From: Rhodanobacter thiooxydans
Lineage (GTDB): Bacteria; Pseudomonadota; Gammaproteobacteria; Xanthomonadales; Rhodanobacteraceae
Assembly: GCF_030291135.1 (NCBI RefSeq)
Contig: NZ_CP127409.1
Location: forward strand, 620,001 to 684,000
DNA: 64,000 nucleotides
Reading direction: 5' to 3'
Shown here: positions 1-64,000 of the stretch, piece by piece
Layout: each line of letters starts with the position of its first letter
Numbering within the stretch: the stretch's first letter is position 1
Made by a program: the position numbers and the translations under genes
Notes under the pieces: model-generated
Databases searched by the model: none
What the model was told of the DNA's origin: nothing
Seen by the model: the letters and a program-made list of their open reading frames with translations, nothing else

Positions 1-456
1 GGCGAGCAGGGCAGGAGCGGCAAGCAGGATGCGAAGGATCAGTCATCCACATCGAAGAACGCCGAGCCGTCCGGCCAGCCGGGCCAGGACGGCAAGTCGC
101 AGCAGGATCCGTCCGGCAACAACGCATCGCAGCAGGGCAAGTCCGAGCAGGGCGTCGCCGGTCAACCCAAACCGCAGACCGCGCAGCAGCAGGCCGAGCA
201 GAAGGCGCAAGCGGAACAGGCGCGACAGGCGTTGAAGCAGCAGATGGACGCCGCGTTGGCGAAACCGGGCGACAGCAAGGCCGGGCACCAGCTCGGCGCG
301 CTGGCCAAGGACGACCCGCAGGCGAAGTTGCCGGCCGACCTGCGCCACGCCCTGCAGCGCGTGCCGGATGATCCCGGCGCGCTGCTGCGGCGCAAGTTCG
401 AACTGGAATACCAGCAGCGCCACGGCGGCGCGCCGAGCGAGGATCAACAGCCGTGA
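1..456 (+). CDS. C-terminal fragment of a BatB/BatC-like (VWA/TPR) protein
   Basis: Open reading frame entering from the left edge and ending at TGA 454-456. The first ~75 visible residues are low-complexity, rich in Gln, Gly, Ser, Lys and Ala. A short charged alpha-helical tail follows. No VWA or TPR motif is in the visible part; the assignment rests on the next gene being batD, because in Xanthomonadales batD follows a VWA-TPR gene with such a disordered Gln-rich C-terminus. Its stop overlaps the batD start by 4 nt (GTGA), so the two are translationally coupled. Confidence 0.6.
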   Translation, partial: GEQGRSGKQDAKDQSSTSKNAEPSGQPGQDGKSQQDPSGNNASQQGKSEQGVAGQPKPQTAQQQAEQKAQAEQARQALKQQMDAALAKPGDSKAGHQLGALAKDDPQAKLPADLRHALQRVPDDPGALLRRKFELEYQQRHGGAPSEDQQP

Positions 457-2147
457 AGTTCCGACATGTCGTGTGCAGCTGCCTGTTGATGCTGGCGTCG
501 ATTCCGGCGCTGGCCAGTGCGGCCGCGGTGACCGCCACGCTGGACCGCGACCACGTGCAACTGGGCGAGACGGTGACGCTCAACGTGCGCGTGCAGGGCG
601 ACACCGGCGGCGTCGTCGCACCCGATCTGCGCGCGCTGAACCAGGATTTCCAGCTGCTCGGCACCTCGCAGAACAACAGCCTCAGCATCATCAACGGCAA
701 GGCCAGCTCGGAACTGACCTTCGGCGTGGCGCTGCGGCCGCGCCACGTCGGCGTGCTGCAGATCCCCGCGCTGAGCGTGGCCGGCGGCCGCACCGCGCCG
801 CTGCAGCTCACCGTGACCGCGCCGGACCCGGCCGCCGCCGCTGCCACCCAGCGCGACGTCTTCATGGAATCGCAGGTCGAGCCGGCGCACGGCTACGTCG
901 GCCAGCAACTGACCTACGTGGTGCGCCTGTACTACGCCAACCGCATCGGCGGCGACGCGCCGTCACCGCCGCAGGCCGACGGCGTGGAAGTCAGCGCGCT
1001 CGGCAAGGGCCTGAACTACGACGCGGAGCGTGGTGGTCGTACCTATCACGTGCTGGAACAACGCTACGCGCTGATCCCGCAGCACGCCGGGCAGATCGAG
1101 ATCCCTCCGGTGGATTTCCAGGGCGAGGCCGCCGATCCGCGCGACCCCAACAGCTTTTTTGGCGCCACCGTGCCGGTCAGCGCCAGCGCGCCCGCGCAGA
1201 CCATCGAGGTGAAACCGGCGCCGGCCGACTGGGGCGGCAGCGCGTGGTTGCCGGCACGCCAGCTGAGCCTGAGTCTGGACGGCTGGCCCACCGCGCGGGA
1301 TGCGTCGCCGCGGGTCGGCCAGCCACTGAACCTGACCATGACCCTTGAAGCCACCGGCCTGTCGTACGAGGCGCTGCCGGCGCTGAGCCTGCCGCCGCTG
1401 GACGGCGCCACGGTGTACCCGGACAAGCCGGTCACCGGCAACCGCCAGGACGGCCAGTGGATCATCGGTCGGCGCCAGCAGTCGTTCGCGATCGTGCCCG
1501 AACGCGCCGGCACGCTGACCATTCCCGCCACCACGCTGAAGTGGTGGAACGTGCTGACCGACAAGATGGAAGTGGCGCAGATCCCCGCGCACAGCGTCAG
1601 CGTGCTGCCGGCGATCGGTGCGGCGGCCACGCCGGCACCCGCCGCAACGGCGCAGGTGCATGACGAGGTGGCTGCATCACCTGGCCTTGCCGCCGCGCCG
1701 GCATCCACGCCCTGGCGCTGGATTGCGCTGGCCAGCCTCGGCCTGTGGCTGCTCAGCGCGCTGACCTGGTGGTTGTGGCGGCGCCGTCGCCGCGTTCCGT
1801 CGGCGACACCGCCGGCCGCAGCGCGCACCTCGGCGCGCAACAGCCAGCTGGCCTTCCTCGCCGCGGCACGCGGTGGCGACCCGGCCGCGCAGGTACACAG
1901 CCTGCTGGCCTGGGCGCGGGCGGAGCGGCCGGCGATCCAGCATCTGGGCGAGCTGGCCGCAGCGCTCGACGATGCCGCGCAACGCGCCGCCATCGACGCG
2001 CTGCAGCAGCGTCGTTACGCCGGCGCGCCGGCGCCGGATGCCGGCACGAACCTGGCCGAGGCGTTCAAGCGCGGCTTTGCCTGGCGTGCCGCGGCAGCCA
2101 GCGAGGACTCCGGGTTGCCGCCGCTGTATCCGTTCAAGCTGCATTGA
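453..2147 (+). CDS. batD: BatD-like aerotolerance protein
   Basis: 564 aa, GTG start overlapping the upstream stop. N-terminal signal peptide (about residues 1-24, ending ALASA), then Ig-like beta-rich repeats typical of the BatD / 'oxygen tolerance' family (VTLNVRVQGDTGG; a second repeat starting near residue 260). One transmembrane helix lies near residue 425 (WRWIALASLGLWLLSAL), followed by an Arg-rich stop-transfer and a cytoplasmic alpha-helical tail. The family acts at the inner membrane with MoxR ATPases and VWA proteins; its exact role is unsettled. Last gene of its operon; a minus-strand gene follows after 50 bp. Confidence 0.85.
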   Translation: MKFRHVVCSCLLMLASIPALASAAAVTATLDRDHVQLGETVTLNVRVQGDTGGVVAPDLRALNQDFQLLGTSQNNSLSIINGKASSELTFGVALRPRHVGVLQIPALSVAGGRTAPLQLTVTAPDPAAAAATQRDVFMESQVEPAHGYVGQQLTYVVRLYYANRIGGDAPSPPQADGVEVSALGKGLNYDAERGGRTYHVLEQRYALIPQHAGQIEIPPVDFQGEAADPRDPNSFFGATVPVSASAPAQTIEVKPAPADWGGSAWLPARQLSLSLDGWPTARDASPRVGQPLNLTMTLEATGLSYEALPALSLPPLDGATVYPDKPVTGNRQDGQWIIGRRQQSFAIVPERAGTLTIPATTLKWWNVLTDKMEVAQIPAHSVSVLPAIGAAATPAPAATAQVHDEVAASPGLAAAPASTPWRWIALASLGLWLLSALTWWLWRRRRRVPSATPPAAARTSARNSQLAFLAAARGGDPAAQVHSLLAWARAERPAIQHLGELAAALDDAAQRAAIDALQQRRYAGAPAPDAGTNLAEAFKRGFAWRAAAASEDSGLPPLYPFKLH

Positions 2148-2196
2148 GCGGCTTGCGCTGCGGGGCACTGCCGCGCCTGGTCGGGGCCGTGTCCGC

Positions 2197-2718
2197 CTAT
2201 GGCGCCAGCGCCTGCTGAAACACCGCGCGCATGGCGTCGCTGAAGCAGCACAGCGTCACCTCGATGTCGTCGTCCGCAGCAGCCAGCGCGTCGCGCAATG
2301 TGGCCACCGCCACCGCGGCGGCCTGCGCGGCGGGGTAGCCGTAGATGCCGCAGCTGATCGCCGGAAACGCGATCGTGCGCAGCGCCCGTTCGCGCAGCAG
2401 GCGCAGCGCGTTGCGGTGGCAACGCGCCAGCAATTCGGCTTCGCCCTCGTCGCCGCCGTGCCAGACCGGACCGACCGTGTGGATCACCCAGCGCGCGGGC
2501 AGCGCGAAGCCGGGCGTGATGCGCGCCTCGCCGGTGGGGCAGCGTACGCCGGGGACGGTTTCGGGCAGCGCGCGGCAGGCCTTGAGCAGCGCCGGCCCGG
2601 CGGCGCGGTGGATCGCGCCGTCCACGCCACCGCCGCCGAGCAGGCCGGGGCTGGCCGCGTTGACGATGGCGTCCGGCGCCAGGCGGGTGATGTCGGCATG
2701 AATGACTTCGATGGGCAT
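2197..2718 (-). CDS. Macro-domain protein (O-acetyl-ADP-ribose deacetylase type)
   Basis: 173 aa. I chose the start at [11 protein letters not shown] because this matches the usual start of single-domain macro proteins; the frame is open far upstream but that is antisense to marR. Motifs seen: [26 protein letters not shown] (ADP-ribose loop, catalytic Asn/Asp region; positions about 21-46) and [11 protein letters not shown] (second ligand loop). The family (MacroD/YmdB-like) removes ADP-ribose from O-acetyl-ADP-ribose and from mono-ADP-ribosylated proteins. It stands alone, divergent from the MarR gene, with about 60 bp between the starts. Confidence 0.9.
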
Positions 2719-2778
2719 GGATCGGCGGCTTACCTTATGCTTCGGGCAGGCATTGGCGCGGCGGAGCGGCAACGGATC

Positions 2779-3231
2779 ATGGCGAAAACGGAAGACCTTT
2801 CCTTCGGCTACCTGCTCAGCGACGTGACCTTGCTGTTCCGCAAGCACTTCGACCGGCGCGCGGTGAAATTCGGGCTGACCCGCGCGCAATGGCGTGCGAC
2901 CAAGGTGTTGTACCACCGCGAAGGCCTGCGGCAAACCGAGCTGGCCGAGTTCCTGGAAATGGAGCCGATCGCGGTGGGCCGGGTGATCGACCGGCTGCAG
3001 GCGGCCGGCTTCGTCGAGCGCCGGCCGGACCCGAAGGACCGGCGCGCCTGGCGGCTGTACGTCACCGAGCAGGCGCGGGTGATCGTCGGTGACATGGAGA
3101 TCATCGCGCGCGAACTGCGCAAGGATGCCACCCGTGGCATCGACCACGACGAGCTACAGCAGGCACTGGCGGTGATCGGCCGGATCAAGGACAACCTGCT
3201 GGCGCTGGAGCAGGGTGACGGCACGCCGTGA
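2779..3231 (+). CDS. MarR-family transcriptional regulator
   Basis: 150 aa winged-helix protein. The wHTH is seen at residues about 45-100 ([37 protein letters not shown], wing [19 protein letters not shown]). The DxRxxxxxLT-type wing motif is typical of MarR. An alternative ATG lies 42 nt upstream; the chosen start gives standard MarR length. It sits just upstream of an RND efflux pair on the same strand, a common arrangement in which MarR represses the pump. That regulation is inference here. Confidence 0.88.
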
Positions 3232-3245
3232 TGCGCACCTGCGGC

Positions 3246-3261
3246 GGCACTGGCCAGTGCC
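3246..3261. promoter_or_regulatory. 16-bp perfect palindrome between marR and the efflux operon
   Basis: GGCACTGGCCAGTGCC is a perfect dyad 15 bp after the marR stop. A second dyad-rich block, CCGCGG-AAT-CCGCGG, follows at 3280-3294. Either could be a MarR-type operator for the pump operon or a short intrinsic hairpin at the end of marR. No T-tract follows, so a terminator is less likely. The sequence alone does not decide. Confidence 0.35.
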
Positions 3262-3453
3262 ATAGGTTGGGGTCGTGCACCGCGGAATCCGCGGCATAGT
3301 GGATGCCTGGCGTGTCTTGCGGGGGTCAACCTGACGCCGTCACACACGTTGTAACGAGCTTGGTGCATGGTCACCGGCCCTGCGGTTCCCCGACCGCGCA
3401 AGAACCCCGCCATCGCCACCGCGCGTGGCGCGAAGATCGAGAAGTCCCCGCGC

Positions 3454-4566
3454 ATGTCCTGGAAAAAAATCGTCCTTGTGGTGGCCGTCCTGCTGGCGAT
3501 CGCGCTTGCCATGCACTTTCGGCGCGGCTCCGGCGACAGCAGCAAGGCCGTCAGGACGCCGGCAGCGGTGCCGGTGGAGGTGGCCAGCGCCATCCGGGGC
3601 GACGTCGAACTGTCGTTGAAGCTGGTCGGCCGGGTCGAGGCGTGGTCGACGGTGAGCCTGCGCGCGCGGGTCTCCGGCCAGCTGCAGTCGCTGTCGTTCA
3701 CGCCCGGTGCGCTGGTGCGCAAGGGCAGCGTGCTGGCGCAGATCGACCCGCGCCTGCTGCAGGCGCAGCTGGACCAGGCGCGCGGCAGCGTGGCGCGCGA
3801 CCAGGCGCTGTTGCAGAAGGCGCAGGCCGACCAGCGGCGCTATGCCGACATGCTGGCCAGGGGTTTCGTCTCGAAGGCGGACTACGACCTGTACCAGGCC
3901 AACCTGGCGGTGGCCCGCGCCACCTTGCAGAGCGACCGCGCCGCGCAGGAACTGGCGCAGACCCAGCTCGACTACGCGCGCATCGTCGCCCCGTTCGACG
4001 GCATCGCCGGCGCGCCGCTGGTGTGGCCCGGCGCGCAGATCAGCGCCGACAGCACCGACATCGTGGTGCTCAACCAGGTCGAGCCGGTGCGCGTGGCGTT
4101 CAACATCCCCGAGGACAGCCTGCCCGCCGTGCGCGTCGCGCAGGCCAGCGGTGCGATCGTCGTGCAGGTGACCGTCTCCGGCGACCACGGCACGCCGCTG
4201 GCCGGCACGCTGGAATTCATCGACAACGCGGTCGACGCCACGACTGGCACCATCGTGCTGAAGGCACGCTTCGACAACGCCGAACACCGGCTCACGCCCG
4301 GCCAGTTCGTGCAGGTAAGCCTGCCCACCACGCGCCTGGCCGGCGTGGTCAGCGTGCCGGTGCATGCGCTGCAGAGTTCCAGCAGCGGCAGCTTCGTGTT
4401 CGTGCTCGGTGCCGACGGCAAGGTGCAGCAGCGCTACGTCACCCCCGGCCCGACCAGCGCCGGGCGCACCGTCATCGACAAGGGCCTGAAAGCCGGCGAA
4501 CAGGTGGTGACCGAAGGCCAGATGCTGCTGGTCGACGGCAGCGCCGCCACCGTCAAGCGGGGCTGA
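3454..4566 (+). CDS. RND efflux periplasmic adaptor (MdtA/AcrA type)
   Basis: 370 aa from MSWKKIVLV; an ATG at 3367 would add 29 residues ahead of the membrane anchor and looks non-native. N-terminal signal anchor (residues 3-16), a barrel-sandwich/lipoyl half near LRARVSGQLQSLSF (about 66-79), a coiled-coil hairpin (Ala/Gln-rich, ~100-170), the second lipoyl half around APFDGIAGAPLV, then beta-barrel and membrane-proximal domains. It links the inner-membrane pump to an outer-membrane channel. No TolC-like gene follows, so the channel must be encoded elsewhere. The permease starts 4 bp after this stop. Confidence 0.9.
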   Translation: MSWKKIVLVVAVLLAIALAMHFRRGSGDSSKAVRTPAAVPVEVASAIRGDVELSLKLVGRVEAWSTVSLRARVSGQLQSLSFTPGALVRKGSVLAQIDPRLLQAQLDQARGSVARDQALLQKAQADQRRYADMLARGFVSKADYDLYQANLAVARATLQSDRAAQELAQTQLDYARIVAPFDGIAGAPLVWPGAQISADSTDIVVLNQVEPVRVAFNIPEDSLPAVRVAQASGAIVVQVTVSGDHGTPLAGTLEFIDNAVDATTGTIVLKARFDNAEHRLTPGQFVQVSLPTTRLAGVVSVPVHALQSSSSGSFVFVLGADGKVQQRYVTPGPTSAGRTVIDKGLKAGEQVVTEGQMLLVDGSAATVKRG

Positions 4567-4570
4567 GCCG

Positions 4571-7500
4571 ATGAACATTCCCGAGCTCTGCATCCGCCGC
4601 CCGGTGATGACCACGCTGTTGATGACGGCGCTGCTGGTGTTCGGCATCGTCGCCTATCCGCAGCTGCCGGTGAACGAGCTGCCGAACGTCGACTTCCCCA
4701 CCATCAGCATCAGCGCGAATCTCCCGGGCGCCTCGCCGGAAACGATGGCGTCGGCGGTGGCCACGCCGCTGGAAGGGCGGCTGTCGACCATCGCCGGGAT
4801 CAGCTCGATGAGCTCGACCAGCGCGCTGGGCTCCACCTCGATCACGCTGAGCTTCGAGCTGGACCGCAACATCGACGCGGCAGCGCAGGACGTGCAGGCG
4901 GCGATCTCCTCGGCGCTACGCCAGCTGCCGAAGGAAATGACCACGCCGCCCACCTTCCGCAAGGTCAACCCGGCCGACGCGGCGATCCTGTACCTGGCGA
5001 TGAGTTCGTCGACGATGCCGCTGACCCAGGTCGACGAGTACGCCGAGACCGAGCTGGCGCAGCAGTTGTCGATGATCGACGGCGTGGCGCAGGTGAACGT
5101 GTACGGCTCGCAGAAATACGCGGTGCGGATCAGCGTGGACCCGGACCGGCTGGCAGCCAGCGGCATCGGCATCGACCAGGTGCAGAACGCGATCGCCGAC
5201 GCCAACGTCAACCAGTCCACCGGCTCGCTGTACGGCAAGCGCCAGCAGCTGCCGATCCGCAGCGACGGCCAGCTGCTGCGCGCGGCCGCCTACAACGACG
5301 TAGTGGTGGCGTACCGCAACGGCGCGCCGGTGCACGTGGGCGACATCGGCACGGCGCGCGACAGCGTGCAGGACGACCAGCGCGTCAGCTCGTACAACGG
5401 CAAGCAGGCGATCGTGCTGGCGATCCAGCGCCAGCCCGGCGCGAACACGGTGGCCACGGTGGACCGGATCAAGGCGGTGCTGCCCAGCTTCCGCGCCGGG
5501 CTGCCGCCGTCGATCACGCTGGACACGCTGTACGACCGCTCGCAGTCGATCCGCGACTCGGTCGACGACGTGCAGTTCACCCTGCTGCTGGCCGGTGCGC
5601 TGGTGGTGTTCGTGATCTACCTGTTCCTCGGCAACCTGTCGGCCACGCTGATTCCGGCGGTGGCGCTGCCGATCTCGGTGCTGGGCACGTTCGGCGTGAT
5701 GTACGCGCTGGGTTACAGCCTGGACAATCTCTCGCTGCTGGCACTGACCCTGGCGGTCGGCTTCGTGGTGGACGACGCGATCGTGATGCTGGAGAACATC
5801 GTGCGCCACATGGAGGCGGGCGTGCCGCCGTACGAGGCGGCACTACAGGGCGCCGGCGAGGTCGGCTTCACCATCTTCTCGATGACGCTGTCGCTGATCG
5901 CGGTGTTCATCCCGGTGATGTTCATGGGCGGCATCGTGGGCCGGCTGTTCCACGAGTTCGCAGTGGTGATCAGCGTAGCGATCCTGATTTCCGGCATCGT
6001 CGCGATCACGCTGACGCCGATGCTGTGCAGCCGCTTCGTCAAGGCGCACGACCATGACAGGAAAAACTGGCTGATCGCCGGCTTCGACCGCGGCTTCAGC
6101 GCCGTGCAGCGTGGTTACGCGGACAGCCTGCGCTGGTGCATGGAGCGCCCGCGGCTGGTGCTGGCCGCTTTCGGCGTGAGCCTGCTGGCCACCGCGCTGC
6201 TGTTCTATGTCGCGCCGAAGGATTTCATCCCGGCTGGCGACAGCGGCCAGTTGCGCATCAACACGGAAGGACCGGAGGACGTGTCGTTCGAGGGCATGCT
6301 GGCGCGCCAGCAGCAACTGGTCGACATCGTGGCGAAGGATCCGAACATCGCCGGCTACATGTCCACCGTGGGCGCGGGCGGCGCGCGCAGCACGATCAAC
6401 AACGGTTCGATCCTGCTGCTGCTGAAGCCGGCGCACCAGCGCAAGCTCGGTCCGGACGGCATCATCCAGGAATTGCGGCCGAAGCTGGCGACGGTGGCGG
6501 GCATCCGCAGCTACATCCAGAACGCGCCGGCGATCCAGATCGGCGGGCGGCAATCCAAGGCGCAATACCAGTACACGCTGCAGTCGGTGAACCTCGACCA
6601 GTTGTACGAGTGGAGCGGCAAGGTGACCCGCGCGTTTGCCGCGCTGCCGGGTTTCGAGGACGTCACCAACGACCTGGATCTCAATAGCCCGTCGATCGTG
6701 GTCAAGGTCGACCGCGCCAAGCTGGCGCCGCTGGGGTTGACCATGGCGCAGGTGCAGACCGCGCTGGGCATCGGCTTCGGCGAGAACCAGGTTTCCACCA
6801 TCTACGGTTCGTCCACCCAGTACTGGGTGATCCTGCAGGTCGAACGCAGGCTGCAGAACGACCCGGCGGTGCTGTCGCAGCTGTACGTCACCTCGAACCG
6901 CGGCAGCCTGGTCCCGCTGAGCGCGGTGGCGAGTTTCGCCCGCGAGCCGCAGGCGCTGACGGTGAACCACCAGGGCCAGCTGCCGGCGGTGACGGTGTCG
7001 TTCAACCTGGCGCCTGGCGTGTCCCTCAGCGACGCGGTGGCCAGCATCGACGGCGCGCTGGGCAAGCTGGGCCTGCCGGCCACCATCAGCGGCAGCGTGC
7101 AGGGCACCGCGCAGGCGTTCCAGCAATCCCTGCAGGGCATGGGCATGCTGTTGCTGCTGGCAGTGTTCGTGATCTACCTGGTGCTGGGCATCCTGTACGA
7201 GAGCTTCATCCATCCACTGACCATCCTGTCCGGCCTGCCGGCGGCCGCGGTCGGCGCGCTGCTGACCCTGGTGATCTTCCACGCCTCGCTGGACCTGTTC
7301 GCCTTCGTCGGCATCGTGATGCTGATCGGCATCGTCAAGAAGAACGCGATCATGCTGATCGACTTCGCGCTGGAGCGGCAGCGCGAGGAAGGCATGGCGC
7401 CGGCGCAGGCGATCGCCGATGCCTGCCGCGTGCGCTTCCGCCCGATCATGATGACCACCATGGCGGCGATGGCCGGCACCCTGCCGATTGCGCTGGGCAT

Positions 7501-7663
7501 CGGCGCGGGCGCCGAAGTGCGTCGCTCGCTGGGCCTGGCGGTGGTCGGCGGCCTGCTGTTCTCGCAGGTGCTCACGTTGTACCTGACGCCGGTGATCTAC
7601 CTGTGGATGGACCAGCTGCAGCAGCGTTTCCGGCGCACGGGCCGGACGTCGCCGGCGCGCTAG
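4571..7663 (+). CDS. RND efflux permease (MdtB/MdtC/AcrB family)
   Basis: 1030 aa, full length for the HAE1 family. The N-terminus IPELCIRRPVMTTLLM is the first transmembrane helix, followed by the porter domain and a 6-helix block. Proton-relay aspartates are seen in TM4 (LAVGFVVDDAIVMLENI, about residues 395-411). The second repeat shows VGIVMLIGIVKKNAIMLIDFA, and motif GAGAEVRRSLGLAVVGGLL lies near the C-terminus. It exports drugs or other amphiphiles by proton antiport; the substrate cannot be read from sequence. Second gene of a two-gene efflux operon. Confidence 0.93.
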   Translation: MNIPELCIRRPVMTTLLMTALLVFGIVAYPQLPVNELPNVDFPTISISANLPGASPETMASAVATPLEGRLSTIAGISSMSSTSALGSTSITLSFELDRNIDAAAQDVQAAISSALRQLPKEMTTPPTFRKVNPADAAILYLAMSSSTMPLTQVDEYAETELAQQLSMIDGVAQVNVYGSQKYAVRISVDPDRLAASGIGIDQVQNAIADANVNQSTGSLYGKRQQLPIRSDGQLLRAAAYNDVVVAYRNGAPVHVGDIGTARDSVQDDQRVSSYNGKQAIVLAIQRQPGANTVATVDRIKAVLPSFRAGLPPSITLDTLYDRSQSIRDSVDDVQFTLLLAGALVVFVIYLFLGNLSATLIPAVALPISVLGTFGVMYALGYSLDNLSLLALTLAVGFVVDDAIVMLENIVRHMEAGVPPYEAALQGAGEVGFTIFSMTLSLIAVFIPVMFMGGIVGRLFHEFAVVISVAILISGIVAITLTPMLCSRFVKAHDHDRKNWLIAGFDRGFSAVQRGYADSLRWCMERPRLVLAAFGVSLLATALLFYVAPKDFIPAGDSGQLRINTEGPEDVSFEGMLARQQQLVDIVAKDPNIAGYMSTVGAGGARSTINNGSILLLLKPAHQRKLGPDGIIQELRPKLATVAGIRSYIQNAPAIQIGGRQSKAQYQYTLQSVNLDQLYEWSGKVTRAFAALPGFEDVTNDLDLNSPSIVVKVDRAKLAPLGLTMAQVQTALGIGFGENQVSTIYGSSTQYWVILQVERRLQNDPAVLSQLYVTSNRGSLVPLSAVASFAREPQALTVNHQGQLPAVTVSFNLAPGVSLSDAVASIDGALGKLGLPATISGSVQGTAQAFQQSLQGMGMLLLLAVFVIYLVLGILYESFIHPLTILSGLPAAAVGALLTLVIFHASLDLFAFVGIVMLIGIVKKNAIMLIDFALERQREEGMAPAQAIADACRVRFRPIMMTTMAAMAGTLPIALGIGAGAEVRRSLGLAVVGGLLFSQVLTLYLTPVIYLWMDQLQQRFRRTGRTSPAR

Positions 7664-7721
7664 CTTGCGGCGTCCGGCCGCCCGCGACTAGGCTGGCCGC
7701 TCCGTCATCGAGGGAGCGGAC

Positions 7722-8105
7722 ATGCGCAGCCTGGGCACGATCGCCACCGTATTCGCCGCCGCCAGCGTGGCCGCCTGTGTCCATGCCGGCACCCCCGTGT
7801 CGATGGACGCCGCCGCGCTGCAGGCCTGGGCCGGCAAGCCGTGGGACAAGGCCGCGCTGATGCACACCACGGTCGAGGTGGGCCGCTACCGCGGCGTGCC
7901 GGTGATGGCCGAGCACCCCTGTTCGGACGTCTGCCCGCAATACACCGTGCGCATCATCCACTACTAGCTGCCGCCGGGCACCTCGTGCGCCGAGGCGGGT
8001 GGCGTGGAGAAGGAAGTGCTGGTGCCGATCGCGATCACGGTGATGTCGAAGACGTTCTGCGTGCCCGAGCCGCTGGTGGCCTCGGGGGCGTACTACGCGA
8101 AGTAA
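7722..8105 (+). pseudogene. Small lipoprotein gene interrupted by an in-frame TAG
   Basis: The frame starts at ATG 7722 with a lipoprotein signal (lipobox VAAC at residues ~16-19). It runs 81 codons to TAG at 7965-7967, then stays open for 45 more codons to TAA 8103-8105. Both parts look like one protein: hydrophobic-strand character and Cys residues continue after the stop (SDVCPQYT before; PPGTSCAEAGG and SKTFCVPEP after), with no shift in base composition. Most likely a recent nonsense mutation or an assembly error. I do not recognise the family. The 81-aa product could still be made. Confidence 0.6.
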
Positions 8106-8114
8106 CCTGGCCAT

Positions 8115-8144
8115 GCTCCCTCCCCTGCGGGCAGGGGAGGGAGC
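8115..8144. repeat. Palindromic repeat (GCAGGGGAGGG family), single copy
   Basis: GCTCCCTCCCCTGC / GCAGGGGAGGGAGC form a near-perfect hairpin with a tiny loop, 7 bp from the 3' end of the M28 peptidase gene. It is the first of a family seen at least eight times in the window, mostly at the 3' ends of genes, which is REP-like behaviour. Confidence 0.8.
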
Positions 8145-8151
8145 CCAGCTT

Positions 8152-9585
8152 TTACTCGCCGGCGCCGTCCTTCGCGAACGCACCAGGTGCGGAGCCGAAG
8201 TCGCCGCTGGCCTGGGCGGCCATGTAGGAGAACGCTGCGTACACCGCCACGTTCTGCGCCAGTTCCTTCGGGTCGATCTTGTCCAGCGTGTCGTTCGGGG
8301 TGTGGTGCCAGTCGAAGTACTTCGTGCCGTCCTGGGTCAGCGACAGCGCGGCCATGCCCTTGGCGTGCATCTGCGACAGGTCCGAACCGCCGCCGCCGGG
8401 GCGCGTGGCGTCGTAGGCCACGCCGACCGGCTCCAGCACCTTGGCGATCTGGCCGATCGCGTCGCGCGCCGCGGGCTTCACGCTGGCGCTCATGCGCCAG
8501 ATCGGGCCGGCGCCGAAGTCGGACTCGGTGCCGAGCTGGAACTTCGCCACCTCGGCGCCGTGCTTGTCGGCGTAGGCGCGGCCGCCCCACAGGCCCATCT
8601 CCTCGTTGGCGAAGGCGATCACCCGGATCGTGCGGTCCGGCCGCTGCGGCAGGTCGCGGATCAGCTTGCCGGCGGCCATCGCGATGGCCACGCCGGCGCC
8701 GTCGTCGATCGCGCCGGTGCCCAGGTCCCACGAGTCGAGGTGGCCGCCGATGGCGACCACTTGCTTCGGATACTTGCGGCCGGTGATCTCGCCGATCACG
8801 TTGGCACCGGTGTACTCGCCGGTGATGCCGCAGTCGAGGTCGAGCTTCAGCGTGACCGGCTTGCCGTAGGCGAGCACGCGGGTGAGCTGGTCGGCGTCGG
8901 GGTTGGCCAACGCGGCGGCGGGGATCGCCTTGGCCGGGTCGCGGAAGCCGGTGACGCCGGTGTGCGGCGCGCGCTCGTGCGCGTCAGTGCCGGCCGAGCG
9001 CAGCAGGTAGGCGGCGGCGCCCTTTTCCGCGGCGATCACCGCGCCCATCGTGCGCACGGCCGAACCCATGCCGTAGCCGTGGCCGTCCTTCGCGCGCTCC
9101 ATGCGGTAGTCGACGTAGACGATCCGCCCCTTGATGCTGGCGGGGTCGGCTGCCTTCAGCGCATCCAGCGTGTCGAACTTCACCACCTCAGCGCTCAGCC
9201 CGCCCTTCGGCGTGCCGGCCGAATAACCCAGCGCGGTCAGCGTCAGCGGCTGCGGGAACGGCGCCACGATCGCGGCGTGCTCGCTGCGGCGCACCCACAG
9301 CGGATAGGTCACCGGCTCGGTGTAGACCTTGTCGTAGCCGAGCTCCTTGAACTTGGCCACGGCCCAGTCGACCGCGCGCCGATCGGCCTCGCTGCCGGCC
9401 AGGCGCGCGCCGACCTCGGTGGTCAGCGAGGCGGTGACCTTGTACGCGGTGTCGTCGTGCAGCGCCTGGTCGCGCAGCTGTTCGGCCGTCTTTACGGCCG
9501 CGGCGGGAATCGTGGTGGTGGCGGCGCTGGCGATGCCGCTGGCCAGCAGGCCGGCGGCGAGCAGGGTGAGGGGAAGACGGCGCAT
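8152..9585 (-). CDS. Secreted M28-family zinc aminopeptidase
   Basis: 477 aa with a cleavable signal peptide (residues 1-21, ending GIASA). A PA-type insert domain occupies roughly 130-240. The M28 catalytic core follows with all metal-site motifs: GGHLDSWDLG (His, Asp), GAIDDGAGVA (bridging Asp), ANEEMGLWGG (catalytic Glu), GTESDFG (Asp) and DWHHTPNDT (second His). An active di-zinc exopeptidase in the periplasm or outside the cell is expected. Stand-alone gene, ending beside a palindromic repeat. Confidence 0.93.
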   Translation of the reverse strand: MRRLPLTLLAAGLLASGIASAATTTIPAAAVKTAEQLRDQALHDDTAYKVTASLTTEVGARLAGSEADRRAVDWAVAKFKELGYDKVYTEPVTYPLWVRRSEHAAIVAPFPQPLTLTALGYSAGTPKGGLSAEVVKFDTLDALKAADPASIKGRIVYVDYRMERAKDGHGYGMGSAVRTMGAVIAAEKGAAAYLLRSAGTDAHERAPHTGVTGFRDPAKAIPAAALANPDADQLTRVLAYGKPVTLKLDLDCGITGEYTGANVIGEITGRKYPKQVVAIGGHLDSWDLGTGAIDDGAGVAIAMAAGKLIRDLPQRPDRTIRVIAFANEEMGLWGGRAYADKHGAEVAKFQLGTESDFGAGPIWRMSASVKPAARDAIGQIAKVLEPVGVAYDATRPGGGGSDLSQMHAKGMAALSLTQDGTKYFDWHHTPNDTLDKIDPKELAQNVAVYAAFSYMAAQASGDFGSAPGAFAKDGAGE

Positions 9586-9665
9586 CGGGGGACTCCGCGT
9601 GGGAAACCCCGATTATGGCGTGGCTGCCGGTTGCCGCTTAGGCCAGAAGTCATGGGTGGCGGAGT

Positions 9666-9704
9666 GCGGCTTCGCAGGGCGGGCATTGCATGCCCTGCGA
9701 AGCC
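9666..9704. terminator. 14-bp stem hairpin between mscL and the M28 gene
   Basis: CGGCTTCGCAGGGC pairs perfectly with GCCCTGCGAAGCCG across an 11-nt spacer, 17 bp downstream of the mscL stop. There is no T-tract, so it may act as an mRNA 3'-end stabiliser as much as a terminator. Confidence 0.5.
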
Positions 9705-9720
9705 GGTAATCGCCGTTCGG

Positions 9721-10131
9721 TTACGGCTTGTTCTTCAGCAGGTCGCGGATTTCGGTGAGCAACGCCACGTCGGCCGGCGGCGCGGCGGGTGCCGCTTCCT
9801 GCTTGCGGCTGAGCTGGTTGATCGCCTTGACCACCATGAAGATCGCGAAGGCGATGATCAGGAACTGGATCAGCGTGTTGATGAAGGCGCCGTACTGGAT
9901 CGCCACTTCGGCGATCTTGTGCTTCGGGTCGCTGTCGTCGCCGGGTTTGAGCACCCACTTCATGGTGGAGAAGTCGATGCCGCCGGTGAGCCAGCCGATC
10001 GGCGGCATGATGATCTGGTCGACCAAGGAAGTGACGATCTTGCCGAACGCGCCACCGATGACCACGCCGACGGCCAGGTCGATGACGTTGCCACGCATGG
10101 CAAAGGCCTTGAACTCGCTGATCATGCTCAT
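9721..10131 (-). CDS. mscL: Large-conductance mechanosensitive channel MscL
   Basis: 136 aa, usual length. Start [16 protein letters not shown] matches the conserved MscL N-terminus, with GGGGAG about 10 nt upstream. TM1 ([18 protein letters not shown]), a periplasmic loop, TM2 ([23 protein letters not shown]) and the C-terminal helical bundle (EIRDLLKN) are all present. It forms a pentameric inner-membrane pore that opens on hypo-osmotic shock. The frame is open a little further upstream, but that extension breaks the family start. Confidence 0.97.
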
Positions 10132-10241
10132 GCTGCGTCTACTCCCCTCGGGTTGGGCCGGATGGCTATGCAACTCTAACGCGACAACGTAGGCGCGCAC
10201 AGATGAAGGTCGCGTGGAAGTCCCGGATCATGAACGGGCTC

Positions 10242-10928
10242 TCAGATGATGTGTCCGTCCAGCTCCGCCACGCCCACCAGCTCGGCGTGGAAACGGTCGC
10301 CACGCTGCAGCGCGGCCACGCCGGCCGGGGTGCCGGTGAAGACCAGGTCGCCGGCTTTCAGCTCGAACAGCGTGGACAGCGCGGCCAGGATGTGCGGCAC
10401 ATCGTGCACCATCTCGCCCAGCGTGCTCTGCTGGCGCAGTTCGCCGTTCACGCTGAGCCGCAGCGCGGTTTGTCCGTCCACTGCCACCTCACCCGCCCGG
10501 CGCAGCGCGGAAACCGGGGCGGAGTGGTCGAAGCCCTTGGCCACATCCCATGGGTGGCCCTTCGCCTTGGCCTGCGCCTGCAGGTCGCGACGGGTCAGGT
10601 CCAGCCCCACGGCATAACCCCAGACCAGGGCGGCGGCTGCATCCGGGGTGAGGTCGCGGCCGCCGGCGCCCAGCGCCACCACCATCTCCACCTCGTGGTG
10701 CAGGTCGGCGGTGGCCTGCGGATAGGGCACGTCGGCGCCATCGGCGACCACCGCGTCGGCCGGCTTGCAGAAGAACATCGGCGCGGCCCGGTCCACTGTG
10801 GCGCCCATCTCGCGCGCGTGCTCGGCGTAGTTGCGGCCGATGCAGAACACCCGGCGGATCGGGAAGCGCTGGTCGGAACCGATGATCGGCAGACTGGGGA
10901 TGGCTGGCGTGGCGATGGCGTAGTTCAT
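10242..10928 (-). CDS. Fumarylacetoacetate hydrolase (FAH) family protein
   Basis: 228 aa, the size of the single-domain FAH hydrolases (fumarylpyruvate hydrolase / YcgM type). Metal-binding residues are visible: HHEVEMVVAL (two Glu, ~78-87) and YAVGLDLTRRDLQ (Asp ~110). KPADAVV and FTGTPAGVA are typical family signatures. These enzymes hydrolyse C-C bonds of acylpyruvates or decarboxylate oxaloacetate; the substrate is not decided. It is a single gene, with mscL downstream on the same strand. Confidence 0.88.
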   Translation of the reverse strand: MNYAIATPAIPSLPIIGSDQRFPIRRVFCIGRNYAEHAREMGATVDRAAPMFFCKPADAVVADGADVPYPQATADLHHEVEMVVALGAGGRDLTPDAAAALVWGYAVGLDLTRRDLQAQAKAKGHPWDVAKGFDHSAPVSALRRAGEVAVDGQTALRLSVNGELRQQSTLGEMVHDVPHILAALSTLFELKAGDLVFTGTPAGVAALQRGDRFHAELVGVAELDGHII

Positions 10929-11094
10929 GGCCGCAAGCGTAACAAAGCCTGACCGGGTGCGGTCGGAGCAGAGTGACAGACGAGGGACGCCGATGCGTGG
11001 TCGCGGTGATGCATGGAGACCATGCTGCCGGCGCTCCCCGGTGCCGTCGTGGCGGGGTACTAAGGCGTTCCCGTACTGCGCTCGGATGGGTGTT

Positions 11095-12507
11095 TCACGG
11101 CATCACCGGCGGCACGTAAGTCAGCGTCATGCCCAACAGCCACAACATGCCCAGCACCAGCGGCACGTGCACCACCAGCTGCATGAAGGTGTAACCCACC
11201 ACGTCGCGCGCCTTCAGCCCGAGCACGCCGAGCAGCGGCAGCATCCAGAACGGGTTGATCAGGTTCGGCAGCGCCTCGGCCGCGTTGTACACCTGCACCG
11301 CCCAGCCCAGGTGCACGTGCAGGTCGTTCGCCGCCTGCATCACGTACGGCGCCTCGACCAGCCACTTGCCGCCGCCGGAGGGCACGAAGAAGCCGAGGAT
11401 CGCCGAGTACGCGCCCATCACCGCGGGGAAGCTCTCGGTGCCGGCGACGTGCACGAACAGGTTCGACAAACGGTGGGCCAGCGTGGCGCCGTCAGCGCCG
11501 GGCACGTGGGTGAGCAGCGCGGCGATGCCGCCGTACAGCGGAAACTGGATCAGCACGCCGGACGTGCTCGGCACCGCGCGGCCCACTGCGTCGAGGAAGC
11601 TGCGCGGGCGCCAGTGCAGCAGGATGCCCAGGGTGAGGAACAGGAAGTTGTAGGTGTTGAGGTTGGCGATCGCGGTGACCGCCGGTTTGCTGGCGAACTC
11701 GTGACCGAGCCAGCCCAGACCCAGCAGGCCGATCGCCATCGACAGCAGCGGGCTGTATTCCAGCCATTCGCCCGGGCGCGTGCGCGGCGGCAGCGCCGGG
11801 GTCGAGGTTTCGCCCACGTCGAAATCCTTTGAAGTACGCGCGTTCGCGTCCGACGGCGCGGTGTACCAGCAGATCAGCAGCGACACCACAATCAGCACGC
11901 CGGTCAGCATGATCGACTGCCACAGGAAGATGGTCTGGCTGAAAGGCAGCACGCCGGTGATCGCCAGCAGCCCCGGCGGCATGCTGGCCGGGTTTGCCTG
12001 CAACTGCGCCGCCGACGAGGACAGGCCCATCGCCCAGATCGCGCCCAGGCCGAGATACGCCGCCGCGCCGGCCGCGCGGTAATCCATGCGCAGGTCCCCG
12101 CGCCGCGCCAGCGCACGCACCAGCAGCCCGCCAAACACCAGCGAGAAGCCCCAGCTGAGCAGCGAGGCCAGCATGCTGACCAGCGCGATGTAGACGATCG
12201 CGCCGCGGCCGGTGCGCGGCGCGCGCGCCAGCACGTCGATGAAGCGCGCCACCACCGGTGCGGTGGCCAGCACGTAGCCGCCGATCACCACGAAGGCCAT
12301 CTGCATGGTGAACGGGATCAGGCTCCAGAAGCCGTCGCCGAACGCGGCGACCGTCGCCGTCGGCGTGGCGCCGAAACTGAAAGCGGCCAAAGCGACCACC
12401 ACCACGCCCAGCGCAGCAAACACCCACGCATCCGGAAACCAGCGCTCCGCCCACGCCGCGCTGCGCAACGCCGCACGCGCCATCCATCCGTCCTGCCTCG
12501 CGTTCAT
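11095..12507 (-). CDS. atoE: Short-chain fatty acid transporter, AtoE family
   Basis: 470 aa polytopic membrane protein with about 10-12 predicted helices. Family signatures: FGDGFWSLIPFTMQMAFVV near residues 57-75, a TIGR00366-type central region (SWGFSLVFGGLLVRALARR) and FFVPSGGGKWLVEAPYVM near the C-terminus. AtoE carries acetoacetate and other short-chain fatty acids across the inner membrane. No ato catabolic genes lie next to it, so the physiological substrate is open. Confidence 0.88.
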   Translation of the reverse strand: MNARQDGWMARAALRSAAWAERWFPDAWVFAALGVVVVALAAFSFGATPTATVAAFGDGFWSLIPFTMQMAFVVIGGYVLATAPVVARFIDVLARAPRTGRGAIVYIALVSMLASLLSWGFSLVFGGLLVRALARRGDLRMDYRAAGAAAYLGLGAIWAMGLSSSAAQLQANPASMPPGLLAITGVLPFSQTIFLWQSIMLTGVLIVVSLLICWYTAPSDANARTSKDFDVGETSTPALPPRTRPGEWLEYSPLLSMAIGLLGLGWLGHEFASKPAVTAIANLNTYNFLFLTLGILLHWRPRSFLDAVGRAVPSTSGVLIQFPLYGGIAALLTHVPGADGATLAHRLSNLFVHVAGTESFPAVMGAYSAILGFFVPSGGGKWLVEAPYVMQAANDLHVHLGWAVQVYNAAEALPNLINPFWMLPLLGVLGLKARDVVGYTFMQLVVHVPLVLGMLWLLGMTLTYVPPVMP

Positions 12508-12633
12508 GCTGCTCTCCGCCGGTGAGTTGCAACATCGTCGCGCCGCGGTGGCCGCGCAGGCAAGGCGACGATGGTCGATCTCCTTGCTTCAATGAAACGA
12601 AGTCGCGTCGCCGCAGGCGACGCCTCGTTCGCC

Positions 12634-12820
12634 CTTCCCCCTGCAAGGCAGGGGGAAGTTGGAAGGGGGTAACGCTTTTAATCCTGGTTTCGGCTGAAGA
12701 GCAACCCCACCCCAACCCTCCCCTGCAAGCAGGGGAGGGAGCAAGGCTGTGCGCCCCTCCGTTACCGTGGAGGGACTGAGACCGCACGGTCGATCCCTCC
12801 CCCTGCCAGGCAGGGGGAGG
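12634..12820. repeat. Cluster of three palindromic repeats (atoE / EamA intergenic)
   Basis: Three hairpins: CTTCCCCCTGC/GCAGGGGGAAG (12634-12658), CCCTCCCCTGC/GCAGGGGAGGG (12716-12739) and CCTCCCCCTGC/GCAGGGGGAGG (12796-12820). Flanks are conserved among copies: an ACCCCACCCC-type block before the four-C form, and a GGGGGTAACGCTTTT-type block after the five-C form. The cluster fills most of the 337-bp gap and ends 25 bp from the EamA stop. Confidence 0.85.
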
Positions 12821-12844
12821 TCAGGTGGGGGTAACGCTCTTGAT

Positions 12845-13756
12845 CTACCGCCTCTGCTTCGCCAGCGTGATCACCGCCACGCCGGCCAGGATGATCGCCA
12901 TGCCGGCGAGGTCGAACGGCCCGACATGCTCGCCGGCCAGCAGCACGCCGAACAGCACTGCCACCGGCGGGTTCACATAGGCGTAGCTGGTGGCCAGCGC
13001 CGGGCGCGCGTGCTTGAGCACGTACAGGTACGCGCTGAACGCGATGATCGAGCCGAACACCGCCAGGTAGACGATCGCCAGGCTGGAACGCAGGCTGGGG
13101 TGCATCGGCAGCCGTTCGCCGCTGAGCAGGGCGAAGCCGAGCAGGGCGATGCTGCCGCAGATCATCTGCGCGGCGGTGTTCATGGGGCCGGGCGGCATCG
13201 CCTGGCGCCGGCTCCACACCGAGCCGAACGCCCAGGCGGCCGCGGCCACCAGCAGGGCAGCCGCGCCGATCGACGAGCCGGCCAGGCTGCTGCCCAGGTT
13301 CAGCACGATCACGCCGGCGAAGCCGATGGCCAGGCCGATCGACTCGCGCCGGTGTGGCCACTCGCCATACATGCCGGAAAACAGCGCCGCGAACAGCGGC
13401 ATGCTGGCCACCGCCACCGCGGCGATGCCCGAATTCACCCGTTCTTCCGCAAAGCACACCAGGCCGTTGCCCATGCCGAGCAGCAGCAGGCCGGTGATCG
13501 CCGCGTTGCGCCATTGCAGCGGTGTCGGCGGCGCCATCCCGCGCCAGCGCAGGAAGCCGTACAGCGCCATGCCGGCGCCGAGGAAACGCACGCCGGCAAG
13601 CAGGAACGGTGGCCAGCTTTCCAGCGCGAAACGAATGCCCAGGTAGGTCGAACCCCAGATCACGTACAGCGCGAGCAGCGCCAGCGGTATCAGGAAGCGG
13701 GGATCAGTCAGGCTGCGCGGCGCTTCGGCCGCGAGGGTGGCAGGGGTGTCGGACAT
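12845..13756 (-). CDS. EamA-family (DMT) permease, YedA-like
   Basis: 303 aa with two EamA repeats of five helices each. First repeat: IPLALLALYVIWGSTYLGIRF at ~24-44 and GLLLLGMGNGLVCFAEE. Second repeat: AWAFGSVWSRR, then LAVFGSIIAFSAYLYVLKHARPALATSYAYVNPPVAVLFG. WGSTYLG and YVNPPVA are typical of the RhaT/YedA branch. An exporter of amino acids or metabolites is likely; the substrate is unknown. Its stop lies at the edge of the repeat cluster. Confidence 0.88.
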   Translation of the reverse strand: MSDTPATLAAEAPRSLTDPRFLIPLALLALYVIWGSTYLGIRFALESWPPFLLAGVRFLGAGMALYGFLRWRGMAPPTPLQWRNAAITGLLLLGMGNGLVCFAEERVNSGIAAVAVASMPLFAALFSGMYGEWPHRRESIGLAIGFAGVIVLNLGSSLAGSSIGAAALLVAAAAWAFGSVWSRRQAMPPGPMNTAAQMICGSIALLGFALLSGERLPMHPSLRSSLAIVYLAVFGSIIAFSAYLYVLKHARPALATSYAYVNPPVAVLFGVLLAGEHVGPFDLAGMAIILAGVAVITLAKQRR

Positions 13757-13810
13757 GGGGGCGGATCGTGGGGGGACGGCGCATTATCCGTCGGTTCCCC
13801 TGTGCCTTGC

Positions 13811-14080
13811 TCAATGCGCGACGGGCCGCCCCTGGCGGATCACCACGAACTCGCCTTCCAGCACGGCCGGCTGCGCGCCGGACGCCCTCGGCTTCACCGG
13901 TACGCGCCCCTGCTTCCACTGGCGCACCACCAGCAGCACGACGCCACCGACCAGCAGCACGCCGGCCACCACCAGCCCGAACACCAGCAACACGCCCAGC
14001 ACCGCTACGCCCAGCAGCAGCGACAGGGCACGGGCCAACGGGTGGCGGGGGCGACGCAGGGAAGGCAGGGTGAAGTACAT
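13811..14080 (-). CDS. Small membrane protein of unknown function
   Basis: 89 aa. A basic N-terminus is followed by one or two closely spaced hydrophobic stretches (residues ~17-50, rich in Leu/Val/Gly), then a basic stretch (RQWKQGR) and a short polar tail. I do not recognise the family. Coding character is fair (GC-rich third positions) and no better frame overlaps. It lies between the EamA gene and the divergent Rieske gene. Confidence 0.6.
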   Translation of the reverse strand: MYFTLPSLRRPRHPLARALSLLLGVAVLGVLLVFGLVVAGVLLVGGVVLLVVRQWKQGRVPVKPRASGAQPAVLEGEFVVIRQGRPVAH

Positions 14081-14099
14081 GTGTTAAAAATCCGTGTGG

Positions 14100-14105
14100 T
14101 AAAAT
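14100..14105 (+). promoter_or_regulatory. Possible -10 element for the Rieske gene
   Basis: TAAAAT (5 of 6 to consensus) sits in a locally AT-rich patch, about 50 bp before the start codon. No convincing -35 is visible, so this is weak. Confidence 0.3.
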
Positions 14106-14157
14106 CAACGACTTACGCCACAACCATGGGGCCATCCGCCCCGCGAGACAAGTGCCG

Positions 14158-14526
14158 ATGGATACATTTACCCCTGTCGAATCGCTGGACCGGCAGACGC
14201 TGTGCCGGCTGGACGACATCCCCGATGGCGGAGCCACCGCGGTCGATGCTCGCCTGCCCGAGGGTGAGGAAAGCCTGATCCTGCTGCGCCAGGGCATGCA
14301 GGTGCGTGGCTACCTCAACGTCTGCCCGCATGCCGGCCGCCGCCTCGACTACGCCCCCGGCAAGTTCCTGCTGAAGAATGACACCCTGACCTGCTGCGTG
14401 CATGGCGCCGCCTTCAACCGGGCCGACGGCCTGTGCATCGGCGGCCCTTGCCGCGGCGAACACCTGCGCGCGGTGGCGGTACAGGTCGAAGCGGGCGAGG
14501 TGAGGCTGGCGCAGGACGGCACCTGA
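14158..14526 (+). CDS. Rieske [2Fe-2S] ferredoxin-like protein
   Basis: 122 aa from ATG 14158; a GTG 6 nt upstream is possible but sits too close to the GAGA Shine-Dalgarno. Both cluster motifs are present: CPHAGRRLDY (Cys-x-His) and CCVHGAAFNRADGLCIGGPC (Cys-x2-His form). One 2Fe-2S centre bound by two Cys and two His is expected. Such small Rieske proteins act as soluble electron carriers or are NirD-like; no partner enzyme gene is adjacent. Confidence 0.88.
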   Translation: MDTFTPVESLDRQTLCRLDDIPDGGATAVDARLPEGEESLILLRQGMQVRGYLNVCPHAGRRLDYAPGKFLLKNDTLTCCVHGAAFNRADGLCIGGPCRGEHLRAVAVQVEAGEVRLAQDGT

Positions 14527-14562
14527 TCGGGCGCCATATCCGACTGGTGGCCGGAACCCGGG

Positions 14563-15831
14563 CTACAGCCGGCCGTCGACCATGGCGACCGGAAGCAGGC
14601 TCTTGATGTCGAACACCGCGCAGTGCTCGCGACCGAAGCGGCGGATGCCCTCGCTACCCAGGTCGAGAAAGGCCTGGTGCGCCACGGCCAGCACGATGGC
14701 GTCGTAACTGCCGGCAGCCGGGGCATCGATCGGGCGGATGCCGAGTTTTTCCTCGGCCTCGTCGGGGGCGGCCCAAGGGTCGTACACGTCCACCCGGGCA
14801 TGTGCGGTTTCGAGTTCACGCACGATTTCCACCACGCGCGTGTTGCGCAGGTCAGGGCAGTTCTCCTTGAAGGTCAACCCCAGGACCAGGATGCGCGAAT
14901 CGACCACGTGGATGCGCTTGTTCGCCATCAGGCGCATCACCCGATGTGCCACGTGCAGGCCCATGCGGCTGTTGATGCGGCGCGCGGTGAGGATCAGCTC
15001 GGCGTTGTAGCCGAGGATGGTGGCCTTGTGCGTGAGGTAGTACGGGTCCACCCCGATGCAGTGGCCGCCGACCAGGCCGGGCCTGAACGGCAGGAAATTC
15101 CACTTGGTGCCGGCGGCGTCCAGTACGTCCTGGGTGTCGACGCCCATGGTGTTGAAGATCATCGCCAGTTCGTTGACCAGCGCGATGTTGACGTCGCGCT
15201 GGGTGTTCTCGATCACCTTGGCCGCTTCGGCCACCTTGATGCTGGACGCCTTGTGCGTGCCGGCGGTGATGATGCGACGGTACAGCGCATCGACGAAATC
15301 AGCCGTCTCCGGGGTGGAGCCGGAAGTGATCTTGGTGATCGTGGGCAGCCGGTGCAGTTTGTCGCCGGGGTTGATCCGCTCCGGGCTGTAGCCGCAGGTG
15401 AAGTCGTGGTTGAAGCGCAACCCGGAAACCCGCTCCAGCACCGGCACGCAGATTTCCTCGGTGGTGCCGGGGTAGACGGTGGATTCGTAGATCACCACGT
15501 CGCCGCGCTTGAGCACGCTGCCAATGCTGGCGCTGGCGCTTTCCAGCGGCCGCATGTCCGGCCGGTTCGCCTCGTCCACCGGAGTGGGCACGGTGACGAT
15601 GAACACGTTGCAGCCGGCGAGGTCGGCAGCGTCGGTGGTGAAGCGCAGCCGGCTTGCGGCGGCGAGTTCTTCGGCGGAAGTCTCCAGCGTGTGGTCGCGG
15701 CCCTGGCGAAGTTCGTCGACGCGGCTGGCGCTGGTGTCGAAGCCGATGGTGTCCAGCTGCCGGCCGAACTCCACCGCAAGCGGCAGCCCGACGTAGCCAA
15801 GTCCGACGATGGCAATCCTGGGTTCGTTCAA
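14563..15831 (-). CDS. UDP-N-acetylhexosamine 6-dehydrogenase (TviB/WbpO type)
   Basis: 422 aa, full length. N-terminal Rossmann motif IAIVGLGYVGLPLAVEFG (GxGxxG), the central dimerisation helix, and the catalytic loop LVGGHCIGVDPYYLTHKA with the nucleophilic Cys. C-terminal UDP-binding domain with LGLTFKENCPDLRNTR. Closest in style to TviB/WbpO, which oxidise UDP-GlcNAc or UDP-GalNAc to the uronic acid for O-antigen or capsule. No other polysaccharide genes adjoin, which is unusual for this family. Confidence 0.9.
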   Translation of the reverse strand: MNEPRIAIVGLGYVGLPLAVEFGRQLDTIGFDTSASRVDELRQGRDHTLETSAEELAAASRLRFTTDAADLAGCNVFIVTVPTPVDEANRPDMRPLESASASIGSVLKRGDVVIYESTVYPGTTEEICVPVLERVSGLRFNHDFTCGYSPERINPGDKLHRLPTITKITSGSTPETADFVDALYRRIITAGTHKASSIKVAEAAKVIENTQRDVNIALVNELAMIFNTMGVDTQDVLDAAGTKWNFLPFRPGLVGGHCIGVDPYYLTHKATILGYNAELILTARRINSRMGLHVAHRVMRLMANKRIHVVDSRILVLGLTFKENCPDLRNTRVVEIVRELETAHARVDVYDPWAAPDEAEEKLGIRPIDAPAAGSYDAIVLAVAHQAFLDLGSEGIRRFGREHCAVFDIKSLLPVAMVDGRL

Positions 15832-15931
15832 GTGCGTATCCCCTGTTGCTGTTGGCGGTGCGTCATGCGGCGCGAGGTCCGGCGGCGAAAATACCAGCGA
15901 TGCGTGCCGCTGTCGCTTGCCCGGGGTACAT

Positions 15932-17773
15932 TCAGCGGAACAGCAGGTTGATCGCGATCAAGGTGGCGACGAGCACCAGCAGGGTCAGCGGCGCGCCCAC
16001 ACGCAGGAAATCCTTGCCCTTGTAGCCGCCGGGGCCGGTGACCATCATCAGCGCGGGGTGGCCGGAGCTGAGCAGGAAGGTGTTGGAGGAGGACACCGCC
16101 ACGATCAGCGCGTACGCCGACGGGTTGCCGCCGGTGGCCACCGCCACGCTGATTGCGATCGGCACCATCATCACGGTGGCGCCGACGTTGGACATCACCT
16201 GCGAGAACAGCAACGTGAGCACGGCCAGGCACAGCTGCAGCAGCCACGGCGACGCGCTCCCCAGGTGATCCAGCACCACCTGGGCGATCCACGCGGCGGT
16301 GCCGGTGGCGTCCATCGACCAGCCCAGCGGGATCAGGCACGCCGTCACGAAGATCGTTTTCCAGTTGATCGCCTTGTACGCCTCGTCCATGTTCAGCACG
16401 CCGGACAGCAGCATGCCGATTGCGCCGGTCATCATCGCCACCGACAGGTCGAGGTTGGTGAACAGCGCCAGGCACTTCGCCAGCACGAAGAAGCCCACCG
16501 CCTGCCAGATCTTGCCCGGCCGCTGCTGCTCCTTCGGAATGTCGGTGACGACGACCAGGTCGCGGTCTTCCGCGGCCAGCGACAGGTCGCGCCAGTTGCT
16601 GTGCAACACCACGGTGTCACCGGCGCGCAGGCTGACCGAGCGCACGTCGTCGCGGAACACCTGGTCACCACGGTTCACCGCCAGCACCGAGATGCCGAAG
16701 CGCTTGCGCAGGCGCAGCTCGCCCACGGTGTGCCGGATGAAGCGCGACACCGGTGGAATTACCACCTCGGAGATGCCGGCGCGGGTAGGGTTGAACAGCT
16801 CGCCGAGCTGGCGCATGCGGGTGGACAGCCGGCACAGCTGGTTGTTGGCGAACTGGTTCAGCTGCTCGCGCGGGCCGAGCACGCCGAGCACCGAGCCGAC
16901 CCAGATCACATGGTCGGCCGGCGGCGCCATGCGCGCGTCGTTGCCGCTCTTGATCGCCAGGATCAGCGGCGCCTCGTGCAACTGTTCGACCTCGCCGATG
17001 CTCATGCCGACCAGCGGGCTTTCCGCGGTGACGGTGAGCTCGGCGGTCTCGCCGACGATGCCGTAGGTCTCGGCGAAGTAGCTCTCGGTGCGCCCGGGCG
17101 TCACCTTCAGCCGCTCGTCCTCGTGCCCGGGCAGCAGCTTGCGGCCGAAGAAGTAGAAATAGCCCACGCCCAGCAGCGCCAGGGTCAGGCCGACCGGGGT
17201 GACGCTGAACAGGCCGAACTTCGGGATGGTGTGCGCGCCCGGCGGCAGGTTCACGTTGGCGCTGGCGATCAGGTCGTTCAGCACGATCAGCGGCGAGTTC
17301 GCGATCAGCGTGGTGTTGGTGGCGGTGAGGATGCAGAACGCCATCGGCAGCAGCAGCCGCGACAGCGGCACGCCGGTGCGTGCCGCCAGCCGGCTCGACA
17401 CCGGGATCATCAGCGCGGCCAGCGCCTGGCTGGGGATCACCGCGCTGAACAGGCTGGCGACCAGGTTGATCACCACGCCCAGGCGCGATTCCACGCCGCG
17501 CGCCATGCGCATCACGAAGTTCGCGGTGAGGTTGAGCACGCCGGCGCGGTCCAGCCCCTCGCCCATGATCATGATCGCGATGATCGCGATCACCGCGTTG
17601 CCGGCGAAACCGTTGAACACGCGATCGGACGGAATCAGCCCGGTCAACCCGATCACCACCACTACCAGCAACGCCACCATGTCGGCGCGGATCCACTCCA
17701 GCACCAGCATCAGCATGGTGAAGCCCACCAGCCCGAGCACCAGGATCATTTCGGGGGTGAGCGAGAGTGCCAC
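15932..17773 (-). CDS. SLC13/DASS-family permease with two TrkA-C domains
   Basis: 613 aa. Hydrophobic N-terminal block (residues 1-210) with TATNTTLIANSPLIVL, then a soluble centre with two RCK_C/TrkA-C modules (~220-300 and ~310-395, e.g. VRSVSLRAGDTVVLHSN). A second hydrophobic block follows, with FSQVMSNVGATVMMVPIAI and SSSNTFLLSSGHPALMMVTG. This matches the YbhI/SLC13 layout for divalent anion transport (dicarboxylates or sulfate). Single gene; substrate unknown. Confidence 0.88.
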   Translation of the reverse strand: MALSLTPEMILVLGLVGFTMLMLVLEWIRADMVALLVVVVIGLTGLIPSDRVFNGFAGNAVIAIIAIMIMGEGLDRAGVLNLTANFVMRMARGVESRLGVVINLVASLFSAVIPSQALAALMIPVSSRLAARTGVPLSRLLLPMAFCILTATNTTLIANSPLIVLNDLIASANVNLPPGAHTIPKFGLFSVTPVGLTLALLGVGYFYFFGRKLLPGHEDERLKVTPGRTESYFAETYGIVGETAELTVTAESPLVGMSIGEVEQLHEAPLILAIKSGNDARMAPPADHVIWVGSVLGVLGPREQLNQFANNQLCRLSTRMRQLGELFNPTRAGISEVVIPPVSRFIRHTVGELRLRKRFGISVLAVNRGDQVFRDDVRSVSLRAGDTVVLHSNWRDLSLAAEDRDLVVVTDIPKEQQRPGKIWQAVGFFVLAKCLALFTNLDLSVAMMTGAIGMLLSGVLNMDEAYKAINWKTIFVTACLIPLGWSMDATGTAAWIAQVVLDHLGSASPWLLQLCLAVLTLLFSQVMSNVGATVMMVPIAISVAVATGGNPSAYALIVAVSSSNTFLLSSGHPALMMVTGPGGYKGKDFLRVGAPLTLLVLVATLIAINLLFR

Positions 17774-17907
17774 TAGCTGACGTCCCGGCGGGGCAGCGGA
17801 TTACGGTGGATGTGGCGGGGCAGTGGAAGCTTCACGCTGCTGTCGATTCGTCCCTGGGCGGATGAGCGTGAGTATAAGCGGGGCGATGCGGCTGCTGGTG
17901 AACCGTG

Positions 17908-18052
17908 AGCGAAGAGCGACCCCACCCCAGCCCTCCCCTGCGACCGAAGGAAGTCCCCTTGCGGGGCGAGCAGGGGAGGGAGTACAGCGCTTTGCTCCTC
18001 CCCCTGCTTGCAGGGGGAGGTCGGGAGGGGGTTACGCTTTTCGCCCCAGCTC
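17908..18052. repeat. Composite palindromic repeat (two inverted hairpins) upstream of DUF559
   Basis: Left hairpin arms CCCTCCCCTGC 17931-17941 and GCAGGGGAGGG 17970-17980, with a 28-nt loop that itself contains CCCCTTGCGGGG. Right hairpin CCTCCCCCTGC/GCAGGGGGAGG 17997-18020. Outer edges are inverted: GCGAAGAGCGACCCC on the left and GGGGGTTACGCTTTTCG on the right. This is the architecture of a BIME, with two different REP-like units facing each other. It ends about 15 bp before the DUF559 start. Confidence 0.85.
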
Positions 18053-18067
18053 AGCGAAGGACTCGCC

Positions 18068-18415
18068 GTGCAGCTCAAATGGATCCGCGCCCGCCAACTC
18101 CGCAACAAAAGCACCGATGCCAAGCGCCGCCTGTGGTACTTCCTGTGCCGTGAGCAACTGGCCGGCCACAAATTCCGCCGGCAGTATCCGCTGGCTGGCT
18201 ACATCGTGGATTTCGTCTGCATGCCGGCGCGCCTGGTGATCGAACTGGATGGCGGGCAGCATCTTGATGCGTTGGCGTACGACGGGCGGCGCACTGCGAT
18301 GCTCGAACGCGAAGGCTACCGCGTGCTGCGCTTCTGGAACGACGATGTGCTGCTGCGCACCCAGGATGTACTGGCGGAGGTTTTTCGGGTGCTGGAGGAA
18401 AGGTCAAAAGCCTGA
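18068..18415 (+). CDS. DUF559 (Vsr-like endonuclease fold) protein
   Basis: 115 aa from GTG 18068 (VQLKWIRARQLRNKST). The DUF559 core is clear: ARQLRNKSTDAKRRLWYFL, FRRQYPLAGYIVDFVC, then LVIELDGGQHLD (acidic ELDG motif of the PD-(D/E)xK/Vsr fold) and YRVLRFWNDDVL. The family is widespread but of unknown function. Composite palindromic repeats lie directly on both sides, and its TGA stop is part of the right-hand repeat. That arrangement recalls RAYT genes with REP elements. Confidence 0.85.
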   Translation: MQLKWIRARQLRNKSTDAKRRLWYFLCREQLAGHKFRRQYPLAGYIVDFVCMPARLVIELDGGQHLDALAYDGRRTAMLEREGYRVLRFWNDDVLLRTQDVLAEVFRVLEERSKA

Positions 18416-18605
18416 CCCCTCCACGACCCTCCCCTACTTCGCAGGGGAGGGAGCACAGCGGTCGGGCCGGGCAGCTTTTCTCAGGGAGGGGCACCGCTCT
18501 ACTTCTCCCCTGCGGAGCAGGGAGAGGAGTGCAGCAGGCGAGCTGGGTAGCTTTTCTCCCTCCCCTGCGAAGTAGGGGAGGGTTGGGGTGGGGTCAAGCT
18601 TTTCG
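18406..18605. repeat. Composite palindromic repeat between DUF559 and trmB
   Basis: Outer edges are an inverted pair: AAAAGCCTGACCCC at 18406 and GGGGTCAAGCTTTT ending 18604. Inside are CCCTCCCC..GGGGAGGG hairpins at both ends and a diverged third unit in the middle. The TGA in the left edge is the stop codon of the DUF559 gene. The TGA in the right edge, read on the minus strand, is the stop of trmB. The whole intergenic space is repeat. Confidence 0.85.
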
Positions 18606-19295
18606 GTAAAGCAGATCCCAAACCCCATGCCCCAGCTTCAACCCGCGCCTTTCGAAGTGCGTCTCAATGCGCCATGCGGGCTTCTCGGCGTATTCGCCAG
18701 GGCCGGTGGCGTTGCGCCATGCAGGTGCCGCTTCCATCACCTCCAGCATGTGCTCGGCATAGGCCTGCCAGTCGGTGGCCAGGTGCAGCAGGCCGTTTGG
18801 AGCCATGCGCGAGGCGAGCAGGGCGACGAACTCGGGCTGGATCAGGCGGCGCTTGTTGTGGCGCTTCTTGTGCCACGGGTCGGGGAACCAGATGCGCGCT
18901 TCGGTCAGCGTGCCCGGGGCGATCTCGTGTTGCAGCACTTCCACCGCATCGTGCTTGTACAGCCGCACGTTGCGTGCATCGCGCGCGGCCAGCGCGTTCA
19001 TCAGCCGGCCCACGCCGGGGCCGTGCACTTCGACGCCGAGGAAGTCGCGCGCCAGGTCGTGCTCGCTGGCCCAGGCCAGTGCCTCGCCGTTGCCGAAGCC
19101 GATCTCCAGCACCAGCGGCGCCGCGCGACCGAAGTTCGCAGCGAAGTCGTGCGGGGCTCCCTGGTAGTCGATGCCGTAGCGCGACCACAGCGTGTCGAAG
19201 GCACGCTGCTGCGCCGGTGTCATGCGCCCTTCGCGCAGCACGAAGCTGCGGATGCGGCGCAGGTGTTCGGGGATGGTGGGGTCGGTCGTGGGCAT
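18594..19295 (-). CDS. trmB: tRNA (guanine-N7-)-methyltransferase
   Basis: 233 aa, usual TrmB length. SAM-binding motif [17 protein letters not shown] (~62-78), then [13 protein letters not shown], and the signature [24 protein letters not shown] with catalytic Asp. It makes m7G46 in tRNA variable loops using SAM. The last two codons and the stop (KA-TGA) lie in the outer edge of a palindromic repeat, so the C-terminus seems to have been set by repeat insertion. Confidence 0.95.
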
Positions 19296-19319
19296 CCGCG
19301 CATTGTACGGCCTGACTCC

Positions 19320-19402
19320 AGCCTTCCCTTCACGCCGGGGAGGGGGAAACTAGCCGCTCTGCTCCCTCCCCTGCTTGTAGGGGAGGGCTGGGGAGGGTCA
19401 GG
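19320..19402. repeat. Palindromic repeat between trmB and the FecR-like gene
   Basis: Core hairpin CCCTCCCCTGC-TT-GTAGGGGAGGG at 19364-19387 with a GGGAGGGTCAGGCTCC-type right flank and a diverged left unit (CTTCCC...GGGGAGG). It lies just after the 3' end of the minus-strand FecR-like gene. Confidence 0.75.
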
Positions 19403-19411
19403 CTCCTGGCC

Positions 19412-21766
19412 TCAGCGCTGCCCCTGATCCTCCCGCGCCTGCTGCTTGCGGTTGGACGGTTGCGGCTCACCGCGTTGCGGGCGCGGTGATTCGGCGCGCG
19501 GCTGCGGCATTGCGCGTTGCTCCGGCATGGCGCGGGGTTCCGACATCGCGCGTTGCTCTGGCATGGCGCGGGGTTCCGACATGCCGCGCGGCTCCGGCAT
19601 TGCGCGGGGTTCCGGCATTGCGCGAGGTTCCGGCATGCCGCGCGGTTCCGGCATCGCGCGTTGCTGCGGCTCGTAGCGCGGCATCGGTTCGCTGCGGTCC
19701 GGCGCGGGCAGCGGGCGTGGTGCTTCGCGCACGTACTCGCGCGAAGCGGGCTCGGGCCGCTGGAAGCGCGGCGCGGCCGGTTCGCGTGATGTCGGTTCCA
19801 TCGGCTGCGGTCGCTGCTGTTGCATGGCGCGTTCGGACGGGTAGCGCTGGAAGCGACCATCGTCCGCTGGCGTTGGCAGGCGGCGGGATTCGGCGCGACG
19901 GATCGGCGCCGGCTCCGACGGCAGCGGGCGGTTGTCGGGGTTCGCGCGCGACCGATCTTCGGCGGCGGGCGCAATGTAGCTGACGGCCGGGCGCGGCACC
20001 GCCTCGGGGCGGTTTGCGTCGTCGCGGCCACGCGGATGGGCGAAGCGGGCCGAGCGCAGCTCGGCAGCGTCACGCGGCGTCTGCGGCTGGTTCCCGGGGC
20101 TGGCCGCGGTGATGCGCGGCACGACCGGAGGCTGCCCGGGCAGGGTCGCCGGCCGGCGCGGGCCGGCGTCGTTGCGGTCGGTCAGGTCCGGGCGCTGGCT
20201 GCGCCCGGACCGCCCTGTGTCGTCGAGCACGCGCACGTTGCTGCGCGGCGTGGCGAAGCGGTTGTCGCTGGGGCGGAAGGCAGCCTCGCGAACCGCTGGC
20301 GGTGCGCGACGCGCTACCACCTCACGGTCGAAGCCGCCGGCGGGCAGGTCGCGCACGTGCGCGCTGCGCGGCGGCCGGTTGGCGTTGTCCTGCGGGCGCA
20401 AGCGATCGATGCCGCGCACCGGCACCGGTGCGCTGGCGAGCTTGCGCGGATCGACATTGAGCAGGTCGCGTTGCACCCGGCGCCCCTCGGCGAAACTGCG
20501 GCCGGGCACGGCGGTGAAGCCGCGCGGTGCCATGCGGTTGGCGTAGCGGGCCTCACGGAACGGACGGCCCGTGCGGTAGTAGTTGTACTGGTTGTTGATG
20601 TTGTTGATGACGGTGGTGCGGTTGACGGTGTTGTGCACGTAGATGTTGGTGACGTTGACGCGCGTGTAGTAGTCGCGGTCGCAGCGGTACCACGGGTTGT
20701 AGACCTCGCCCGGACCGAGCGGGAACCAGCCCACCGGCGCAGTGCCGATGCCGACCGACCAGCCACCGCCGCCGACGAAGGCAACCAGCGCTGGCGCGTA
20801 GATCGGGCGCACGCTGCGCGGCCCCGGGATCCAGCCCCAGCCGCCGCCCACGTAGGCCCAGCGGCCATAGTGATACGGCGCGAAGCCCCACGGCGCATCG
20901 TCCACCCAGGTCCAGCCCCACGGCGCGATGTAGGCCCAGTGGCCGTTGCGGTACGGCGCCCAGCCGGGGCCGACGTCGCGCGGGAACCACACCGCGCCGT
21001 ACTCGCCGGTGTCCCGCCATGCGCCGTACTGGTCGAGGTCCTGGTAGCCGACCACCTCGTCGGAGACGTAGCGGACGCTGCCGGACTGCGCGTAGCGGTG
21101 GTCGCGCCGACTGGCCCAGTCGTCGAATGCGTCGCCGCCGTCGATGTCGGTGATCGTCACCATGGACAGGCTGGCGTCGTTGAAGCGGTAGCTGCGCCCG
21201 GGGTTGATCGGGCGCTGCGCATTGTTCTCGCCGAACACGGTGGCGCCGCCGTCGAACGCGGTGACCCGGGTGCTGCCGTCGCGGTCGTCGACGTCGACGC
21301 GGAACGTGCCGGGCTGGTCGACCACCAGCGCCACCGTGGGAGTGTCTATTTCGTAGCTCTGGCCGTCGTCGAGGTGGCGCACGGTGAGACTGAGCGTGCC
21401 CTGGGTCAGCTCGACCTGGGCCAGGTTGTCGTTGAGGTCGAGCAGGCCGAAGTCGGTCCGCCCGTCGATGCGCAGCGTGCCGCCGCCGAACTCCAGCTCG
21501 GCGCGCGCACCCTGGGCGGTGGACAACTTGTCGCCGGTGGTCAGCGGGCGGTTGATGTTGGCGTCGCTCCAGTCCCTAGCGCCGGCAGGCAGAAAGCCGA
21601 GGTCGCCGGCGATGTACGACAGCCGTGCCACCCGGCTCGGCGGGTCGGCGCTGTCGTCGGCACCGGATTGCGCGTGGGTCAGGCCGGCAGCCACGCACAG
21701 CAGCATGAACGCCAGTGCCCGCCAGCGACGGCGCCACGAAACAGGGGACTCGGCAAACCTGGGCAT
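19412..21766 (-). CDS. Large secreted FecR-domain / DUF6600-like protein with Pro-Arg repeat tail
   Basis: 784 aa from MPRFAESPVSW; AGGAG lies 5-9 nt upstream, which decides this start over earlier in-frame codons. Signal peptide (~residues 12-34). FecR-like beta domain (~45-185: LSTAQGARAELEFGGG, VDQPGTFRVDV). Then an aromatic-rich segment with W-x-P-Y and W-G-W repeats (~225-330: GWAPYRNGHWAYIAPWGWTW), typical of DUF6600-type envelope proteins. The long Arg/Pro-rich tail ends in nine near-exact hexapeptide repeats (R-A/G-M-P-E-P/Q). An envelope-exposed role is likely; exact function unknown. Confidence 0.8.
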   Translation of the reverse strand: MPRFAESPVSWRRRWRALAFMLLCVAAGLTHAQSGADDSADPPSRVARLSYIAGDLGFLPAGARDWSDANINRPLTTGDKLSTAQGARAELEFGGGTLRIDGRTDFGLLDLNDNLAQVELTQGTLSLTVRHLDDGQSYEIDTPTVALVVDQPGTFRVDVDDRDGSTRVTAFDGGATVFGENNAQRPINPGRSYRFNDASLSMVTITDIDGGDAFDDWASRRDHRYAQSGSVRYVSDEVVGYQDLDQYGAWRDTGEYGAVWFPRDVGPGWAPYRNGHWAYIAPWGWTWVDDAPWGFAPYHYGRWAYVGGGWGWIPGPRSVRPIYAPALVAFVGGGGWSVGIGTAPVGWFPLGPGEVYNPWYRCDRDYYTRVNVTNIYVHNTVNRTTVINNINNQYNYYRTGRPFREARYANRMAPRGFTAVPGRSFAEGRRVQRDLLNVDPRKLASAPVPVRGIDRLRPQDNANRPPRSAHVRDLPAGGFDREVVARRAPPAVREAAFRPSDNRFATPRSNVRVLDDTGRSGRSQRPDLTDRNDAGPRRPATLPGQPPVVPRITAASPGNQPQTPRDAAELRSARFAHPRGRDDANRPEAVPRPAVSYIAPAAEDRSRANPDNRPLPSEPAPIRRAESRRLPTPADDGRFQRYPSERAMQQQRPQPMEPTSREPAAPRFQRPEPASREYVREAPRPLPAPDRSEPMPRYEPQQRAMPEPRGMPEPRAMPEPRAMPEPRGMSEPRAMPEQRAMSEPRAMPEQRAMPQPRAESPRPQRGEPQPSNRKQQAREDQGQR
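19501..19671 (-). repeat. 18-bp tandem repeat encoding hexapeptides
   Basis: About nine copies of an 18-bp unit encoding RAMPEP, with variants RGMPEP, RGMSEP, RAMPEQ, RAMSEP and RAMPQP. All variants keep frame. The array is inside the 3' part of the FecR-like gene and would change length by slippage or recombination without a frameshift. Confidence 0.9.
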
Positions 21767-21950
21767 GCGGCTCTCCTTCGGACGGGCGTATGAGACTGGA
21801 GCGGGGCGGGTGTTCGTCATGGTGCGGTCAACGTGCATTGTCGGGCCGGCGATGACCCTCGCCAGAGTATGCGCAGAGGGTCGTTCAGCACGCGTTGGGC
21901 GCCGCGCCGCCGTCTGTGCATGCGGGGCACCTTTCGTCCAGCCAGGCATC

Positions 21951-22066
21951 AAGAGCCTCACCCCCTCCTGACCTTCCCTACGGTGCAGGGGGACCGGTCG
22001 TGGAGCTGCGCGCTCTGCTCCCTCCCCTGCATGGCAGGGGAGGGCAGGGGTGGGGTGCTCTTCGCT
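21951..22066. repeat. Palindromic repeat upstream of the interrupted tRNA-Gly
   Basis: Clear hairpin CCCTCCCCTGC-ATG-GCAGGGGAGGG at 22020-22044 with GGGGTGGGGTGCTCTTCGC flank, preceded by a diverged unit (CTTCCCTACGGTGCAGGGGG). It fills much of the 350-bp gap between the FecR-like gene and the tRNA. Confidence 0.8.
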
Positions 22067-22075
22067 CCCGCGAGC

Positions 22076-22105
22076 TTTTCAACCACGCGAATCCCGGGTT
22101 ACCAT
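22076..22105 (+). promoter_or_regulatory. Candidate promoter of the interrupted tRNA-Gly / intron
   Basis: TTTTCA (or TTTCAA) at 22076-22082 and TTACCAT at 22099-22105 with 17-bp spacing; the -10 ends 12 bp before the tRNA 5' end. Matches are only moderate, but position and spacing suit a tRNA promoter. It would drive the whole transcript: 5' exon, intron, cargo tRNA, IEP and 3' exon. Confidence 0.4.
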
Positions 22106-22117
22106 CCGCCGGCCAAG

Positions 22118-22156
22118 GCGGGTGTAGCTCAATGGTAGAGCTGTAGCTTCCCAAGC
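22118..22156 (+). tRNA. tRNA-Gly(CCC), 5' exon (nt 1-39), interrupted by a group II intron
   Basis: Acceptor strand GCGGGTG, D arm (AGCTCAATGGTAGAGC), anticodon stem GTAGC, loop TTCCCAA (anticodon CCC) and the first two bases (GC) of the 3' stem strand. The sequence then departs from tRNA at 22157 into GTGCGAC, the group II 5' boundary. Joined to 24818-24852 it gives a perfect 74-nt tRNA-Gly including CCA, with anticodon stem GTAGC/GCTAC fully paired. The break lies between bases 40 and 41 in standard numbering. Confidence 0.93.
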
Positions 22157-22583
22157 GTGCGACACGAGCCGTGTACACGCGTAAAGGCAACCAGGGCCTC
22201 ATAGCCTGGTAAACCGAAGCCCCAAGCACTCCATTGTGCGCAAGGCGGGACACGGCCCGAATCCGTGACACGATGCGCCGGTAACCGGGCAATTGGTGGG
22301 CAATCTGCTCGCCAACCTCGGTATCGACGCGGTACACGGCGAACGCCGTGCGAGTAATTGTCAGTCGGCCTCGTGCCGAACTGACCCGGTGTTCAGCCAC
22401 CGGTAGCTTAGGAGCAGTGCGGAACTGGAAACGGTTCTGTGCCAAGCGCTCTGACAATGTAGCCACCCTCACGGGTACGCTGGTCCCGCGAGGGGCCGGC
22501 GTGACCTCGGAAGATGCATCCGAGTAGGCGCTAGGCTGTGCAGCAAGGGTTAGCGCAAGCGAACCATCGTCTTAAACGTCGTC

Positions 22584-22589
22584 AAGCTA
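22584..22589 (+). other. EBS2 of the group II intron
   Basis: AAGCTA is the exact reverse complement of TAGCTT at -13 to -8 of the 5' exon (22144-22149). It lies about 60 nt 5' of EBS1, the usual order in domain I. The cargo tRNA has TTGCTT there, one mismatch at -12. Confidence 0.7.
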
Positions 22590-22640
22590 ACTGGGCCAAA
22601 GGCATTTGATAGGCCCTGCCCAAAATGGGACGAGGTCGGA

Positions 22641-22663
22641 CATTCCCCTGCTTGGTGGGAATG
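22641..22663 (+). other. EBS1 hairpin of the group II intron
   Basis: Stem CATTCCC/GGGAATG closes a 9-nt loop CTGCTTGGT. GCTTGG (22650-22655) is the exact reverse complement of CCAAGC at -6 to -1 of the 5' exon (22151-22156). A 6-of-6 match presented in a hairpin loop is the textbook EBS1 form and confirms the 5' splice site. Confidence 0.85.
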
Positions 22664-22982
22664 CGCTGATGGAGTACCTCCGGCGAAAAGATGGAACCCT
22701 AGCTACACTGTTACTTGTACGGAACGTGGAAACCCCGATAGGCTGTCGTCACTCCGGTGCCGACTAGACATCCCGCAAGGAATGTTGAAGGCTTAGCGGG
22801 CACAGGATCGCGGAGAAAGCGAAGGCCCGACTGTAATGGTCGGGATAGGGGATGAAACGATCGCCCCGACCCGAAAGGGTGCAGACTTCCGCGTGGTGGC
22901 CTGTCGCTAGACAGGCCTGACAACCAACTCCCGATGGGGCGACGCCCCCATCAGGGGGGCGTCCATCCCCAAAGGGTCATGG

Positions 22983-23056
22983 GCGGGTGTAGCTCAATGG
23001 TAGAGCTGTTGCTTCCCAAGCAACTGACGAGGGTTCGATTCCCTTCACCCGCTCCA
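22983..23056 (+). tRNA. Intact tRNA-Gly(CCC) inside intron domain IV (cargo copy)
   Basis: 74 nt with encoded CCA. Acceptor GCGGGTG/CACCCGC, D arm, anticodon stem GTTGC/GCAAC, loop TTCCCAA, T arm GAGGGTTCGATTCCCTT. It differs from the spliced host tRNA at only two positions: A to T in the 5' stem strand and T to A in the 3' strand. Together they swap one A-U pair for U-A (pair 29:41), so folding is kept. The second change is the first base after the intron insertion site. No separate promoter is evident. It lies 16 bp upstream of the IEP start. Confidence 0.95.
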
Positions 23057-23072
23057 ACTTTGGAGGACTGAT

Positions 23073-24698
23073 ATGGACGCCAATACCCTTGGCGATGTCG
23101 CCTCCGCGCGCTGGAACCAGTGGCACACGATCCCGTGGGCCGAAGCGTTCCAACACGTCAGGAGGTTGCAGGCACGCATAGCGAAGGCAGCAAAGGACGA
23201 AAACTGGCGCGCCGTGAAACGGTTGCAAAAGTTGCTAGTCCGCTCGACTACCGCACGAGCAGTCGCGGTGCGTCGAGTTACGGAGAACCAAGGCCGGAAG
23301 ACCCCCGGTGTGGATGGCCTCACTTGGTCCACACCCAAGGAGAAGTGGAAGGCGATATCAGCGCTGGATTCGCGCGGGTACCGTCCCAAGCCACTTCGCA
23401 GGATCCACATCCCGAAAGCCAACGGCGGGAAGAGGCCCTTGGGCATACCGACGATGAAGGACCGAACCATGCAGGCGCTGCACTGGCTTGCACTCGATCC
23501 TGTCGCGGAAACCCGAGGTGACCTCAACTCGTACGGCTTTCGCTCCGGACGCTCAACGGCAGATGCCATCGCCCAGTGCCACAACGCACTGAGCCGAGAA
23601 CATTCGCCGCAATGGGTACTGGAGGGCGATATCAAAGCGTGCTTCGACAACATCAGCCATGACTGGCTGGTGCGCAACGTGCCGATGGATCGGCGCTTGC
23701 TGGAGAAGTGGCTCAAAGCCGGGTTTGTGGAGGGTCGGAAACTGTTCCCGACGGATGCAGGTACGCCACAGGGCGGGATCATTTCCCCGTGCTTGGCAAA
23801 CCTGGCGTTGGACGGCATGGAGCGGATGTTGAAAGACAGCCTCCCACGCCGGGACAAGGTGAATTTCATCCGGTATGCGGACGACTTTGTGGTGACTGCG
23901 ATCTCGAAGGAGGTCTTGGAAGCCAAGGTCAAGCCGCTGATCGTGGGTTTCCTATCCGAGCGCGGATTAGTGCTCTCGGAAAAGAAGACAAAAATCACTC
24001 ACGTGACGGAGGGGTTCGATTTCCTTGGCTGGCATGTTCAGAGGCACAAGAAATTTCTGAACATTGTCCCGTCGAAACGAAACGCCAAGGCGTTCTACGC
24101 AAAGGTCAGCGATCGGCTACGCGAGTTACGAGGTGCAAGGCAGGACGACGTGGTGTTCGCCCTCAACCCGATTCTCCGGGGATGGGCCAACTACCACAAA
24201 ATCGTGCATGCATCACGGACGTTTGCGAAGCTCGATTACCAGATCACGCGCGCGCTATGGCGATGGGCAACGCGTCGGCATCCCATGAAGGGCAAGCGTT
24301 GGATCAAACGGCGGTACTTCCGTCGAGATGATTCCCGCGACTGGCTCTTTCGGACGGATATGTCCAACCTGATGCATTTGGCCAAGATTCCTATGGTCAA
24401 ACACGTAAAGGTTAGGTCCGACACCAACCCATACGACCCAAAGGACGAGGCCTACTTCGACGAGCGACTGACTCGGCGGATGCGGTCCACTCTGCAAGGA
24501 CGCAGGAGGTTGCACTGGCTGTGGAACAGACAGGAGGGCATCTGCCCAATCTGCTCCGCCAAGATCACCAAGACCACAGGATGGAATGTTCATCATGTGG
24601 TGTGGAGGGTCTATGGTGGGTCCGACAAACTGTCCAACCTGCAGTTGCTCCACCCGACGTGTCATACGCAGTTGCACGCGCGTGGTGCGAAGGGATAG
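23073..24698 (+). CDS. ltrA: Group II intron-encoded protein (RT / maturase / HNH)
   Basis: 541 aa, intact; GGAGG lies 9 nt before ATG. Reverse transcriptase domain about residues 60-340: GFRSGRSTADAI, LEGDIKACFDNISHDWL, GTPQGGIISPCLANLALDGM, and YADD at 268-271 (catalytic Asp pair). Domain X/maturase follows (NPILRGWANYHKIV; ITRALWRWATRRHP). C-terminal HNH nuclease has paired CxxC zinc ligands (CPIC at 491-494), HHVVWRVYGGSD and LLHPTCHTQLH. It should splice the intron, cut the target's second strand and copy RNA into DNA. Codon use is less GC-rich than the neighbours, fitting a mobile origin. Confidence 0.96.
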   Translation: MDANTLGDVASARWNQWHTIPWAEAFQHVRRLQARIAKAAKDENWRAVKRLQKLLVRSTTARAVAVRRVTENQGRKTPGVDGLTWSTPKEKWKAISALDSRGYRPKPLRRIHIPKANGGKRPLGIPTMKDRTMQALHWLALDPVAETRGDLNSYGFRSGRSTADAIAQCHNALSREHSPQWVLEGDIKACFDNISHDWLVRNVPMDRRLLEKWLKAGFVEGRKLFPTDAGTPQGGIISPCLANLALDGMERMLKDSLPRRDKVNFIRYADDFVVTAISKEVLEAKVKPLIVGFLSERGLVLSEKKTKITHVTEGFDFLGWHVQRHKKFLNIVPSKRNAKAFYAKVSDRLRELRGARQDDVVFALNPILRGWANYHKIVHASRTFAKLDYQITRALWRWATRRHPMKGKRWIKRRYFRRDDSRDWLFRTDMSNLMHLAKIPMVKHVKVRSDTNPYDPKDEAYFDERLTRRMRSTLQGRRRLHWLWNRQEGICPICSAKITKTTGWNVHHVVWRVYGGSDKLSNLQLLHPTCHTQLHARGAKG

Positions 24699-24742
24699 GC
24701 TGCCGCTCTGTCAGCGGGTGCTGATCGAGTTCTTGGCTGCTT

Positions 24743-24817
24743 GAGCCGTATGAGGCGAAAGTCTCACGTACGGTTCTTAGGGGAGGGGGTGGCCGCGAGG
24801 CCACCTCCTCACCCGAC
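24743..24817 (+). ncRNA. Group II intron domains V and VI
   Basis: Domain V is 24743-24776: 34 nt, opening GAGCCGTATGAGG (AGC catalytic triad), GAAA tetraloop, closing CTCACGTACGGTTC. Domain VI is about 24777-24817: stem GGTGGCC-GCGA-GGCCACC extended by G-rich/C-rich strands. An unpaired A at 24811, seven nt before the 3' end, is the likely branch point. Both domains are undamaged. Confidence 0.92.
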
Positions 24818-24852
24818 TACTGACGAGGGTTCGATTCCCTTCACCCGCTCCA
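24818..24852 (+). tRNA. tRNA-Gly(CCC), 3' exon (nt 40-74)
   Basis: TAC completes the anticodon stem (GCTAC with the 5' exon), followed by the T arm, CACCCGC acceptor strand, discriminator T and CCA. Apart from its first base it is identical to the 3' part of the cargo tRNA. The rimB gene starts 34 bp further on. Confidence 0.93.
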
Positions 24853-24886
24853 ATCCCCGGTCCCCCGAGCGACTCCCCGAACCCAT

Positions 24887-25339
24887 ATGGCGGATCTGAT
24901 CACCCTCGGCTGGCGGGAGCGGCTGGCGTTGCCGCAGCTGGGTATCGGCGTGCTCAAGGCCAAGCTCGATACCGGCGCGCGCAGCAGTTCGCTGCATGTG
25001 GACACCCTCGAAGAGTTCCAGCGCGACGGCGCGACCTGGCTGCGTTTCACCCTGCATGTCGGGCGGCGCCAGCTGGTCGACATCCGTTGCGAGGCGCCGG
25101 CGCTGGACCGCCGCACGGTCACCGACACCGGCGGCCGGCGTACCGAGCGCTGGTTCATCCGCAGTGAGCTGCAACTGGCCGGGCAGCGCTTCAGCGTCGA
25201 CATCAACCTGACCGATCGCCGGCATATGCTGTTTCCGATGCTGCTGGGCCGCAGTGCGCTGGATGGGCGCTTTGCGGTGGACCCGGCGCGCTCCTATACC
25301 CAGCCGCGGCCACTGGCGGTGGCCATGGGCCTTCAATGA
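24887..25339 (+). CDS. rimB: RimB-like retropepsin / 'ATP-dependent zinc protease' family protein
   Basis: 150 aa. Retropepsin-like active-site motif [12 protein letters not shown] (DTGA at residues ~27-30), a second strand FTLHVG, and [21 protein letters not shown] near the C-terminus, matching the PF05618 family. RimB-type proteases pair with RimK and trim poly-glutamate tails from ribosomal protein S6. rimK follows 10 bp downstream, which supports this role. Confidence 0.88.
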
Positions 25340-25349
25340 CGGCCAGCCC

Positions 25350-26270
25350 ATGAAGATCGCGATCCTGTCGCGCAACACCCGACTCTATTCGACCAAGCGC
25401 CTGGTCGAGGCCGCGCGCGTGCGCGGGCACGTGGTGCGCGTGTTCGATCCGTTGCGCTGCTACGTGCGCGTCGCGCCAGGTGCGTCGTCGATCCGCTACA
25501 AGGGCAAGGAAGTGCGCGACATCGACGCGGTGATCCCGCGCATCGGCACCACCAGCACGTTCTACGGCACCGCGGTGCTGCGCCAGCTGGAGATGATGGG
25601 CGTGTACACGCCGAACCCGTCCGACGCGGTGCTGCGCGCGCGCGACAAGCTGCGCTGCCTGCAGATCCTTGCCGCGCAGGGCATCGACATGCCGGTAACG
25701 GTGTTCGGCGACAACCCGGACGACACCGACGACGTGCTGGCCCTGCTCGGCGATCCGCCGCACGTGATCAAGCTCAACGAGGGCAGCCAGGGCACCGGCG
25801 TGGTGCTGGCCGAGAAGCGCGCCGCGTCGCAGAGCGTGATCGAGGCGTTCCGCGGGCTGTACGCGAACTTCCTGGTGCAGGAGTTCGTGGCCGAGGCGAA
25901 GGGCAGCGACCTGCGCTGTTTCGTGGTCGGCAAGAAGGTGGTGGCGGCGATGCAGCGCGACGCCACCCCCGGCGATTTCCGCGCGAACCTGCATCGCGGC
26001 GGTACCGCAATGGCGGCCACGCTGAGCGTCGAGGAGAAACGCATCGCCGTGCGTGCTGCTGCTGCGCTGGGGCTGGGCATTGCCGGAGTGGACCTGCTGC
26101 GCTCGAACCGCGGCCCGCTGCTGCTGGAAGTGAACGCCTCGCCGGGGCTGGAAGGCATCGAGGCAGCCACCGGCGTCGACGTGGCTGGCGCGATCATGGA
26201 CCTGCTGGAAGCGCAGGCCCGCGAGGTGTGCGCCGAGTCCCGCCCGCGCCGCAAGCCTGTCAAGGCCTGA
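25350..26270 (+). CDS. rimK: Ribosomal protein S6--L-glutamate ligase
   Basis: 306 aa from [18 protein letters not shown], which matches the usual RimK start. ATP-grasp fold: [37 protein letters not shown] (phosphate-binding loop), [20 protein letters not shown] and [19 protein letters not shown] (Mg-binding Glu/Asn). It adds glutamates to the C-terminus of S6. In an operon with rimB, directly downstream of the interrupted tRNA. The C-terminus is Lys/Arg-rich. Confidence 0.94.
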
Positions 26271-26371
26271 GCGCTGCTGCTTGCAAGGGTGGCACCATCC
26301 CGTTGGACATCGCGAAGAGAGCAGTGTGGCCAGACGAGAACGGGTTAACCGCACCGTAACCACGGACCCCC

Positions 26372-26377
26372 TATAAA
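26372..26377 (+). promoter_or_regulatory. Possible -10 box between rimK and the response regulator
   Basis: TATAAA in an AT-richer patch; no good -35 is seen at the correct distance. It could serve a short leader or small RNA ending at the terminator 26453-26497, or the two-component operon. Confidence 0.35.
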
Positions 26378-26452
26378 GCACTCACTGTTTTTTGCGGCAC
26401 GATGGCCTGAATGGCCCGGTGACGGCAGACAATGGTATCGGGGCAGTAGCTT

Positions 26453-26497
26453 GGGCCCAGGTGGCGACGGCGAGTCGCGCATCTGGGCCTTTTTATT
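26453..26497 (+). terminator. Rho-independent terminator upstream of the two-component operon
   Basis: GGCCCAG pairs with CTGGGCC, and an inner CGAC/GTCG stem adds length; TTTTTATT follows directly. It lies 183 bp after the rimK stop and 113 bp before the response regulator. It may end the rimB-rimK transcript, a small RNA, or act as an attenuator. Confidence 0.75.
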
Positions 26498-26610
26498 GCC
26501 TGCGCGACCCCCCATTCAGTTTGACGGCGTGGCCGGTGCGCCGGCTTCACCCAAGATTGTTAAGCTTGCAGCCACAGCCGGCCCGTGCGCCGGCTGCGCA
26601 GGAGTGACAC

Positions 26611-27297
26611 ATGCGCGTACTGGTGATCGAAGACAACAGCGATATCGCGACCAACATCGGCGATTATCTGGAAGACCGGGGCAACGTGGTCGATTTCGCG
26701 GGTGACGGCGTGACCGGCCTGCATCTGGCGGTGGTGCATGATTTCGACGTGATCGTGCTCGATCTCACCCTGCCCGGCATGGACGGCCTGGAAGTCGCGC
26801 GCAAGCTGCGCCACGAGGCGCACAAACAGACGCCGATCCTGATGCTGACCGCGCGCGACGCGCTGGAGCAGAAGCTGACCGGCTTCGAGTCCGGCGCCGA
26901 CGACTACATGACCAAGCCGTTCGCGCTGCAGGAGCTGGCCGCGCGGCTGGAAGTGCTGGCGCGCCGCGGCAAGGGCCCGCAGAGCCGCGTGCTGAAGGTG
27001 GCTGACCTCACCTTCAACTTGGACACGCTCACGGTGAACCGCGAGGGCAAGTCGATCCAGCTGAACCCGATCGGCCTGAAGCTGCTGCAGGCGCTGATGG
27101 AAGCGAGCCCGTCGGTAGTCACCCGGCAGGACCTGGAACAGCGCGTGTGGGGCGAAGAACTACCGGACAGCGACTCGCTGCGCGTGCACATCCACGGCCT
27201 GCGTGCGGCGATCGACAAACCGTTCGACAAGCCGTTGATCCACACGCGGCACGGCATTGGCTATCGGATGGTCGAGCCGGATGCAGTCCAGGCGTAA
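26611..27297 (+). CDS. OmpR/PhoP-family response regulator
   Basis: 228 aa. Receiver domain 1-115: acidic pocket VIEDN, phospho-acceptor Asp51 (VIVLDLTLPGMDG), MLTARD, and MTKPF Lys. C-terminal winged helix (~125-225: LNPIGLKLLQALMEASPSVVTRQDLEQRVWG, SLRVHIHGLRAAIDKP, IHTRHGIGYRM). It binds DNA as a phosphorylated dimer. Its 3' end overlaps the sensor kinase start by 17 bp. The stimulus is unknown. Confidence 0.92.
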   Translation: MRVLVIEDNSDIATNIGDYLEDRGNVVDFAGDGVTGLHLAVVHDFDVIVLDLTLPGMDGLEVARKLRHEAHKQTPILMLTARDALEQKLTGFESGADDYMTKPFALQELAARLEVLARRGKGPQSRVLKVADLTFNLDTLTVNREGKSIQLNPIGLKLLQALMEASPSVVTRQDLEQRVWGEELPDSDSLRVHIHGLRAAIDKPFDKPLIHTRHGIGYRMVEPDAVQA

Positions 27298-28564
27298 GCT
27301 TCGCTTTCGATTGATCGTCTCCTTCGCGCTGTTCGGCTTCGGCCTCAGCGCGCTGTTTGCCGTGGCCGCGCTGTACGTGCGCGCGAAGGTGGAAGACCAG
27401 CTGGTGGTGTCGGCGTTGCAGCACGACGTCGACCAGGCGGTCGAGAACAAGCACCTGCACCCCGACCTGCCGCTGAAATCCGACCTGATCGACGCCTGGC
27501 TGTGGAGCGACCGCACGATCTACAAGGCGCCGCTGGCCTGGCAGAACCTGACGAACGGCGTCTACGACATGAAGGACGTGGACGAGTCGGGTCGTCCACG
27601 CCATTACAAGCTGGCGGTCAGCCGCAAATACGGCCTGATCGCGTTCGTCATCTACGACATCAGCCGCGAGGACCTGGGCAAGCAGCAGCTGATCCTGTCG
27701 CTGGTCGGCGCCGTGTTGCTGTTCAGCCTGTTGTCGCTGGCGATCGGCTTGTGGCTGTCGCGCAAGGTCCTGAAGCCGGTCAGCGAGCTGGCCAACCGCT
27801 TGCGCGACTTCCGCAAGGCCGGCAAGGCCGAACCGCTGGCACCGCATTTCGCCGATGACGAGGTGGGCGAGCTGGCGCACGCGCTGGACGAATATTCAGC
27901 GCGGCTCACCGCGATGGTCGAGCGCGACCGCGAGTTCAACTCCGACGTCAGCCATGAGCTGCGCACGCCACTGGCGGTGATCGCCAGCACCACCGAATTG
28001 CTGCAGGGCTCGCCTGACCTCACGCCCAAACTCGCCGAACGCCTCAAGCGCATCGAGCGTGCCTCGCGCCAGGCCACCGAGCTGATCGAGGCCTTGCTGC
28101 TGCTGTCACGCGCCGAACGGCGTGGCCCGACCCGCGGCGAAACCACCGAGGTGGGCAAGGTCGCCGCCGACGTGATCGAGAGCCAGCGCCCGCAGATGCG
28201 TGGCAAGCCGCTGACCATCGACCTTGCCGTCAACGCGCCAGTCAACGTCAACGCGCCGGCCTCGGTGCTGTCGGTGGCGCTGACCAACCTGGTCGGCAAC
28301 GCGATCAAGTACACGCTCGAAGGCAGCGTGCGCGTCGAAGTGGGCGACGGCCGCATCGAGGTGATCGACACCGGCCCCGGGATCAAGCCGGAAGACGCCG
28401 AGCGCCTGTTCCAGCGCGGCGTGCGCGGCGAAGGCGCTGGCGGCAGCGGCGCCGGCCTCGGCCTGGCGATCGTGCGCCGGCTGTGCGAACTCTACGGCTG
28501 GGACGTCTCGATGCGCCCGCGCGCCGATGCCAACGGTGCGATCGCCAGCATCAGGTTCAGCTGA
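27281..28564 (+). CDS. Sensor histidine kinase
   Basis: 427 aa from ATG 27281 inside the regulator's 3' end. TM1 (residues ~6-26), periplasmic sensor (~27-135), TM2 (~140-162), HAMP-like linker, then the phospho-acceptor helix FNSDVSHELRTPLAVI with His225. ATPase: N box LTNLVGNAIKYTLEG, G1 VIDTGPGI and G2 GSGAGLGLAIVRRL. Partner of the upstream regulator. A palindromic repeat cluster begins soon after its stop. Confidence 0.93.
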   Translation: MQSRRKLRFRLIVSFALFGFGLSALFAVAALYVRAKVEDQLVVSALQHDVDQAVENKHLHPDLPLKSDLIDAWLWSDRTIYKAPLAWQNLTNGVYDMKDVDESGRPRHYKLAVSRKYGLIAFVIYDISREDLGKQQLILSLVGAVLLFSLLSLAIGLWLSRKVLKPVSELANRLRDFRKAGKAEPLAPHFADDEVGELAHALDEYSARLTAMVERDREFNSDVSHELRTPLAVIASTTELLQGSPDLTPKLAERLKRIERASRQATELIEALLLLSRAERRGPTRGETTEVGKVAADVIESQRPQMRGKPLTIDLAVNAPVNVNAPASVLSVALTNLVGNAIKYTLEGSVRVEVGDGRIEVIDTGPGIKPEDAERLFQRGVRGEGAGGSGAGLGLAIVRRLCELYGWDVSMRPRADANGAIASIRFS

Positions 28565-28574
28565 CGCCGTGAGC

Positions 28575-28828
28575 TCCTTCCCCTTGCCATGGGGGAGGTT
28601 GGTGACCGCAGGGAGTCCTTCAGGTGAGGGGTTGTCCGGGCTTGCCGGGAGCGAAGATCAAGAGCGACCCCACCCCGACCCTCCCCTGCGATGCAGGGGA
28701 GGGAGTACAGCGGCTTCGCTCCTCCCCCTGCTAGCAGGGGGATGCCGGGAGGGGGTCGCTTTTGACGTTGGCTTGGCGAAGAGCGACCCCACCCCAGCCC
28801 TCCCCTGCGGTGCAGGGGAGGGAGCACA
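28575..28828. repeat. Array of palindromic repeats between the kinase and ilvE
   Basis: About 250 bp made almost wholly of repeat units: CTTCCCCTTGCCATGGGGGAGG at the left edge (diverged), CCCTCCCCTGCGATGCAGGGGAGGG near 28680, CCTCCCCCTGCTAGCAGGGGG near 28722, and CCCTCCCCTGCGGTGCAGGGGAGGG near 28798. GCGAAGAGCGACCCCACCCC flanks recur. Two composite units stand in tandem, ending at the ilvE stop. Confidence 0.85.
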
Positions 28829-29746
28829 TCACACCTGCTCCAGCCAGCCCCACTTGTCGTGGGTGCGGCCGTCGAACAGGCCGAAGAACAGTTCCTGCAG
28901 GCGCAGGGTCACGCGGCCGGCCTTGCCGGTGCCGACCTGCTTGCCGTCGACCGAGCGGATCGGGGTGATCTCGGCGGCGGTGCCGCACATCAGCACTTCC
29001 TCGGCGAGGTACAGGTATTCGCGCGGGATGTCGCGTTCGACCACGTCGATGCCGTCCTCGCGGGCCAGCGTCATCAGCGTGTTGCGGGTGATGCCGGTGA
29101 GCAGCGAGGCGCTGGCCGGCGGGGTGTGCAGCACGCCGTCGAAGACCAGGAACAGGTTCTCGCCGGCACCTTCGCTGAGCAGGCCGGTGGAGGCCAGCGC
29201 GATGCCCTCGCCGAAGCCCAGGCGGCGCGCTTCACGCGCGATCAGCTGGCCGGACAGGTAGTTGCCACCGGCCTTGGCACCGGCCGGGATGGTGTTCGGC
29301 GCGAAACGCTGCCAGCTCGACACGCAGGCGTCGATGCCGTTCTGCAGCGCCTCGGCGCCGAGGTACGGGCCCATCGGCCAGGCGGCCACGGCCATGTCGA
29401 TCGGGGTCTCGGCGGAGAGACCGAAGCCGCCCAGTCCGCGATACGCCACCGGGCGCAGGTAGGAAGCACCCAGGCCGTTCTTCTTGATCACTTCGCGGCA
29501 GGCTGCGGCCAGTTCGTCGGCCGTGTACGGCAGCGCCATGTCGTAGATCTTGGCCGACTGGTACAGCCGGTTCAGGTGGTCGGTGAGGCGGAAGATCGCC
29601 GCGCCGTCGGGCGTGGCGTAGCTGCGGATGCCCTCGAACACCGACGAACCGTAGTGCAGCGCGTGCGACATCACGTGGGTGGTCGCCTCGGCCCAGGGCT
29701 TGATGCTGCCGTTCTGCCAGATCCACTCGGGGTATTGCTGGGCCAT
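28829..29746 (-). CDS. ilvE: Branched-chain amino acid aminotransferase
   Basis: 305 aa from MAQQYPEWIWQNG, with GGAGA 8 nt upstream; the longer open frame lacks family similarity. Fold-type IV PLP enzyme: HYGSSVFEGIRSY, SYLRPVAYRG, AGAKAGGNYLSGQ (PLP Lys in AKAGG), STGLLSEGAGENLF, EVLMCGTAAEITPI. It makes or breaks down Leu, Ile and Val with glutamate as amino donor. A repeat abuts its 3' end. Confidence 0.95.
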   Translation of the reverse strand: MAQQYPEWIWQNGSIKPWAEATTHVMSHALHYGSSVFEGIRSYATPDGAAIFRLTDHLNRLYQSAKIYDMALPYTADELAAACREVIKKNGLGASYLRPVAYRGLGGFGLSAETPIDMAVAAWPMGPYLGAEALQNGIDACVSSWQRFAPNTIPAGAKAGGNYLSGQLIAREARRLGFGEGIALASTGLLSEGAGENLFLVFDGVLHTPPASASLLTGITRNTLMTLAREDGIDVVERDIPREYLYLAEEVLMCGTAAEITPIRSVDGKQVGTGKAGRVTLRLQELFFGLFDGRTHDKWGWLEQV

Positions 29747-29811
29747 GTCGATTCTCCATTGGGGACCGCCCATGATAACTGCTGGGCGCCGGGTCGGCGT
29801 CAACGGCTGCG

Positions 29812-30384
29812 TCAATCCGCGCTGCGCAGCCACAGGCAGCCGGCCTGGTGCACGAGGTCGAAGCGCAGTTCGCGCGGGCTGCCGCTGCCGTCGTTGCCGG
29901 CGGTATGCAGCACCAGCTGGTTGCCGTCCGACGGCGGCGCGGGCGGGGTGTCCGTGATCGGCGGGATGCCGGTGCTGGCGGTGGCCGGCGCGGCGCCGTC
30001 CGGGAGGTCCACGTCGAGCAGCGGCTGTTTCATCAGTTCGGCCAGCGAGCGGATGTCCGCGGTCACCACGCCGCGACCATAGCCGTCCCACAGCATCAGG
30101 CCGGCCATGCGGTTGGCATCGCGACTGGCGAAGGCGGCGATCACGCTGCGGCGCAGTTCGTCGGGACTGGCGGCGCACAGGACGGGCGACGGCGCTGCCG
30201 GTGACGTGGCCTGCGCGGACGGAGCGTTCGGGTTGACCGGAGTGGCTTGCAGCGCCGCGCAGGGCTGGTCGGTGAACACGGCGCCGCCGCTCGCGCCAAT
30301 GCAGCGATGGATCGGCGTCTGCGCCGCGGCGGGCGCGGTACAGGCAAGCAGAATCAGGCAGGGCAGGATGGCCGACCGGTGCAT
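29812..30384 (-). CDS. Secreted protein with DUF4124-like start
   Basis: 190 aa from MHRSAILPCLILLACTAPAAAQ, a signal peptide. The mature N-terminus has HRCIGASGGAVFTDQPCA, the Cys...G.VFTDQPC pattern of DUF4124. A Pro/Ala/Ser-rich linker follows and then a C-terminal domain with paired Cys. Likely periplasmic with disulfides; function unknown. It is the gene after metF on the same strand, 25 bp away, and could share its transcript. Confidence 0.7.
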   Translation of the reverse strand: MHRSAILPCLILLACTAPAAAQTPIHRCIGASGGAVFTDQPCAALQATPVNPNAPSAQATSPAAPSPVLCAASPDELRRSVIAAFASRDANRMAGLMLWDGYGRGVVTADIRSLAELMKQPLLDVDLPDGAAPATASTGIPPITDTPPAPPSDGNQLVLHTAGNDGSGSPRELRFDLVHQAGCLWLRSAD

Positions 30385-30409
30385 CGCGCCAGCATACCCG
30401 CCGAGTGAA

Positions 30410-31234
30410 TCAGGAAAGTTGCTGCAGTACCGCCTGCGTGGCACGGGCCCGGTTCAGCGTATAGAAGTGCAGCCCGGGTGCGCCGCCGTCGAGCAGGCGC
30501 CGACACAGTTGCGCCACCACTTCGGCGCCAAGCGCGCGCACCGCGTCGGCGTCGTCGCCGTGGGCCTGCATGCGCTTGGCGATCCAGCGCGGGATCTCCG
30601 CGCCGCACATCTCGGAGAAGCGCCGCAGCTGGCTGTAGTTCGTGATCGGCATGATCCCCGGCACGATCGGCACCTCGACGCCCAGCCGGCGCACGTCGTC
30701 GACGAAGCGGAAATACGCATCGGGGTTGAAGAAGTACTGGGTGATCGCGCCGTTCGCGCCGGCGTCGATCTTCGCCTTGAAATGCTGCAGGTCGCGCAGC
30801 GCGTCGTCGGCCTGCGGATGGGTTTCCGGGTACGCCGCCACCTCGATGTGGAAGTGGTCGCCGCAGTGCTCGCGGATGAATGCCACCAACTCGGCGGCGT
30901 AGCGGAAGTCGCCCGCGGTGGCCATGCCCGAAGGCATGTCGCCACGCAGTGCCACGATGCGCCGGTAGCCTGCCGCGCGATAGCCGTCCAGCAGCGCGGC
31001 GATCTCGGCCCGGGTGCCGCCCATGCACGACAGGTGCGGCGCCACGTTGAGCCCATGCTGCGCATGCAGTCGCGCCACGGTATCGCCGGTATAGCTGAGC
31101 GTGGAGCCGCCGGCGCCGAACGTGACCGAGGCGTAGTCCGGCCGGTGCGCCTTCAGCACCTGCGCCGCCCGGTCCAGCTGCGCACGCTGCTCGTCGGTCT
31201 TGGGCGGGAAGAATTCGAAGCTGATCGACGGCAT
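30410..31234 (-). CDS. metF: Methylenetetrahydrofolate reductase
   Basis: 274 aa from MPSISFEFFPPKTDEQ, the classic MetF start. FAD/folate barrel motifs: YASVTFGAGGSTL, HLSCMGGTR, IVALRGDMPSG, FNPDAYFRFVD, PGIMPITNYSQL and LHFYTLNR near the end. It reduces 5,10-methylene-THF to 5-methyl-THF, the methyl donor for MetE. Downstream of ahcY on the same strand, but a terminator lies between them. Confidence 0.96.
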   Translation of the reverse strand: MPSISFEFFPPKTDEQRAQLDRAAQVLKAHRPDYASVTFGAGGSTLSYTGDTVARLHAQHGLNVAPHLSCMGGTRAEIAALLDGYRAAGYRRIVALRGDMPSGMATAGDFRYAAELVAFIREHCGDHFHIEVAAYPETHPQADDALRDLQHFKAKIDAGANGAITQYFFNPDAYFRFVDDVRRLGVEVPIVPGIMPITNYSQLRRFSEMCGAEIPRWIAKRMQAHGDDADAVRALGAEVVAQLCRRLLDGGAPGLHFYTLNRARATQAVLQQLS

Positions 31235-31263
31235 CGCACGGGTTCCTGGTGGCGGTGCCGGCG

Positions 31264-31271
31264 AGTATATA
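31264..31271 (-). promoter_or_regulatory. Candidate -10 region of metF
   Basis: On the minus strand TATATACT lies about 30 bp before the metF start, in the only AT-rich patch of the ahcY-metF gap. No clear -35 is visible. Confidence 0.4.
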
Positions 31272-31362
31272 TCTTTGTGTCGCGATGAAGCGATAGATTG
31301 TAGGTCGGGACGGGATGCTGCCGCGTCGGCCGCAGGATGGGCGAGGAGTTCCGGGCCCACGC

Positions 31363-31394
31363 ATAAAAAACGGGGCGCATCGCTGCGCCCCGTC
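31363..31394 (-). terminator. Rho-independent terminator of ahcY
   Basis: Reading the minus strand, ACGGGGCGCA-GCGA-TGCGCCCCGT is a 10-bp GC-rich stem followed by TTTTTTATG. It lies about 50 bp after the ahcY stop. Confidence 0.9.
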
Positions 31395-31441
31395 ATGTGG
31401 GAGAACCGGGCTCTCATTCCCGATTCTCCATTCCCGGCAAA

Positions 31442-32881
<1,440 letters not shown>

Positions 32882-32989
32882 GCGTATCTCCGGTTAGTGC
32901 GAGGCTCTTGCGAAGAATCCGGCCATGGATGGCCGGCCTGCTGCGAAGGGACTCGCGTAAAACAACCGGGCGCCGTTGTGGAACGTGCC

Positions 32990-33090
32990 GCGCCGAGCCT
33001 GGCCGTTTTTGTGAAGGGCCCGCACCGGGAGGTGGGGATTTTGCGGATGGGATCCGCCTTCACGGCAACGGTCGCAGCGCCCCTCGGCGG
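32990..33090 (-). ncRNA. S-adenosylhomocysteine (SAH) riboswitch
   Basis: Read on the minus strand: CCGAGGGGCGCTGCGACCG opens the aptamer, an internal variable hairpin with TTCAC/GTGAA-type pairing follows, and GGCCAGGCTCGG closes it. The CCGAG/CTCGG outer stem and the GCGCTGCGAC core are the hallmark of the SAH aptamer (Rfam SAH_riboswitch). It ends about 110 nt before ahcY, the standard target. Between them a hairpin ACAAC/GTTGT with TTTT, and a strong one near 32919-32938 (CCGGCCAT/ATGGCCGG), could form the expression platform. Confidence 0.93.
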
Positions 33091-33106
33091 GCAGTACAGA
33101 GGGGGC

Positions 33107-33112
33107 ATTGTA
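33107..33112 (-). promoter_or_regulatory. -10 element of the ahcY promoter
   Basis: TACAAT (5 of 6) on the minus strand. Transcription would begin around 33100, just ahead of the riboswitch. The -35 is poor. Confidence 0.5.
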
Positions 33113-33201
33113 ACGGCAGACATGAGCTTATGCCGCATGGTTGGGTGTCCCCCGCGCCCGGATTGGTTACGCTGGGGCTTGGCCCGCCCTGGAGCAGCTG
33201 C

Positions 33202-35907
33202 GTGGAACAAAGTCGCGAACCCGAATTCCTGCCGCCCGACGGCCCGCTGCGCGAGGACGTCAGCCGGCTCGGCGCGATGGTCGGGCGGATGCTGGCCGAG
33301 CAGGGTGGCGACGCGTTTTTCAACCGGGTCGAGCAGGTACGTACCGCCGCGATCCGCCGTCGCCGCGAAGGCGCCTCGGTCGACGACCTGGCTACCTCGC
33401 TGGCTGGCCTCGACGCCCACGACGCCGAGGCGCTGGCGCGCGCGTTTGCCACCTATTTCCAGGCGGTGAACACGGCCGAGCGGGTGCACCGCATCCGCCG
33501 CCGCCGCGACTATCAGCGCGAGGGCAGCGCGCCGCAGCCGGAATCGCTGCTCGACGTGCTGGGCCGGCTGAAGGCCGAGGGCGTGGGCGTCGACGAACTG
33601 GTCGGCTGGCTCGACCGGCTGTGGATCGAGCCGGTGTTCACCGCGCACCCGACCGAGGCGGTGCGCCGCTCGCTGCTGGAGAAGGAACAGGCGATCGTCG
33701 CTTCGCTGATCGACGGCTTCGACCCGCAGCGCACGCCGCAGGAGCGGCAGGAGGACGACGACCGCATCTACATGGCGCTGTCCGCCGGCTGGCAGACCGC
33801 CGAGGCCTCGCCGGTGCGGCCCAGCGTGCAGGACGAACGCGAGCACGTGGATTTCTACCTGGCCAACCCGCTGTACCGGATCGTGCCGGCGCTGTACGAA
33901 TCGCTGGCGCAGGCGCTGCAACAGACCTACGGCGTGGCAATCAGGTTGCCGCGGCTGCTGCGCTTCGCCAGCTGGGTCGGCGGCGACATGGACGGCAACC
34001 CGAACGTGGGCGCCGACACCATCGCCGACTGCCTCGACTCGCAGCGCGCGCTGGTGCTGGAGCGCTACCGCGAGGACGTGGCCACGCTGGCGCGATCGCT
34101 CAGCCAGACCGAGGGGAGGGTTGCCGCCTCGGTGGCGCTGCGCGTGCGGCTGGCAGACTACCGCACACGCTTTCCCGCCGCCGCGGCGCAGATCCGTCCG
34201 CGCCATGCCGACATGCCGTACCGCTGCCTGCTGCAGCTGGTCGGCGCGCGGCTGGCGCTGACCGGTGACGAATCTGCGGACGGCTATCCGTCCAGTGACG
34301 AATTGCTGGACGACCTGCAGCTGATCGCCGACAGCCTGTTGCAGCATCGCGGCGTGCACGCCGGCGCCTATGCGGTGGAGCGCCTGCTGTGCCGCGTGCG
34401 CAGTTTCGGCTTCCACCTGGCGCGGCTCGACGTGCGGCAGGATTCGCGCGTGCACGATGACGCGCTGGCGGCCCTGCTGGCCGATCCGGACTGGTCCACC
34501 CGCGACAGCAGTGCACGCGCCGACCGGCTGCGCCCCTACGCCAGCGGCCAAGCCGCGTTTGCGCACAGCAGCGACGCGAATGCCGAGTCGCTGCAGGCCG
34601 TGTTCGCCACCTTGCGCGACAGCCGTCGCAGCCATGGTCGCGACGCCACCGGCCTGTACATCATCAGCATGGCGCGTTCGGCCGCCGACGTGCTGGCGGT
34701 CTTGGCGCTGGCGCGGCGTGGCGGCCTGGTCGATGCGGCCGGCGACGTGCCGCTCAACATCGCGCCGCTGTTCGAGACCGTCGACGACCTGAAGAACGCG
34801 CCGGCCACGTTGCGCGCGCTGCTCGACGATCCGGTCTACCGCCGCCACCTCGCCGCGCGCGGCGACCAGCAGTGGGTGATGCTGGGCTACTCCGACAGCG
34901 GCAAGGACGGTGGCACGCTGGCCTCGCGCTGGGGCCTGCAGCGCGCCCAGGTGGAACTGCTGGAGGTGGCGAACGCGGCCGGCATCCACCTGGCCTTCTT
35001 CCACGGCCGCGGCGGCTCGGCCAGCCGCGGCGGCGCGCGCATCACGCCGGCGCTGATGTCCTCGCCGCGCGGCGCGGTGGCCGGCGTGCTGCGGGTGACC
35101 GAACAGGGCGAGGTGATCCATCGCAAGTACGGCATCCGTGCGCTGGCACTGCGCAACCTGGAGCAGACCGTGGGTGCGGTGCTGCGCGCCAGCTTGCGTC
35201 CACGTGAAGACGAACCGCGCGAAGAGCGCTGGCGCGAAGTGATGAACACGCTGTCGGCGACCAGCCGGCAGAGCTATCGCGCCTTCGTCGAGCGCGACGG
35301 ATTCGTCGACTATTTCCGCAGCGCCACGCCAGTCGACGTGATCGAGCGGATGACCCTGGGCTCGCGCCCGGCCAGCCGCCGCAGCATGCGCGGCGTGCAG
35401 GACCTGCGCGCGATCCCGTGGGTATTCGCCTGGACCCAGTGCCGCTCGATCCTGCCCGGCTGGTACGGCCTGGGCAGCGCGCTGGAGCAGGGCGCGCAGC
35501 AGTTCGGCGAAGAAACGCTGGCCGAGATGGCGCGCGACTGGCCGTTCTTCACCAACCTGCTGGATGACGTGGAGATGGTGCTGGCCAAGTGCGACCTGGA
35601 CATCGCCGAAGCGTTCTCGAAATTGTCCGGCCCGCTGCACGCGGAGTTCTTCGGCCTGATCCGCGCCGAGTTCGCGCGCACCCGCCACTGGCTGCTGCAA
35701 CTCAAGCGCAGCGATGCGCTGCTGCAGGGCGAGCCGCGCCTGGCCGCCTCGATCCGCCTGCGCAATCCCTATGTCGATCCGATGAGCCTGCTGCAGGTCG
35801 ACCTGCTGCAGCGCTGGCGCGCAGGCGGCGGCGAAGACGATGCCGTGCTGCAGGCCCTGGTCGCCTGCGTCAATGGTGTATCGCAAGGTTTGCAGAACAC
35901 CGGCTGA
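33202..35907 (+). CDS. ppc: Phosphoenolpyruvate carboxylase
   Basis: 901 aa from GTG 33202, with GGAG 7 nt before it; the frame is open further upstream but that runs antisense through the ahcY leader. Catalytic motifs: [13 protein letters not shown] (His), [23 protein letters not shown] (substrate and CO2 site), [13 protein letters not shown] (mobile loop) and the C-terminal [14 protein letters not shown]...NTG. It makes oxaloacetate from PEP and bicarbonate. Divergent from ahcY. Confidence 0.96.
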
Positions 35908-35927
35908 TTCATTCGATTGGGGGCATC

Positions 35928-37643
35928 ATGCAGGGATGGCTTTTGTGGCTGGGACTTCTGCAGGCGACGCCGGTGGCAGCAGCGCCATGCGCCAGCCTGG
36001 ATCGCTGCATGCAAGTGGTTCATGCCGCCGCGTCAACGCTGACGCCTGGTGCGTGGTATCCGTCCTGCGACGCCTTGCGCGAACAGTTCGAAGTCTACGG
36101 TGAGGAAGCCAGGCATCGCCTGCTGGCCGTGGCCAATGCCTCGAACCCGGCCGAACACGACATCGCCGGTTGCCTGCTGGCGGGTTGGCCGGCGTGGTCG
36201 CCGTCCGACATGCCCGCGCTGAAGCGGGCGATTGCGCTGGAAAACGGTGGCGGCTGGATCGTGCGTGCCATGGCGAAGTTCCCGCAAGAACAGGCGGCGG
36301 AAGTGGTCATTCCGATTGTCGAGCGTGATGGGGCCATGAACCAGGCAGGTTTCGTGCTCGCCGAAGCGATGCCTGCGGCATTGCCGCAGGTGCTGCGCAG
36401 AATGGTCCACGCAACCAGAGAGGCGCGCGACAATCTTGCTGCTGCGCTGTCGTTTGAGTCCTCGTTCCCCGCCGATACTGCTTCCCTGGACCGGATGCTG
36501 CACGCCCTGGTCGACGCATCGACGAATCATTCGCTTCCCGCAGACGAGCGGGAGCAGGCGCTGCTGCTCGTTGCCAGCTTCGGTATGCGGGCACGCCAGC
36601 ATGGCGCCGCGATCCGGGCCCTGGCCAATGACGATGATCCGCGATTGCGCAAGGCGGCGCATTCCGCCTTGCGCTCAATGCTGGATCCTTCGGTGCTGGA
36701 GGAGATTGTGGCCAGTTGTCCGCTACCCGGAACCGAGGCCACGTTCAAGCCGGATTCCGGCGTGCCACCACCGTCCGCGGATGCACCGGGCGAAAGCGGT
36801 GCAGCGGGTTGTTTCGATGCGCTGGCTGGCATGGGACGGGATGCCAGGCAGGTGGCGCCACGGCTGCTGCCCTATCTGAAGTCCACCTCTTGGCAATGGC
36901 GGGTGCAGACGGCAGAGGCGCTTGGCCTGCTCGGCAACCGTTCGGTGAGTTCGGCCTTGCTTCCGTTGCTCGAGGACCGCGACTGGCAAGTCGTGGCTGC
37001 GGCGATTCTTGCCGAGGTCCGGCTGGGCGACGAGACGGCCATTCCGTCGCTGCAGCAGGTCGCGCAGACACACTGGTTTGCCGACGTTCGGCGTGCCGCC
37101 AATGAGGCCGTCGCGGCCATGCAGGCGGGCAACCCCAAGGTGCTGGAGTCGCTGTACAGGACGGATAACCGGTTCGCCAACCTGCTCTTGAACAATCCGC
37201 TCGCCAGACAGGTGGCCAGTTGTCCGCTGCTGTCGGCAACGAGAGCTCCGATGAGGGTGCATCTTCATGCCGGCACGCTCAGTGGAAGCGATCGCGGGGA
37301 GTTTGGCGGCAACCTGGTATGGATGCGCGCCGGCGATCCGTCGAAGGTGCTGCTCGAAAGAAACGTCAGCGGCATGCTGAAGCTGTCCGATCGCACGGCC
37401 TGGGTGATCACCGGCCTGTCACACATGGGCATGGAATACGCGGCGGTCTACCGGGTCCAGACAACGGACGAAGGCAAGGAGGTCACGATCTCCCGTCTGC
37501 TGAACCTGCCTGCGGCCAGTCGTGATCTTTCGGTCGACGGAGACGGACTGCGCAGCAGCAGTCGGGTCGGCTCGTACCTGCTGGTTCCTGCGGATGCCGA
37601 AGGTCGGTCGGTGCGGATCAGTCAGGTCGATTGTGCGCACTGA
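35928..37643 (+). CDS. Secreted HEAT-repeat protein of unknown function
   Basis: 571 aa. Signal peptide residues 1-19 (ending TPVAAA). Cys pairs early in the mature part, then alpha-helical HEAT-like repeats (~140-420: QVAPRLLPYLKSTSWQWRVQTAEALGLLG; SSALLPLLEDRDWQVVAAAILAEVRLGDE). A C-terminal beta domain follows without a family I recognise. Likely a periplasmic scaffold. It starts 20 bp after ppc and may be read from the ppc transcript. Base composition is less GC-rich than ppc. Confidence 0.72.
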   Translation: MQGWLLWLGLLQATPVAAAPCASLDRCMQVVHAAASTLTPGAWYPSCDALREQFEVYGEEARHRLLAVANASNPAEHDIAGCLLAGWPAWSPSDMPALKRAIALENGGGWIVRAMAKFPQEQAAEVVIPIVERDGAMNQAGFVLAEAMPAALPQVLRRMVHATREARDNLAAALSFESSFPADTASLDRMLHALVDASTNHSLPADEREQALLLVASFGMRARQHGAAIRALANDDDPRLRKAAHSALRSMLDPSVLEEIVASCPLPGTEATFKPDSGVPPPSADAPGESGAAGCFDALAGMGRDARQVAPRLLPYLKSTSWQWRVQTAEALGLLGNRSVSSALLPLLEDRDWQVVAAAILAEVRLGDETAIPSLQQVAQTHWFADVRRAANEAVAAMQAGNPKVLESLYRTDNRFANLLLNNPLARQVASCPLLSATRAPMRVHLHAGTLSGSDRGEFGGNLVWMRAGDPSKVLLERNVSGMLKLSDRTAWVITGLSHMGMEYAAVYRVQTTDEGKEVTISRLLNLPAASRDLSVDGDGLRSSSRVGSYLLVPADAEGRSVRISQVDCAH

Positions 37644-37791
37644 TCTTTCCGTGAACGGCCGCATCCGCATCGCCGAACTCAGGCAGGTGCTGTCGCTGGG
37701 TCGCCCGGCCCAGATCGAGCCGGGCAGCGAAGCAAACCTGTTTCGCCTTGATGCCTCCGGCGATACCGCCAGCCGGGTGCAGGGTGCGCTC

Positions 37792-38067
37792 CTACAATTT
37801 GAGGCTTGCTTGCAGGGCCGCGATGCGTGCCTCGCGTGGCAGCCGCTTCCACGCGATCTCCAGCTTGAGCGCCTCGCCGCGGCTGGCGACCCATATCCAG
37901 CCCAGCAATTGCTTCGGCGGGTTGGAGCGGGTGAAGCGGGCGCCCTTGCCGCTGAGGTGTTTCGCGTAGCGCTGCTCGGGGTCGCGGGCGATGCCGGTGT
38001 AGACGCGGCCGTCGGCACATTCGAGCAGGTAGACGGCCCAGGCGTCCGTGCCGGGGGCATCGCTCAT
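37792..38067 (-). CDS. GIY-YIG nuclease-superfamily protein (YhbQ-like)
   Basis: 91 aa, the size of the single-domain GIY-YIG family. WAVYLLECADGRVYTGIA carries the two Tyr motifs, ARDPEQRYAKHLSG the Arg helix and FTRSNPPKQLLG the conserved middle; a Glu follows in GEALKLEIAWK. Probably a structure-specific DNA nuclease of unknown cellular role. It starts 4 bp after the GST stop, so the two form an operon. Confidence 0.88.
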   Translation of the reverse strand: MSDAPGTDAWAVYLLECADGRVYTGIARDPEQRYAKHLSGKGARFTRSNPPKQLLGWIWVASRGEALKLEIAWKRLPREARIAALQASLKL

Positions 38068-38071
38068 GGGC

Positions 38072-38701
38072 TCAGGCCCACTCGACCAAGCCTTCGGCCG
38101 CGCAGACCTGCTTCCACGACGGCCGTGCCTTCAGCCGCGTAGCCAGTGCCGCCAGCTGCGGCCATGCCGTCGCCGGCTTCGGCATGTTGCGCGACCAGCG
38201 CATCAGCATCAGCGCGTACAGGTCGACCACGCTGAAGTGGTCGCCCAGCAGATACGGGCCATGCGCGGCAAGGTGGGCGTCGAGCTTCGTCCAGCACTTC
38301 TCGATGCCGGCGCGGGCCGCCTGCTTGACCGTGTCGGCGCCTTCGGGCAGGTGGTCGCCGGGGTAGAACCACTGGCGGAACAGCGGCTGCAGGTTGTTGG
38401 CCAGGTACAGCATCCACTGCAGGTAGTCGGCGCGTTTGGCACTCCCTGCGGCTGGCGTCAGCGCCGCCTCGGGATGGCGTTCGGCCAGCAGCATCGCCAG
38501 CGCCGCGGCTTCACCGTGCGGAACGCCGTCGACCATCAGGGTCGGCACCACGCCGTTCGGGTTGACCGCCAGGTACGCCGCGCTGCGCTGCTCGCCCTTG
38601 TCGATGTCGATGCGCTTGAGCTCGTGCGGCGCGCCGATTTCCAGCAGCGCCAGGTGCACCAGCAGGTTGGCCGAGCCGGGGGCGTAGTAGAGCGTGTACA
38701 T
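38072..38701 (-). CDS. Glutathione S-transferase family protein
   Basis: 209 aa from MYTLYYAPGSANLLVHLAL. Thioredoxin-like N-terminal domain with NPNGVVPTLMVDG (cis-Pro) and GEAAALAMLLAERHP. All-alpha C-terminal domain with LLGDHFSVVDLYALMLMRW, the N-capping box and hydrophobic staple. The Ser in PGSAN occupies the usual catalytic position. Cytosolic conjugation or reductase role; substrate unknown. Confidence 0.9.
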   Translation of the reverse strand: MYTLYYAPGSANLLVHLALLEIGAPHELKRIDIDKGEQRSAAYLAVNPNGVVPTLMVDGVPHGEAAALAMLLAERHPEAALTPAAGSAKRADYLQWMLYLANNLQPLFRQWFYPGDHLPEGADTVKQAARAGIEKCWTKLDAHLAAHGPYLLGDHFSVVDLYALMLMRWSRNMPKPATAWPQLAALATRLKARPSWKQVCAAEGLVEWA

Positions 38702-38774
38702 GGCGATCATCCGCAAGAGTAATCCAGCGATGATACGCCGACGACCTGCCTGACGATGGCGTATCGGAACAGTA

Positions 38775-40631
38775 TCAGCCGTCCAGTTCGGACCAGCGCG
38801 CGTAAGCCGTGTCGAGTTCGGCCTGCAACGCCACCAGTGCCTCGTTCGCCTTGACGATCGTGGCGCTGTCCTGCTGAAAAAACGCCGGTGCGTTCATCGC
38901 GGCGGTGCGGCCGGCGATATCGGTTTCGAGTTGCTCGATGCGTTTCGGCAGCTGTTCCAGTTCGTGCTGTTCCTTGAAGCTGCGCTTGCGCTTCGGTGCA
39001 GCCGGCGCAACGGGGGCCGGTGCGGGAGATTTGCCCGCAGTGGCGGCACTGCGCGGTGCCGGCCGCTGGCGCAGCCAGTCGCTGTAGCCGCCCACGTATT
39101 CGCCGATGCGGCCTTCGCCTTCCAGCACCAGCGTGCTGGAAACCACGTTGTCGAGGAAGGCGCGGTCATGCGAGACCAGCAGCAGGGTGCCCTGGTAGTC
39201 GGTCAGCAGTTCTTCCAGCAGTTCGAGTGTTTCCACGTCGAGGTCGTTGGTGGGTTCGTCCATCACCAGCAGGTTGGACGGCTGGGCGAACAGCTTGGCC
39301 AGCAGCAGGCGGTTGCGCTCGCCGCCGGACAGGCGGGTGATCGGCGCGCGCGCACGCTCGGGCGAGAACAGGAAATCCTGCAGGTAGCCGATGATGTGTT
39401 TGCGTTGGCCGTTGAGCTCGATGTACTCGCGGCCTTCGGCCACATTGTCCAGCGCATTGAGCTGATCGTTGAGCTGCAGCCGGTGCTGGTCGAAGTAGGC
39501 GACCTGGATGCCGGTGCCCAGTTCCGCGCTGCCGCGCTGTGGCTTGAGCTCGCCCAGCATGATCTTCAGCAGCGTGCTCTTGCCGGCACCGTTCGGGCCG
39601 ATGATGCCGATGCGGTCGCCGCGCATGATGGTGGTGGAAAGGTCGTCGATCAGCACGCGGCCGCCGTAGGCCTGATGTACGTGTTGCAGGTCGATCACCT
39701 TCTTGCCCGAGGCCTGCGCGTTGGCCGCGGTCATCTTCACGTTGCCGCCGAGGTTGCGCCGCTCGGCGCGCTCGTTGCGCAGCGCCTTCAGCGCGCGCAC
39801 GCGGCCTTCGTTGCGCGTGCGCCGGGCCTTGACGCCCTGGCGGATCCACACTTCTTCCTGCGCCAGCTTCTTGTCGAACAGCGCGTTCGCCTGCGCTTCG
39901 GCGTGCAGGCGTTCCTCGCGCCGGCGCAGGTAGTTGTCGTAGTCGCCGGGCCAGTCGGTCAGCGCACCGCGGTCGATCTCGACGATGCGGGTGGCCAGCG
40001 CGCGCAGGAAGCTGCGGTCGTGGGTGACGAAGATGATGCTGCCGGCGAACTGCTTGAGGAAGCTTTCCAGCCAGCCGATCGCCTCGATGTCGAGGTGGTT
40101 GGTCGGCTCATCCAGCAGCAGCACGTCGGGCTTGCGCACCAGCGCCTGGGCCAGCAGCACGCGGCGCTTCATGCCGCCGGACAACGCGGCGAAGTCGGCC
40201 TCGCCAGGCAGCTCCAGCTGGGTGATCACGTCGCTGACGCGGCGATCCAGGTCCCAGCCGTGCTGCGCCTCGATCTGGTGCTGCACGTCGCCGAGCGCAT
40301 CGAAATCGCCCGCATCGAGCAGGTGGTGATAACGCGCCAGCAGCCGGCCCAGGTCGCCCAGCCCCTCGGCGACCACATCGAACACGCTGCCTTCGGTGCC
40401 GTGCGGCACTTCCTGCGCCATCCGCGCGACCACGATGCCGTTCTGCACGCGCACCTCGCCGTCGTCGGCATGCAGCTCGCCGGCGATCAGCTTCATCAGG
40501 GTGGATTTGCCTTCGCCGTTGCGGCCGACGATACAGACCCGCTCGTTCGCCTCGATCGACAGATCGACATGTTCGAGCAGGAGCGGGCCGCCGATACTGA
40601 AGTCGACGCGTTGCAGTTGGATAAGGGACAT
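38775..40631 (-). CDS. uup: ABC-F ATPase, Uup type
   Basis: 618 aa with two ABC domains and no membrane part. First: GRNGEGKSTLMKL (Walker A), LSGGMKRRVLLAQAL (signature), LLLDEPTNHLD (Walker B). Then an Arg/Lys-rich linker (~235-290). Second: GPNGAGKSTLLKIML, LSGGERNRLLLAKLF, LLVMDEPTNDLD. A C-terminal coiled coil (~555-615) identifies Uup within the ABC-F group. It acts on ribosomes or branched DNA rather than in transport. Confidence 0.93.
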   Translation of the reverse strand: MSLIQLQRVDFSIGGPLLLEHVDLSIEANERVCIVGRNGEGKSTLMKLIAGELHADDGEVRVQNGIVVARMAQEVPHGTEGSVFDVVAEGLGDLGRLLARYHHLLDAGDFDALGDVQHQIEAQHGWDLDRRVSDVITQLELPGEADFAALSGGMKRRVLLAQALVRKPDVLLLDEPTNHLDIEAIGWLESFLKQFAGSIIFVTHDRSFLRALATRIVEIDRGALTDWPGDYDNYLRRREERLHAEAQANALFDKKLAQEEVWIRQGVKARRTRNEGRVRALKALRNERAERRNLGGNVKMTAANAQASGKKVIDLQHVHQAYGGRVLIDDLSTTIMRGDRIGIIGPNGAGKSTLLKIMLGELKPQRGSAELGTGIQVAYFDQHRLQLNDQLNALDNVAEGREYIELNGQRKHIIGYLQDFLFSPERARAPITRLSGGERNRLLLAKLFAQPSNLLVMDEPTNDLDVETLELLEELLTDYQGTLLLVSHDRAFLDNVVSSTLVLEGEGRIGEYVGGYSDWLRQRPAPRSAATAGKSPAPAPVAPAAPKRKRSFKEQHELEQLPKRIEQLETDIAGRTAAMNAPAFFQQDSATIVKANEALVALQAELDTAYARWSELDG

Positions 40632-40679
40632 CCGCCTATTGTAGCGGCAGCCGCGGCCCGGCTCGCGTCATCATGGTCG

Positions 40680-40713
40680 CAAAAGAAACGGGCCGCGCAA
40701 GGCGGCCCGTTCG
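40680..40713 (-). terminator. Rho-independent terminator of metK
   Basis: On the minus strand ACGGGCCGCC-TTGC-GCGGCCCGT forms a strong stem followed by TTCTTTT. It begins about 20 bp after the metK stop. Confidence 0.9.
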
Positions 40714-40733
40714 TCTGCAGCATGCGGAACGAC

Positions 40734-41933
40734 TTACTTCAGCTTCGCATCCTTGCGCAGCGCCTCGGCGCGGTCGGTCTTTTCCCACGAGAACGTGGTG
40801 TAGGACTTGCCGTTGGCGTCCTTGACCAGCTGCGGGGTGCGGCCGAAGTGGCCGTAGCTGGCGGTCTGCTGGTACATCGGGTGGATCAGGTCGAGCATCT
40901 GCAGGATGCCGTACGGGCGCAGGTCGAAGTGCTTGCGGATCAGCTTCTCGATCTTCTCGTCGCTGATCTTGCCGGTGCCGAAGGTGGTGACCGAGATCGA
41001 GGTGGGATGCGCCACGCCGATCGCGTAGCTGACCTGCACCTCGCAGCGGTCGGCGATGCCGGCGGCGACGATGTTCTTCGCCACGTAACGCGCGGCATAG
41101 GCGGCCGAACGGTCGACCTTGGACGGGTCCTTGCCGGAGAACGCGCCGCCGCCATGACGGGCCCAGCCGCCGTAGGTGTCGACGATGATCTTGCGGCCGG
41201 TCAGGCCACAGTCGCCCACCGGGCCGCCGATGACGAACTTGCCGGTCGGGTTGATGTGGATCTTGGTGGCCTTGTGCAGCAGCTTGGCCGGCAGCACGGG
41301 CTTGAGGATGTGCTCGCGCACCGCCTCGATCAGGTCCTTCTGCTTGACCGACGGGTCATGCTGGGTCGACAGCACCACGGCGTCGATCGCAGTGGCCACG
41401 CCGTTCTCGTAGCGCAGGGTGACCTGGCTCTTGGCGTCCGGGCGCAGCCACGGCAGCGGCGAGTTCTTCCGCTTGCGCACTTTCGCCTGCTGCTCGACCA
41501 GGCGGTGCGAGTAGTAGATCGCCGCCGGCATGAAGTCCTTCGTCTCGTTGGTGGCGTAGCCGAACATCAGGCCCTGGTCGCCGGCACCCTGGTCTTCCGG
41601 GTTCTTGCGGTCCACGCCCTGGTTGATGTCCGGCGACTGCTTGCCGATCAGGTTGATCACGCCGCAGGTGGCGCCGTCGAAGCCGACGTCGCTGGAGTCG
41701 TAGCCGATGTCGAGGATCACCTTGCGGGTGATCGCCTCCAGATCGATCCACGCGCCGGTGGTGATTTCGCCGGCGACGATCGCCACGCCGGTCTTGACCA
41801 TGGTTTCGCAGGCCACGCGGGCGCGCGGGTCCTGCGCGATGATCGCGTCGAGCACGGCGTCGGAGATCTGGTCGGCGACTTTGTCCGGATGGCCTTCGGA
41901 GACCGATTCGGAGGTGAACAGGTAGTTGGACAT
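40734..41933 (-). CDS. metK: S-adenosylmethionine synthetase
   Basis: 399 aa. N-terminal [20 protein letters not shown], the ATP/Mg motif [16 protein letters not shown], and [23 protein letters not shown]. It makes SAM from methionine and ATP. It lies 180 bp downstream of metE on the same strand. The leader is AT-richer near the start codon but shows no SAM-I or SAM-II aptamer that I can recognise. Confidence 0.97.
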
Positions 41934-42071
41934 CGCGGTTTATATCCCTTTGTACGGATAGAAAGATAAATGAAGTCGGGCATGATACATCGCCGCCTGC
42001 GGTTTTGCAGCCCGCGACGATTCTGGGTCCTGCGGGGTTAGGTCCGTGTTCAGCCGTTTGGACGGCCGCAG

Positions 42072-42101
42072 GATCGCCCGCTCCCGCGAGAGCGGACGAT
42101 C
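42072..42101 (-). terminator. Hairpin downstream of metE
   Basis: On the minus strand GATCGTCCGCTC pairs with GAGCGGGCGATC (one G-U pair) across a 6-nt loop, 13 bp after the metE stop. No T-tract, so termination would be weak or Rho-aided. Confidence 0.45.
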
Positions 42102-42113
42102 GCCGGCGACGCG

Positions 42114-44408
42114 CTATCCGGGAATGGCCGCCAGCTCGGCGCGCAGCTGCAGCGCGCCGTCGACCATGTGGCGCAGGGCCTGTTCCACCTCCGGCCAGCC
42201 GCGGGTCTTCAGGCCACAGTCGGGGTTGATCCACAGCTGCCCGGGCTGCAGCACGTCGAGCGCCTTGTGCAGCAGGTCGAGGATTTCCTCCTGCCCGGGC
42301 ACGCGCGGGGAGTGGATGTCGTAGACGCCGGGACCGATGCCGTTCGGGTAGCGGAAGCGGGCGAAGGCATCGAGCAGTTCCATCCGCGAACGGCTGGTCT
42401 CGATCGAGATCACGTCGGCGTCCATCGCCGCCACCGCCTCGATGATGTCGTTGAACTCCGAGTAGCACATGTGGGTGTGGATCTGGGTTGCATCGCGCAC
42501 CCCGCCGGCGGCGATGCGGAAGCATTCCACCGCCCACGCCAGGTAGCCGGGCCAGTCGGCGCGACGCAGCGGCAGGCCTTCGCGCAGGGCTGGCTCGTCG
42601 ATCTGGATCAGCCCGATGCCGGCCGCTTCCAGGTCGTGCACCTCATCGCGCAAGGCCAGTGCGATCTGCCGGCAGACGGTTTCGCGCGGCAGGTCGTCGC
42701 GCACGAACGACCACTGCAGCATCGTCACCGGGCCGGTCAGCATACCCTTCATCGGCTTGTCGGTGAGCGACTGCGCATAGCGCGACCAGCGCACCGTCAT
42801 CGGCGCGGGCCGGGCCACGTCGCCCCAGATCACCGGCGGCTTCACGCAGCGCGAACCGTAGCTCTGCACCCAGCCGAGCCGGGTGAACAGGTAGCCGTCC
42901 AGCTGCTCGCCGAAGTACTCGACCATGTCGTTGCGCTCGGGCTCGCCATGCACCAGCACATCCAGGCCGAGGCGCTCCTGGAAGCGCACCACGCGGTTGA
43001 TTTCCGCCTGAAGCACCTGCTCGTAGGCCGCGTCGTCGAGCCTGCCGGCGCGATGCGCGGCGCGTGCCTTGCGCAGGTCGTCGGTCTGCGGAAACGAGCC
43101 GATCGTGGTGGTGGGCAGCGGCGGCAGGTCGAGGACTTCGGCTTGGGTCACCCGGCGCTTCGCATGGGCGGATCGGCGCAGCGAGGCCTGCGGGCCGAGC
43201 GCGTGCAGGCGACCACGCACGCCGGCAACGACCACGCCGGGCGCATTCGCCTGCGCGTCCAGCAGCCCCTGTTGCGCGACCAGTGCGGCATCGGCTTCGG
43301 GTTGGCCGGCGAGGGCATCGGCGTACACGCGGAGCTCCTCGATCTTCTGCCGCGCGAACGCCATCGATGCGCGACGCTGCGGGTCGAGCCCGGTTTCCGC
43401 TTCAAGGTCGATCGGCACATGCAGCAGCGAACACGATGGCGCCAGCCACAGGCGTTCGCTGCCGATCCGCGCCTGCGCCCTGCGCAGCAACGGCAGCACG
43501 CGCGCGGGATGGCTGCGCCAGATGTTGCGGCCGTCGACCACCCCGGCGCTGAGGATGCGGTCGGCGGGCAGCGCATCCAGCACGACATCGAGCTGCTCCG
43601 GTGCACGCGCCAGATCGATGTGCAGGCCGTCGGCCGGCAACGTGGCGGCCATGGCCAGGTTGTCGCCCAGCGCACCGAAATAGCTGGCCAGCAGCAGCCG
43701 CGGCGTGCGCGCCGCGGCGAGTGTCGCGTACGCGTGGCGGTACGCCGCGCGGTCGTCGTCGTCCAGGTCGAGTACCAGGCAGGGCTCGTCCAGCTGCACC
43801 CAGTCGGCGCCGGCGTCGGCCAGTTGCCCGAGCAGGTCGGCATAGGGCGGCAGCAGGGCATCGAGCAGGGTGAGCCGGTCGCTGCCGTCCACCGTCTTGG
43901 ACAGCAGCAGGAACGACACGGGACCAAGCAGCACCGGCCGCGCATGCAGGCCGAGCGACCTCGCCTCGCGGAATTCCGCCAGCGGCTTGTCGCCGTTGAG
44001 CGCAAAGCGCTGGCCGGCCTGCAGCTCCGGCACCAGGTAGTGGTAGTTGGTGTCGAACCACTTGGTCATCTCCAGCGCGTGCAGGTCGTGGCCGCCACGC
44101 TTGTGGCCGCGGGCCATCGCGAAGTAGCCGTCCAGCGCGTTTTCCGCAAACACCGGCCGGTAGCGCTCGGGGATGGCGTCGAACAACACGGCGGTATCGA
44201 GCACGTGGTCGTACAGGCTGAAGTCGTTGCACGGCACGACATCGGCGCCGGCAGCGCGCGCCAGTTGCCAGTGGCGAAGGCGCAGGATGCGGGCGGTGTC
44301 CTGCAGCGCCTGCGCGTCGGTGTCGCCGCGCCAGTGCGATTCGAGTGCGCGCTTGAGTTCGCGTTTCAGGCCGATGCGCGGAAAGCCGGCATGGGTAACG
44401 AGTGACAT
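42114..44408 (-). CDS. metE: Cobalamin-independent methionine synthase
   Basis: 764 aa from MSLVTHAGFPRIGLKRELK, with GGAGG 7 nt upstream. Two barrels. Zinc ligands are seen in the C-terminal barrel: HTHMCYSEF (His and Cys), the Glu in ISIETSRS, and the Cys in NPDCGLKTR. It moves the methyl of 5-methyl-THF-triglutamate to homocysteine. Under a cobalamin riboswitch, which implies that the cell also has a B12-dependent MetH, or B12 uptake. Confidence 0.97.
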   Translation of the reverse strand: MSLVTHAGFPRIGLKRELKRALESHWRGDTDAQALQDTARILRLRHWQLARAAGADVVPCNDFSLYDHVLDTAVLFDAIPERYRPVFAENALDGYFAMARGHKRGGHDLHALEMTKWFDTNYHYLVPELQAGQRFALNGDKPLAEFREARSLGLHARPVLLGPVSFLLLSKTVDGSDRLTLLDALLPPYADLLGQLADAGADWVQLDEPCLVLDLDDDDRAAYRHAYATLAAARTPRLLLASYFGALGDNLAMAATLPADGLHIDLARAPEQLDVVLDALPADRILSAGVVDGRNIWRSHPARVLPLLRRAQARIGSERLWLAPSCSLLHVPIDLEAETGLDPQRRASMAFARQKIEELRVYADALAGQPEADAALVAQQGLLDAQANAPGVVVAGVRGRLHALGPQASLRRSAHAKRRVTQAEVLDLPPLPTTTIGSFPQTDDLRKARAAHRAGRLDDAAYEQVLQAEINRVVRFQERLGLDVLVHGEPERNDMVEYFGEQLDGYLFTRLGWVQSYGSRCVKPPVIWGDVARPAPMTVRWSRYAQSLTDKPMKGMLTGPVTMLQWSFVRDDLPRETVCRQIALALRDEVHDLEAAGIGLIQIDEPALREGLPLRRADWPGYLAWAVECFRIAAGGVRDATQIHTHMCYSEFNDIIEAVAAMDADVISIETSRSRMELLDAFARFRYPNGIGPGVYDIHSPRVPGQEEILDLLHKALDVLQPGQLWINPDCGLKTRGWPEVEQALRHMVDGALQLRAELAAIPG

Positions 44409-44609
44409 GGATATTCCTCCTGCAGGATAGGCAAAGAGGAACGAAGGAGATGGCCGACGGGATTGCCGGACCGTTGACCTTCGCCCCCGCGGGCGAACCG
44501 GTGTTGCCGCGGGCAGGCGAAGCCGGCGCGAGGCCCTGGGGCAGCGACGCGCAGGCATCGGTGTTCCCCCGCGGAAACGCCAGGCCGGGCGGAAACGCAA
44601 GTGGGCGCT

Positions 44610-44800
44610 TCCGGCTGAGGCAGGTATTCGGGCTCGTGGACGTGTTGCGCGGCCTACTGTCCGTCGCTTCCCGGATGCATCGCATCCAGTGCCTGTGACG
44701 GAGGTCGTTTCCACATACCGCTGCGGGGCAGCGCCGGATTCGCACCGGCTTCCCTTGAGGCCGTCGCTTCACTCACATGAGGCGACGGCTACCATCAACG
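44610..44800 (-). ncRNA. Cobalamin riboswitch
   Basis: Minus-strand reading: GGGAAGCCGGTGCGAATCCGG, then GCTGCCCCGCAGCGGTATGTGG, the conserved core of the B12 aptamer. The B12 box GAGCCCGAATACCTGCCTC is at about 44617-44636. A hairpin GCCGTCGC/GCGACGGC (44760-44789) precedes the core. It lies about 200 nt upstream of metE. Adenosylcobalamin binding should turn metE off. Confidence 0.95.
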
Positions 44801-44806
44801 TTTCGC

Positions 44807-44835
44807 AAATTAGACGTATGGACGTCCAAAGTCAA
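44807..44835 (-). promoter_or_regulatory. metE promoter with two tandem met-box-like 8-mers
   Basis: On the minus strand TTGACT (44830-44835) and TAATTT (44807-44812) stand 17 bp apart, just ahead of the riboswitch. Between them, two adjacent 8-mers AGACGTAT (44812-44819) and GGACGTCC (44820-44827) each match the MetJ met box AGACGTCT at 6 of 8. Whether this organism has MetJ is not known from the window. Confidence 0.5.
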
Positions 44836-44865
44836 ACGGACATGCCGTCACGCCAACGGAATGGA

Positions 44866-45852
44866 TCAGGCGGCCAGCCGTTCGCCGCTGGCCAGCGCGG
44901 CGAAGTAGTCGCGGGTCAGGCGTAACTGCTCGCTGGCGGTTTCGGCGCGGTTGACCACCTGCCGGAACGCGGCGTTCTCGGGACGGTCCTTCGCGTACCA
45001 GCCCAGGTGCTTGCGTGCGATGCGCACGCCGGCCTGCTCGCCGTAGAACGCGTGCAGGTGCTCGAGATGGCCGAGCAGGATCGCCGCCACTTCGGCCGGT
45101 TCGGGTTCGGGCAGCAGTTCGCCGGTGGCGAGGTAGTGGGCGATCTCGCGGAAGATCCATGGCCGACCCTGGGCGCCGCGGCCGATCATCACGGCGTCGG
45201 CGCCGGTGACGGCGAGCACGTGCCTGGCCTGCTGCGGCGTGCAGACGTCGCCGTTGGCCAGCACCGGGATGCGCACCGCGGCCTTCACCGCGGCGATGGT
45301 GGCGTACTCGGCCTCGCCTTCGTACTTGTCGGCGCGGGTACGGCCGTGCACGGCCACCGCGGCGATGCCGGCGTCCTCGGCGATGCGCGCGATGTTCAGC
45401 GCATTCCTGTTGTCGCGGTTCCAGCCGGTGCGGATCTTCAGTGTCACCGGCACGTCCACCGCATCCACCACCGCCTTCACGATGCGCGCCACCAGCGGCT
45501 CGTCCTGCAGCAGTGCGGAGCCGGACCACACGTTGCATACCTTCTTGGCCGGGCAACCCATGTTGATGTCGATCAGCTGCGCACCGTTGGCGACGTTGAA
45601 GCGCGCCGCCTCGGCCAGCATCGTCGGGTCATAGCCGGCGATCTGCACGCTGACCGGTTCGGGTTCGCCGGCGTGGTCCATCCGGCGCAGCGACTTGCGC
45701 GTCTGCCACAGGCTCGGGTCGGCAGTGGTCATCTCCGACACGGCCAAGCCCGCGCCGAGCCGCTTGCACAGCAGGCGGAACGGCTTGTCGGTGACGCCCG
45801 CCATTGGGGCGAGCACCACTGGCGGGTCGATGTGGTAAGGGCCGATTTGCAT
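44866..45852 (-). CDS. dusB: tRNA-dihydrouridine synthase B
   Basis: 328 aa. TIM-barrel flavoprotein: LAPMAGVTDKPFRLLCKRLG, MGCPAKKVCNVWSGSALL (catalytic Cys in CPAKKV), RTGWNRDNRN, AVAVHGRTRADKYEG, and GADAVMIGRGAQGRPWIF (FMN phosphate). It reduces uridines in the tRNA D loop with NADPH. fis, its usual partner in E. coli, is not next to it here. Confidence 0.95.
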   Translation of the reverse strand: MQIGPYHIDPPVVLAPMAGVTDKPFRLLCKRLGAGLAVSEMTTADPSLWQTRKSLRRMDHAGEPEPVSVQIAGYDPTMLAEAARFNVANGAQLIDINMGCPAKKVCNVWSGSALLQDEPLVARIVKAVVDAVDVPVTLKIRTGWNRDNRNALNIARIAEDAGIAAVAVHGRTRADKYEGEAEYATIAAVKAAVRIPVLANGDVCTPQQARHVLAVTGADAVMIGRGAQGRPWIFREIAHYLATGELLPEPEPAEVAAILLGHLEHLHAFYGEQAGVRIARKHLGWYAKDRPENAAFRQVVNRAETASEQLRLTRDYFAALASGERLAA

Positions 45853-45906
45853 CCGGCTATTGTAGTGAATCCCGGAAACCGCCGTTCTGGTGTTTTCCGG
45901 GATCGT

Positions 45907-47022
45907 TTACTGGCGGTGGCGCCGTTGGCGCGCACGCCAGAACAGGAACCCGGTCACCAGGAAGAATGGCGGCAGCACGCCGGCCACGGTTACCGCGAGC
46001 TGCCACGTCCGGCCGCCGACGCCGCCCGAGTGCAGCGGGTAGACCGCGTTGTTGATGCGCGTACCGATGCCATCCGCGGTGGCGTCATGGCTGCCCAGCA
46101 CGGTGGCGTCATAGGGGTCGAGCCAGATCGTGCTGCGCCCGACCTGATGCCATTCGCCGGGCGCCTGCGCGCGGATCGCCAGCTGGCCGTTGCGCGCTCC
46201 CGGCAGCGTCATGCGATGCAGGGCGGCGCCGGGCAGCGCACGTTGCGCGGCGGCCAGCACGGAGGCCCAGTCGATCGGTGCATCACGCAGCGCGATCGCC
46301 GCCGGCGGTTTCGGCGGTGGCGGTTCTGCGAACACCGCACGCAGCAGCCGGCCGGTGCCGGCGCCATAGACCATCAGCGTGCCGGTGAGGCTGACCAGCA
46401 GGATCAACGGCAGGGTGAGCACGCCGGTACTGCGGTGCCAGCTCAGCCAGCGCCGCGTGGGCGGCTGCGCATGCGGGCGCAGGCTGGCGGCGAGGTTGCG
46501 CCGGCCCGGCCACCACAGCAGCGACCCGGACAGCAGCAGGAGCAGCACCAGCCAGCCGAGCACGCCCAGCACTTCCTCGCCGGTTTTGCCGGCCAGCAGA
46601 TGGGTGTGCCACTCGCGCACGACTTGCAGCACGTCGCCGCGCGGCGCGCGCGTCAACAGCAGCTCGCCGCTGGCCGGGTCGAGGTAGCGGCGCGTGCCAT
46701 CGCCGAAATACAGCTGCCACACCGGCAGGCCGGGTAGCGGCAGGTCGGCGGCGCGCAGGTCCTGCGGCTGCCATTCCGCGGCGATGCGCGAGAGCACGGC
46801 CGCGCGCTGGGCCGCGTCGGGCAACACGTGCCCGGCGAGCTGCGGGTAGGCCGCGCGCAGCCACGGCTGCTGCCAGGCGAGCAGGCTGCCGCTGAGCGCG
46901 ATCAGTGCATACGCCACGCCGACGCTGAGGCCGAGCCACAGGTGCAGCCGCTGCAGCCATTGGCGCGTGCGTCCGCGCAGTCGCCACGGCGTTGGTTCGG
47001 CGGTGGCGGCAGGTCCGCTCAA
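45907..47022 (-). CDS. PepSY-domain inner-membrane protein (siderophore-linked)
   Basis: 371 aa if TTG 47022 is the start, which overlaps the receptor stop (TTGA). An N-terminal helix LHLWLGLSVGVAYALIALSGSLL, PepSY-like segments (LPVWQLYFGDGTRRYLDPASGELL, ~100-125), EWHTHLLAG, WHRSTGVLTLPLILLVSLTGTLMVY, and a last helix near 345. This is the PepSY_TM / PiuB-type layout, often next to TonB siderophore receptors and linked to periplasmic iron-siderophore handling. The start is uncertain. Confidence 0.82.
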   Translation of the reverse strand: MSGPAATAEPTPWRLRGRTRQWLQRLHLWLGLSVGVAYALIALSGSLLAWQQPWLRAAYPQLAGHVLPDAAQRAAVLSRIAAEWQPQDLRAADLPLPGLPVWQLYFGDGTRRYLDPASGELLLTRAPRGDVLQVVREWHTHLLAGKTGEEVLGVLGWLVLLLLLSGSLLWWPGRRNLAASLRPHAQPPTRRWLSWHRSTGVLTLPLILLVSLTGTLMVYGAGTGRLLRAVFAEPPPPKPPAAIALRDAPIDWASVLAAAQRALPGAALHRMTLPGARNGQLAIRAQAPGEWHQVGRSTIWLDPYDATVLGSHDATADGIGTRINNAVYPLHSGGVGGRTWQLAVTVAGVLPPFFLVTGFLFWRARQRRHRQ

Positions 47023-49142
47023 AACACCTGCTGCCAGGTCAGCGAGACCACGCGGCCGCGGCCGGCGAAGTACGAGTCGTCGTCGCCGACGGTCTGCGCG
47101 ACGTAGTTGATGTACTGCTCGTTGGCGAGGTTCTGCACGCCCAGCGTCCAGTCGCCGGCGCGGCCGCTGTGCCACTTCAGGTAGGCGTCAGCGGTGCTGT
47201 AGCCGTCGAAGTGCGCGCTGCGCCGGCCCAGCGTGGCAAAGTCGCGGCTGTAGGCGTGGCTGACTTGCAGGTAGCTCGACCAGGCGTCGTTCCAGTGCTG
47301 CGTCCACGACAGGTTGAGCCGGTTCGGCGCGATGTTGGCGCCGTCGAGGTCGGAGTCGACTTCGCCGTCGCCGTTGCGGTCCGAGCGGCCGCGGTTGATC
47401 GCGAAGGAGGCGTCGAGGCGGGTGCCATCGAGTGGCTGCCAGTTCGCGCGCGCCTCCCAGCCACTGATCGCGGTGCGCTGGCGCATCACGTTGTAGACCT
47501 GGTTGGGCGCGTCGAACACCAGCACCGAGCCCAGCCGCGAGCGCGAGACGTAGTAGCTCACCCGTGCGCCCACTCGGTCGCCGGCGTACTCGGCGCCCAC
47601 CTCGCGGTTGTCCGAGACCACCGGCTTGAGGTCGAGGAAGCTGGCCACGCTCTGGCCGGGTTTGTTGATCGCGCGCAGCACGCGGCCCACGTCGGGCAGG
47701 GTGTAGCCCTCGGCGTAGCTGGCGAACAGGTTGAGCCGGCCGGTGAGGTACCAGACCGCACCGAGGTTCGGCAGCGTCTTGCTGAAGCGGGTGGAGCCCC
47801 CCTGCACGGTGACGCCCTTATAAGCCGCCAGTGTCTGGAAGGTCGGCACCTCCAGCGTGCCGTGCTCGTGGCGCAGGCCGCCGGACAGCGACAGCGACTC
47901 GAGCGGCCAGTATTCGGCCTGCAGGAACGGCGCCCAGCCGGTGTAGGTGCTGTCCGGCACCCAGTGGCGACCGGTGTGAGTCAGTTCCTGGAAGGTGGTG
48001 TCGCGATAGCCGTCGGCGCCGGCCAGCACGGTGAGCTTGTCGTCGAGCAGGCCGCGCTTCGCCCATGACAGCCGGGCGCCGTCCTTGGTCGACACGTTCT
48101 GCGACTGGTCGAACAGCAGGCCCGGGCCGTAGGCCGGGTCCTGGAAGGTGCCGAACGTGCCGCCACCGAACAGCTCGCGGTTCTTCTGGTGATAGAGCTG
48201 CGCACGCAGTTCGCCGCCGGCCAGTTGCGGGTCGCGGTAGTCGAGGCTGCTGGTCAGCACGCGGTTGCGCGGCGCATCGCCGGGCTGCTTGCCGCGGACC
48301 GAAGTGGTCGGCAGGTCGGCGGCCATGTCGCCCGGTACGGCGGTGTAGTCGCCGTTGCCCTGCAGGTCGAAACGGTTGACCGTCAGCTGCAGCCGGCGTG
48401 CGCCCGCGAAGTCGTAGCCGAGCTTGGCAAAGCCGTCGGTGCTGCGCGAATCCATCAGGTCGCCCTGGGTACCGTCGACGCCGATCAGCCGTCCCTTCGC
48501 GTCGGAGTACATGCCGCGCTTGCGCCATGCCGCGCCGGCGACCAGGTCGAACGCGCCGCTGCGCATGCCCAGCAGGTACGCCGCGCCGTAGCCCAGGCCG
48601 TTCGCACCGCGGGTCGGCGCGCTGGTGTTGACGGTGACTTCCTGGCGCACGCCGTCCTGCTTCGGCGCCTGCTTGGTGATGATGTTGATGATGCCGCCGG
48701 CGGCGCCCAGGCCCTGCATCGAATTGGAGCCCTCGACGATCTCGATGCGCTCTATCATCGCCGGGTCGATCGTGTAGGCATCGCGCGAACCGTTGCGCAG
48801 CGGGCTGGACTGCGGCACGCCGTCGATCATGTACAGCGGGTTGCGCCCGCGCAGGGTCTGCCCGCGCGAGCTGAGTTTCTGCGTCGAGGGGGCGAACGAG
48901 GGCAGCAGGTTGCCTATGGCGTCGGAAAGGTCCGGGTTGATCGCCAGCTGCTGGCGCAGGTCCTCGGCGGTGATCACCGTGATCGTGGTCGGCAGCGCAC
49001 CCTGGCTCTGCGGCATGCGCAGCGTGCTCTCGGAAACCTCGATGCGCCGGAGTTCGACGGCATCCTTCTGGTCGGCGGCATGGGCGACGCCGGCGAAGGC
49101 GAGCACGAGGGCAAGGGCGAGCGGACGAACGGTGGATGACAT
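47019..49142 (-). CDS. TonB-dependent siderophore receptor
   Basis: 707 aa. Signal peptide 1-22 (ending GVAHA). Plug domain ~35-165 with LRGRNPLYMIDGVPQSSP and IERIEIVEGSNSMQGLGAAGGIINIITK, then a 22-strand barrel ending in VSLTWQQVF with the terminal Phe. A FecA/IutA-style outer-membrane receptor for a ferric chelate; the ligand cannot be named. A Fur box lies just upstream and a PepSY gene overlaps its end. Confidence 0.93.
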   Translation of the reverse strand: MSSTVRPLALALVLAFAGVAHAADQKDAVELRRIEVSESTLRMPQSQGALPTTITVITAEDLRQQLAINPDLSDAIGNLLPSFAPSTQKLSSRGQTLRGRNPLYMIDGVPQSSPLRNGSRDAYTIDPAMIERIEIVEGSNSMQGLGAAGGIINIITKQAPKQDGVRQEVTVNTSAPTRGANGLGYGAAYLLGMRSGAFDLVAGAAWRKRGMYSDAKGRLIGVDGTQGDLMDSRSTDGFAKLGYDFAGARRLQLTVNRFDLQGNGDYTAVPGDMAADLPTTSVRGKQPGDAPRNRVLTSSLDYRDPQLAGGELRAQLYHQKNRELFGGGTFGTFQDPAYGPGLLFDQSQNVSTKDGARLSWAKRGLLDDKLTVLAGADGYRDTTFQELTHTGRHWVPDSTYTGWAPFLQAEYWPLESLSLSGGLRHEHGTLEVPTFQTLAAYKGVTVQGGSTRFSKTLPNLGAVWYLTGRLNLFASYAEGYTLPDVGRVLRAINKPGQSVASFLDLKPVVSDNREVGAEYAGDRVGARVSYYVSRSRLGSVLVFDAPNQVYNVMRQRTAISGWEARANWQPLDGTRLDASFAINRGRSDRNGDGEVDSDLDGANIAPNRLNLSWTQHWNDAWSSYLQVSHAYSRDFATLGRRSAHFDGYSTADAYLKWHSGRAGDWTLGVQNLANEQYINYVAQTVGDDDSYFAGRGRVVSLTWQQVF

Positions 49143-49172
49143 GGGGGCCTCCGGTTGGGGAGGCGCATATTA

Positions 49173-49195
49173 AATGAAAATGATTCGCAATAACA
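49173..49195 (-). promoter_or_regulatory. Fur box upstream of the TonB receptor
   Basis: AATGAAAATGATTCGCAATAA, about 30 bp from the start codon, has the GATAATGAT-type hexamer pattern of Fur sites (AATGA..ATGATT.GCAA). Iron repression of the receptor-PepSY pair is expected. Confidence 0.75.
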
Positions 49196-49222
49196 ATTGC
49201 TGCGGCGCCGGCTTTGCCTGGT

Positions 49223-50503
49223 TCAGTGCGTGGGTACGGCCCGTTGTGCCGCCAGCGGATCGTGCCGGTGCTTGAACAGCGGTACGAACAGCAACGCCAT
49301 CACCAGCGAGTAGCCGGCGAAGGCCAGCCAGATGCCGGGCCAGTCCTTGCAGATCGCCACGGTGTCGTCGCACTGGTGGTTGGTGAAGAAGTGGTCGATC
49401 ACGAAGCCGGCGATCAGGCTGCCGAGCACCGCGCCGACGCCGTTGGTCATCAGCATGAACAGGCCTTGCGCGCTCGCGCGGATCTTCGGGTCGGCCTGGC
49501 TCTCCACGAACAGCGAGCCGGAGATGTTGAAGAAGTCGAACGCCATGCCGTAGACGATGCACGAGAGCACGATCATCCACAGCCCGCCGGCTGGGTCGCC
49601 GAATGCGAACAGGCCGAAGCGCAGCACCCAGGCCAGCATGCTCATCGTCATCACCGCCTTGATGCCGAAGCGCTTCAGGAAGAACGGGATGGTCAGGATG
49701 AAGGCGGTTTCGGAGAACTGCGAGATGGAGATGATGATGGTCGAGTACTTCACCGCCAGCAGGTTGGCGTATGCGGGCACCTTGACGAAGTCGCTGAGGA
49801 AGGCGTCGCCGTAGGCGTTGGTCAGCTGCAGCGCCGCGCCCAGCAGCATGGCGAAGATGAAGAACACCGCCATGTTGCGGTTCTTGAACAGGGTGAACGA
49901 GGTCAGCCCCAGCCGGTCGGCGAGGCCGCGGCCTTCCTCGGCGCGCAGCCGCGGCGGGCACTTCGGCAGGGTGAAGGCATACAGGCCCAGCAGCAGCGAG
50001 GCGGCCGCGGCCACGTGGAACTGCGCGGGCGAGGCCTTGAAGCCGAGCAGGCTGGTGGTCCAGGTCGCGGCGATGAAGCCGATCGTGCCCCACACGCGGA
50101 TCGGCGGGTACGTGTTCACCACGTCCAGGCCGTCCTGCTTCAGCGCGTTGTAGGCCACCGTGATCGCCAGCGAGATGGTGGGCATGTAGAAGCACATGTT
50201 CAGCAGCATCACCCAGAACATCTGCTCCGGGCCGCGCACGTGCGGGATCGCGAACAGCACCACGGCGCCGCAGATCTGCAGCATGCCGTACAGGCGTTCG
50301 GCGTTGATCCACTTGTCCGCCACGATGCCGACCAGCGAGGGCATGAACAGCGAGGCGATGCCCATGGTCGAGAAGATCGCGCCGAAGCTGGTGCCCGACC
50401 AGTGCTGGGTCTGGAACCACCAGGTGCCGATGGTCAGCAGCCACGCGCCCCAGATGTAGTACTGGAAGAAATTGAGTACGGTGAGGCGGAGCTTGAGGCT
50501 CAT
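49223..50503 (-). CDS. MFS transporter, nucleoside:H+ symporter (NupG-like) family
   Basis: 426 aa with 12 predicted helices. N-terminus LRLTVLNFFQYYIWGAWLLTIGTWW and GTSFGAIFSTMGIASLFMPSLVGIVADKW match the NHS family (NupG/XapB). FDFFNISGSLFVESQADPKIRASAQGLFMLMTNG is a strong family segment. Probably nucleoside uptake. It lies upstream of the TonB receptor, but the Fur box between them suggests separate control. Confidence 0.85.
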   Translation of the reverse strand: MSLKLRLTVLNFFQYYIWGAWLLTIGTWWFQTQHWSGTSFGAIFSTMGIASLFMPSLVGIVADKWINAERLYGMLQICGAVVLFAIPHVRGPEQMFWVMLLNMCFYMPTISLAITVAYNALKQDGLDVVNTYPPIRVWGTIGFIAATWTTSLLGFKASPAQFHVAAAASLLLGLYAFTLPKCPPRLRAEEGRGLADRLGLTSFTLFKNRNMAVFFIFAMLLGAALQLTNAYGDAFLSDFVKVPAYANLLAVKYSTIIISISQFSETAFILTIPFFLKRFGIKAVMTMSMLAWVLRFGLFAFGDPAGGLWMIVLSCIVYGMAFDFFNISGSLFVESQADPKIRASAQGLFMLMTNGVGAVLGSLIAGFVIDHFFTNHQCDDTVAICKDWPGIWLAFAGYSLVMALLFVPLFKHRHDPLAAQRAVPTH

Positions 50504-50609
50504 GAACGAGGGTTCCCCTGCAAGGCCGGGGTCGGCCCCGTGGCCACGATGTTGTAGCGGGGCAGGTTAGACGACGCCAGCGCCAGGCGGCAAGGTGCGA
50601 TGCGGCAGC

Positions 50610-51260
50610 TCAATCAGTGTCGGCCAGCGCCGTGCCCACGCGCGCGCGCAGCACCGGCAGCAGCTCGGCCTCGAACCACGGGTTGTGCAGCACCCAGGGT
50701 CGGTTGCGCGGGCTGGGGTGCGGCAGCGGCAGCACGCCGCGGGCCAGGTGCGTGCGCCAGTCGCGCACCGTCTCGGTGAGCGTGGCCGCGCGTGCACTGC
50801 CCAACAGCCCCGCCTGCGCATACTGGCCGATGGCCAGGGTCAGGCGCACGCGGGGCATCAGCGGAAACAGCCGCGGGTGCCAGATCGCCGCGCATGCGGG
50901 GCGTGGCGGCAGGTCGCCGCTGCGACCCTTGCCGGGGTAGCAAAAATCCATCGGCACGATCGCCACGCGCGCGGCGTCGTAGAACGTGTCGCGATCGATC
51001 TGCAGCCAGTCCCGCAGCCGCTCGCCGCTGACATCGTTGAACGGGATGCCGGTCTGCTCGACCTTGCGCCCCGGCGCCTGGCTGACGATCAGCAGTCGCG
51101 CCGTCGACGACGCCTGCAACACCGGGCGCAGTCCCGGCGGGTTCTGCTGCGAGCAGGTGCGACAGCTGCGGATGTCTGCCAGCAGCTCGTCCATCCGGCG
51201 CGACAGCTGCAGCAGCTCCGCCGTCGATGGCTCGCCAGGAGTGCGATGCGTGTCGTTCAA
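50610..51260 (-). CDS. Uracil-DNA glycosylase family protein
   Basis: 216 aa with TTG start overlapping the upstream stop (TTGA). UDG-superfamily motifs: IVSQAPGRKVEQTGIPFNDVSGERL (motif A with xxAPG) and PHPSPRNRPW near the C-terminus (motif B, catalytic loop). CRTC and FCYPG..C resemble, but do not fully match, the four Fe-S cysteines of families 4/5. Likely base-excision repair. Coupled to the FAD oxidase gene. Confidence 0.87.
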   Translation of the reverse strand: MNDTHRTPGEPSTAELLQLSRRMDELLADIRSCRTCSQQNPPGLRPVLQASSTARLLIVSQAPGRKVEQTGIPFNDVSGERLRDWLQIDRDTFYDAARVAIVPMDFCYPGKGRSGDLPPRPACAAIWHPRLFPLMPRVRLTLAIGQYAQAGLLGSARAATLTETVRDWRTHLARGVLPLPHPSPRNRPWVLHNPWFEAELLPVLRARVGTALADTD

Positions 51261-52648
51261 GGCAGCAACTTCCCCGGGTTCAGGATGCCGTCCGGATCGA
51301 ACGCGGCCTTGACGCCGCGCATCAGGCCCAGCGTCGCGCCCGACAGCGCCAGCGGCATGAACTCGCGTTTCACCGCGCCGATGCCATGCTCGCCGGAAAT
51401 CGTGCCGCCCAGCGCGAGCACCCGTTCTAACAGCTCGGGCAGGGCGGCGTACGCGCGCTCGATCTCGTCCACGTCGCGCGGCAGGAAGTTCACGTGCAGG
51501 TTGCCGTTGCCGGCGTGGCCGAAGCTCACGATCGGCACGGCGTGCTTTTCCGACAGCGCGCGCACGCTGTCCACCAGCGCGGGCAGGCGCGAGACCGGCA
51601 CCACCACGTCCTCGTTGATCTTGTGCTGGGTGACCGCGCGCTGGGCGAACGACAGCGCCTTGCGCGCGGCCCACAGCGCGCGCGTCTGCGTTTCGTCGCG
51701 CGCCACCTCCAGCTGCACCAGGCCGTCCACGCGGGCGGCCGCCTCGACCGCGGCGCAGGCCGCCTCCAGCGCATCGGGTGCGCCGTCCAGTTCGATCAGC
51801 AGCAGCGCCGCGGCCTCGGGTACGCCGGCCTCGGGCTGGTGTTCGCGCGCGAGCTTCAGCGCCAGCGCGTCCATGAACTCCAGTGCGCAGGGCGTGGCCG
51901 GCTGCGCCATGATGCGCGCCACCGCCTGCGCGGCGCTGGCGGCGTCGCGGTAGCTGGCGCGCAGGCTGCGCAGCGCCGCGGGTTTCGGGGTGAGTTTCAA
52001 GGTGGCCTCGGTGATTACCGCCAGCGTGCCTTCCGAGCCAACCAGCAGGCGGGTGAGGTCGTAGCCGATCGCGCTCTTGCTGGTCTGCGTGCCGCAGCGA
52101 AAGCTTTCGCCGGTGCCGGCCACGCCGGCCAGGCCCAGCACGTTGTCGCGGGTGGCGCCGTATTTCACCGCGTGCGGCCCGGCGGCATTGCAGGCGAGGT
52201 TGCCGCCCACCGTGCACCACGGTGCCGAGCCCGGGTCGGGCGCCCAGAAGAAGCCGTGCGGTGCCAGCGCCTGTTGCAGCGCCTCGTTGGTGACGCCGGG
52301 TTCCACCAGCGCGAGGCGGTCGTCCGGAGCGATGCGCAGGATACGGTTCATGCGCATGAAGTTCGCCACCACGCCGCCGGCCAGCGGCACCGAGGCGCCG
52401 GTGGAGCTGGTGCCGCCACCGCGCGCGGTGAGCGGCACCTTGTGTTCGCGGCAGGCACGCATCAGCGCCTCGACCTGCGCGTGGGTGGTGGGGAACACCA
52501 CCGCGTCGGGCAGGTGTTCATGGCGGGAATGGTCGCGGGCGGCGGCACGCCGTTCGTCGGCGGTGGTGGCGAGTGCGTCACCGGGGAAGATCTCGCGCAG
52601 GCGGGCGAGCAGTGCGTCGGGCAGGGGCATCGGCAAAGCGTAATCCAC
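51257..52648 (-). CDS. FAD-binding oxidoreductase (GlcD / D-lactate dehydrogenase type)
   Basis: 463 aa. PCMH-type FAD domain: VVFPTTHAQVEALMRACREHKVPLTARGGGTSSTGASVPLAGG, with GSAPWCTVGGNLACNAAGPHAVKYG and LVGSEGTLAVITEATLKL. C-terminal cap domain with FGHAGNGNLHVNFLP and SGEHGIGAVKREF. It oxidises a D-2-hydroxyacid such as D-lactate or glycolate; substrate not decided. No GlcE/GlcF subunits adjoin, so the D-LDH type is more likely. Confidence 0.9.
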   Translation of the reverse strand: MDYALPMPLPDALLARLREIFPGDALATTADERRAAARDHSRHEHLPDAVVFPTTHAQVEALMRACREHKVPLTARGGGTSSTGASVPLAGGVVANFMRMNRILRIAPDDRLALVEPGVTNEALQQALAPHGFFWAPDPGSAPWCTVGGNLACNAAGPHAVKYGATRDNVLGLAGVAGTGESFRCGTQTSKSAIGYDLTRLLVGSEGTLAVITEATLKLTPKPAALRSLRASYRDAASAAQAVARIMAQPATPCALEFMDALALKLAREHQPEAGVPEAAALLLIELDGAPDALEAACAAVEAAARVDGLVQLEVARDETQTRALWAARKALSFAQRAVTQHKINEDVVVPVSRLPALVDSVRALSEKHAVPIVSFGHAGNGNLHVNFLPRDVDEIERAYAALPELLERVLALGGTISGEHGIGAVKREFMPLALSGATLGLMRGVKAAFDPDGILNPGKLLP

Positions 52649-52703
52649 TCGCGGGAAGAAGTTGCTGCGCCAGATCAGCCGGGCCTGAATCGGTCGGGCC
52701 GGA

Positions 52704-53060
52704 TCAGCCGGCCTCGAACGCGCCGCGCAGCCAGTCGCGCCGAATGGCGTCAGACGGACCGTCGTAGCTGACCACGTCGAAGCGGCAGCTGCGCCGCGCG
52801 TGTTGCGGGTGCGCGGCGAGCCAGTGTTGCGCGGCCAGGATCAGTTTCGCCTGCTTGGCCGCGGTGACCGAGGCGGCGGCGTCGCCGTGGCTGGCGCTCT
52901 TGCGGTAGCGCACCTCGACGAAGACCACGGCGTCGCCATCGCGCATCACCAGGTCCAGCTCGCCGTGGCGGGTAGTGTAGTTGCGCGCCAGCAGCTTCAG
53001 GCCGGCGCGTTCGAGTTCATCGCAGGCGCACTGCTCGAAGCCATCGCCGGCAGCGCGCAT
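52704..53060 (-). CDS. yraN: YraN / UPF0102 family endonuclease-like protein
   Basis: 118 aa from MRAAGDGFEQCACDEL. Its ATG shares a base with the lppC stop (TGATG). The restriction-nuclease-like core is seen: RNYTTRHGELDLVMRDGDAVVFVEVRYRKS (Glu..Asp...Glu-x-Lys/Arg). The place after lppC is conserved across gammaproteobacteria. Function unknown. Confidence 0.93.
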   Translation of the reverse strand: MRAAGDGFEQCACDELERAGLKLLARNYTTRHGELDLVMRDGDAVVFVEVRYRKSASHGDAAASVTAAKQAKLILAAQHWLAAHPQHARRSCRFDVVSYDGPSDAIRRDWLRGAFEAG

Positions 53061-55003
53061 CAGTTTGTCGCGGGCTGGAAGGTTCCGCTCGACGGGGAAC
53101 CCGCTGGCGATGACCCGGACGTGGCAGGCGGCGCATTCGACGGTACATCGTCCATCTGCAGGCTGCCGCCCAGCGGGCGCGCCAGGCCGTTCTGGAACTG
53201 CGCCCAGATCAGCACGCGGCGCACGCGGCCGAACTGGTCGGCGGCGAGCTGGCCGCTGGCGCCGGGCACGTAGCTGCCGGGGTGGGCGCGCAGCCAGTCG
53301 AGATAGGGCACCAGGTTCCACGCGTCCATGCCGAACGCGAACAGCCGCGCCGCGCCGCCGCGAGCGGCCGGCAGGCGTGCGGCGATCCCGTCGTGGTTCG
53401 GCAGGCCCGGCTGGGCGTCGAACAGCCACGGCGCATCGCAGAACTCCACGCCATCCAGGTCGCGGTTCGCGGCGACGTCGTCGCTGCCGGCGTAGACGTG
53501 CGAGGTGGCAATTACCGGCAGGTTCGCCTGCGCGATGCGCAACTGCGGCAGCAGCAGGCGCGCCTGTTCCGGGCGCATGCTGATGAAGATGCCGGTGTCG
53601 TTCACCACGCCACTGGGGGCGGGCGCAGCCGTGGTGCCGGCGGCCACGGGTTCGGCCGGTGTCGCCGTCGGGTTCGCGCTGACGCTGGTGCTGGCGGGGA
53701 GGTGCAGGTCGGCGATGAGGCTGGTGTAGGTGGTCGCGCCCGGCGGCAGGGTGACCGTGCCGGCCAGTTCGCCGCCGCGCGCGGCCAGCTCGGCCTTGAA
53801 CGCACCCGCCGCGCGCTGCGCGAAATCGTCGGTGGAGATCAGCACGTAGACCCGGCGCAGGCCGCGTTCGACCATGTGGTCGGCGGCCTGGGCGCCTTCG
53901 GTTTCCGGCAGCAGGCCGAATTCGCTGGTGTCGCCGGCGGGCAGTTGCTTGTCGTCGGGATGGTTCAAGGCCAGCAAGGGCACCGGCAATTGCGCCTGGC
54001 TGAACACCGCGGCGACTTCACCGCGGGTCAGCGGGCCGACCACCAGCCGCGCGCCGTCGCTGACCGCCTGCTGGTAGGCCTTGACTGCGCCCTCGGCGGT
54101 GCCCTGGCTGTCGTAGACGCGCACCGAGGGGCGCGGCGCGTGGTTGCGTCCGGCGTCGAGGTAGGCGGCGAAGAAGCCCTCGCGGATCGCCGTGCTCGCC
54201 GCCGCGTAATTGCCGTCGCCGGGCAGCAGCAGGGCGACCTGGCTGGGCACCTTGTAGCCTTCGCGTACGTTCGCGTCGGCGCCGGGCAACAGGGTGCCGA
54301 CCGGCTGCTGCAGGTCCGGCGGCGGCTGCGCCACGGCGACACCGAGCTGGTTCAGCGCCTCGTTCACCCATGGCAGCATGCGGTCGCCGCGCTGCATCGC
54401 GGCGGCGCGCTGCTTGAGCGACTCGACGCCGACCTGGTTGAGCAGCGCGAGAACCTGCTTGCGGTTCTGGGCGTGGTCGTAGCCGCTCAATTGGCCGTCC
54501 ATCTGCACGCGGGTGCGCGCGGCGCCCCAGCGGTCGCCGCTGGCGGCCATCGCGCGGGCGCGCCACTCCAGCAGGCGCAATTGCAAAGCGGGCGGCACCG
54601 CGACGTTCGGCTGCGTGGTGAGCCGCAGCGCGGTGGCGGCGTCGTGCCTGTCGAGTGCCAGTTCGGCGCGCAGCAGGTCGAAGCGCAGCGGCTCGTCTCC
54701 GCTCAGGCGCTGGCGCTTGATGCTGTCCAGCACCGGGGCGGCGCGATCGAGCTGGCCTTCCTCGCGCCAGGCCTCAGCGGCCAGCAGGCGATAGCTGTCG
54801 GCGTGGCCGCTCGATTGCGCGGCGAGTGCCAGCCAGGCCTGGGCGGCCTGGTCGAACTGGCCTTGCCGGGACAGCGCTTCGGCACTTTGCGCGGCGGCGA
54901 GTTCGGCCGGCGAGCGCGGTGCGTTCGCCGGCACGCAGGCGGCCAGCGCCAGCGAAAACAGCAGTGCGATCGCGGCGACGCGCGAGAGGCGCATGAAGCG
55001 CAT
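53060..55003 (-). CDS. lpoA: LppC/LpoA family lipoprotein, penicillin-binding protein activator
   Basis: 647 aa from MRFMRLSRVAAIALLFSLALAAC, a lipoprotein signal (lipobox LAAC). AAGG lies 8 nt upstream, which favours this start over an ATG 30 nt earlier. N-terminal TPR-like helices (~35-230) are followed by a periplasmic-binding-protein fold (VALLLPGDGNYAAASTAIREGFFAAY at ~255; VYDSQGTAEGAVKAYQQAVSDGARLVVGPLTRGEV). It sits in the outer membrane and activates PBP1A in E. coli. Confidence 0.92.
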   Translation of the reverse strand: MRFMRLSRVAAIALLFSLALAACVPANAPRSPAELAAAQSAEALSRQGQFDQAAQAWLALAAQSSGHADSYRLLAAEAWREEGQLDRAAPVLDSIKRQRLSGDEPLRFDLLRAELALDRHDAATALRLTTQPNVAVPPALQLRLLEWRARAMAASGDRWGAARTRVQMDGQLSGYDHAQNRKQVLALLNQVGVESLKQRAAAMQRGDRMLPWVNEALNQLGVAVAQPPPDLQQPVGTLLPGADANVREGYKVPSQVALLLPGDGNYAAASTAIREGFFAAYLDAGRNHAPRPSVRVYDSQGTAEGAVKAYQQAVSDGARLVVGPLTRGEVAAVFSQAQLPVPLLALNHPDDKQLPAGDTSEFGLLPETEGAQAADHMVERGLRRVYVLISTDDFAQRAAGAFKAELAARGGELAGTVTLPPGATTYTSLIADLHLPASTSVSANPTATPAEPVAAGTTAAPAPSGVVNDTGIFISMRPEQARLLLPQLRIAQANLPVIATSHVYAGSDDVAANRDLDGVEFCDAPWLFDAQPGLPNHDGIAARLPAARGGAARLFAFGMDAWNLVPYLDWLRAHPGSYVPGASGQLAADQFGRVRRVLIWAQFQNGLARPLGGSLQMDDVPSNAPPATSGSSPAGSPSSGTFQPATN

Positions 55004-55084
55004 GGGAAATCCCTTGTTCGTCATGGTCGTCAATGCGCGATCATAGCGGATCGAGTTGCCGGCTTACGGCGCAGGAGTTCGCAG

Positions 55085-55915
55085 ATGTCATCTGTTCAGT
55101 CAGGCTGCCTGTGGGTGGTCGCAACGCCCATCGGCCATCGCGATGATTTGTCCGCCCGCGCGATCGAAACCTTGCGCGCGGTGGCGGTGATTGCGGCGGA
55201 AGACACCCGCCACAGCCGGCCGCTGCTGGTGCATCACAACATCGACACGCCGCTGATCGCGCTGCACGAGCACAACGAGCGCGATGCGGTGGACGCCATC
55301 GTGCGCCGGATGCAGGGCGGCGCTGCGGTGGCGCTGATCTCCGACGCGGGCACGCCGCTGATCAGCGATCCGGGTTTCCGGCTGGTGCGCGCTGCGCGCG
55401 CGGCCGGCATCCGCTGCATCCCGGTGCCGGGCGCGTGCGCGGCGATTGCGGCGCTGTCGGTGGCTGGCCTGCCCAGCGACCGTTTCGTGTTCGAAGGCTT
55501 CCTGCCGCCGAAGGCGGCGGCGCGGCGCAGCCGGCTGCAGGAACTGGCCGGCGATGCGCGCACGCTCATCTTCTATGAGTCGTCGCACCGCGTCGCCGAG
55601 AGCCTGGCCGACATGCGCGACGTGTTCGGCGCCGGGCGCGAGGCGGTGCTGGCGCGCGAACTGACCAAGCTGTTCGAGACCGTGCTGGGCGAACCGCTGG
55701 CGGCATTGGCCGAACGCGTAGCGAACGATCCCGACCAGCAGCGCGGCGAATGCGTGATCCTGGTCGCCGGCCGCGGCGAGGAAGCCGACGCGAAGCTGGC
55801 CGAAGGCCGGCGCGTGTTCGCCATCCTGCGCGAGGAGCTGCCGCCGGCCAAGGCGGCGAAGCTGGCGGCGGCAATCAGCGGGGCGCCGCGCAAGTTGCTT
55901 TATGGGAGTCAGTGA
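55085..55915 (+). CDS. rsmI: 16S rRNA (cytidine-1402-2'-O)-methyltransferase
   Basis: 276 aa from ATG 55085; the open frame upstream is antisense to lpoA. Tetrapyrrole-methylase fold: LWVVATPIGHRDDLSARAIETL, AAEDTRHSRPLL, VALISDAGTPLISDPGF (SAM site), VPGACAAIAALSVAGLPSDRFVFEGFLPPK and the ELTKLFETV segment. It methylates C1402 of 16S rRNA. Divergent from lpoA-yraN, the conserved layout in this class. Confidence 0.96.
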   Translation: MSSVQSGCLWVVATPIGHRDDLSARAIETLRAVAVIAAEDTRHSRPLLVHHNIDTPLIALHEHNERDAVDAIVRRMQGGAAVALISDAGTPLISDPGFRLVRAARAAGIRCIPVPGACAAIAALSVAGLPSDRFVFEGFLPPKAAARRSRLQELAGDARTLIFYESSHRVAESLADMRDVFGAGREAVLARELTKLFETVLGEPLAALAERVANDPDQQRGECVILVAGRGEEADAKLAEGRRVFAILREELPPAKAAKLAAAISGAPRKLLYGSQ

Positions 55916-55995
55916 GCGGAAGTAATTAAGAAGTGAGAGAGCTGGGTCCAGGCCAAGTGACCCGTTCTCGTTTCTCATTCCTTCCTTGTTGTTTT

Positions 55996-56583
55996 TCAAG
56001 GGCGCGGTAACTGTTCGAGCACCCGTTGGCTCCAGACAGCAAGTCGCGCTGCGGTTCTGTCCTCCGGCTTGGGTAACGTACGTATCGCCACATCTTTGAT
56101 CGTGTTTAATCCCCGAAACCCGATGTGAGGTGCAGTCACCGGATGCCATACTGGGAAACGGTCGAGAAGGTGTTTGCCTATCGACTGTGCCTTGGCACCA
56201 CAGAGTACCACCAGCGTACAGTCTTCGAGTTCTTGCCAAAGCCGCTCGAGATTAGCCGGCGTGTTGATTTCGCTCCACTTGGCCTCGGAACGGCCATGGT
56301 CCTTCATGTGGCGTGGCTCAGAAAAGGCGTTCGTGATGCGGTATGCATGGGGGTCCATGGAGCTGAAGAGATCCGGTCGCGCTTTTTGAAGATACCCCAG
56401 GGCCTGCTTCAAGTTGTCTCCCGTTTTTCCGGCCACAGGCATTTTTTCTTTCTCCTCCTCGGCACCGGGGACGCTGAACACAAATGCTGTCCGATTGAAG
56501 GGTGCATGGCCTTCGCAATAATGAGGCCCGGGGATTCGTGGGCGAGGCAGTTGCTTGTCATGTAGGGATTTCATTGATTTCAT
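55996..56583 (-). CDS. UDG-superfamily-like protein in an accessory pair
   Basis: 195 aa (MKSMKSLHDK; a second Met at 56574). VFSVPGAEEEKEKMPVAGKTGDNLKQAL matches motif A of family 4 UDGs (xAPGxxEexxGxPfvGraGxxL). YRITNAFSE and LEDCTLVVLCGAKAQSIGKHL fit the later conserved strands. The usual C-terminal HPS catalytic loop is not seen; HIGFRGLN lies near that place. GC is clearly lower than in neighbours. It overlaps the upstream gene by 26 bp. Enzymatic activity is uncertain; a nucleotide- or DNA-sensing role is possible. Confidence 0.7.
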   Translation of the reverse strand: MKSMKSLHDKQLPRPRIPGPHYCEGHAPFNRTAFVFSVPGAEEEKEKMPVAGKTGDNLKQALGYLQKARPDLFSSMDPHAYRITNAFSEPRHMKDHGRSEAKWSEINTPANLERLWQELEDCTLVVLCGAKAQSIGKHLLDRFPVWHPVTAPHIGFRGLNTIKDVAIRTLPKPEDRTAARLAVWSQRVLEQLPRP

Positions 56584-57286
56584 CCGGTATGAGCATAAGG
56601 GCGTGCATGGAGATGGTAGAACAGACAGATACTGTTAGAGCCACAATGACATTCCCTTCAGACGTAAGTCGATGAAGTCGCCTGAGCAATCCATCCATCA
56701 TCGGTGGGAAGCGAACCGAGCCGACAGGGGCTGCGATGTGTAATACGAGACCTGCGAATGCGCGATGCTTAAGGCGGCGGCGCACTTGCCTCAGCAACGA
56801 TTGGGCCACTTGCGTAAAAGTATGCCCGCGCACTTCCAGCAGATGGCCTGTGCCACCCTGTTCCAAGGCATAAAGAAGGTCGGCCACATCCATGCCTATT
56901 GCTCCTTCATGGAGCCCCGGTACAAGCAGTGCTGCAAACAACCGTTGGAGCAGCACGCGTACATCAGCGTTCCAGGTCAGCACGGTGACAGGGAGATTCG
57001 TGCTTCTTAGCAGGGCCGCCTGTCCATGGGGTGCCACGACAATGATGAGTGTCTTTACAGGTACCCGGTTACAGACGTGATTCACATCCTCGGCATGTGC
57101 GGGATCCCAGAACACCACAGCCAGCGGGGTGTCGGTCGGTAAAGGTGTGTCGTAAGGAACGGGTGACCAAAAGACCTGTGGTCCGCCATCCTGTTTCCCG
57201 GAATAGTTCCTAGCTTGTGTTGCGGGCATGAATGCCGGCACGGTTAATGTGGTGCCGTAAGGATGGCTCAACATCAAGGCTTGCAT
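56558..57286 (-). CDS. Protein with FtsZ C-terminal-domain-like half, in an accessory pair
   Basis: 242 aa. The second half reads LLVPGLHEGAIGMDVADLLYALEQGG, then a helix rich in Arg, then FAGLVLHIAAPVGSVRF and GNVIVALTVSVCS. This follows the FtsZ order (PGLINVDFADV...GARGVLVNITAG...VVIGTS). No tubulin GGGTGSG nucleotide loop is visible in the N-terminal half, so it is not a normal GTPase. I infer a diverged tubulin-superfamily or similar fold. Lower GC than the chromosome; translated with the UDG-like gene. Confidence 0.55.
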   Translation of the reverse strand: MQALMLSHPYGTTLTVPAFMPATQARNYSGKQDGGPQVFWSPVPYDTPLPTDTPLAVVFWDPAHAEDVNHVCNRVPVKTLIIVVAPHGQAALLRSTNLPVTVLTWNADVRVLLQRLFAALLVPGLHEGAIGMDVADLLYALEQGGTGHLLEVRGHTFTQVAQSLLRQVRRRLKHRAFAGLVLHIAAPVGSVRFPPMMDGLLRRLHRLTSEGNVIVALTVSVCSTISMHALMLIPDEINEIPT

Positions 57287-57473
57287 GAGTTCGTGCCTAG
57301 AGTTTGCTGCGTGGGCGGCATGCTATTGGTCACCCGTCTCGCTGATCGAGACGGGGCGCAGGAGTTCCCCGGTGGCTAAGGCTTGGCAGGTTTGTTTCTT
57401 AAGAGCAACAAGTCTGCCGGATCGACTGCGAGTCTCTCCCTCAGATGGGAGAAGAAGCTTTAGACTAGACCCC

Positions 57474-57836
<363 letters not shown>

Positions 57837-57842
57837 CGTTCC

Positions 57843-57890
57843 CGCCTTCATCACCACCGCGATCCTCGCGTCGCGGTGGTGATGAAGGCG
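57843..57890. terminator. 20-bp perfect hairpin after rnpB
   Basis: CGCCTTCATCACCACCGCGA and its exact complement flank an 8-nt loop, 6 bp after the end of rnpB. It is unusually long and perfect, and no T-tract follows. It may end rnpB transcription or block 3' exonucleases. Confidence 0.6.
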
Positions 57891-58088
57891 CTTGTGTGAA
57901 CGGCGATTCATCCCGGAGTGTCGGCACCGCCCGATCCGGCCGGATTTTGCCCGGTCCGGACTTGAATCGGCGCAGTGGGATTTATAAAAAATTCCCTGCT
58001 TTCAAACACCTTGCCGGTGTTCCTGAGAATATGCTGCACATATGGTCAGCATTCTGCCTTTACTCCTTGATTCACAAGCGAAATTCCC

Positions 58089-58117
58089 TTGACAGTCTCA
58101 TGGGGCGAGATTATCGT
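58089..58117 (+). promoter_or_regulatory. Promoter of the dcw (mra) cluster
   Basis: TTGACA (perfect -35, 58089-58094), 17-bp spacer, TATCGT (58112-58117). Transcription would start near 58124, about 40 bp before mraZ. Confidence 0.75.
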
Positions 58118-58151
58118 GGGCTCCAGTGTGAAATCGTGGGTTTTAGTGGAG
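58116..58151 (+). promoter_or_regulatory. MraZ-binding repeats upstream of mraZ
   Basis: Four units spaced exactly 10 bp apart: TGGGC 58117, TGTGA 58127 (degenerate), TGGGT 58137, TGGAG 58147. This is the known MraZ pattern of TGGGN separated by 5 nt. The array overlaps the transcription start, so autorepression is expected. A further TGGGG lies at 58101. Confidence 0.7.
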
Positions 58152-58161
58152 TCCAGCAATC

Positions 58162-58608
58162 GTGTTCCAGGGCGAAACCGCCATCACCATCGACGACAAG
58201 GGTCGCCTGACCATCCCGACAGCGTATCGGGAGCAGGTGGCGGGCGAGTGCGCCAATCGTCTGGTGATCACTTACAACCCGTTCGAGGCGGGCTGCCTGT
58301 GGCTGTTTCCGCACGCAGAGTGGGAAAAGGTGCGCGACCAGGTGAACGCGCTGCCCAAGGTCAAGGCGGCCCATCGCGACATGCAGATGAAGCTGGTCGG
58401 TGCCGCGGCCGTGGTCGAGCCCGATGGCGCGGCCCGCGTACTGCTGCCGACCAGCCAGCGCGCCACCACCGGCATCGAGAAAAAGGCGGTGCTGCTGGGC
58501 ATGGGCAACAAGTTCGAGCTGTGGAGCGAACAGGCCCACCTGGCCAAGATCCGCCAGAGCATCGGCGAAGACGACATCACAAGCGACATGGCCGAACTGC
58601 GCCTGTAA
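58162..58608 (+). CDS. mraZ: Transcriptional regulator MraZ
   Basis: 148 aa, GTG start (MFQGETAITIDDKGRLTIPTAYRE). Two AbrB-like swapped-hairpin repeats: DDKGRLTIPTAYRE at ~11-24 and the second around EPDGAARVLLPTSQRATTGIEKKAVLLGMGNKFELW. It binds DNA as a ring and represses its own operon. First gene of the division and cell-wall cluster. Confidence 0.96.
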   Translation: MFQGETAITIDDKGRLTIPTAYREQVAGECANRLVITYNPFEAGCLWLFPHAEWEKVRDQVNALPKVKAAHRDMQMKLVGAAAVVEPDGAARVLLPTSQRATTGIEKKAVLLGMGNKFELWSEQAHLAKIRQSIGEDDITSDMAELRL

Positions 58609-58650
58609 GCGGGCGCGGCGACACACGTGGGACGGGAGCGGGAGTGCGGC

Positions 58651-59577
58651 ATGGCCGAGCAAGTTTTGCGGCACATCCCGGTGATGCTGGGTGAAGCAGT
58701 GGAGGGACTCGCCGTGCAGGCTGGCGGGCGCTATCTCGATGGAACCTTCGGTCGCGGCGGTCACGCCCGCGCGGTGCTGTCGCGCCTGGGTTCCGACGGC
58801 CGCCTGCTGCTGATGGATCGCGACCCCACCGCGATCGCCGCGGCCCGGACCGAATTCGCCGGTGACCCGCGCGTGGCGATCCGCCATGCAAATTTCTCCA
58901 GCCTGGCCGAGTGGGCCGAAACCGCCGCCGGCCTCGATGGCGTGCTGCTCGACCTGGGCGTGTCCTCGCCGCAGCTGGACGAGGCGGCGCGTGGCTTCAG
59001 CTTCATGGCCGACGCGCCGCTGGACATGCGCATGGACACCAGCCAGGGCGAGAGCGCGGCGGATTTCCTGGCCCAGGCCAGCGAGCGCGAGATTGCCGAC
59101 GTGCTGTGGCACTACGGCGAGGAGCGCCACAGCCGGCGCATCGCCCGCGCCATCGTGGCCGACCGCGACGCCACCCCGTTCACCCGTACCGGCCAGCTCG
59201 CCGCGCTGATCGAGCGCGTGGTCGGTCGGCGCGAGCCGGGCAAGCATCCGGCCACGCGCAGCTTCCAGGCGCTGCGCATCCGCGTGAACGGCGAGCTGGA
59301 TGCGTTGCAGCAAGGCCTGGACGCGGCGCTGGAGCGGCTCAAGCCCGGCGGGAGGCTGGCGGTGATCAGCTTCCACTCGCTGGAGGACCGCGCGGTGAAG
59401 CTGTTCATCCGCGACCACTCCGGCCGCGTGCAGAACAGCCGCCGCGGACCGCCGGTGCAGGCCGCCCCGGCGCGGCTGGCGGCGGTCGGCAAGGCGCAAT
59501 TCCCGTCCGACGCCGAGCTGGCGGTGAACCCGCGCGCGCGCTCGGCCGTGCTGCGCGTGGCGGAGAAGTTGTCGTGA
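58651..59577 (+). CDS. rsmH: 16S rRNA (cytosine-1402-N4)-methyltransferase
   Basis: 308 aa from ATG 58651, with GGGAG 7 nt before; a GTG 24 nt upstream is less likely. [29 protein letters not shown] (SAM loop), [20 protein letters not shown], and [15 protein letters not shown]. It makes m4C1402 in 16S rRNA. RsmI, which adds the 2'-O-methyl to the same nucleotide, is also in this window. Confidence 0.97.
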
Positions 59578-59843
59578 GGGCGATCGGCGCCCTGTGCCTG
59601 TTGGCCCTGCTGGTCGCGGTGCTGGCCAGCGCGCTCGGTGTGGTGTGGACGCGCCACGAGAGCCGCGTGCTGTTCGTCAGCCTGACCGCGCTGCAGAACC
59701 AGCGCGACGAGCTGAACATCGAATACGGCAAGCTCGAACTGGAGCAGGCCACCTACGCCGAACCGCGGCGTATCGACGACGAGGCCCGGCAGAAGCTGGG
59801 CATGGTCGATCCGCGCCCGCAAGACATCCGGTTGCTGCGATGA
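59574..59843 (+). CDS. ftsL: Cell division protein FtsL
   Basis: 89 aa, GTG start overlapping the rsmH stop (GTGA). One N-terminal transmembrane helix (residues 3-23, [19 protein letters not shown]) and a periplasmic leucine-zipper-like coiled coil ([24 protein letters not shown]). It scaffolds FtsB/FtsQ and FtsI-FtsW at the septum. Position between rsmH and ftsI is diagnostic. Confidence 0.94.
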
Positions 59844-61657
59844 GCTGGCGCAACCACGGCACTGCCCCTCCCCAGTCCGGCCGGCGCCGCAGCGCCGGCC
59901 CCAGTGCGCGTCGGCGCATGGTGGTGGTGGTCGGTCTGCTGAGCCTGGTCTCGATCGGGCTGGTGGCGCGCGCGTTCGACCTGCAGGTGGTGCGCAAGCA
60001 GTTCTACCAGCGCCAGGGCGATGCGCGCTTCCTGCGCGAGATGCCGATCCCGGTGTCGCGCGGCACCATCTTCGACCGCAACGGCGAGCCGCTGGCGGTG
60101 TCGACCCCGATGATGTCGATCTGGGCGAACCCGTCCGAAGTGCTCGACAGCGACGAGCGCATCCCCGCGCTGGCGCAGGCGCTGGGCGTGGATGCGGACG
60201 GGCTGAAGGCGCAGCTGGCGCAGCGTTCCGACCGCGAGTTCGTCTACCTGCGCCGGCAGATGGCGCCGGCCGCGGCGCAGGCCGTGCTGGATCTGGGCAT
60301 TCCCGGCATCAACGGCCAGCGCGAGTTCAAGCGCTACTACCCGTCCGGCGAAGTGACCGCGCACGTGCTCGGCTTCACCAATATCGACGACCGCGGCCAG
60401 GAAGGCCTGGAACTGGCCTACGACGACTGGTTGGCCGGCAAGCCGGGCGCCAAGCGCGTGATCCGCGACCGCATGGGCCACGTGGTCGAGGACCTTGAGC
60501 AGGTGCGCGCGCCGAAGCCGGGGCAGAACCTCACGCTCAGCATCGACCGGCGCATCCAGTTCCTCGCCTACAGCGAGCTTAAGAACGCGCTGGAGAAATT
60601 CCAGGCCGACTCCGGCTCGATGGTGGTGCTCGACGTCAAGACCGGCGAAGTGCTGGCGATGGTCAACCTGCCGACCTACAACCCGAATGCGCTCAGCGGC
60701 AGCAAGCCGGGCCAGCGTCGCAACCGGGCGATGACTGACGTGCTCGAGCCGGGTTCCACGATCAAGCCGATCCTGATGGCAGCGGCGCTGTCCAGCGGCA
60801 AGTACACGCCGACCAGTCCGCTCATCGACACCACCGGCGGGCACTGGTATTTCCAGGGTCATGACATCCACGACACGCACAATTACGGGGTGCTGACGCC
60901 GACCGGCGTGATCACCAAGTCGAGCAACGTCGGCGCGGCGCGCATCGCCATGCAGCTCGACACCTCGCTGATGTACGACACCTACCGCGCGTTCGGTTTC
61001 GGCAATAGCACCGAGAGTGGCTTTCCCGGCGAGGCCTCCGGCTACCTGCGCATCGGGCGCGACTGGCGGCCGCTGGAAAAGGCCATTCTCGGCTACGGCT
61101 ACGGCCTCAACGTCACCGTGCTGCAGCTGGCCAACGCCTACGCCACCATTGCCGACGGCGGCGTGATGCACAGTCCCAGTTTCATCAAGGGTGGCGACGT
61201 TGCCGCCAAGCAGATCATCTCGCCGGAAGTGGCGACCCAGCTGGTCCGCATGATGGAGACGGTGACCGGGCCGGGCAGCACCGCGCCGCAAGCACGCATC
61301 GCCAACTACAGCGTGGCCGGCAAGACCGGCACCGCGCACAAGGCCAGCGCCGGCAGCTACGCCAAGAACAACTACACCGCGGCGTTCGCCGGCATCGTGC
61401 CGGCGTCGAACCCGCGCCTGGCCGCCGTGGTGGTGATCGACGACCCGCAGAAGGGCAGCTACTACGGCGGCATGGTCTCCGCGCCGGTGTTCGCCAAGGT
61501 GATGGAGGGCGCGCTGCGCCTGCTCGACGTGCCGCCGGACAACATCGGCCGCTGGTATGTGGGCGGGCCGCTGCAGAATGTCGACGGGCTGGTCGGCAGC
61601 AAGCCGCCGGTCGAGGCGCCGATCGACGATGCCCCGATCGACGAGGGCACGCCATGA
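59840..61657 (+). CDS. ftsI: Peptidoglycan transpeptidase FtsI (PBP3)
   Basis: 605 aa; ATGA overlap with ftsL. TM anchor ~27-47, dimerisation/pedestal domain with PVSRGTIFDRNGEPLAVST, and the transpeptidase domain with active-site serine in EPGSTIKP (SxxK), KSSNVG (SxN) and GKTGTAHK (KTG). A C-terminal tail rich in Asp, Pro and Ile repeats follows. It crosslinks septal peptidoglycan. Confidence 0.97.
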   Translation: MSWRNHGTAPPQSGRRRSAGPSARRRMVVVVGLLSLVSIGLVARAFDLQVVRKQFYQRQGDARFLREMPIPVSRGTIFDRNGEPLAVSTPMMSIWANPSEVLDSDERIPALAQALGVDADGLKAQLAQRSDREFVYLRRQMAPAAAQAVLDLGIPGINGQREFKRYYPSGEVTAHVLGFTNIDDRGQEGLELAYDDWLAGKPGAKRVIRDRMGHVVEDLEQVRAPKPGQNLTLSIDRRIQFLAYSELKNALEKFQADSGSMVVLDVKTGEVLAMVNLPTYNPNALSGSKPGQRRNRAMTDVLEPGSTIKPILMAAALSSGKYTPTSPLIDTTGGHWYFQGHDIHDTHNYGVLTPTGVITKSSNVGAARIAMQLDTSLMYDTYRAFGFGNSTESGFPGEASGYLRIGRDWRPLEKAILGYGYGLNVTVLQLANAYATIADGGVMHSPSFIKGGDVAAKQIISPEVATQLVRMMETVTGPGSTAPQARIANYSVAGKTGTAHKASAGSYAKNNYTAAFAGIVPASNPRLAAVVVIDDPQKGSYYGGMVSAPVFAKVMEGALRLLDVPPDNIGRWYVGGPLQNVDGLVGSKPPVEAPIDDAPIDEGTP

Positions 61658-63216
61658 GCACCGGCCACCTCGACCAGTTGCTGCTGGGTATCGCCGATGC
61701 GCCGATCGCCGCCGCGCCGGAGACGGGTCGCATCGTGGTGACCGGCCTGACCCTCGATTCGCGCCGGGTGCAGCGCGGCGACGCGTTCTTCGCTTTGCGC
61801 GGCAGCCAGGCCCACGGCATCACCTTCGCCGTCGGTGCCGTGCAGCGCGGTGCGCGGGTGGTGCTGGCCGAGGCGCCGGCGACAGGTGAATCCCTTCCCC
61901 AGCTTGCAGGGGAAGGTGCCGAAGGCGGAAGGGGTCGACTGCCGCAGGCAGTGGGTGAGGTTCCCGTGCTGTGGATCGACGGCCTGCATGACCAGGTCAG
62001 CGAAATCGCCGCGCGCTTTTACAACCGCCCCAGCGAGTCGATGCGGATGGTCGGCGTCACCGGCACCAACGGCAAGACCTCGTGCGTGCAGCTGTTGGCG
62101 CAGGCATTGACCCTGCTCGGCCATCGCGCGGCCTCGATCGGCACGCTCGGCGCCGGCGTGCATGGTGATCTGCACGAAGGCGAGCGCACCACCCCCGACG
62201 CGGTGACGGTGCAGGAGTTGCTGGCGGAGTTTCGTGACGCGCAGGTCAGCCATGTGGCGATGGAAGTCTCCTCGCATGCGCTGGAACAGGGCCGCGTGGC
62301 CGCGGTGGATTATGAGGTGGCCGCGTTCACCAACCTCACCCGCGATCACCTGGACTACCACGGCAGCATGGAAGCCTACGGTGCGGCGAAAGCGAAACTG
62401 TTCGCCTGGCCGGGCCTGCGCGGCGCGGCGATCAACATCGACGACGCGTTCGGCCGCGAGCTGGCGACGCAGCTGCCTGCCGGCGTGCAGCGACTGCGCT
62501 TCAGCATGGCCGGCGACGGCGAGGCGGAAATCGTCGCCAGCGCGATCGTCAGCTCGGCCGAAGGGCTGGCGTTCCTGCTGCGCACGCCGTGGGGCACGCG
62601 GGCGGTCCGCAGCCATCTGATCGGCCGCTTCAACGTGGCCAACCTGCTGGCCGTGGTGGCCTGCCTCGGTGCGCTGGGCGAACCGTTCGCGCGCATCGTT
62701 GAGGTGGTCGCGCAGCTGCAACCGGTGAACGGGCGCATGAGTCGGCTCGGCGGCCTGCACGGCCAGCCGCTGGTGGTGGTCGACTACGCACACACGCCGG
62801 ATGCGCTGGAGCAGGCGCTGACCGCGGTGCGCGCACATTGCGCCGGCAAGCTGATCTGCGTGTTCGGCTGCGGTGGCGAGCGCGACGCCGGCAAGCGCCC
62901 GCTGATGGGCGCGATTGCAGCGCGGCTGGCCGACGTGGCGATCGTCACCGACGACAACCCGCGCGGCGAAGACGGCGATGCGATCGTGGCGCAGATCGTC
63001 GCCGGCATGGCCGCGGCGCGCGCGATGACGGTGGAGCGCGACCGCGCGCTGGCGATCGCCGACGCGCTGCAGCTGGCGCACGCCGGCGACGCCGTACTGA
63101 TCGCCGGCAAGGGCCACGAAACCTATCAGGACGGCGCCGCCGGCAAGCGCCCGTTCGACGATCTGGCGGTGGCGCATGCCGTGCTGGAACGGATCAGCCA
63201 GGAGCCGCGCCCATGA
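61654..63216 (+). CDS. murE: UDP-MurNAc-tripeptide synthetase MurE, with an in-frame repeat insertion
   Basis: 520 aa; ATGA overlap with ftsI. N-terminal UDP-binding domain (LTLDSRRVQRGDAFFALRG), ATP loop GVTGTNGKTSCVQLLAQ (~136-152), MEVSSHALEQGRV, NLTRDHLDYHGSMEAY, and VDYAHTPDALEQAL with DNPRGED, the DNPR motif typical of meso-DAP-adding MurE. Residues ~75-97 (SLPQLAGEGAEGGRGRLPQ) are encoded by a palindromic repeat placed in a variable linker. It should still be functional. Confidence 0.96.
   Translation: MSTGHLDQLLLGIADAPIAAAPETGRIVVTGLTLDSRRVQRGDAFFALRGSQAHGITFAVGAVQRGARVVLAEAPATGESLPQLAGEGAEGGRGRLPQAVGEVPVLWIDGLHDQVSEIAARFYNRPSESMRMVGVTGTNGKTSCVQLLAQALTLLGHRAASIGTLGAGVHGDLHEGERTTPDAVTVQELLAEFRDAQVSHVAMEVSSHALEQGRVAAVDYEVAAFTNLTRDHLDYHGSMEAYGAAKAKLFAWPGLRGAAINIDDAFGRELATQLPAGVQRLRFSMAGDGEAEIVASAIVSSAEGLAFLLRTPWGTRAVRSHLIGRFNVANLLAVVACLGALGEPFARIVEVVAQLQPVNGRMSRLGGLHGQPLVVVDYAHTPDALEQALTAVRAHCAGKLICVFGCGGERDAGKRPLMGAIAARLADVAIVTDDNPRGEDGDAIVAQIVAGMAAARAMTVERDRALAIADALQLAHAGDAVLIAGKGHETYQDGAAGKRPFDDLAVAHAVLERISQEPRP
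61890..61960 (+). repeat. Palindromic repeat translated inside murE
   Basis: CCCTTCCCC and GCAGGGGAAGG form the hairpin; GCGGAAGGGGTCGAC extends it as in intergenic copies (compare the 12634 unit with its GGAAGGGGGTAACGC flank). The frame is kept, adding about 20 residues to the MurE linker. Confidence 0.65.
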
Positions 63217-64000
63217 TGTCGCTGAGCGCCATCGCGGTGTGGACCCATGGCCGCCTGCTCGGTGACGACGTCGAGATCACCGGCGTCGCCATCGACACGC
63301 GCAAGCTGCAGCCCGGTGACCTGTTCGTGGCGATCCGGGGCGAGCGGGTGGACGGCCACGACTACCTGGCCGAGGCTGCCGCGCGCGGCGCGGTCGCCGC
63401 GCTGGTCACGCGCAAGGTCGACAGCGCGCTGCCGCAGGTGCTGGTGAACAACGCGGAACTGGCCCTCGGCGACCTGGCCAGCGCGGTGCGCGCCCAGCGC
63501 AACGTGCGGGTAGTCGGCATCACCGGCTCCAACGGCAAGACCACGGTGAAGACGCTGGTCGCCTCGATCCTGTCGCGGCACGGCCGCACCCACGTCAGCG
63601 CGGGCAACTTCAACAATGAACTGGGCCTGCCACTGAGCCTGCTGGCGATGCCGCCGGACACCGAATACGCGGTGTTCGAGATGGGTGCCGGCAAGCTGGG
63701 TGACATCGCCTATCTGGCTGCCATCGCACGGCCCGATATCGGCCTCATCACGCTCATCGCGCCGGCGCATCTTGCGCGCATGGGCAGCATCGAAGGCGTG
63801 GCCGAAACCAAGGGCGCGCTGTACCAGGCCTTGCCGGCCGACGGCATCGCCATCATCAATGCCGACGACGCGTTTGCCAGCTTCTTCACCGGCCTGGCTG
63901 GCGCGCGCAAGGTGCTGCGCTTCGGCCTTGACCAGCCGGCCGACGTCGGCGCCGACATCATCGAGCAGCGCGTGGACGGCTCGCGCTTCGTGCTGAGCAC
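63213..64000 (+). CDS. murF: UDP-MurNAc-tripeptide--D-Ala-D-Ala ligase MurF (5' part)
   Basis: First 262 residues, cut by the window edge. ATGA overlap with murE. VAIDTRKLQPGDLFVAIRGERVDGHDY (UDP-binding domain), VVGITGSNGKTTVKTLVASIL (ATP loop), SAGNFNNELGLPLSLL, FEMGAGKLGDIAYL and IINADDAF. It adds D-Ala-D-Ala to the UDP-MurNAc tripeptide. Confidence 0.97.
   Translation, partial: MMSLSAIAVWTHGRLLGDDVEITGVAIDTRKLQPGDLFVAIRGERVDGHDYLAEAAARGAVAALVTRKVDSALPQVLVNNAELALGDLASAVRAQRNVRVVGITGSNGKTTVKTLVASILSRHGRTHVSAGNFNNELGLPLSLLAMPPDTEYAVFEMGAGKLGDIAYLAAIARPDIGLITLIAPAHLARMGSIEGVAETKGALYQALPADGIAIINADDAFASFFTGLAGARKVLRFGLDQPADVGADIIEQRVDGSRFVLS

Follow-up and report, generated by a model that had tools for sequence, protein, structure and literature searches.

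A group II intron in the sole tRNA-Gly(CCC) gene of Rhodanobacter thiooxydans carries an intact tRNA-Gly(CCC) that likely supplies the interrupted tRNA

Integrases that enter tRNA genes restore part of the entered gene through DNA recombination, and engineered recoded-rescue gene drives carry a rescue copy that is recoded against their own cutting. We know of no replacement tRNA in the group I introns of bacterial tRNA genes. The group II introns that occupy groEL stop codons are those of the Azotobacter vinelandii type. The chloroplast trnK/matK intron and other organellar tRNA introns are described in the relevant passages of PMC4424553 as group II introns in a tRNA gene with a domain IV maturase; these passages mention no tRNA copy within the trnK intron, and elsewhere they place bacterial group II introns mostly outside housekeeping genes. 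The group I intron of the Synechocystis tRNA-fMet gene, as presented in the pertinent part of PMC3073962, is mobile and likewise lies within a bacterial tRNA gene, at its anticodon region. The group II clade described here differs from the latter, which uses another ribozyme and a DNA endonuclease, and from the trnK intron, whose MatK has lost its RT motifs. It is like the integrases and the engineered drives in that the element would make good its entered gene, but unlike the integrases it is an RNA-based retroelement with a whole second gene. Targeted literature searches returned no description of an intron that splits a tRNA gene and carries its replacement.

The locus comes from Rhodanobacter thiooxydans (GCF_030291135.1), where we analysed the 64,000-base stretch of contig NZ_CP127409.1 from 620,001 to 684,000 of the forward strand (the window; positions below are window positions, all features lying on the + strand). 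A tRNA-Gly(CCC) gene is split in its anticodon stem into a 5' half (5' exon, 22118-22156, reading GCGGGTGTAGCTCAATGGTAGAGCTGTAGCTTCCCAAGC), delimited from the sequence and from empty sites within the genus, and a 3' half (3' exon, 24818-24852, reading TACTGACGAGGGTTCGATTCCCTTCACCCGCTCCA); joined in silico, the halves give a full tRNA-Gly(CCC) in ARAGORN. Between them lies a group II intron of 2661 bases (22157-24817) that starts with GTGCGAC and has the 3' end CACCCGAC, its GTGCG...AC ends conforming to GUGYG...AY. Rfam recognizes part of domain I (group-II-D1D4-7, RF02012; 22385-22531, 105.8 bits, E = 3.4e-21) and domains V/VI (Intron_gpII, RF00029; 24741-24817, 66 bits), the latter match stopping at the last intron base, with A24811 placed where the branch point would usually lie. 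Both families score above gathering in the window and in all seven further loci supplied. The intron-encoded ORF (23073-24698, 541 aa) is an intact RT/maturase with an HNH domain; its translation contains YADD, exceeds the TIGR04416 cut-off and matches RVT_N, RVT_1, GIIM and HNH. Domain IV also holds the cargo, a complete tRNA-Gly(CCC) with CCA (22983-23056, anticodon 23015-23017; ARAGORN, and 72.2 bits in Rfam), which is the one intact tRNA that ARAGORN finds in the window. Comparison of the two copies shows T in the cargo for A in the split gene at tRNA position 28 (23010), and A for T at position 40, the IBS3 place (23022). This layout of exons, intron, cargo tRNA, RT ORF and domains V/VI is the one that an earlier note had drawn from the bare sequence, and our analysis bears it out. 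A consensus scan for promoters upstream of the cargo gave 0 hits, vs 0.9 in shuffles. The 3' CTCCA of the cargo could pair with TGGAG in the ribosome-binding site of the ORF.

Intron cargo aside, the split gene is the sole tRNA-Gly(CCC) gene of the genome, and the cargo is the only intact tRNA-Gly(CCC) detected in it. Of the 44 genomes of the genus in which the gene was detected, 41 have it uninterrupted; in two of these intron-free genomes (L108 and L111) the 30 bases upstream of the gene are identical to those of the window. The empty sites which the earlier note proposed to look for do exist. The combination of split gene, intron and cargo is also present in two other genomes of the genus. 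Rhodanobacter thiooxydans LCS2 (locus L027) has this layout too.

Searching more widely for the same layout, another suggestion of that note, we found that other bacterial genomes contain 40 loci related to this one. The resulting 41 delineated loci belong to one RT clade, each with a split tRNA-Gly gene and an intact tRNA-Gly cargo. They were retained from 49 fetched loci of the tRNA-Gly clade (9 + 37 + 3) after dropping six repeat contigs, L022 (a near copy of L026, with 7 mismatches in 4663) and L053 (Ns in both tRNAs); L146, L147 and L184 duplicate loci already counted. The 40 loci with a usable RT row form a single clade with support 100/100 against 17 relatives, in which ARAGORN detects no tRNA-Gly; L035 is absent from the trees because no RT frame with YADD was detected. 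The sister RT lineage in the trees consists of the groEL-site introns, which share with our clade the RF02012 domain I family and site specificity, and, judging from the protein model matches of the window's ORF, share its domains as well, but which target ATGATGTA at the groEL end and have no tRNA in their loci (ARAGORN). Clade introns start with GTGCG (40/41) or GCGCG (one), and of 34 3' ends read, 14 are AC and 20 CC. Carriage by a phage or plasmid was not apparent: coverage of the stretch reaches 80 percent in none of the phage and plasmid records, the best coverage by unannotated phage contigs is 4 percent, and two exact patterns had no match in viral contigs.

When both halves of the target are seen, the joined gene is always a complete tRNA-Gly in ARAGORN (40/40; 39 CCC, 1 UCC); in L062 the 3' exon is missing at a contig end. 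The cargo has a complete cloverleaf with a Gly anticodon in 41/41 loci (ARAGORN; that of L057 lacks CCA at an island junction), and its anticodon equals that of the target in all 41, L062 being judged on the target 5' half alone. Every locus thus carries a whole, anticodon-matched copy of the gene it has entered. Three candidate cargo-less copies were rejected: the cargo of L036 and that of L057 lie across an inserted island, and that of L050 is on a different contig. Among the 23 distinct 74-base cargos compared, 477 of 483 stem cells are paired and 7 of 21 pairs are altered on both sides. In a single genome (G469), one intron copy occupies tRNA-Gly(UCC), its EBS2 is altered to fit and its cargo is tRNA-Gly(UCC), target, EBS2 and cargo anticodon having all switched together; the Gly(CCC)/(UCC) pattern matches no genes there except the two cargos. 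Further Gly(UCC) introns were sought in the order of G469, where 11 genomes returned just the two copies of G469 itself; in the order of G543, 57 genomes yielded one extra relative, L185, with a different target and without cargo, and a 398-genome sample of the phylum gave one match, outside any tRNA.

The exon-binding sites of the intron fit its insertion point. EBS1 (GCTTGG, in a hairpin loop, 22650-22655; 41/41 loci) pairs with IBS1 (CCAAGC, 22151-22156), and EBS2 (AAGC, 22584-22587; 40/41 loci) with IBS2 (GCTT, 22146-22149); at the tRNA-Gly(UCC) site of L140, EBS2 reads AAGGC by eye. IBS1 and IBS2 jointly span the anticodon loop minus one base, plus two inner stem pairs, a stretch common to most tRNA-Gly(CCC) genes examined. 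Introns of subgroup IIB pair +1 (IBS3) with an EBS3 located in the coordination loop. Here T24818 would serve as IBS3, and the candidate EBS3 is A22688, which is A in 41/41 tRNA-site introns, with T at +1 in 38/40 targets; in the other two +1 is A, which would not pair, and these two targets without the common site form count against our main reading. Since T at +1 is about equally common in uninterrupted genes (135/149 among the matches listed), the targets by themselves are no proof that T is required. The corresponding column in 30 groEL-site introns reads T in 24, C in 5 and is unread in one, and L063 and L067 combine C there with A at +1, so that the column is no strict partner of +1 in these introns. 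Co-variation within the tRNA clade did not locate EBS3, the sole column that splits L026 and L046 from the others being exon -12. For RmInt1, homing requires both IBS2 and IBS3 and excision does not, according to the relevant part of PMC3123198.

In most cargos one anticodon-stem pair differs, so that the common form of the homing site is missing. The form is absent from 36 of 41 cargos vs 14 of 149 uninterrupted genes among the matches listed (Fisher, P = 5e-22, a per-locus value overstated by the shared ancestry of loci), and, against the same matches listed, from 21 of 26 distinct cargos (P = 1e-13) and 13 of 16 distinct cargo stem-loops (P = 1e-9). The pool comprises 150 rows among the matches listed, from which the G543 row was removed as being a cargo; its pattern demands a common T arm and, next to the loop, a C-G or G-C pair, and displays bases -10 to +1 and onward but not -11. 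Cargos were judged on -11 too, the 36 being already separated by -2 and +1 alone. Across loci it is at pairs 28:40 and 30:38 that cargos shift away from this form, and these pairs touch IBS3, IBS1 and IBS2. Five cargos keep the common form (L035, L040, L044, L057 and L138), and these we count against resistance to homing.

We envisage that intron RNA and protein reverse-splice into the IBS1/IBS2 site of the anticodon loop, after which splicing of the precursor would restore the host tRNA; alternatively, RNase P and 3' tRNA processing would cut the cargo out of domain IV, and by either route the cell would retain a tRNA-Gly of the same anticodon. Group II introns tolerate a break in domain IV and still trans-splice, so maturation of the cargo need not destroy the ribozyme. 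In most copies, one altered cargo stem pair would preserve the tRNA fold and alter either the IBS3 base or IBS1 and IBS2 bases, so that the rescue copy would seldom be entered by the intron that carries it. On this evidence from sequence we put at roughly two in three the probability that the window holds a group II retrointron in its host's sole tRNA-Gly(CCC) gene, with a cargo that likely supplies the interrupted tRNA and that, by prediction, makes a poor homing target. The earlier note had proposed such a replacement, and the anticodon agreement at 41/41 loci together with the co-switch in one genome supports it, since these fit replacement better than a chance passenger. Against it count the single genome behind the co-switch to UCC and the possible dispensability of tRNA-Gly(CCC), a tRNA that E. 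coli can do without. That the insertion site is costly is less sure for tRNA-Gly(CCC) than for tRNA-Gly(UCC).

Other roles for the cargo can be weighed against the same data. It could act as tRNA punctuation, marking a cut by which the RT message is freed or the activity of the intron limited, and replace nothing in the host; its place directly before the ORF in 38/41 loci would suit this, as would the possible pairing of its 3' end with the ribosome-binding site in the window. Any tRNA would do for that purpose, yet all 41 cargos are tRNA-Gly with the target's anticodon, and the cargo turned UCC where the target is UCC, which makes the idea unlikely. We hold it slightly less probable still that splicing alone supplies the host and the cargo is a passenger, similar to host tRNA genes through exchange with them. 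All 40 joined genes with both halves do form complete tRNA-Gly, and some cargos are identical to host genes elsewhere (those of L001, L003, L027 and L004 to the target gene of L026, that of L138 to the target gene of L137); against this stand the intact cargo at 41/41 loci, in diverse sequences with stems preserved by paired changes, and the consistency with which it deviates from the common site form.

That deviation might instead make recombination of the cargo with the split gene less frequent, or avoid a decoy exon for EBS1/EBS2, and have nothing to do with homing resistance. Exchange between copies would remove parts of the intron, and cargos differ from their own joined genes by 2 to 21 bases (37 loci compared). 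A single stem pair differs in close relatives of the window, so that long identical stretches persist, and the changes are concentrated on the two pairs that touch the IBS bases; we regard this account as improbable. A trivial origin, in an assembly error or in tandem tRNA-Gly genes next to an unrelated ORF without ribozyme domains, is close to what the earlier note had itself named as fatal to its reading. No point in support of it was found: the locus sits on one 3.52-Mb contig, the ribozyme domains are present here and in the seven further loci, and the layout recurs in many independent assemblies, leaving this origin a negligible probability.

Whether the clade as a whole is a natural recoded-rescue homing drive, a retrointron lineage whose cargo anticodon follows its target and whose cargo stem is recoded against its own homing, we consider an even bet. 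The clade suggests a route by which a group II intron may enter a needed gene, namely by carrying a substitute, and if the drive reading is true the engineered drives would have a counterpart in nature. It would offer a test case for the means by which a homing element leaves its own cargo untouched, and raises the question of how intron RNA fares against a tRNA excised from its middle; spliced and cargo tRNAs differ at known bases, so both are measurable in one tRNA-sequencing run. Under the recoded-rescue reading the cargo may also replace the host allele, giving a resistant host and, in turn, rounds of cargo and target change. One genome (G150) has no intron and bears a cargo allele at the native place of the gene, and may illustrate such a replacement.

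Sequence inspection and Rfam re-found, at the same coordinates, the anatomy that the earlier note had described: in a host genome of one 3.52 Mb contig, a tRNA-Gly(CCC) gene is split into a 5' half (22118-22156) and a 3' half (24818-24852), both read from the sequence, by a 2661-base intron that starts with GTGCGAC and ends with GAC. Rfam recognized a portion of group II domain I as well as domains V/VI, which finish at the final intron base; an ORF with RT, maturase and HNH domains occupies 23073-24698. Upstream of it is a complete tRNA-Gly(CCC), CCA included (22983-23056), termed the cargo, which we place in domain IV because it precedes the ORF. Joining the halves of the split gene (the target) gives a complete tRNA-Gly(CCC) by ARAGORN. 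Its anticodon stem reads GTAGC/GCTAC and that of the cargo GTTGC/GCAAC, a swap of one base pair that is the only difference between the two tRNAs. Since the tested features fit, we class the element as a group II intron whose lifestyle is new; a full-text literature search, with most subscription journals outside its reach, turned up no paper on a bacterial group II intron that both interrupts a tRNA gene and contains a tRNA.

The same layout elsewhere and empty sites in relatives, which the earlier note had proposed looking for, were both found. RT searches left 41 loci with a split tRNA-Gly and a cargo, once duplicates and one locus with Ns had been removed: 9 tRNA-site loci came from the family (233 genomes, E up to 1e-100), 37 from a scan of genome contigs, among the best 80 of 243 relatives, and 3 additional ones from the class (369 genomes, E up to 1e-195). 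In every one of the 41 the 5' exon ends inside the tRNA-Gly anticodon stem, EBS1 (EBS1-3 being the intron sites predicted to pair with exon IBS1-3) reads GCTTGG, and there is an intact tRNA-Gly cargo. This cargo immediately precedes the ORF in 38 loci; in L036 and L057 an inserted island separates the two, and in L050 the cargo lies on a different contig. Set against 17 others, the 40 loci whose RT row was usable form one clade (100/100), and tRNA-site loci were again one clade in a quick tree of 91 rows. Hosts, as their records name them, are Rhodanobacter, Mizugakiibacter, Solimonas, Piscinibacter, Duganella, Gallionellaceae, several Rhodocyclales and, for genome G469, Thiohalobacter (from a protein record whose sequence equals that of the G469 RT). 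The copy in Mizugakiibacter sediminis (L029/L009) may be immobile, as its RT frame has one in-frame TAA, yet it retains an intact cargo tRNA. L022, on a contig assigned to Planctomycetota, is nearly identical to L026 (7 mismatches over 4663 bases); the contig is likely mis-binned.

Many relatives outside the clade lie at the groEL end, with the junction ATGATGTA|GTGCGAC. By ARAGORN, tRNA-Gly is absent from the loci outside the clade; L013, one of these loci, contains a tRNA-Pro at another place. The RT of another, L185, is 62 percent identical to that of the tRNA-site locus L140; its loop GCTGAA fits its own site TTCAGC, which is outside any tRNA, and no cargo was found in the locus.

The window's own genome has 51 tRNA matches (Rfam). 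Stretches around the other 50 gave 49 genes by ARAGORN, including two Gly(GCC) and one Gly(UCC), and one without a clear anticodon; Gly(CCC) was not found in these stretches. Of 45 genomes of the genus, 44 gave a match to a tRNA-Gly(CCC) pattern: 41 are intron-free with one copy, and the intron-bearing G000, G149 and G192 have two, split gene plus cargo. The stem is GTAGC/GCTAC in 28 of the 29 intron-free loci read whole. In the 29th, from G150, the native tRNA-Gly(CCC) place is occupied by the cargo allele GTTGC/GCAAC, with flanks resembling those of G151; this may be a relic of an earlier replacement or an independent double change. This gene (L103, G150:C29:62711-62748) is identical to the window's cargo over 74 bases.

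As the common form of the predicted homing site in tRNA-Gly genes we took GCTTCCCAAGC then T (GCCTTCCAAGC then T in the UCC version). This form was absent from 36 of the 41 cargos, as against 14 of 149 uninterrupted genes in the class sample, among the matches listed. Fisher's test against these listed genes gave 5e-22 by locus, which is too strong because loci share ancestry, 1e-13 for distinct cargos (21 of 26 without the form) and 1e-9 for distinct stem-loops (13 of 16). GC is retained in 28 cargos, whose +1 base (first of the 3' exon, IBS3) is A or C; another 8 have the loop-adjacent pair flipped (GG...CC), which spoils one EBS1 and one EBS2 pairing position. The fold is kept, with 477 of 483 stem cells paired and both-sided changes in 7 of the 21 stem pairs (23 distinct 74-base cargos). 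The candidate EBS3 base is A in all 41 tRNA-site introns; in the groEL-site introns (n = 30) it is T in 24, C in 5 and unread in 1. For RmInt1, IBS2 and IBS3 are described as needed for homing and not for excision (PMC3123198). The recoded stem would shield the cargo from the intron. Against such resistance, five cargos retain the common form, +1 is A in 2 of 40 targets, and the candidate EBS3 column has no strict +1 partner in groEL-site introns (C together with +1 A in L063 and L067); in addition, uninterrupted genes carry T at +1 about as often as targets do (135 of 149, among the matches listed, and 38 of 40, respectively).

G469 has two intron copies. In L137 target and cargo are both Gly(CCC); in L140 both are Gly(UCC), with the junction ...CAGCCTTCCAAGC|GTGCGAC. 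EBS1 is unchanged in L140 because CCAAGC is common to the CCC and UCC loops, while EBS2 is AAGGC for GCCTT (by eye), as against AAGC for GCTT in the other 40 loci. Target, EBS2 and cargo anticodon have switched together, in this single case. The only Gly(CCC)/(UCC) pattern matches in G469 are the two cargos. Around L140, RtT RNA (RF00391) at 50-183, upstream of the split gene, and a downstream tRNA-Thr(GGT) resemble a tRNA operon.

We propose that the intron homes to the anticodon loop region of a tRNA-Gly gene and that the resulting precursor can then go two ways: it may be spliced, or RNase P and 3' processing may mature the cargo, with both routes possibly used side by side in separate molecules. 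Trans-splicing group II introns tolerate a break in domain IV. The cargo would likely maintain tRNA-Gly supply at any splicing yield. The sequences establish the anatomy, the clade, the anticodon match between cargo and target and the cargo's divergence from the usual site form; splicing, cargo maturation, rescue and resistance to homing are inferences from them.

Cargos turn over. There are 26 distinct ones in the 41 loci, close RT relatives can carry unlike cargos (L032/L042, L044/L051), and the host target gene of L026 is identical to four Rhodanobacteraceae-lineage cargos, including the window's; from these sequences we conclude that cargo is exchanged. Across the 37 loci compared, 2 to 21 bases distinguish a cargo from the joined target gene of its own locus; in L057 the two are the same over the part read, and an island is also inserted in that cargo. 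In L036/L143/L144 (G600:C30) and L057/L141/L142 (G601:C23) the break in the intron falls within the T arm of the cargo, and the two intron parts lie about 90 kb and about 22 kb apart, respectively, on one contig; at L036 and L057 the intact cargo is followed by an ORF of the phage integrase family. The arrangement indicates that the cargo tRNA is the island attachment site in these two, to which we limit this reading; at L050 the intron parts are on separate contigs.

At 23050-23077 of the window, a hairpin with loop ACTT is possible (by eye) between CTCCA at the 3' end of the cargo and TGGAG in the ORF ribosome-binding site; it might link tRNA processing to RT translation. The window also holds an ordinary RNase P RNA (57474-57836, +) and ordinary cobalamin (44602-44812, -) and SAH (32961-33091, -) riboswitches.
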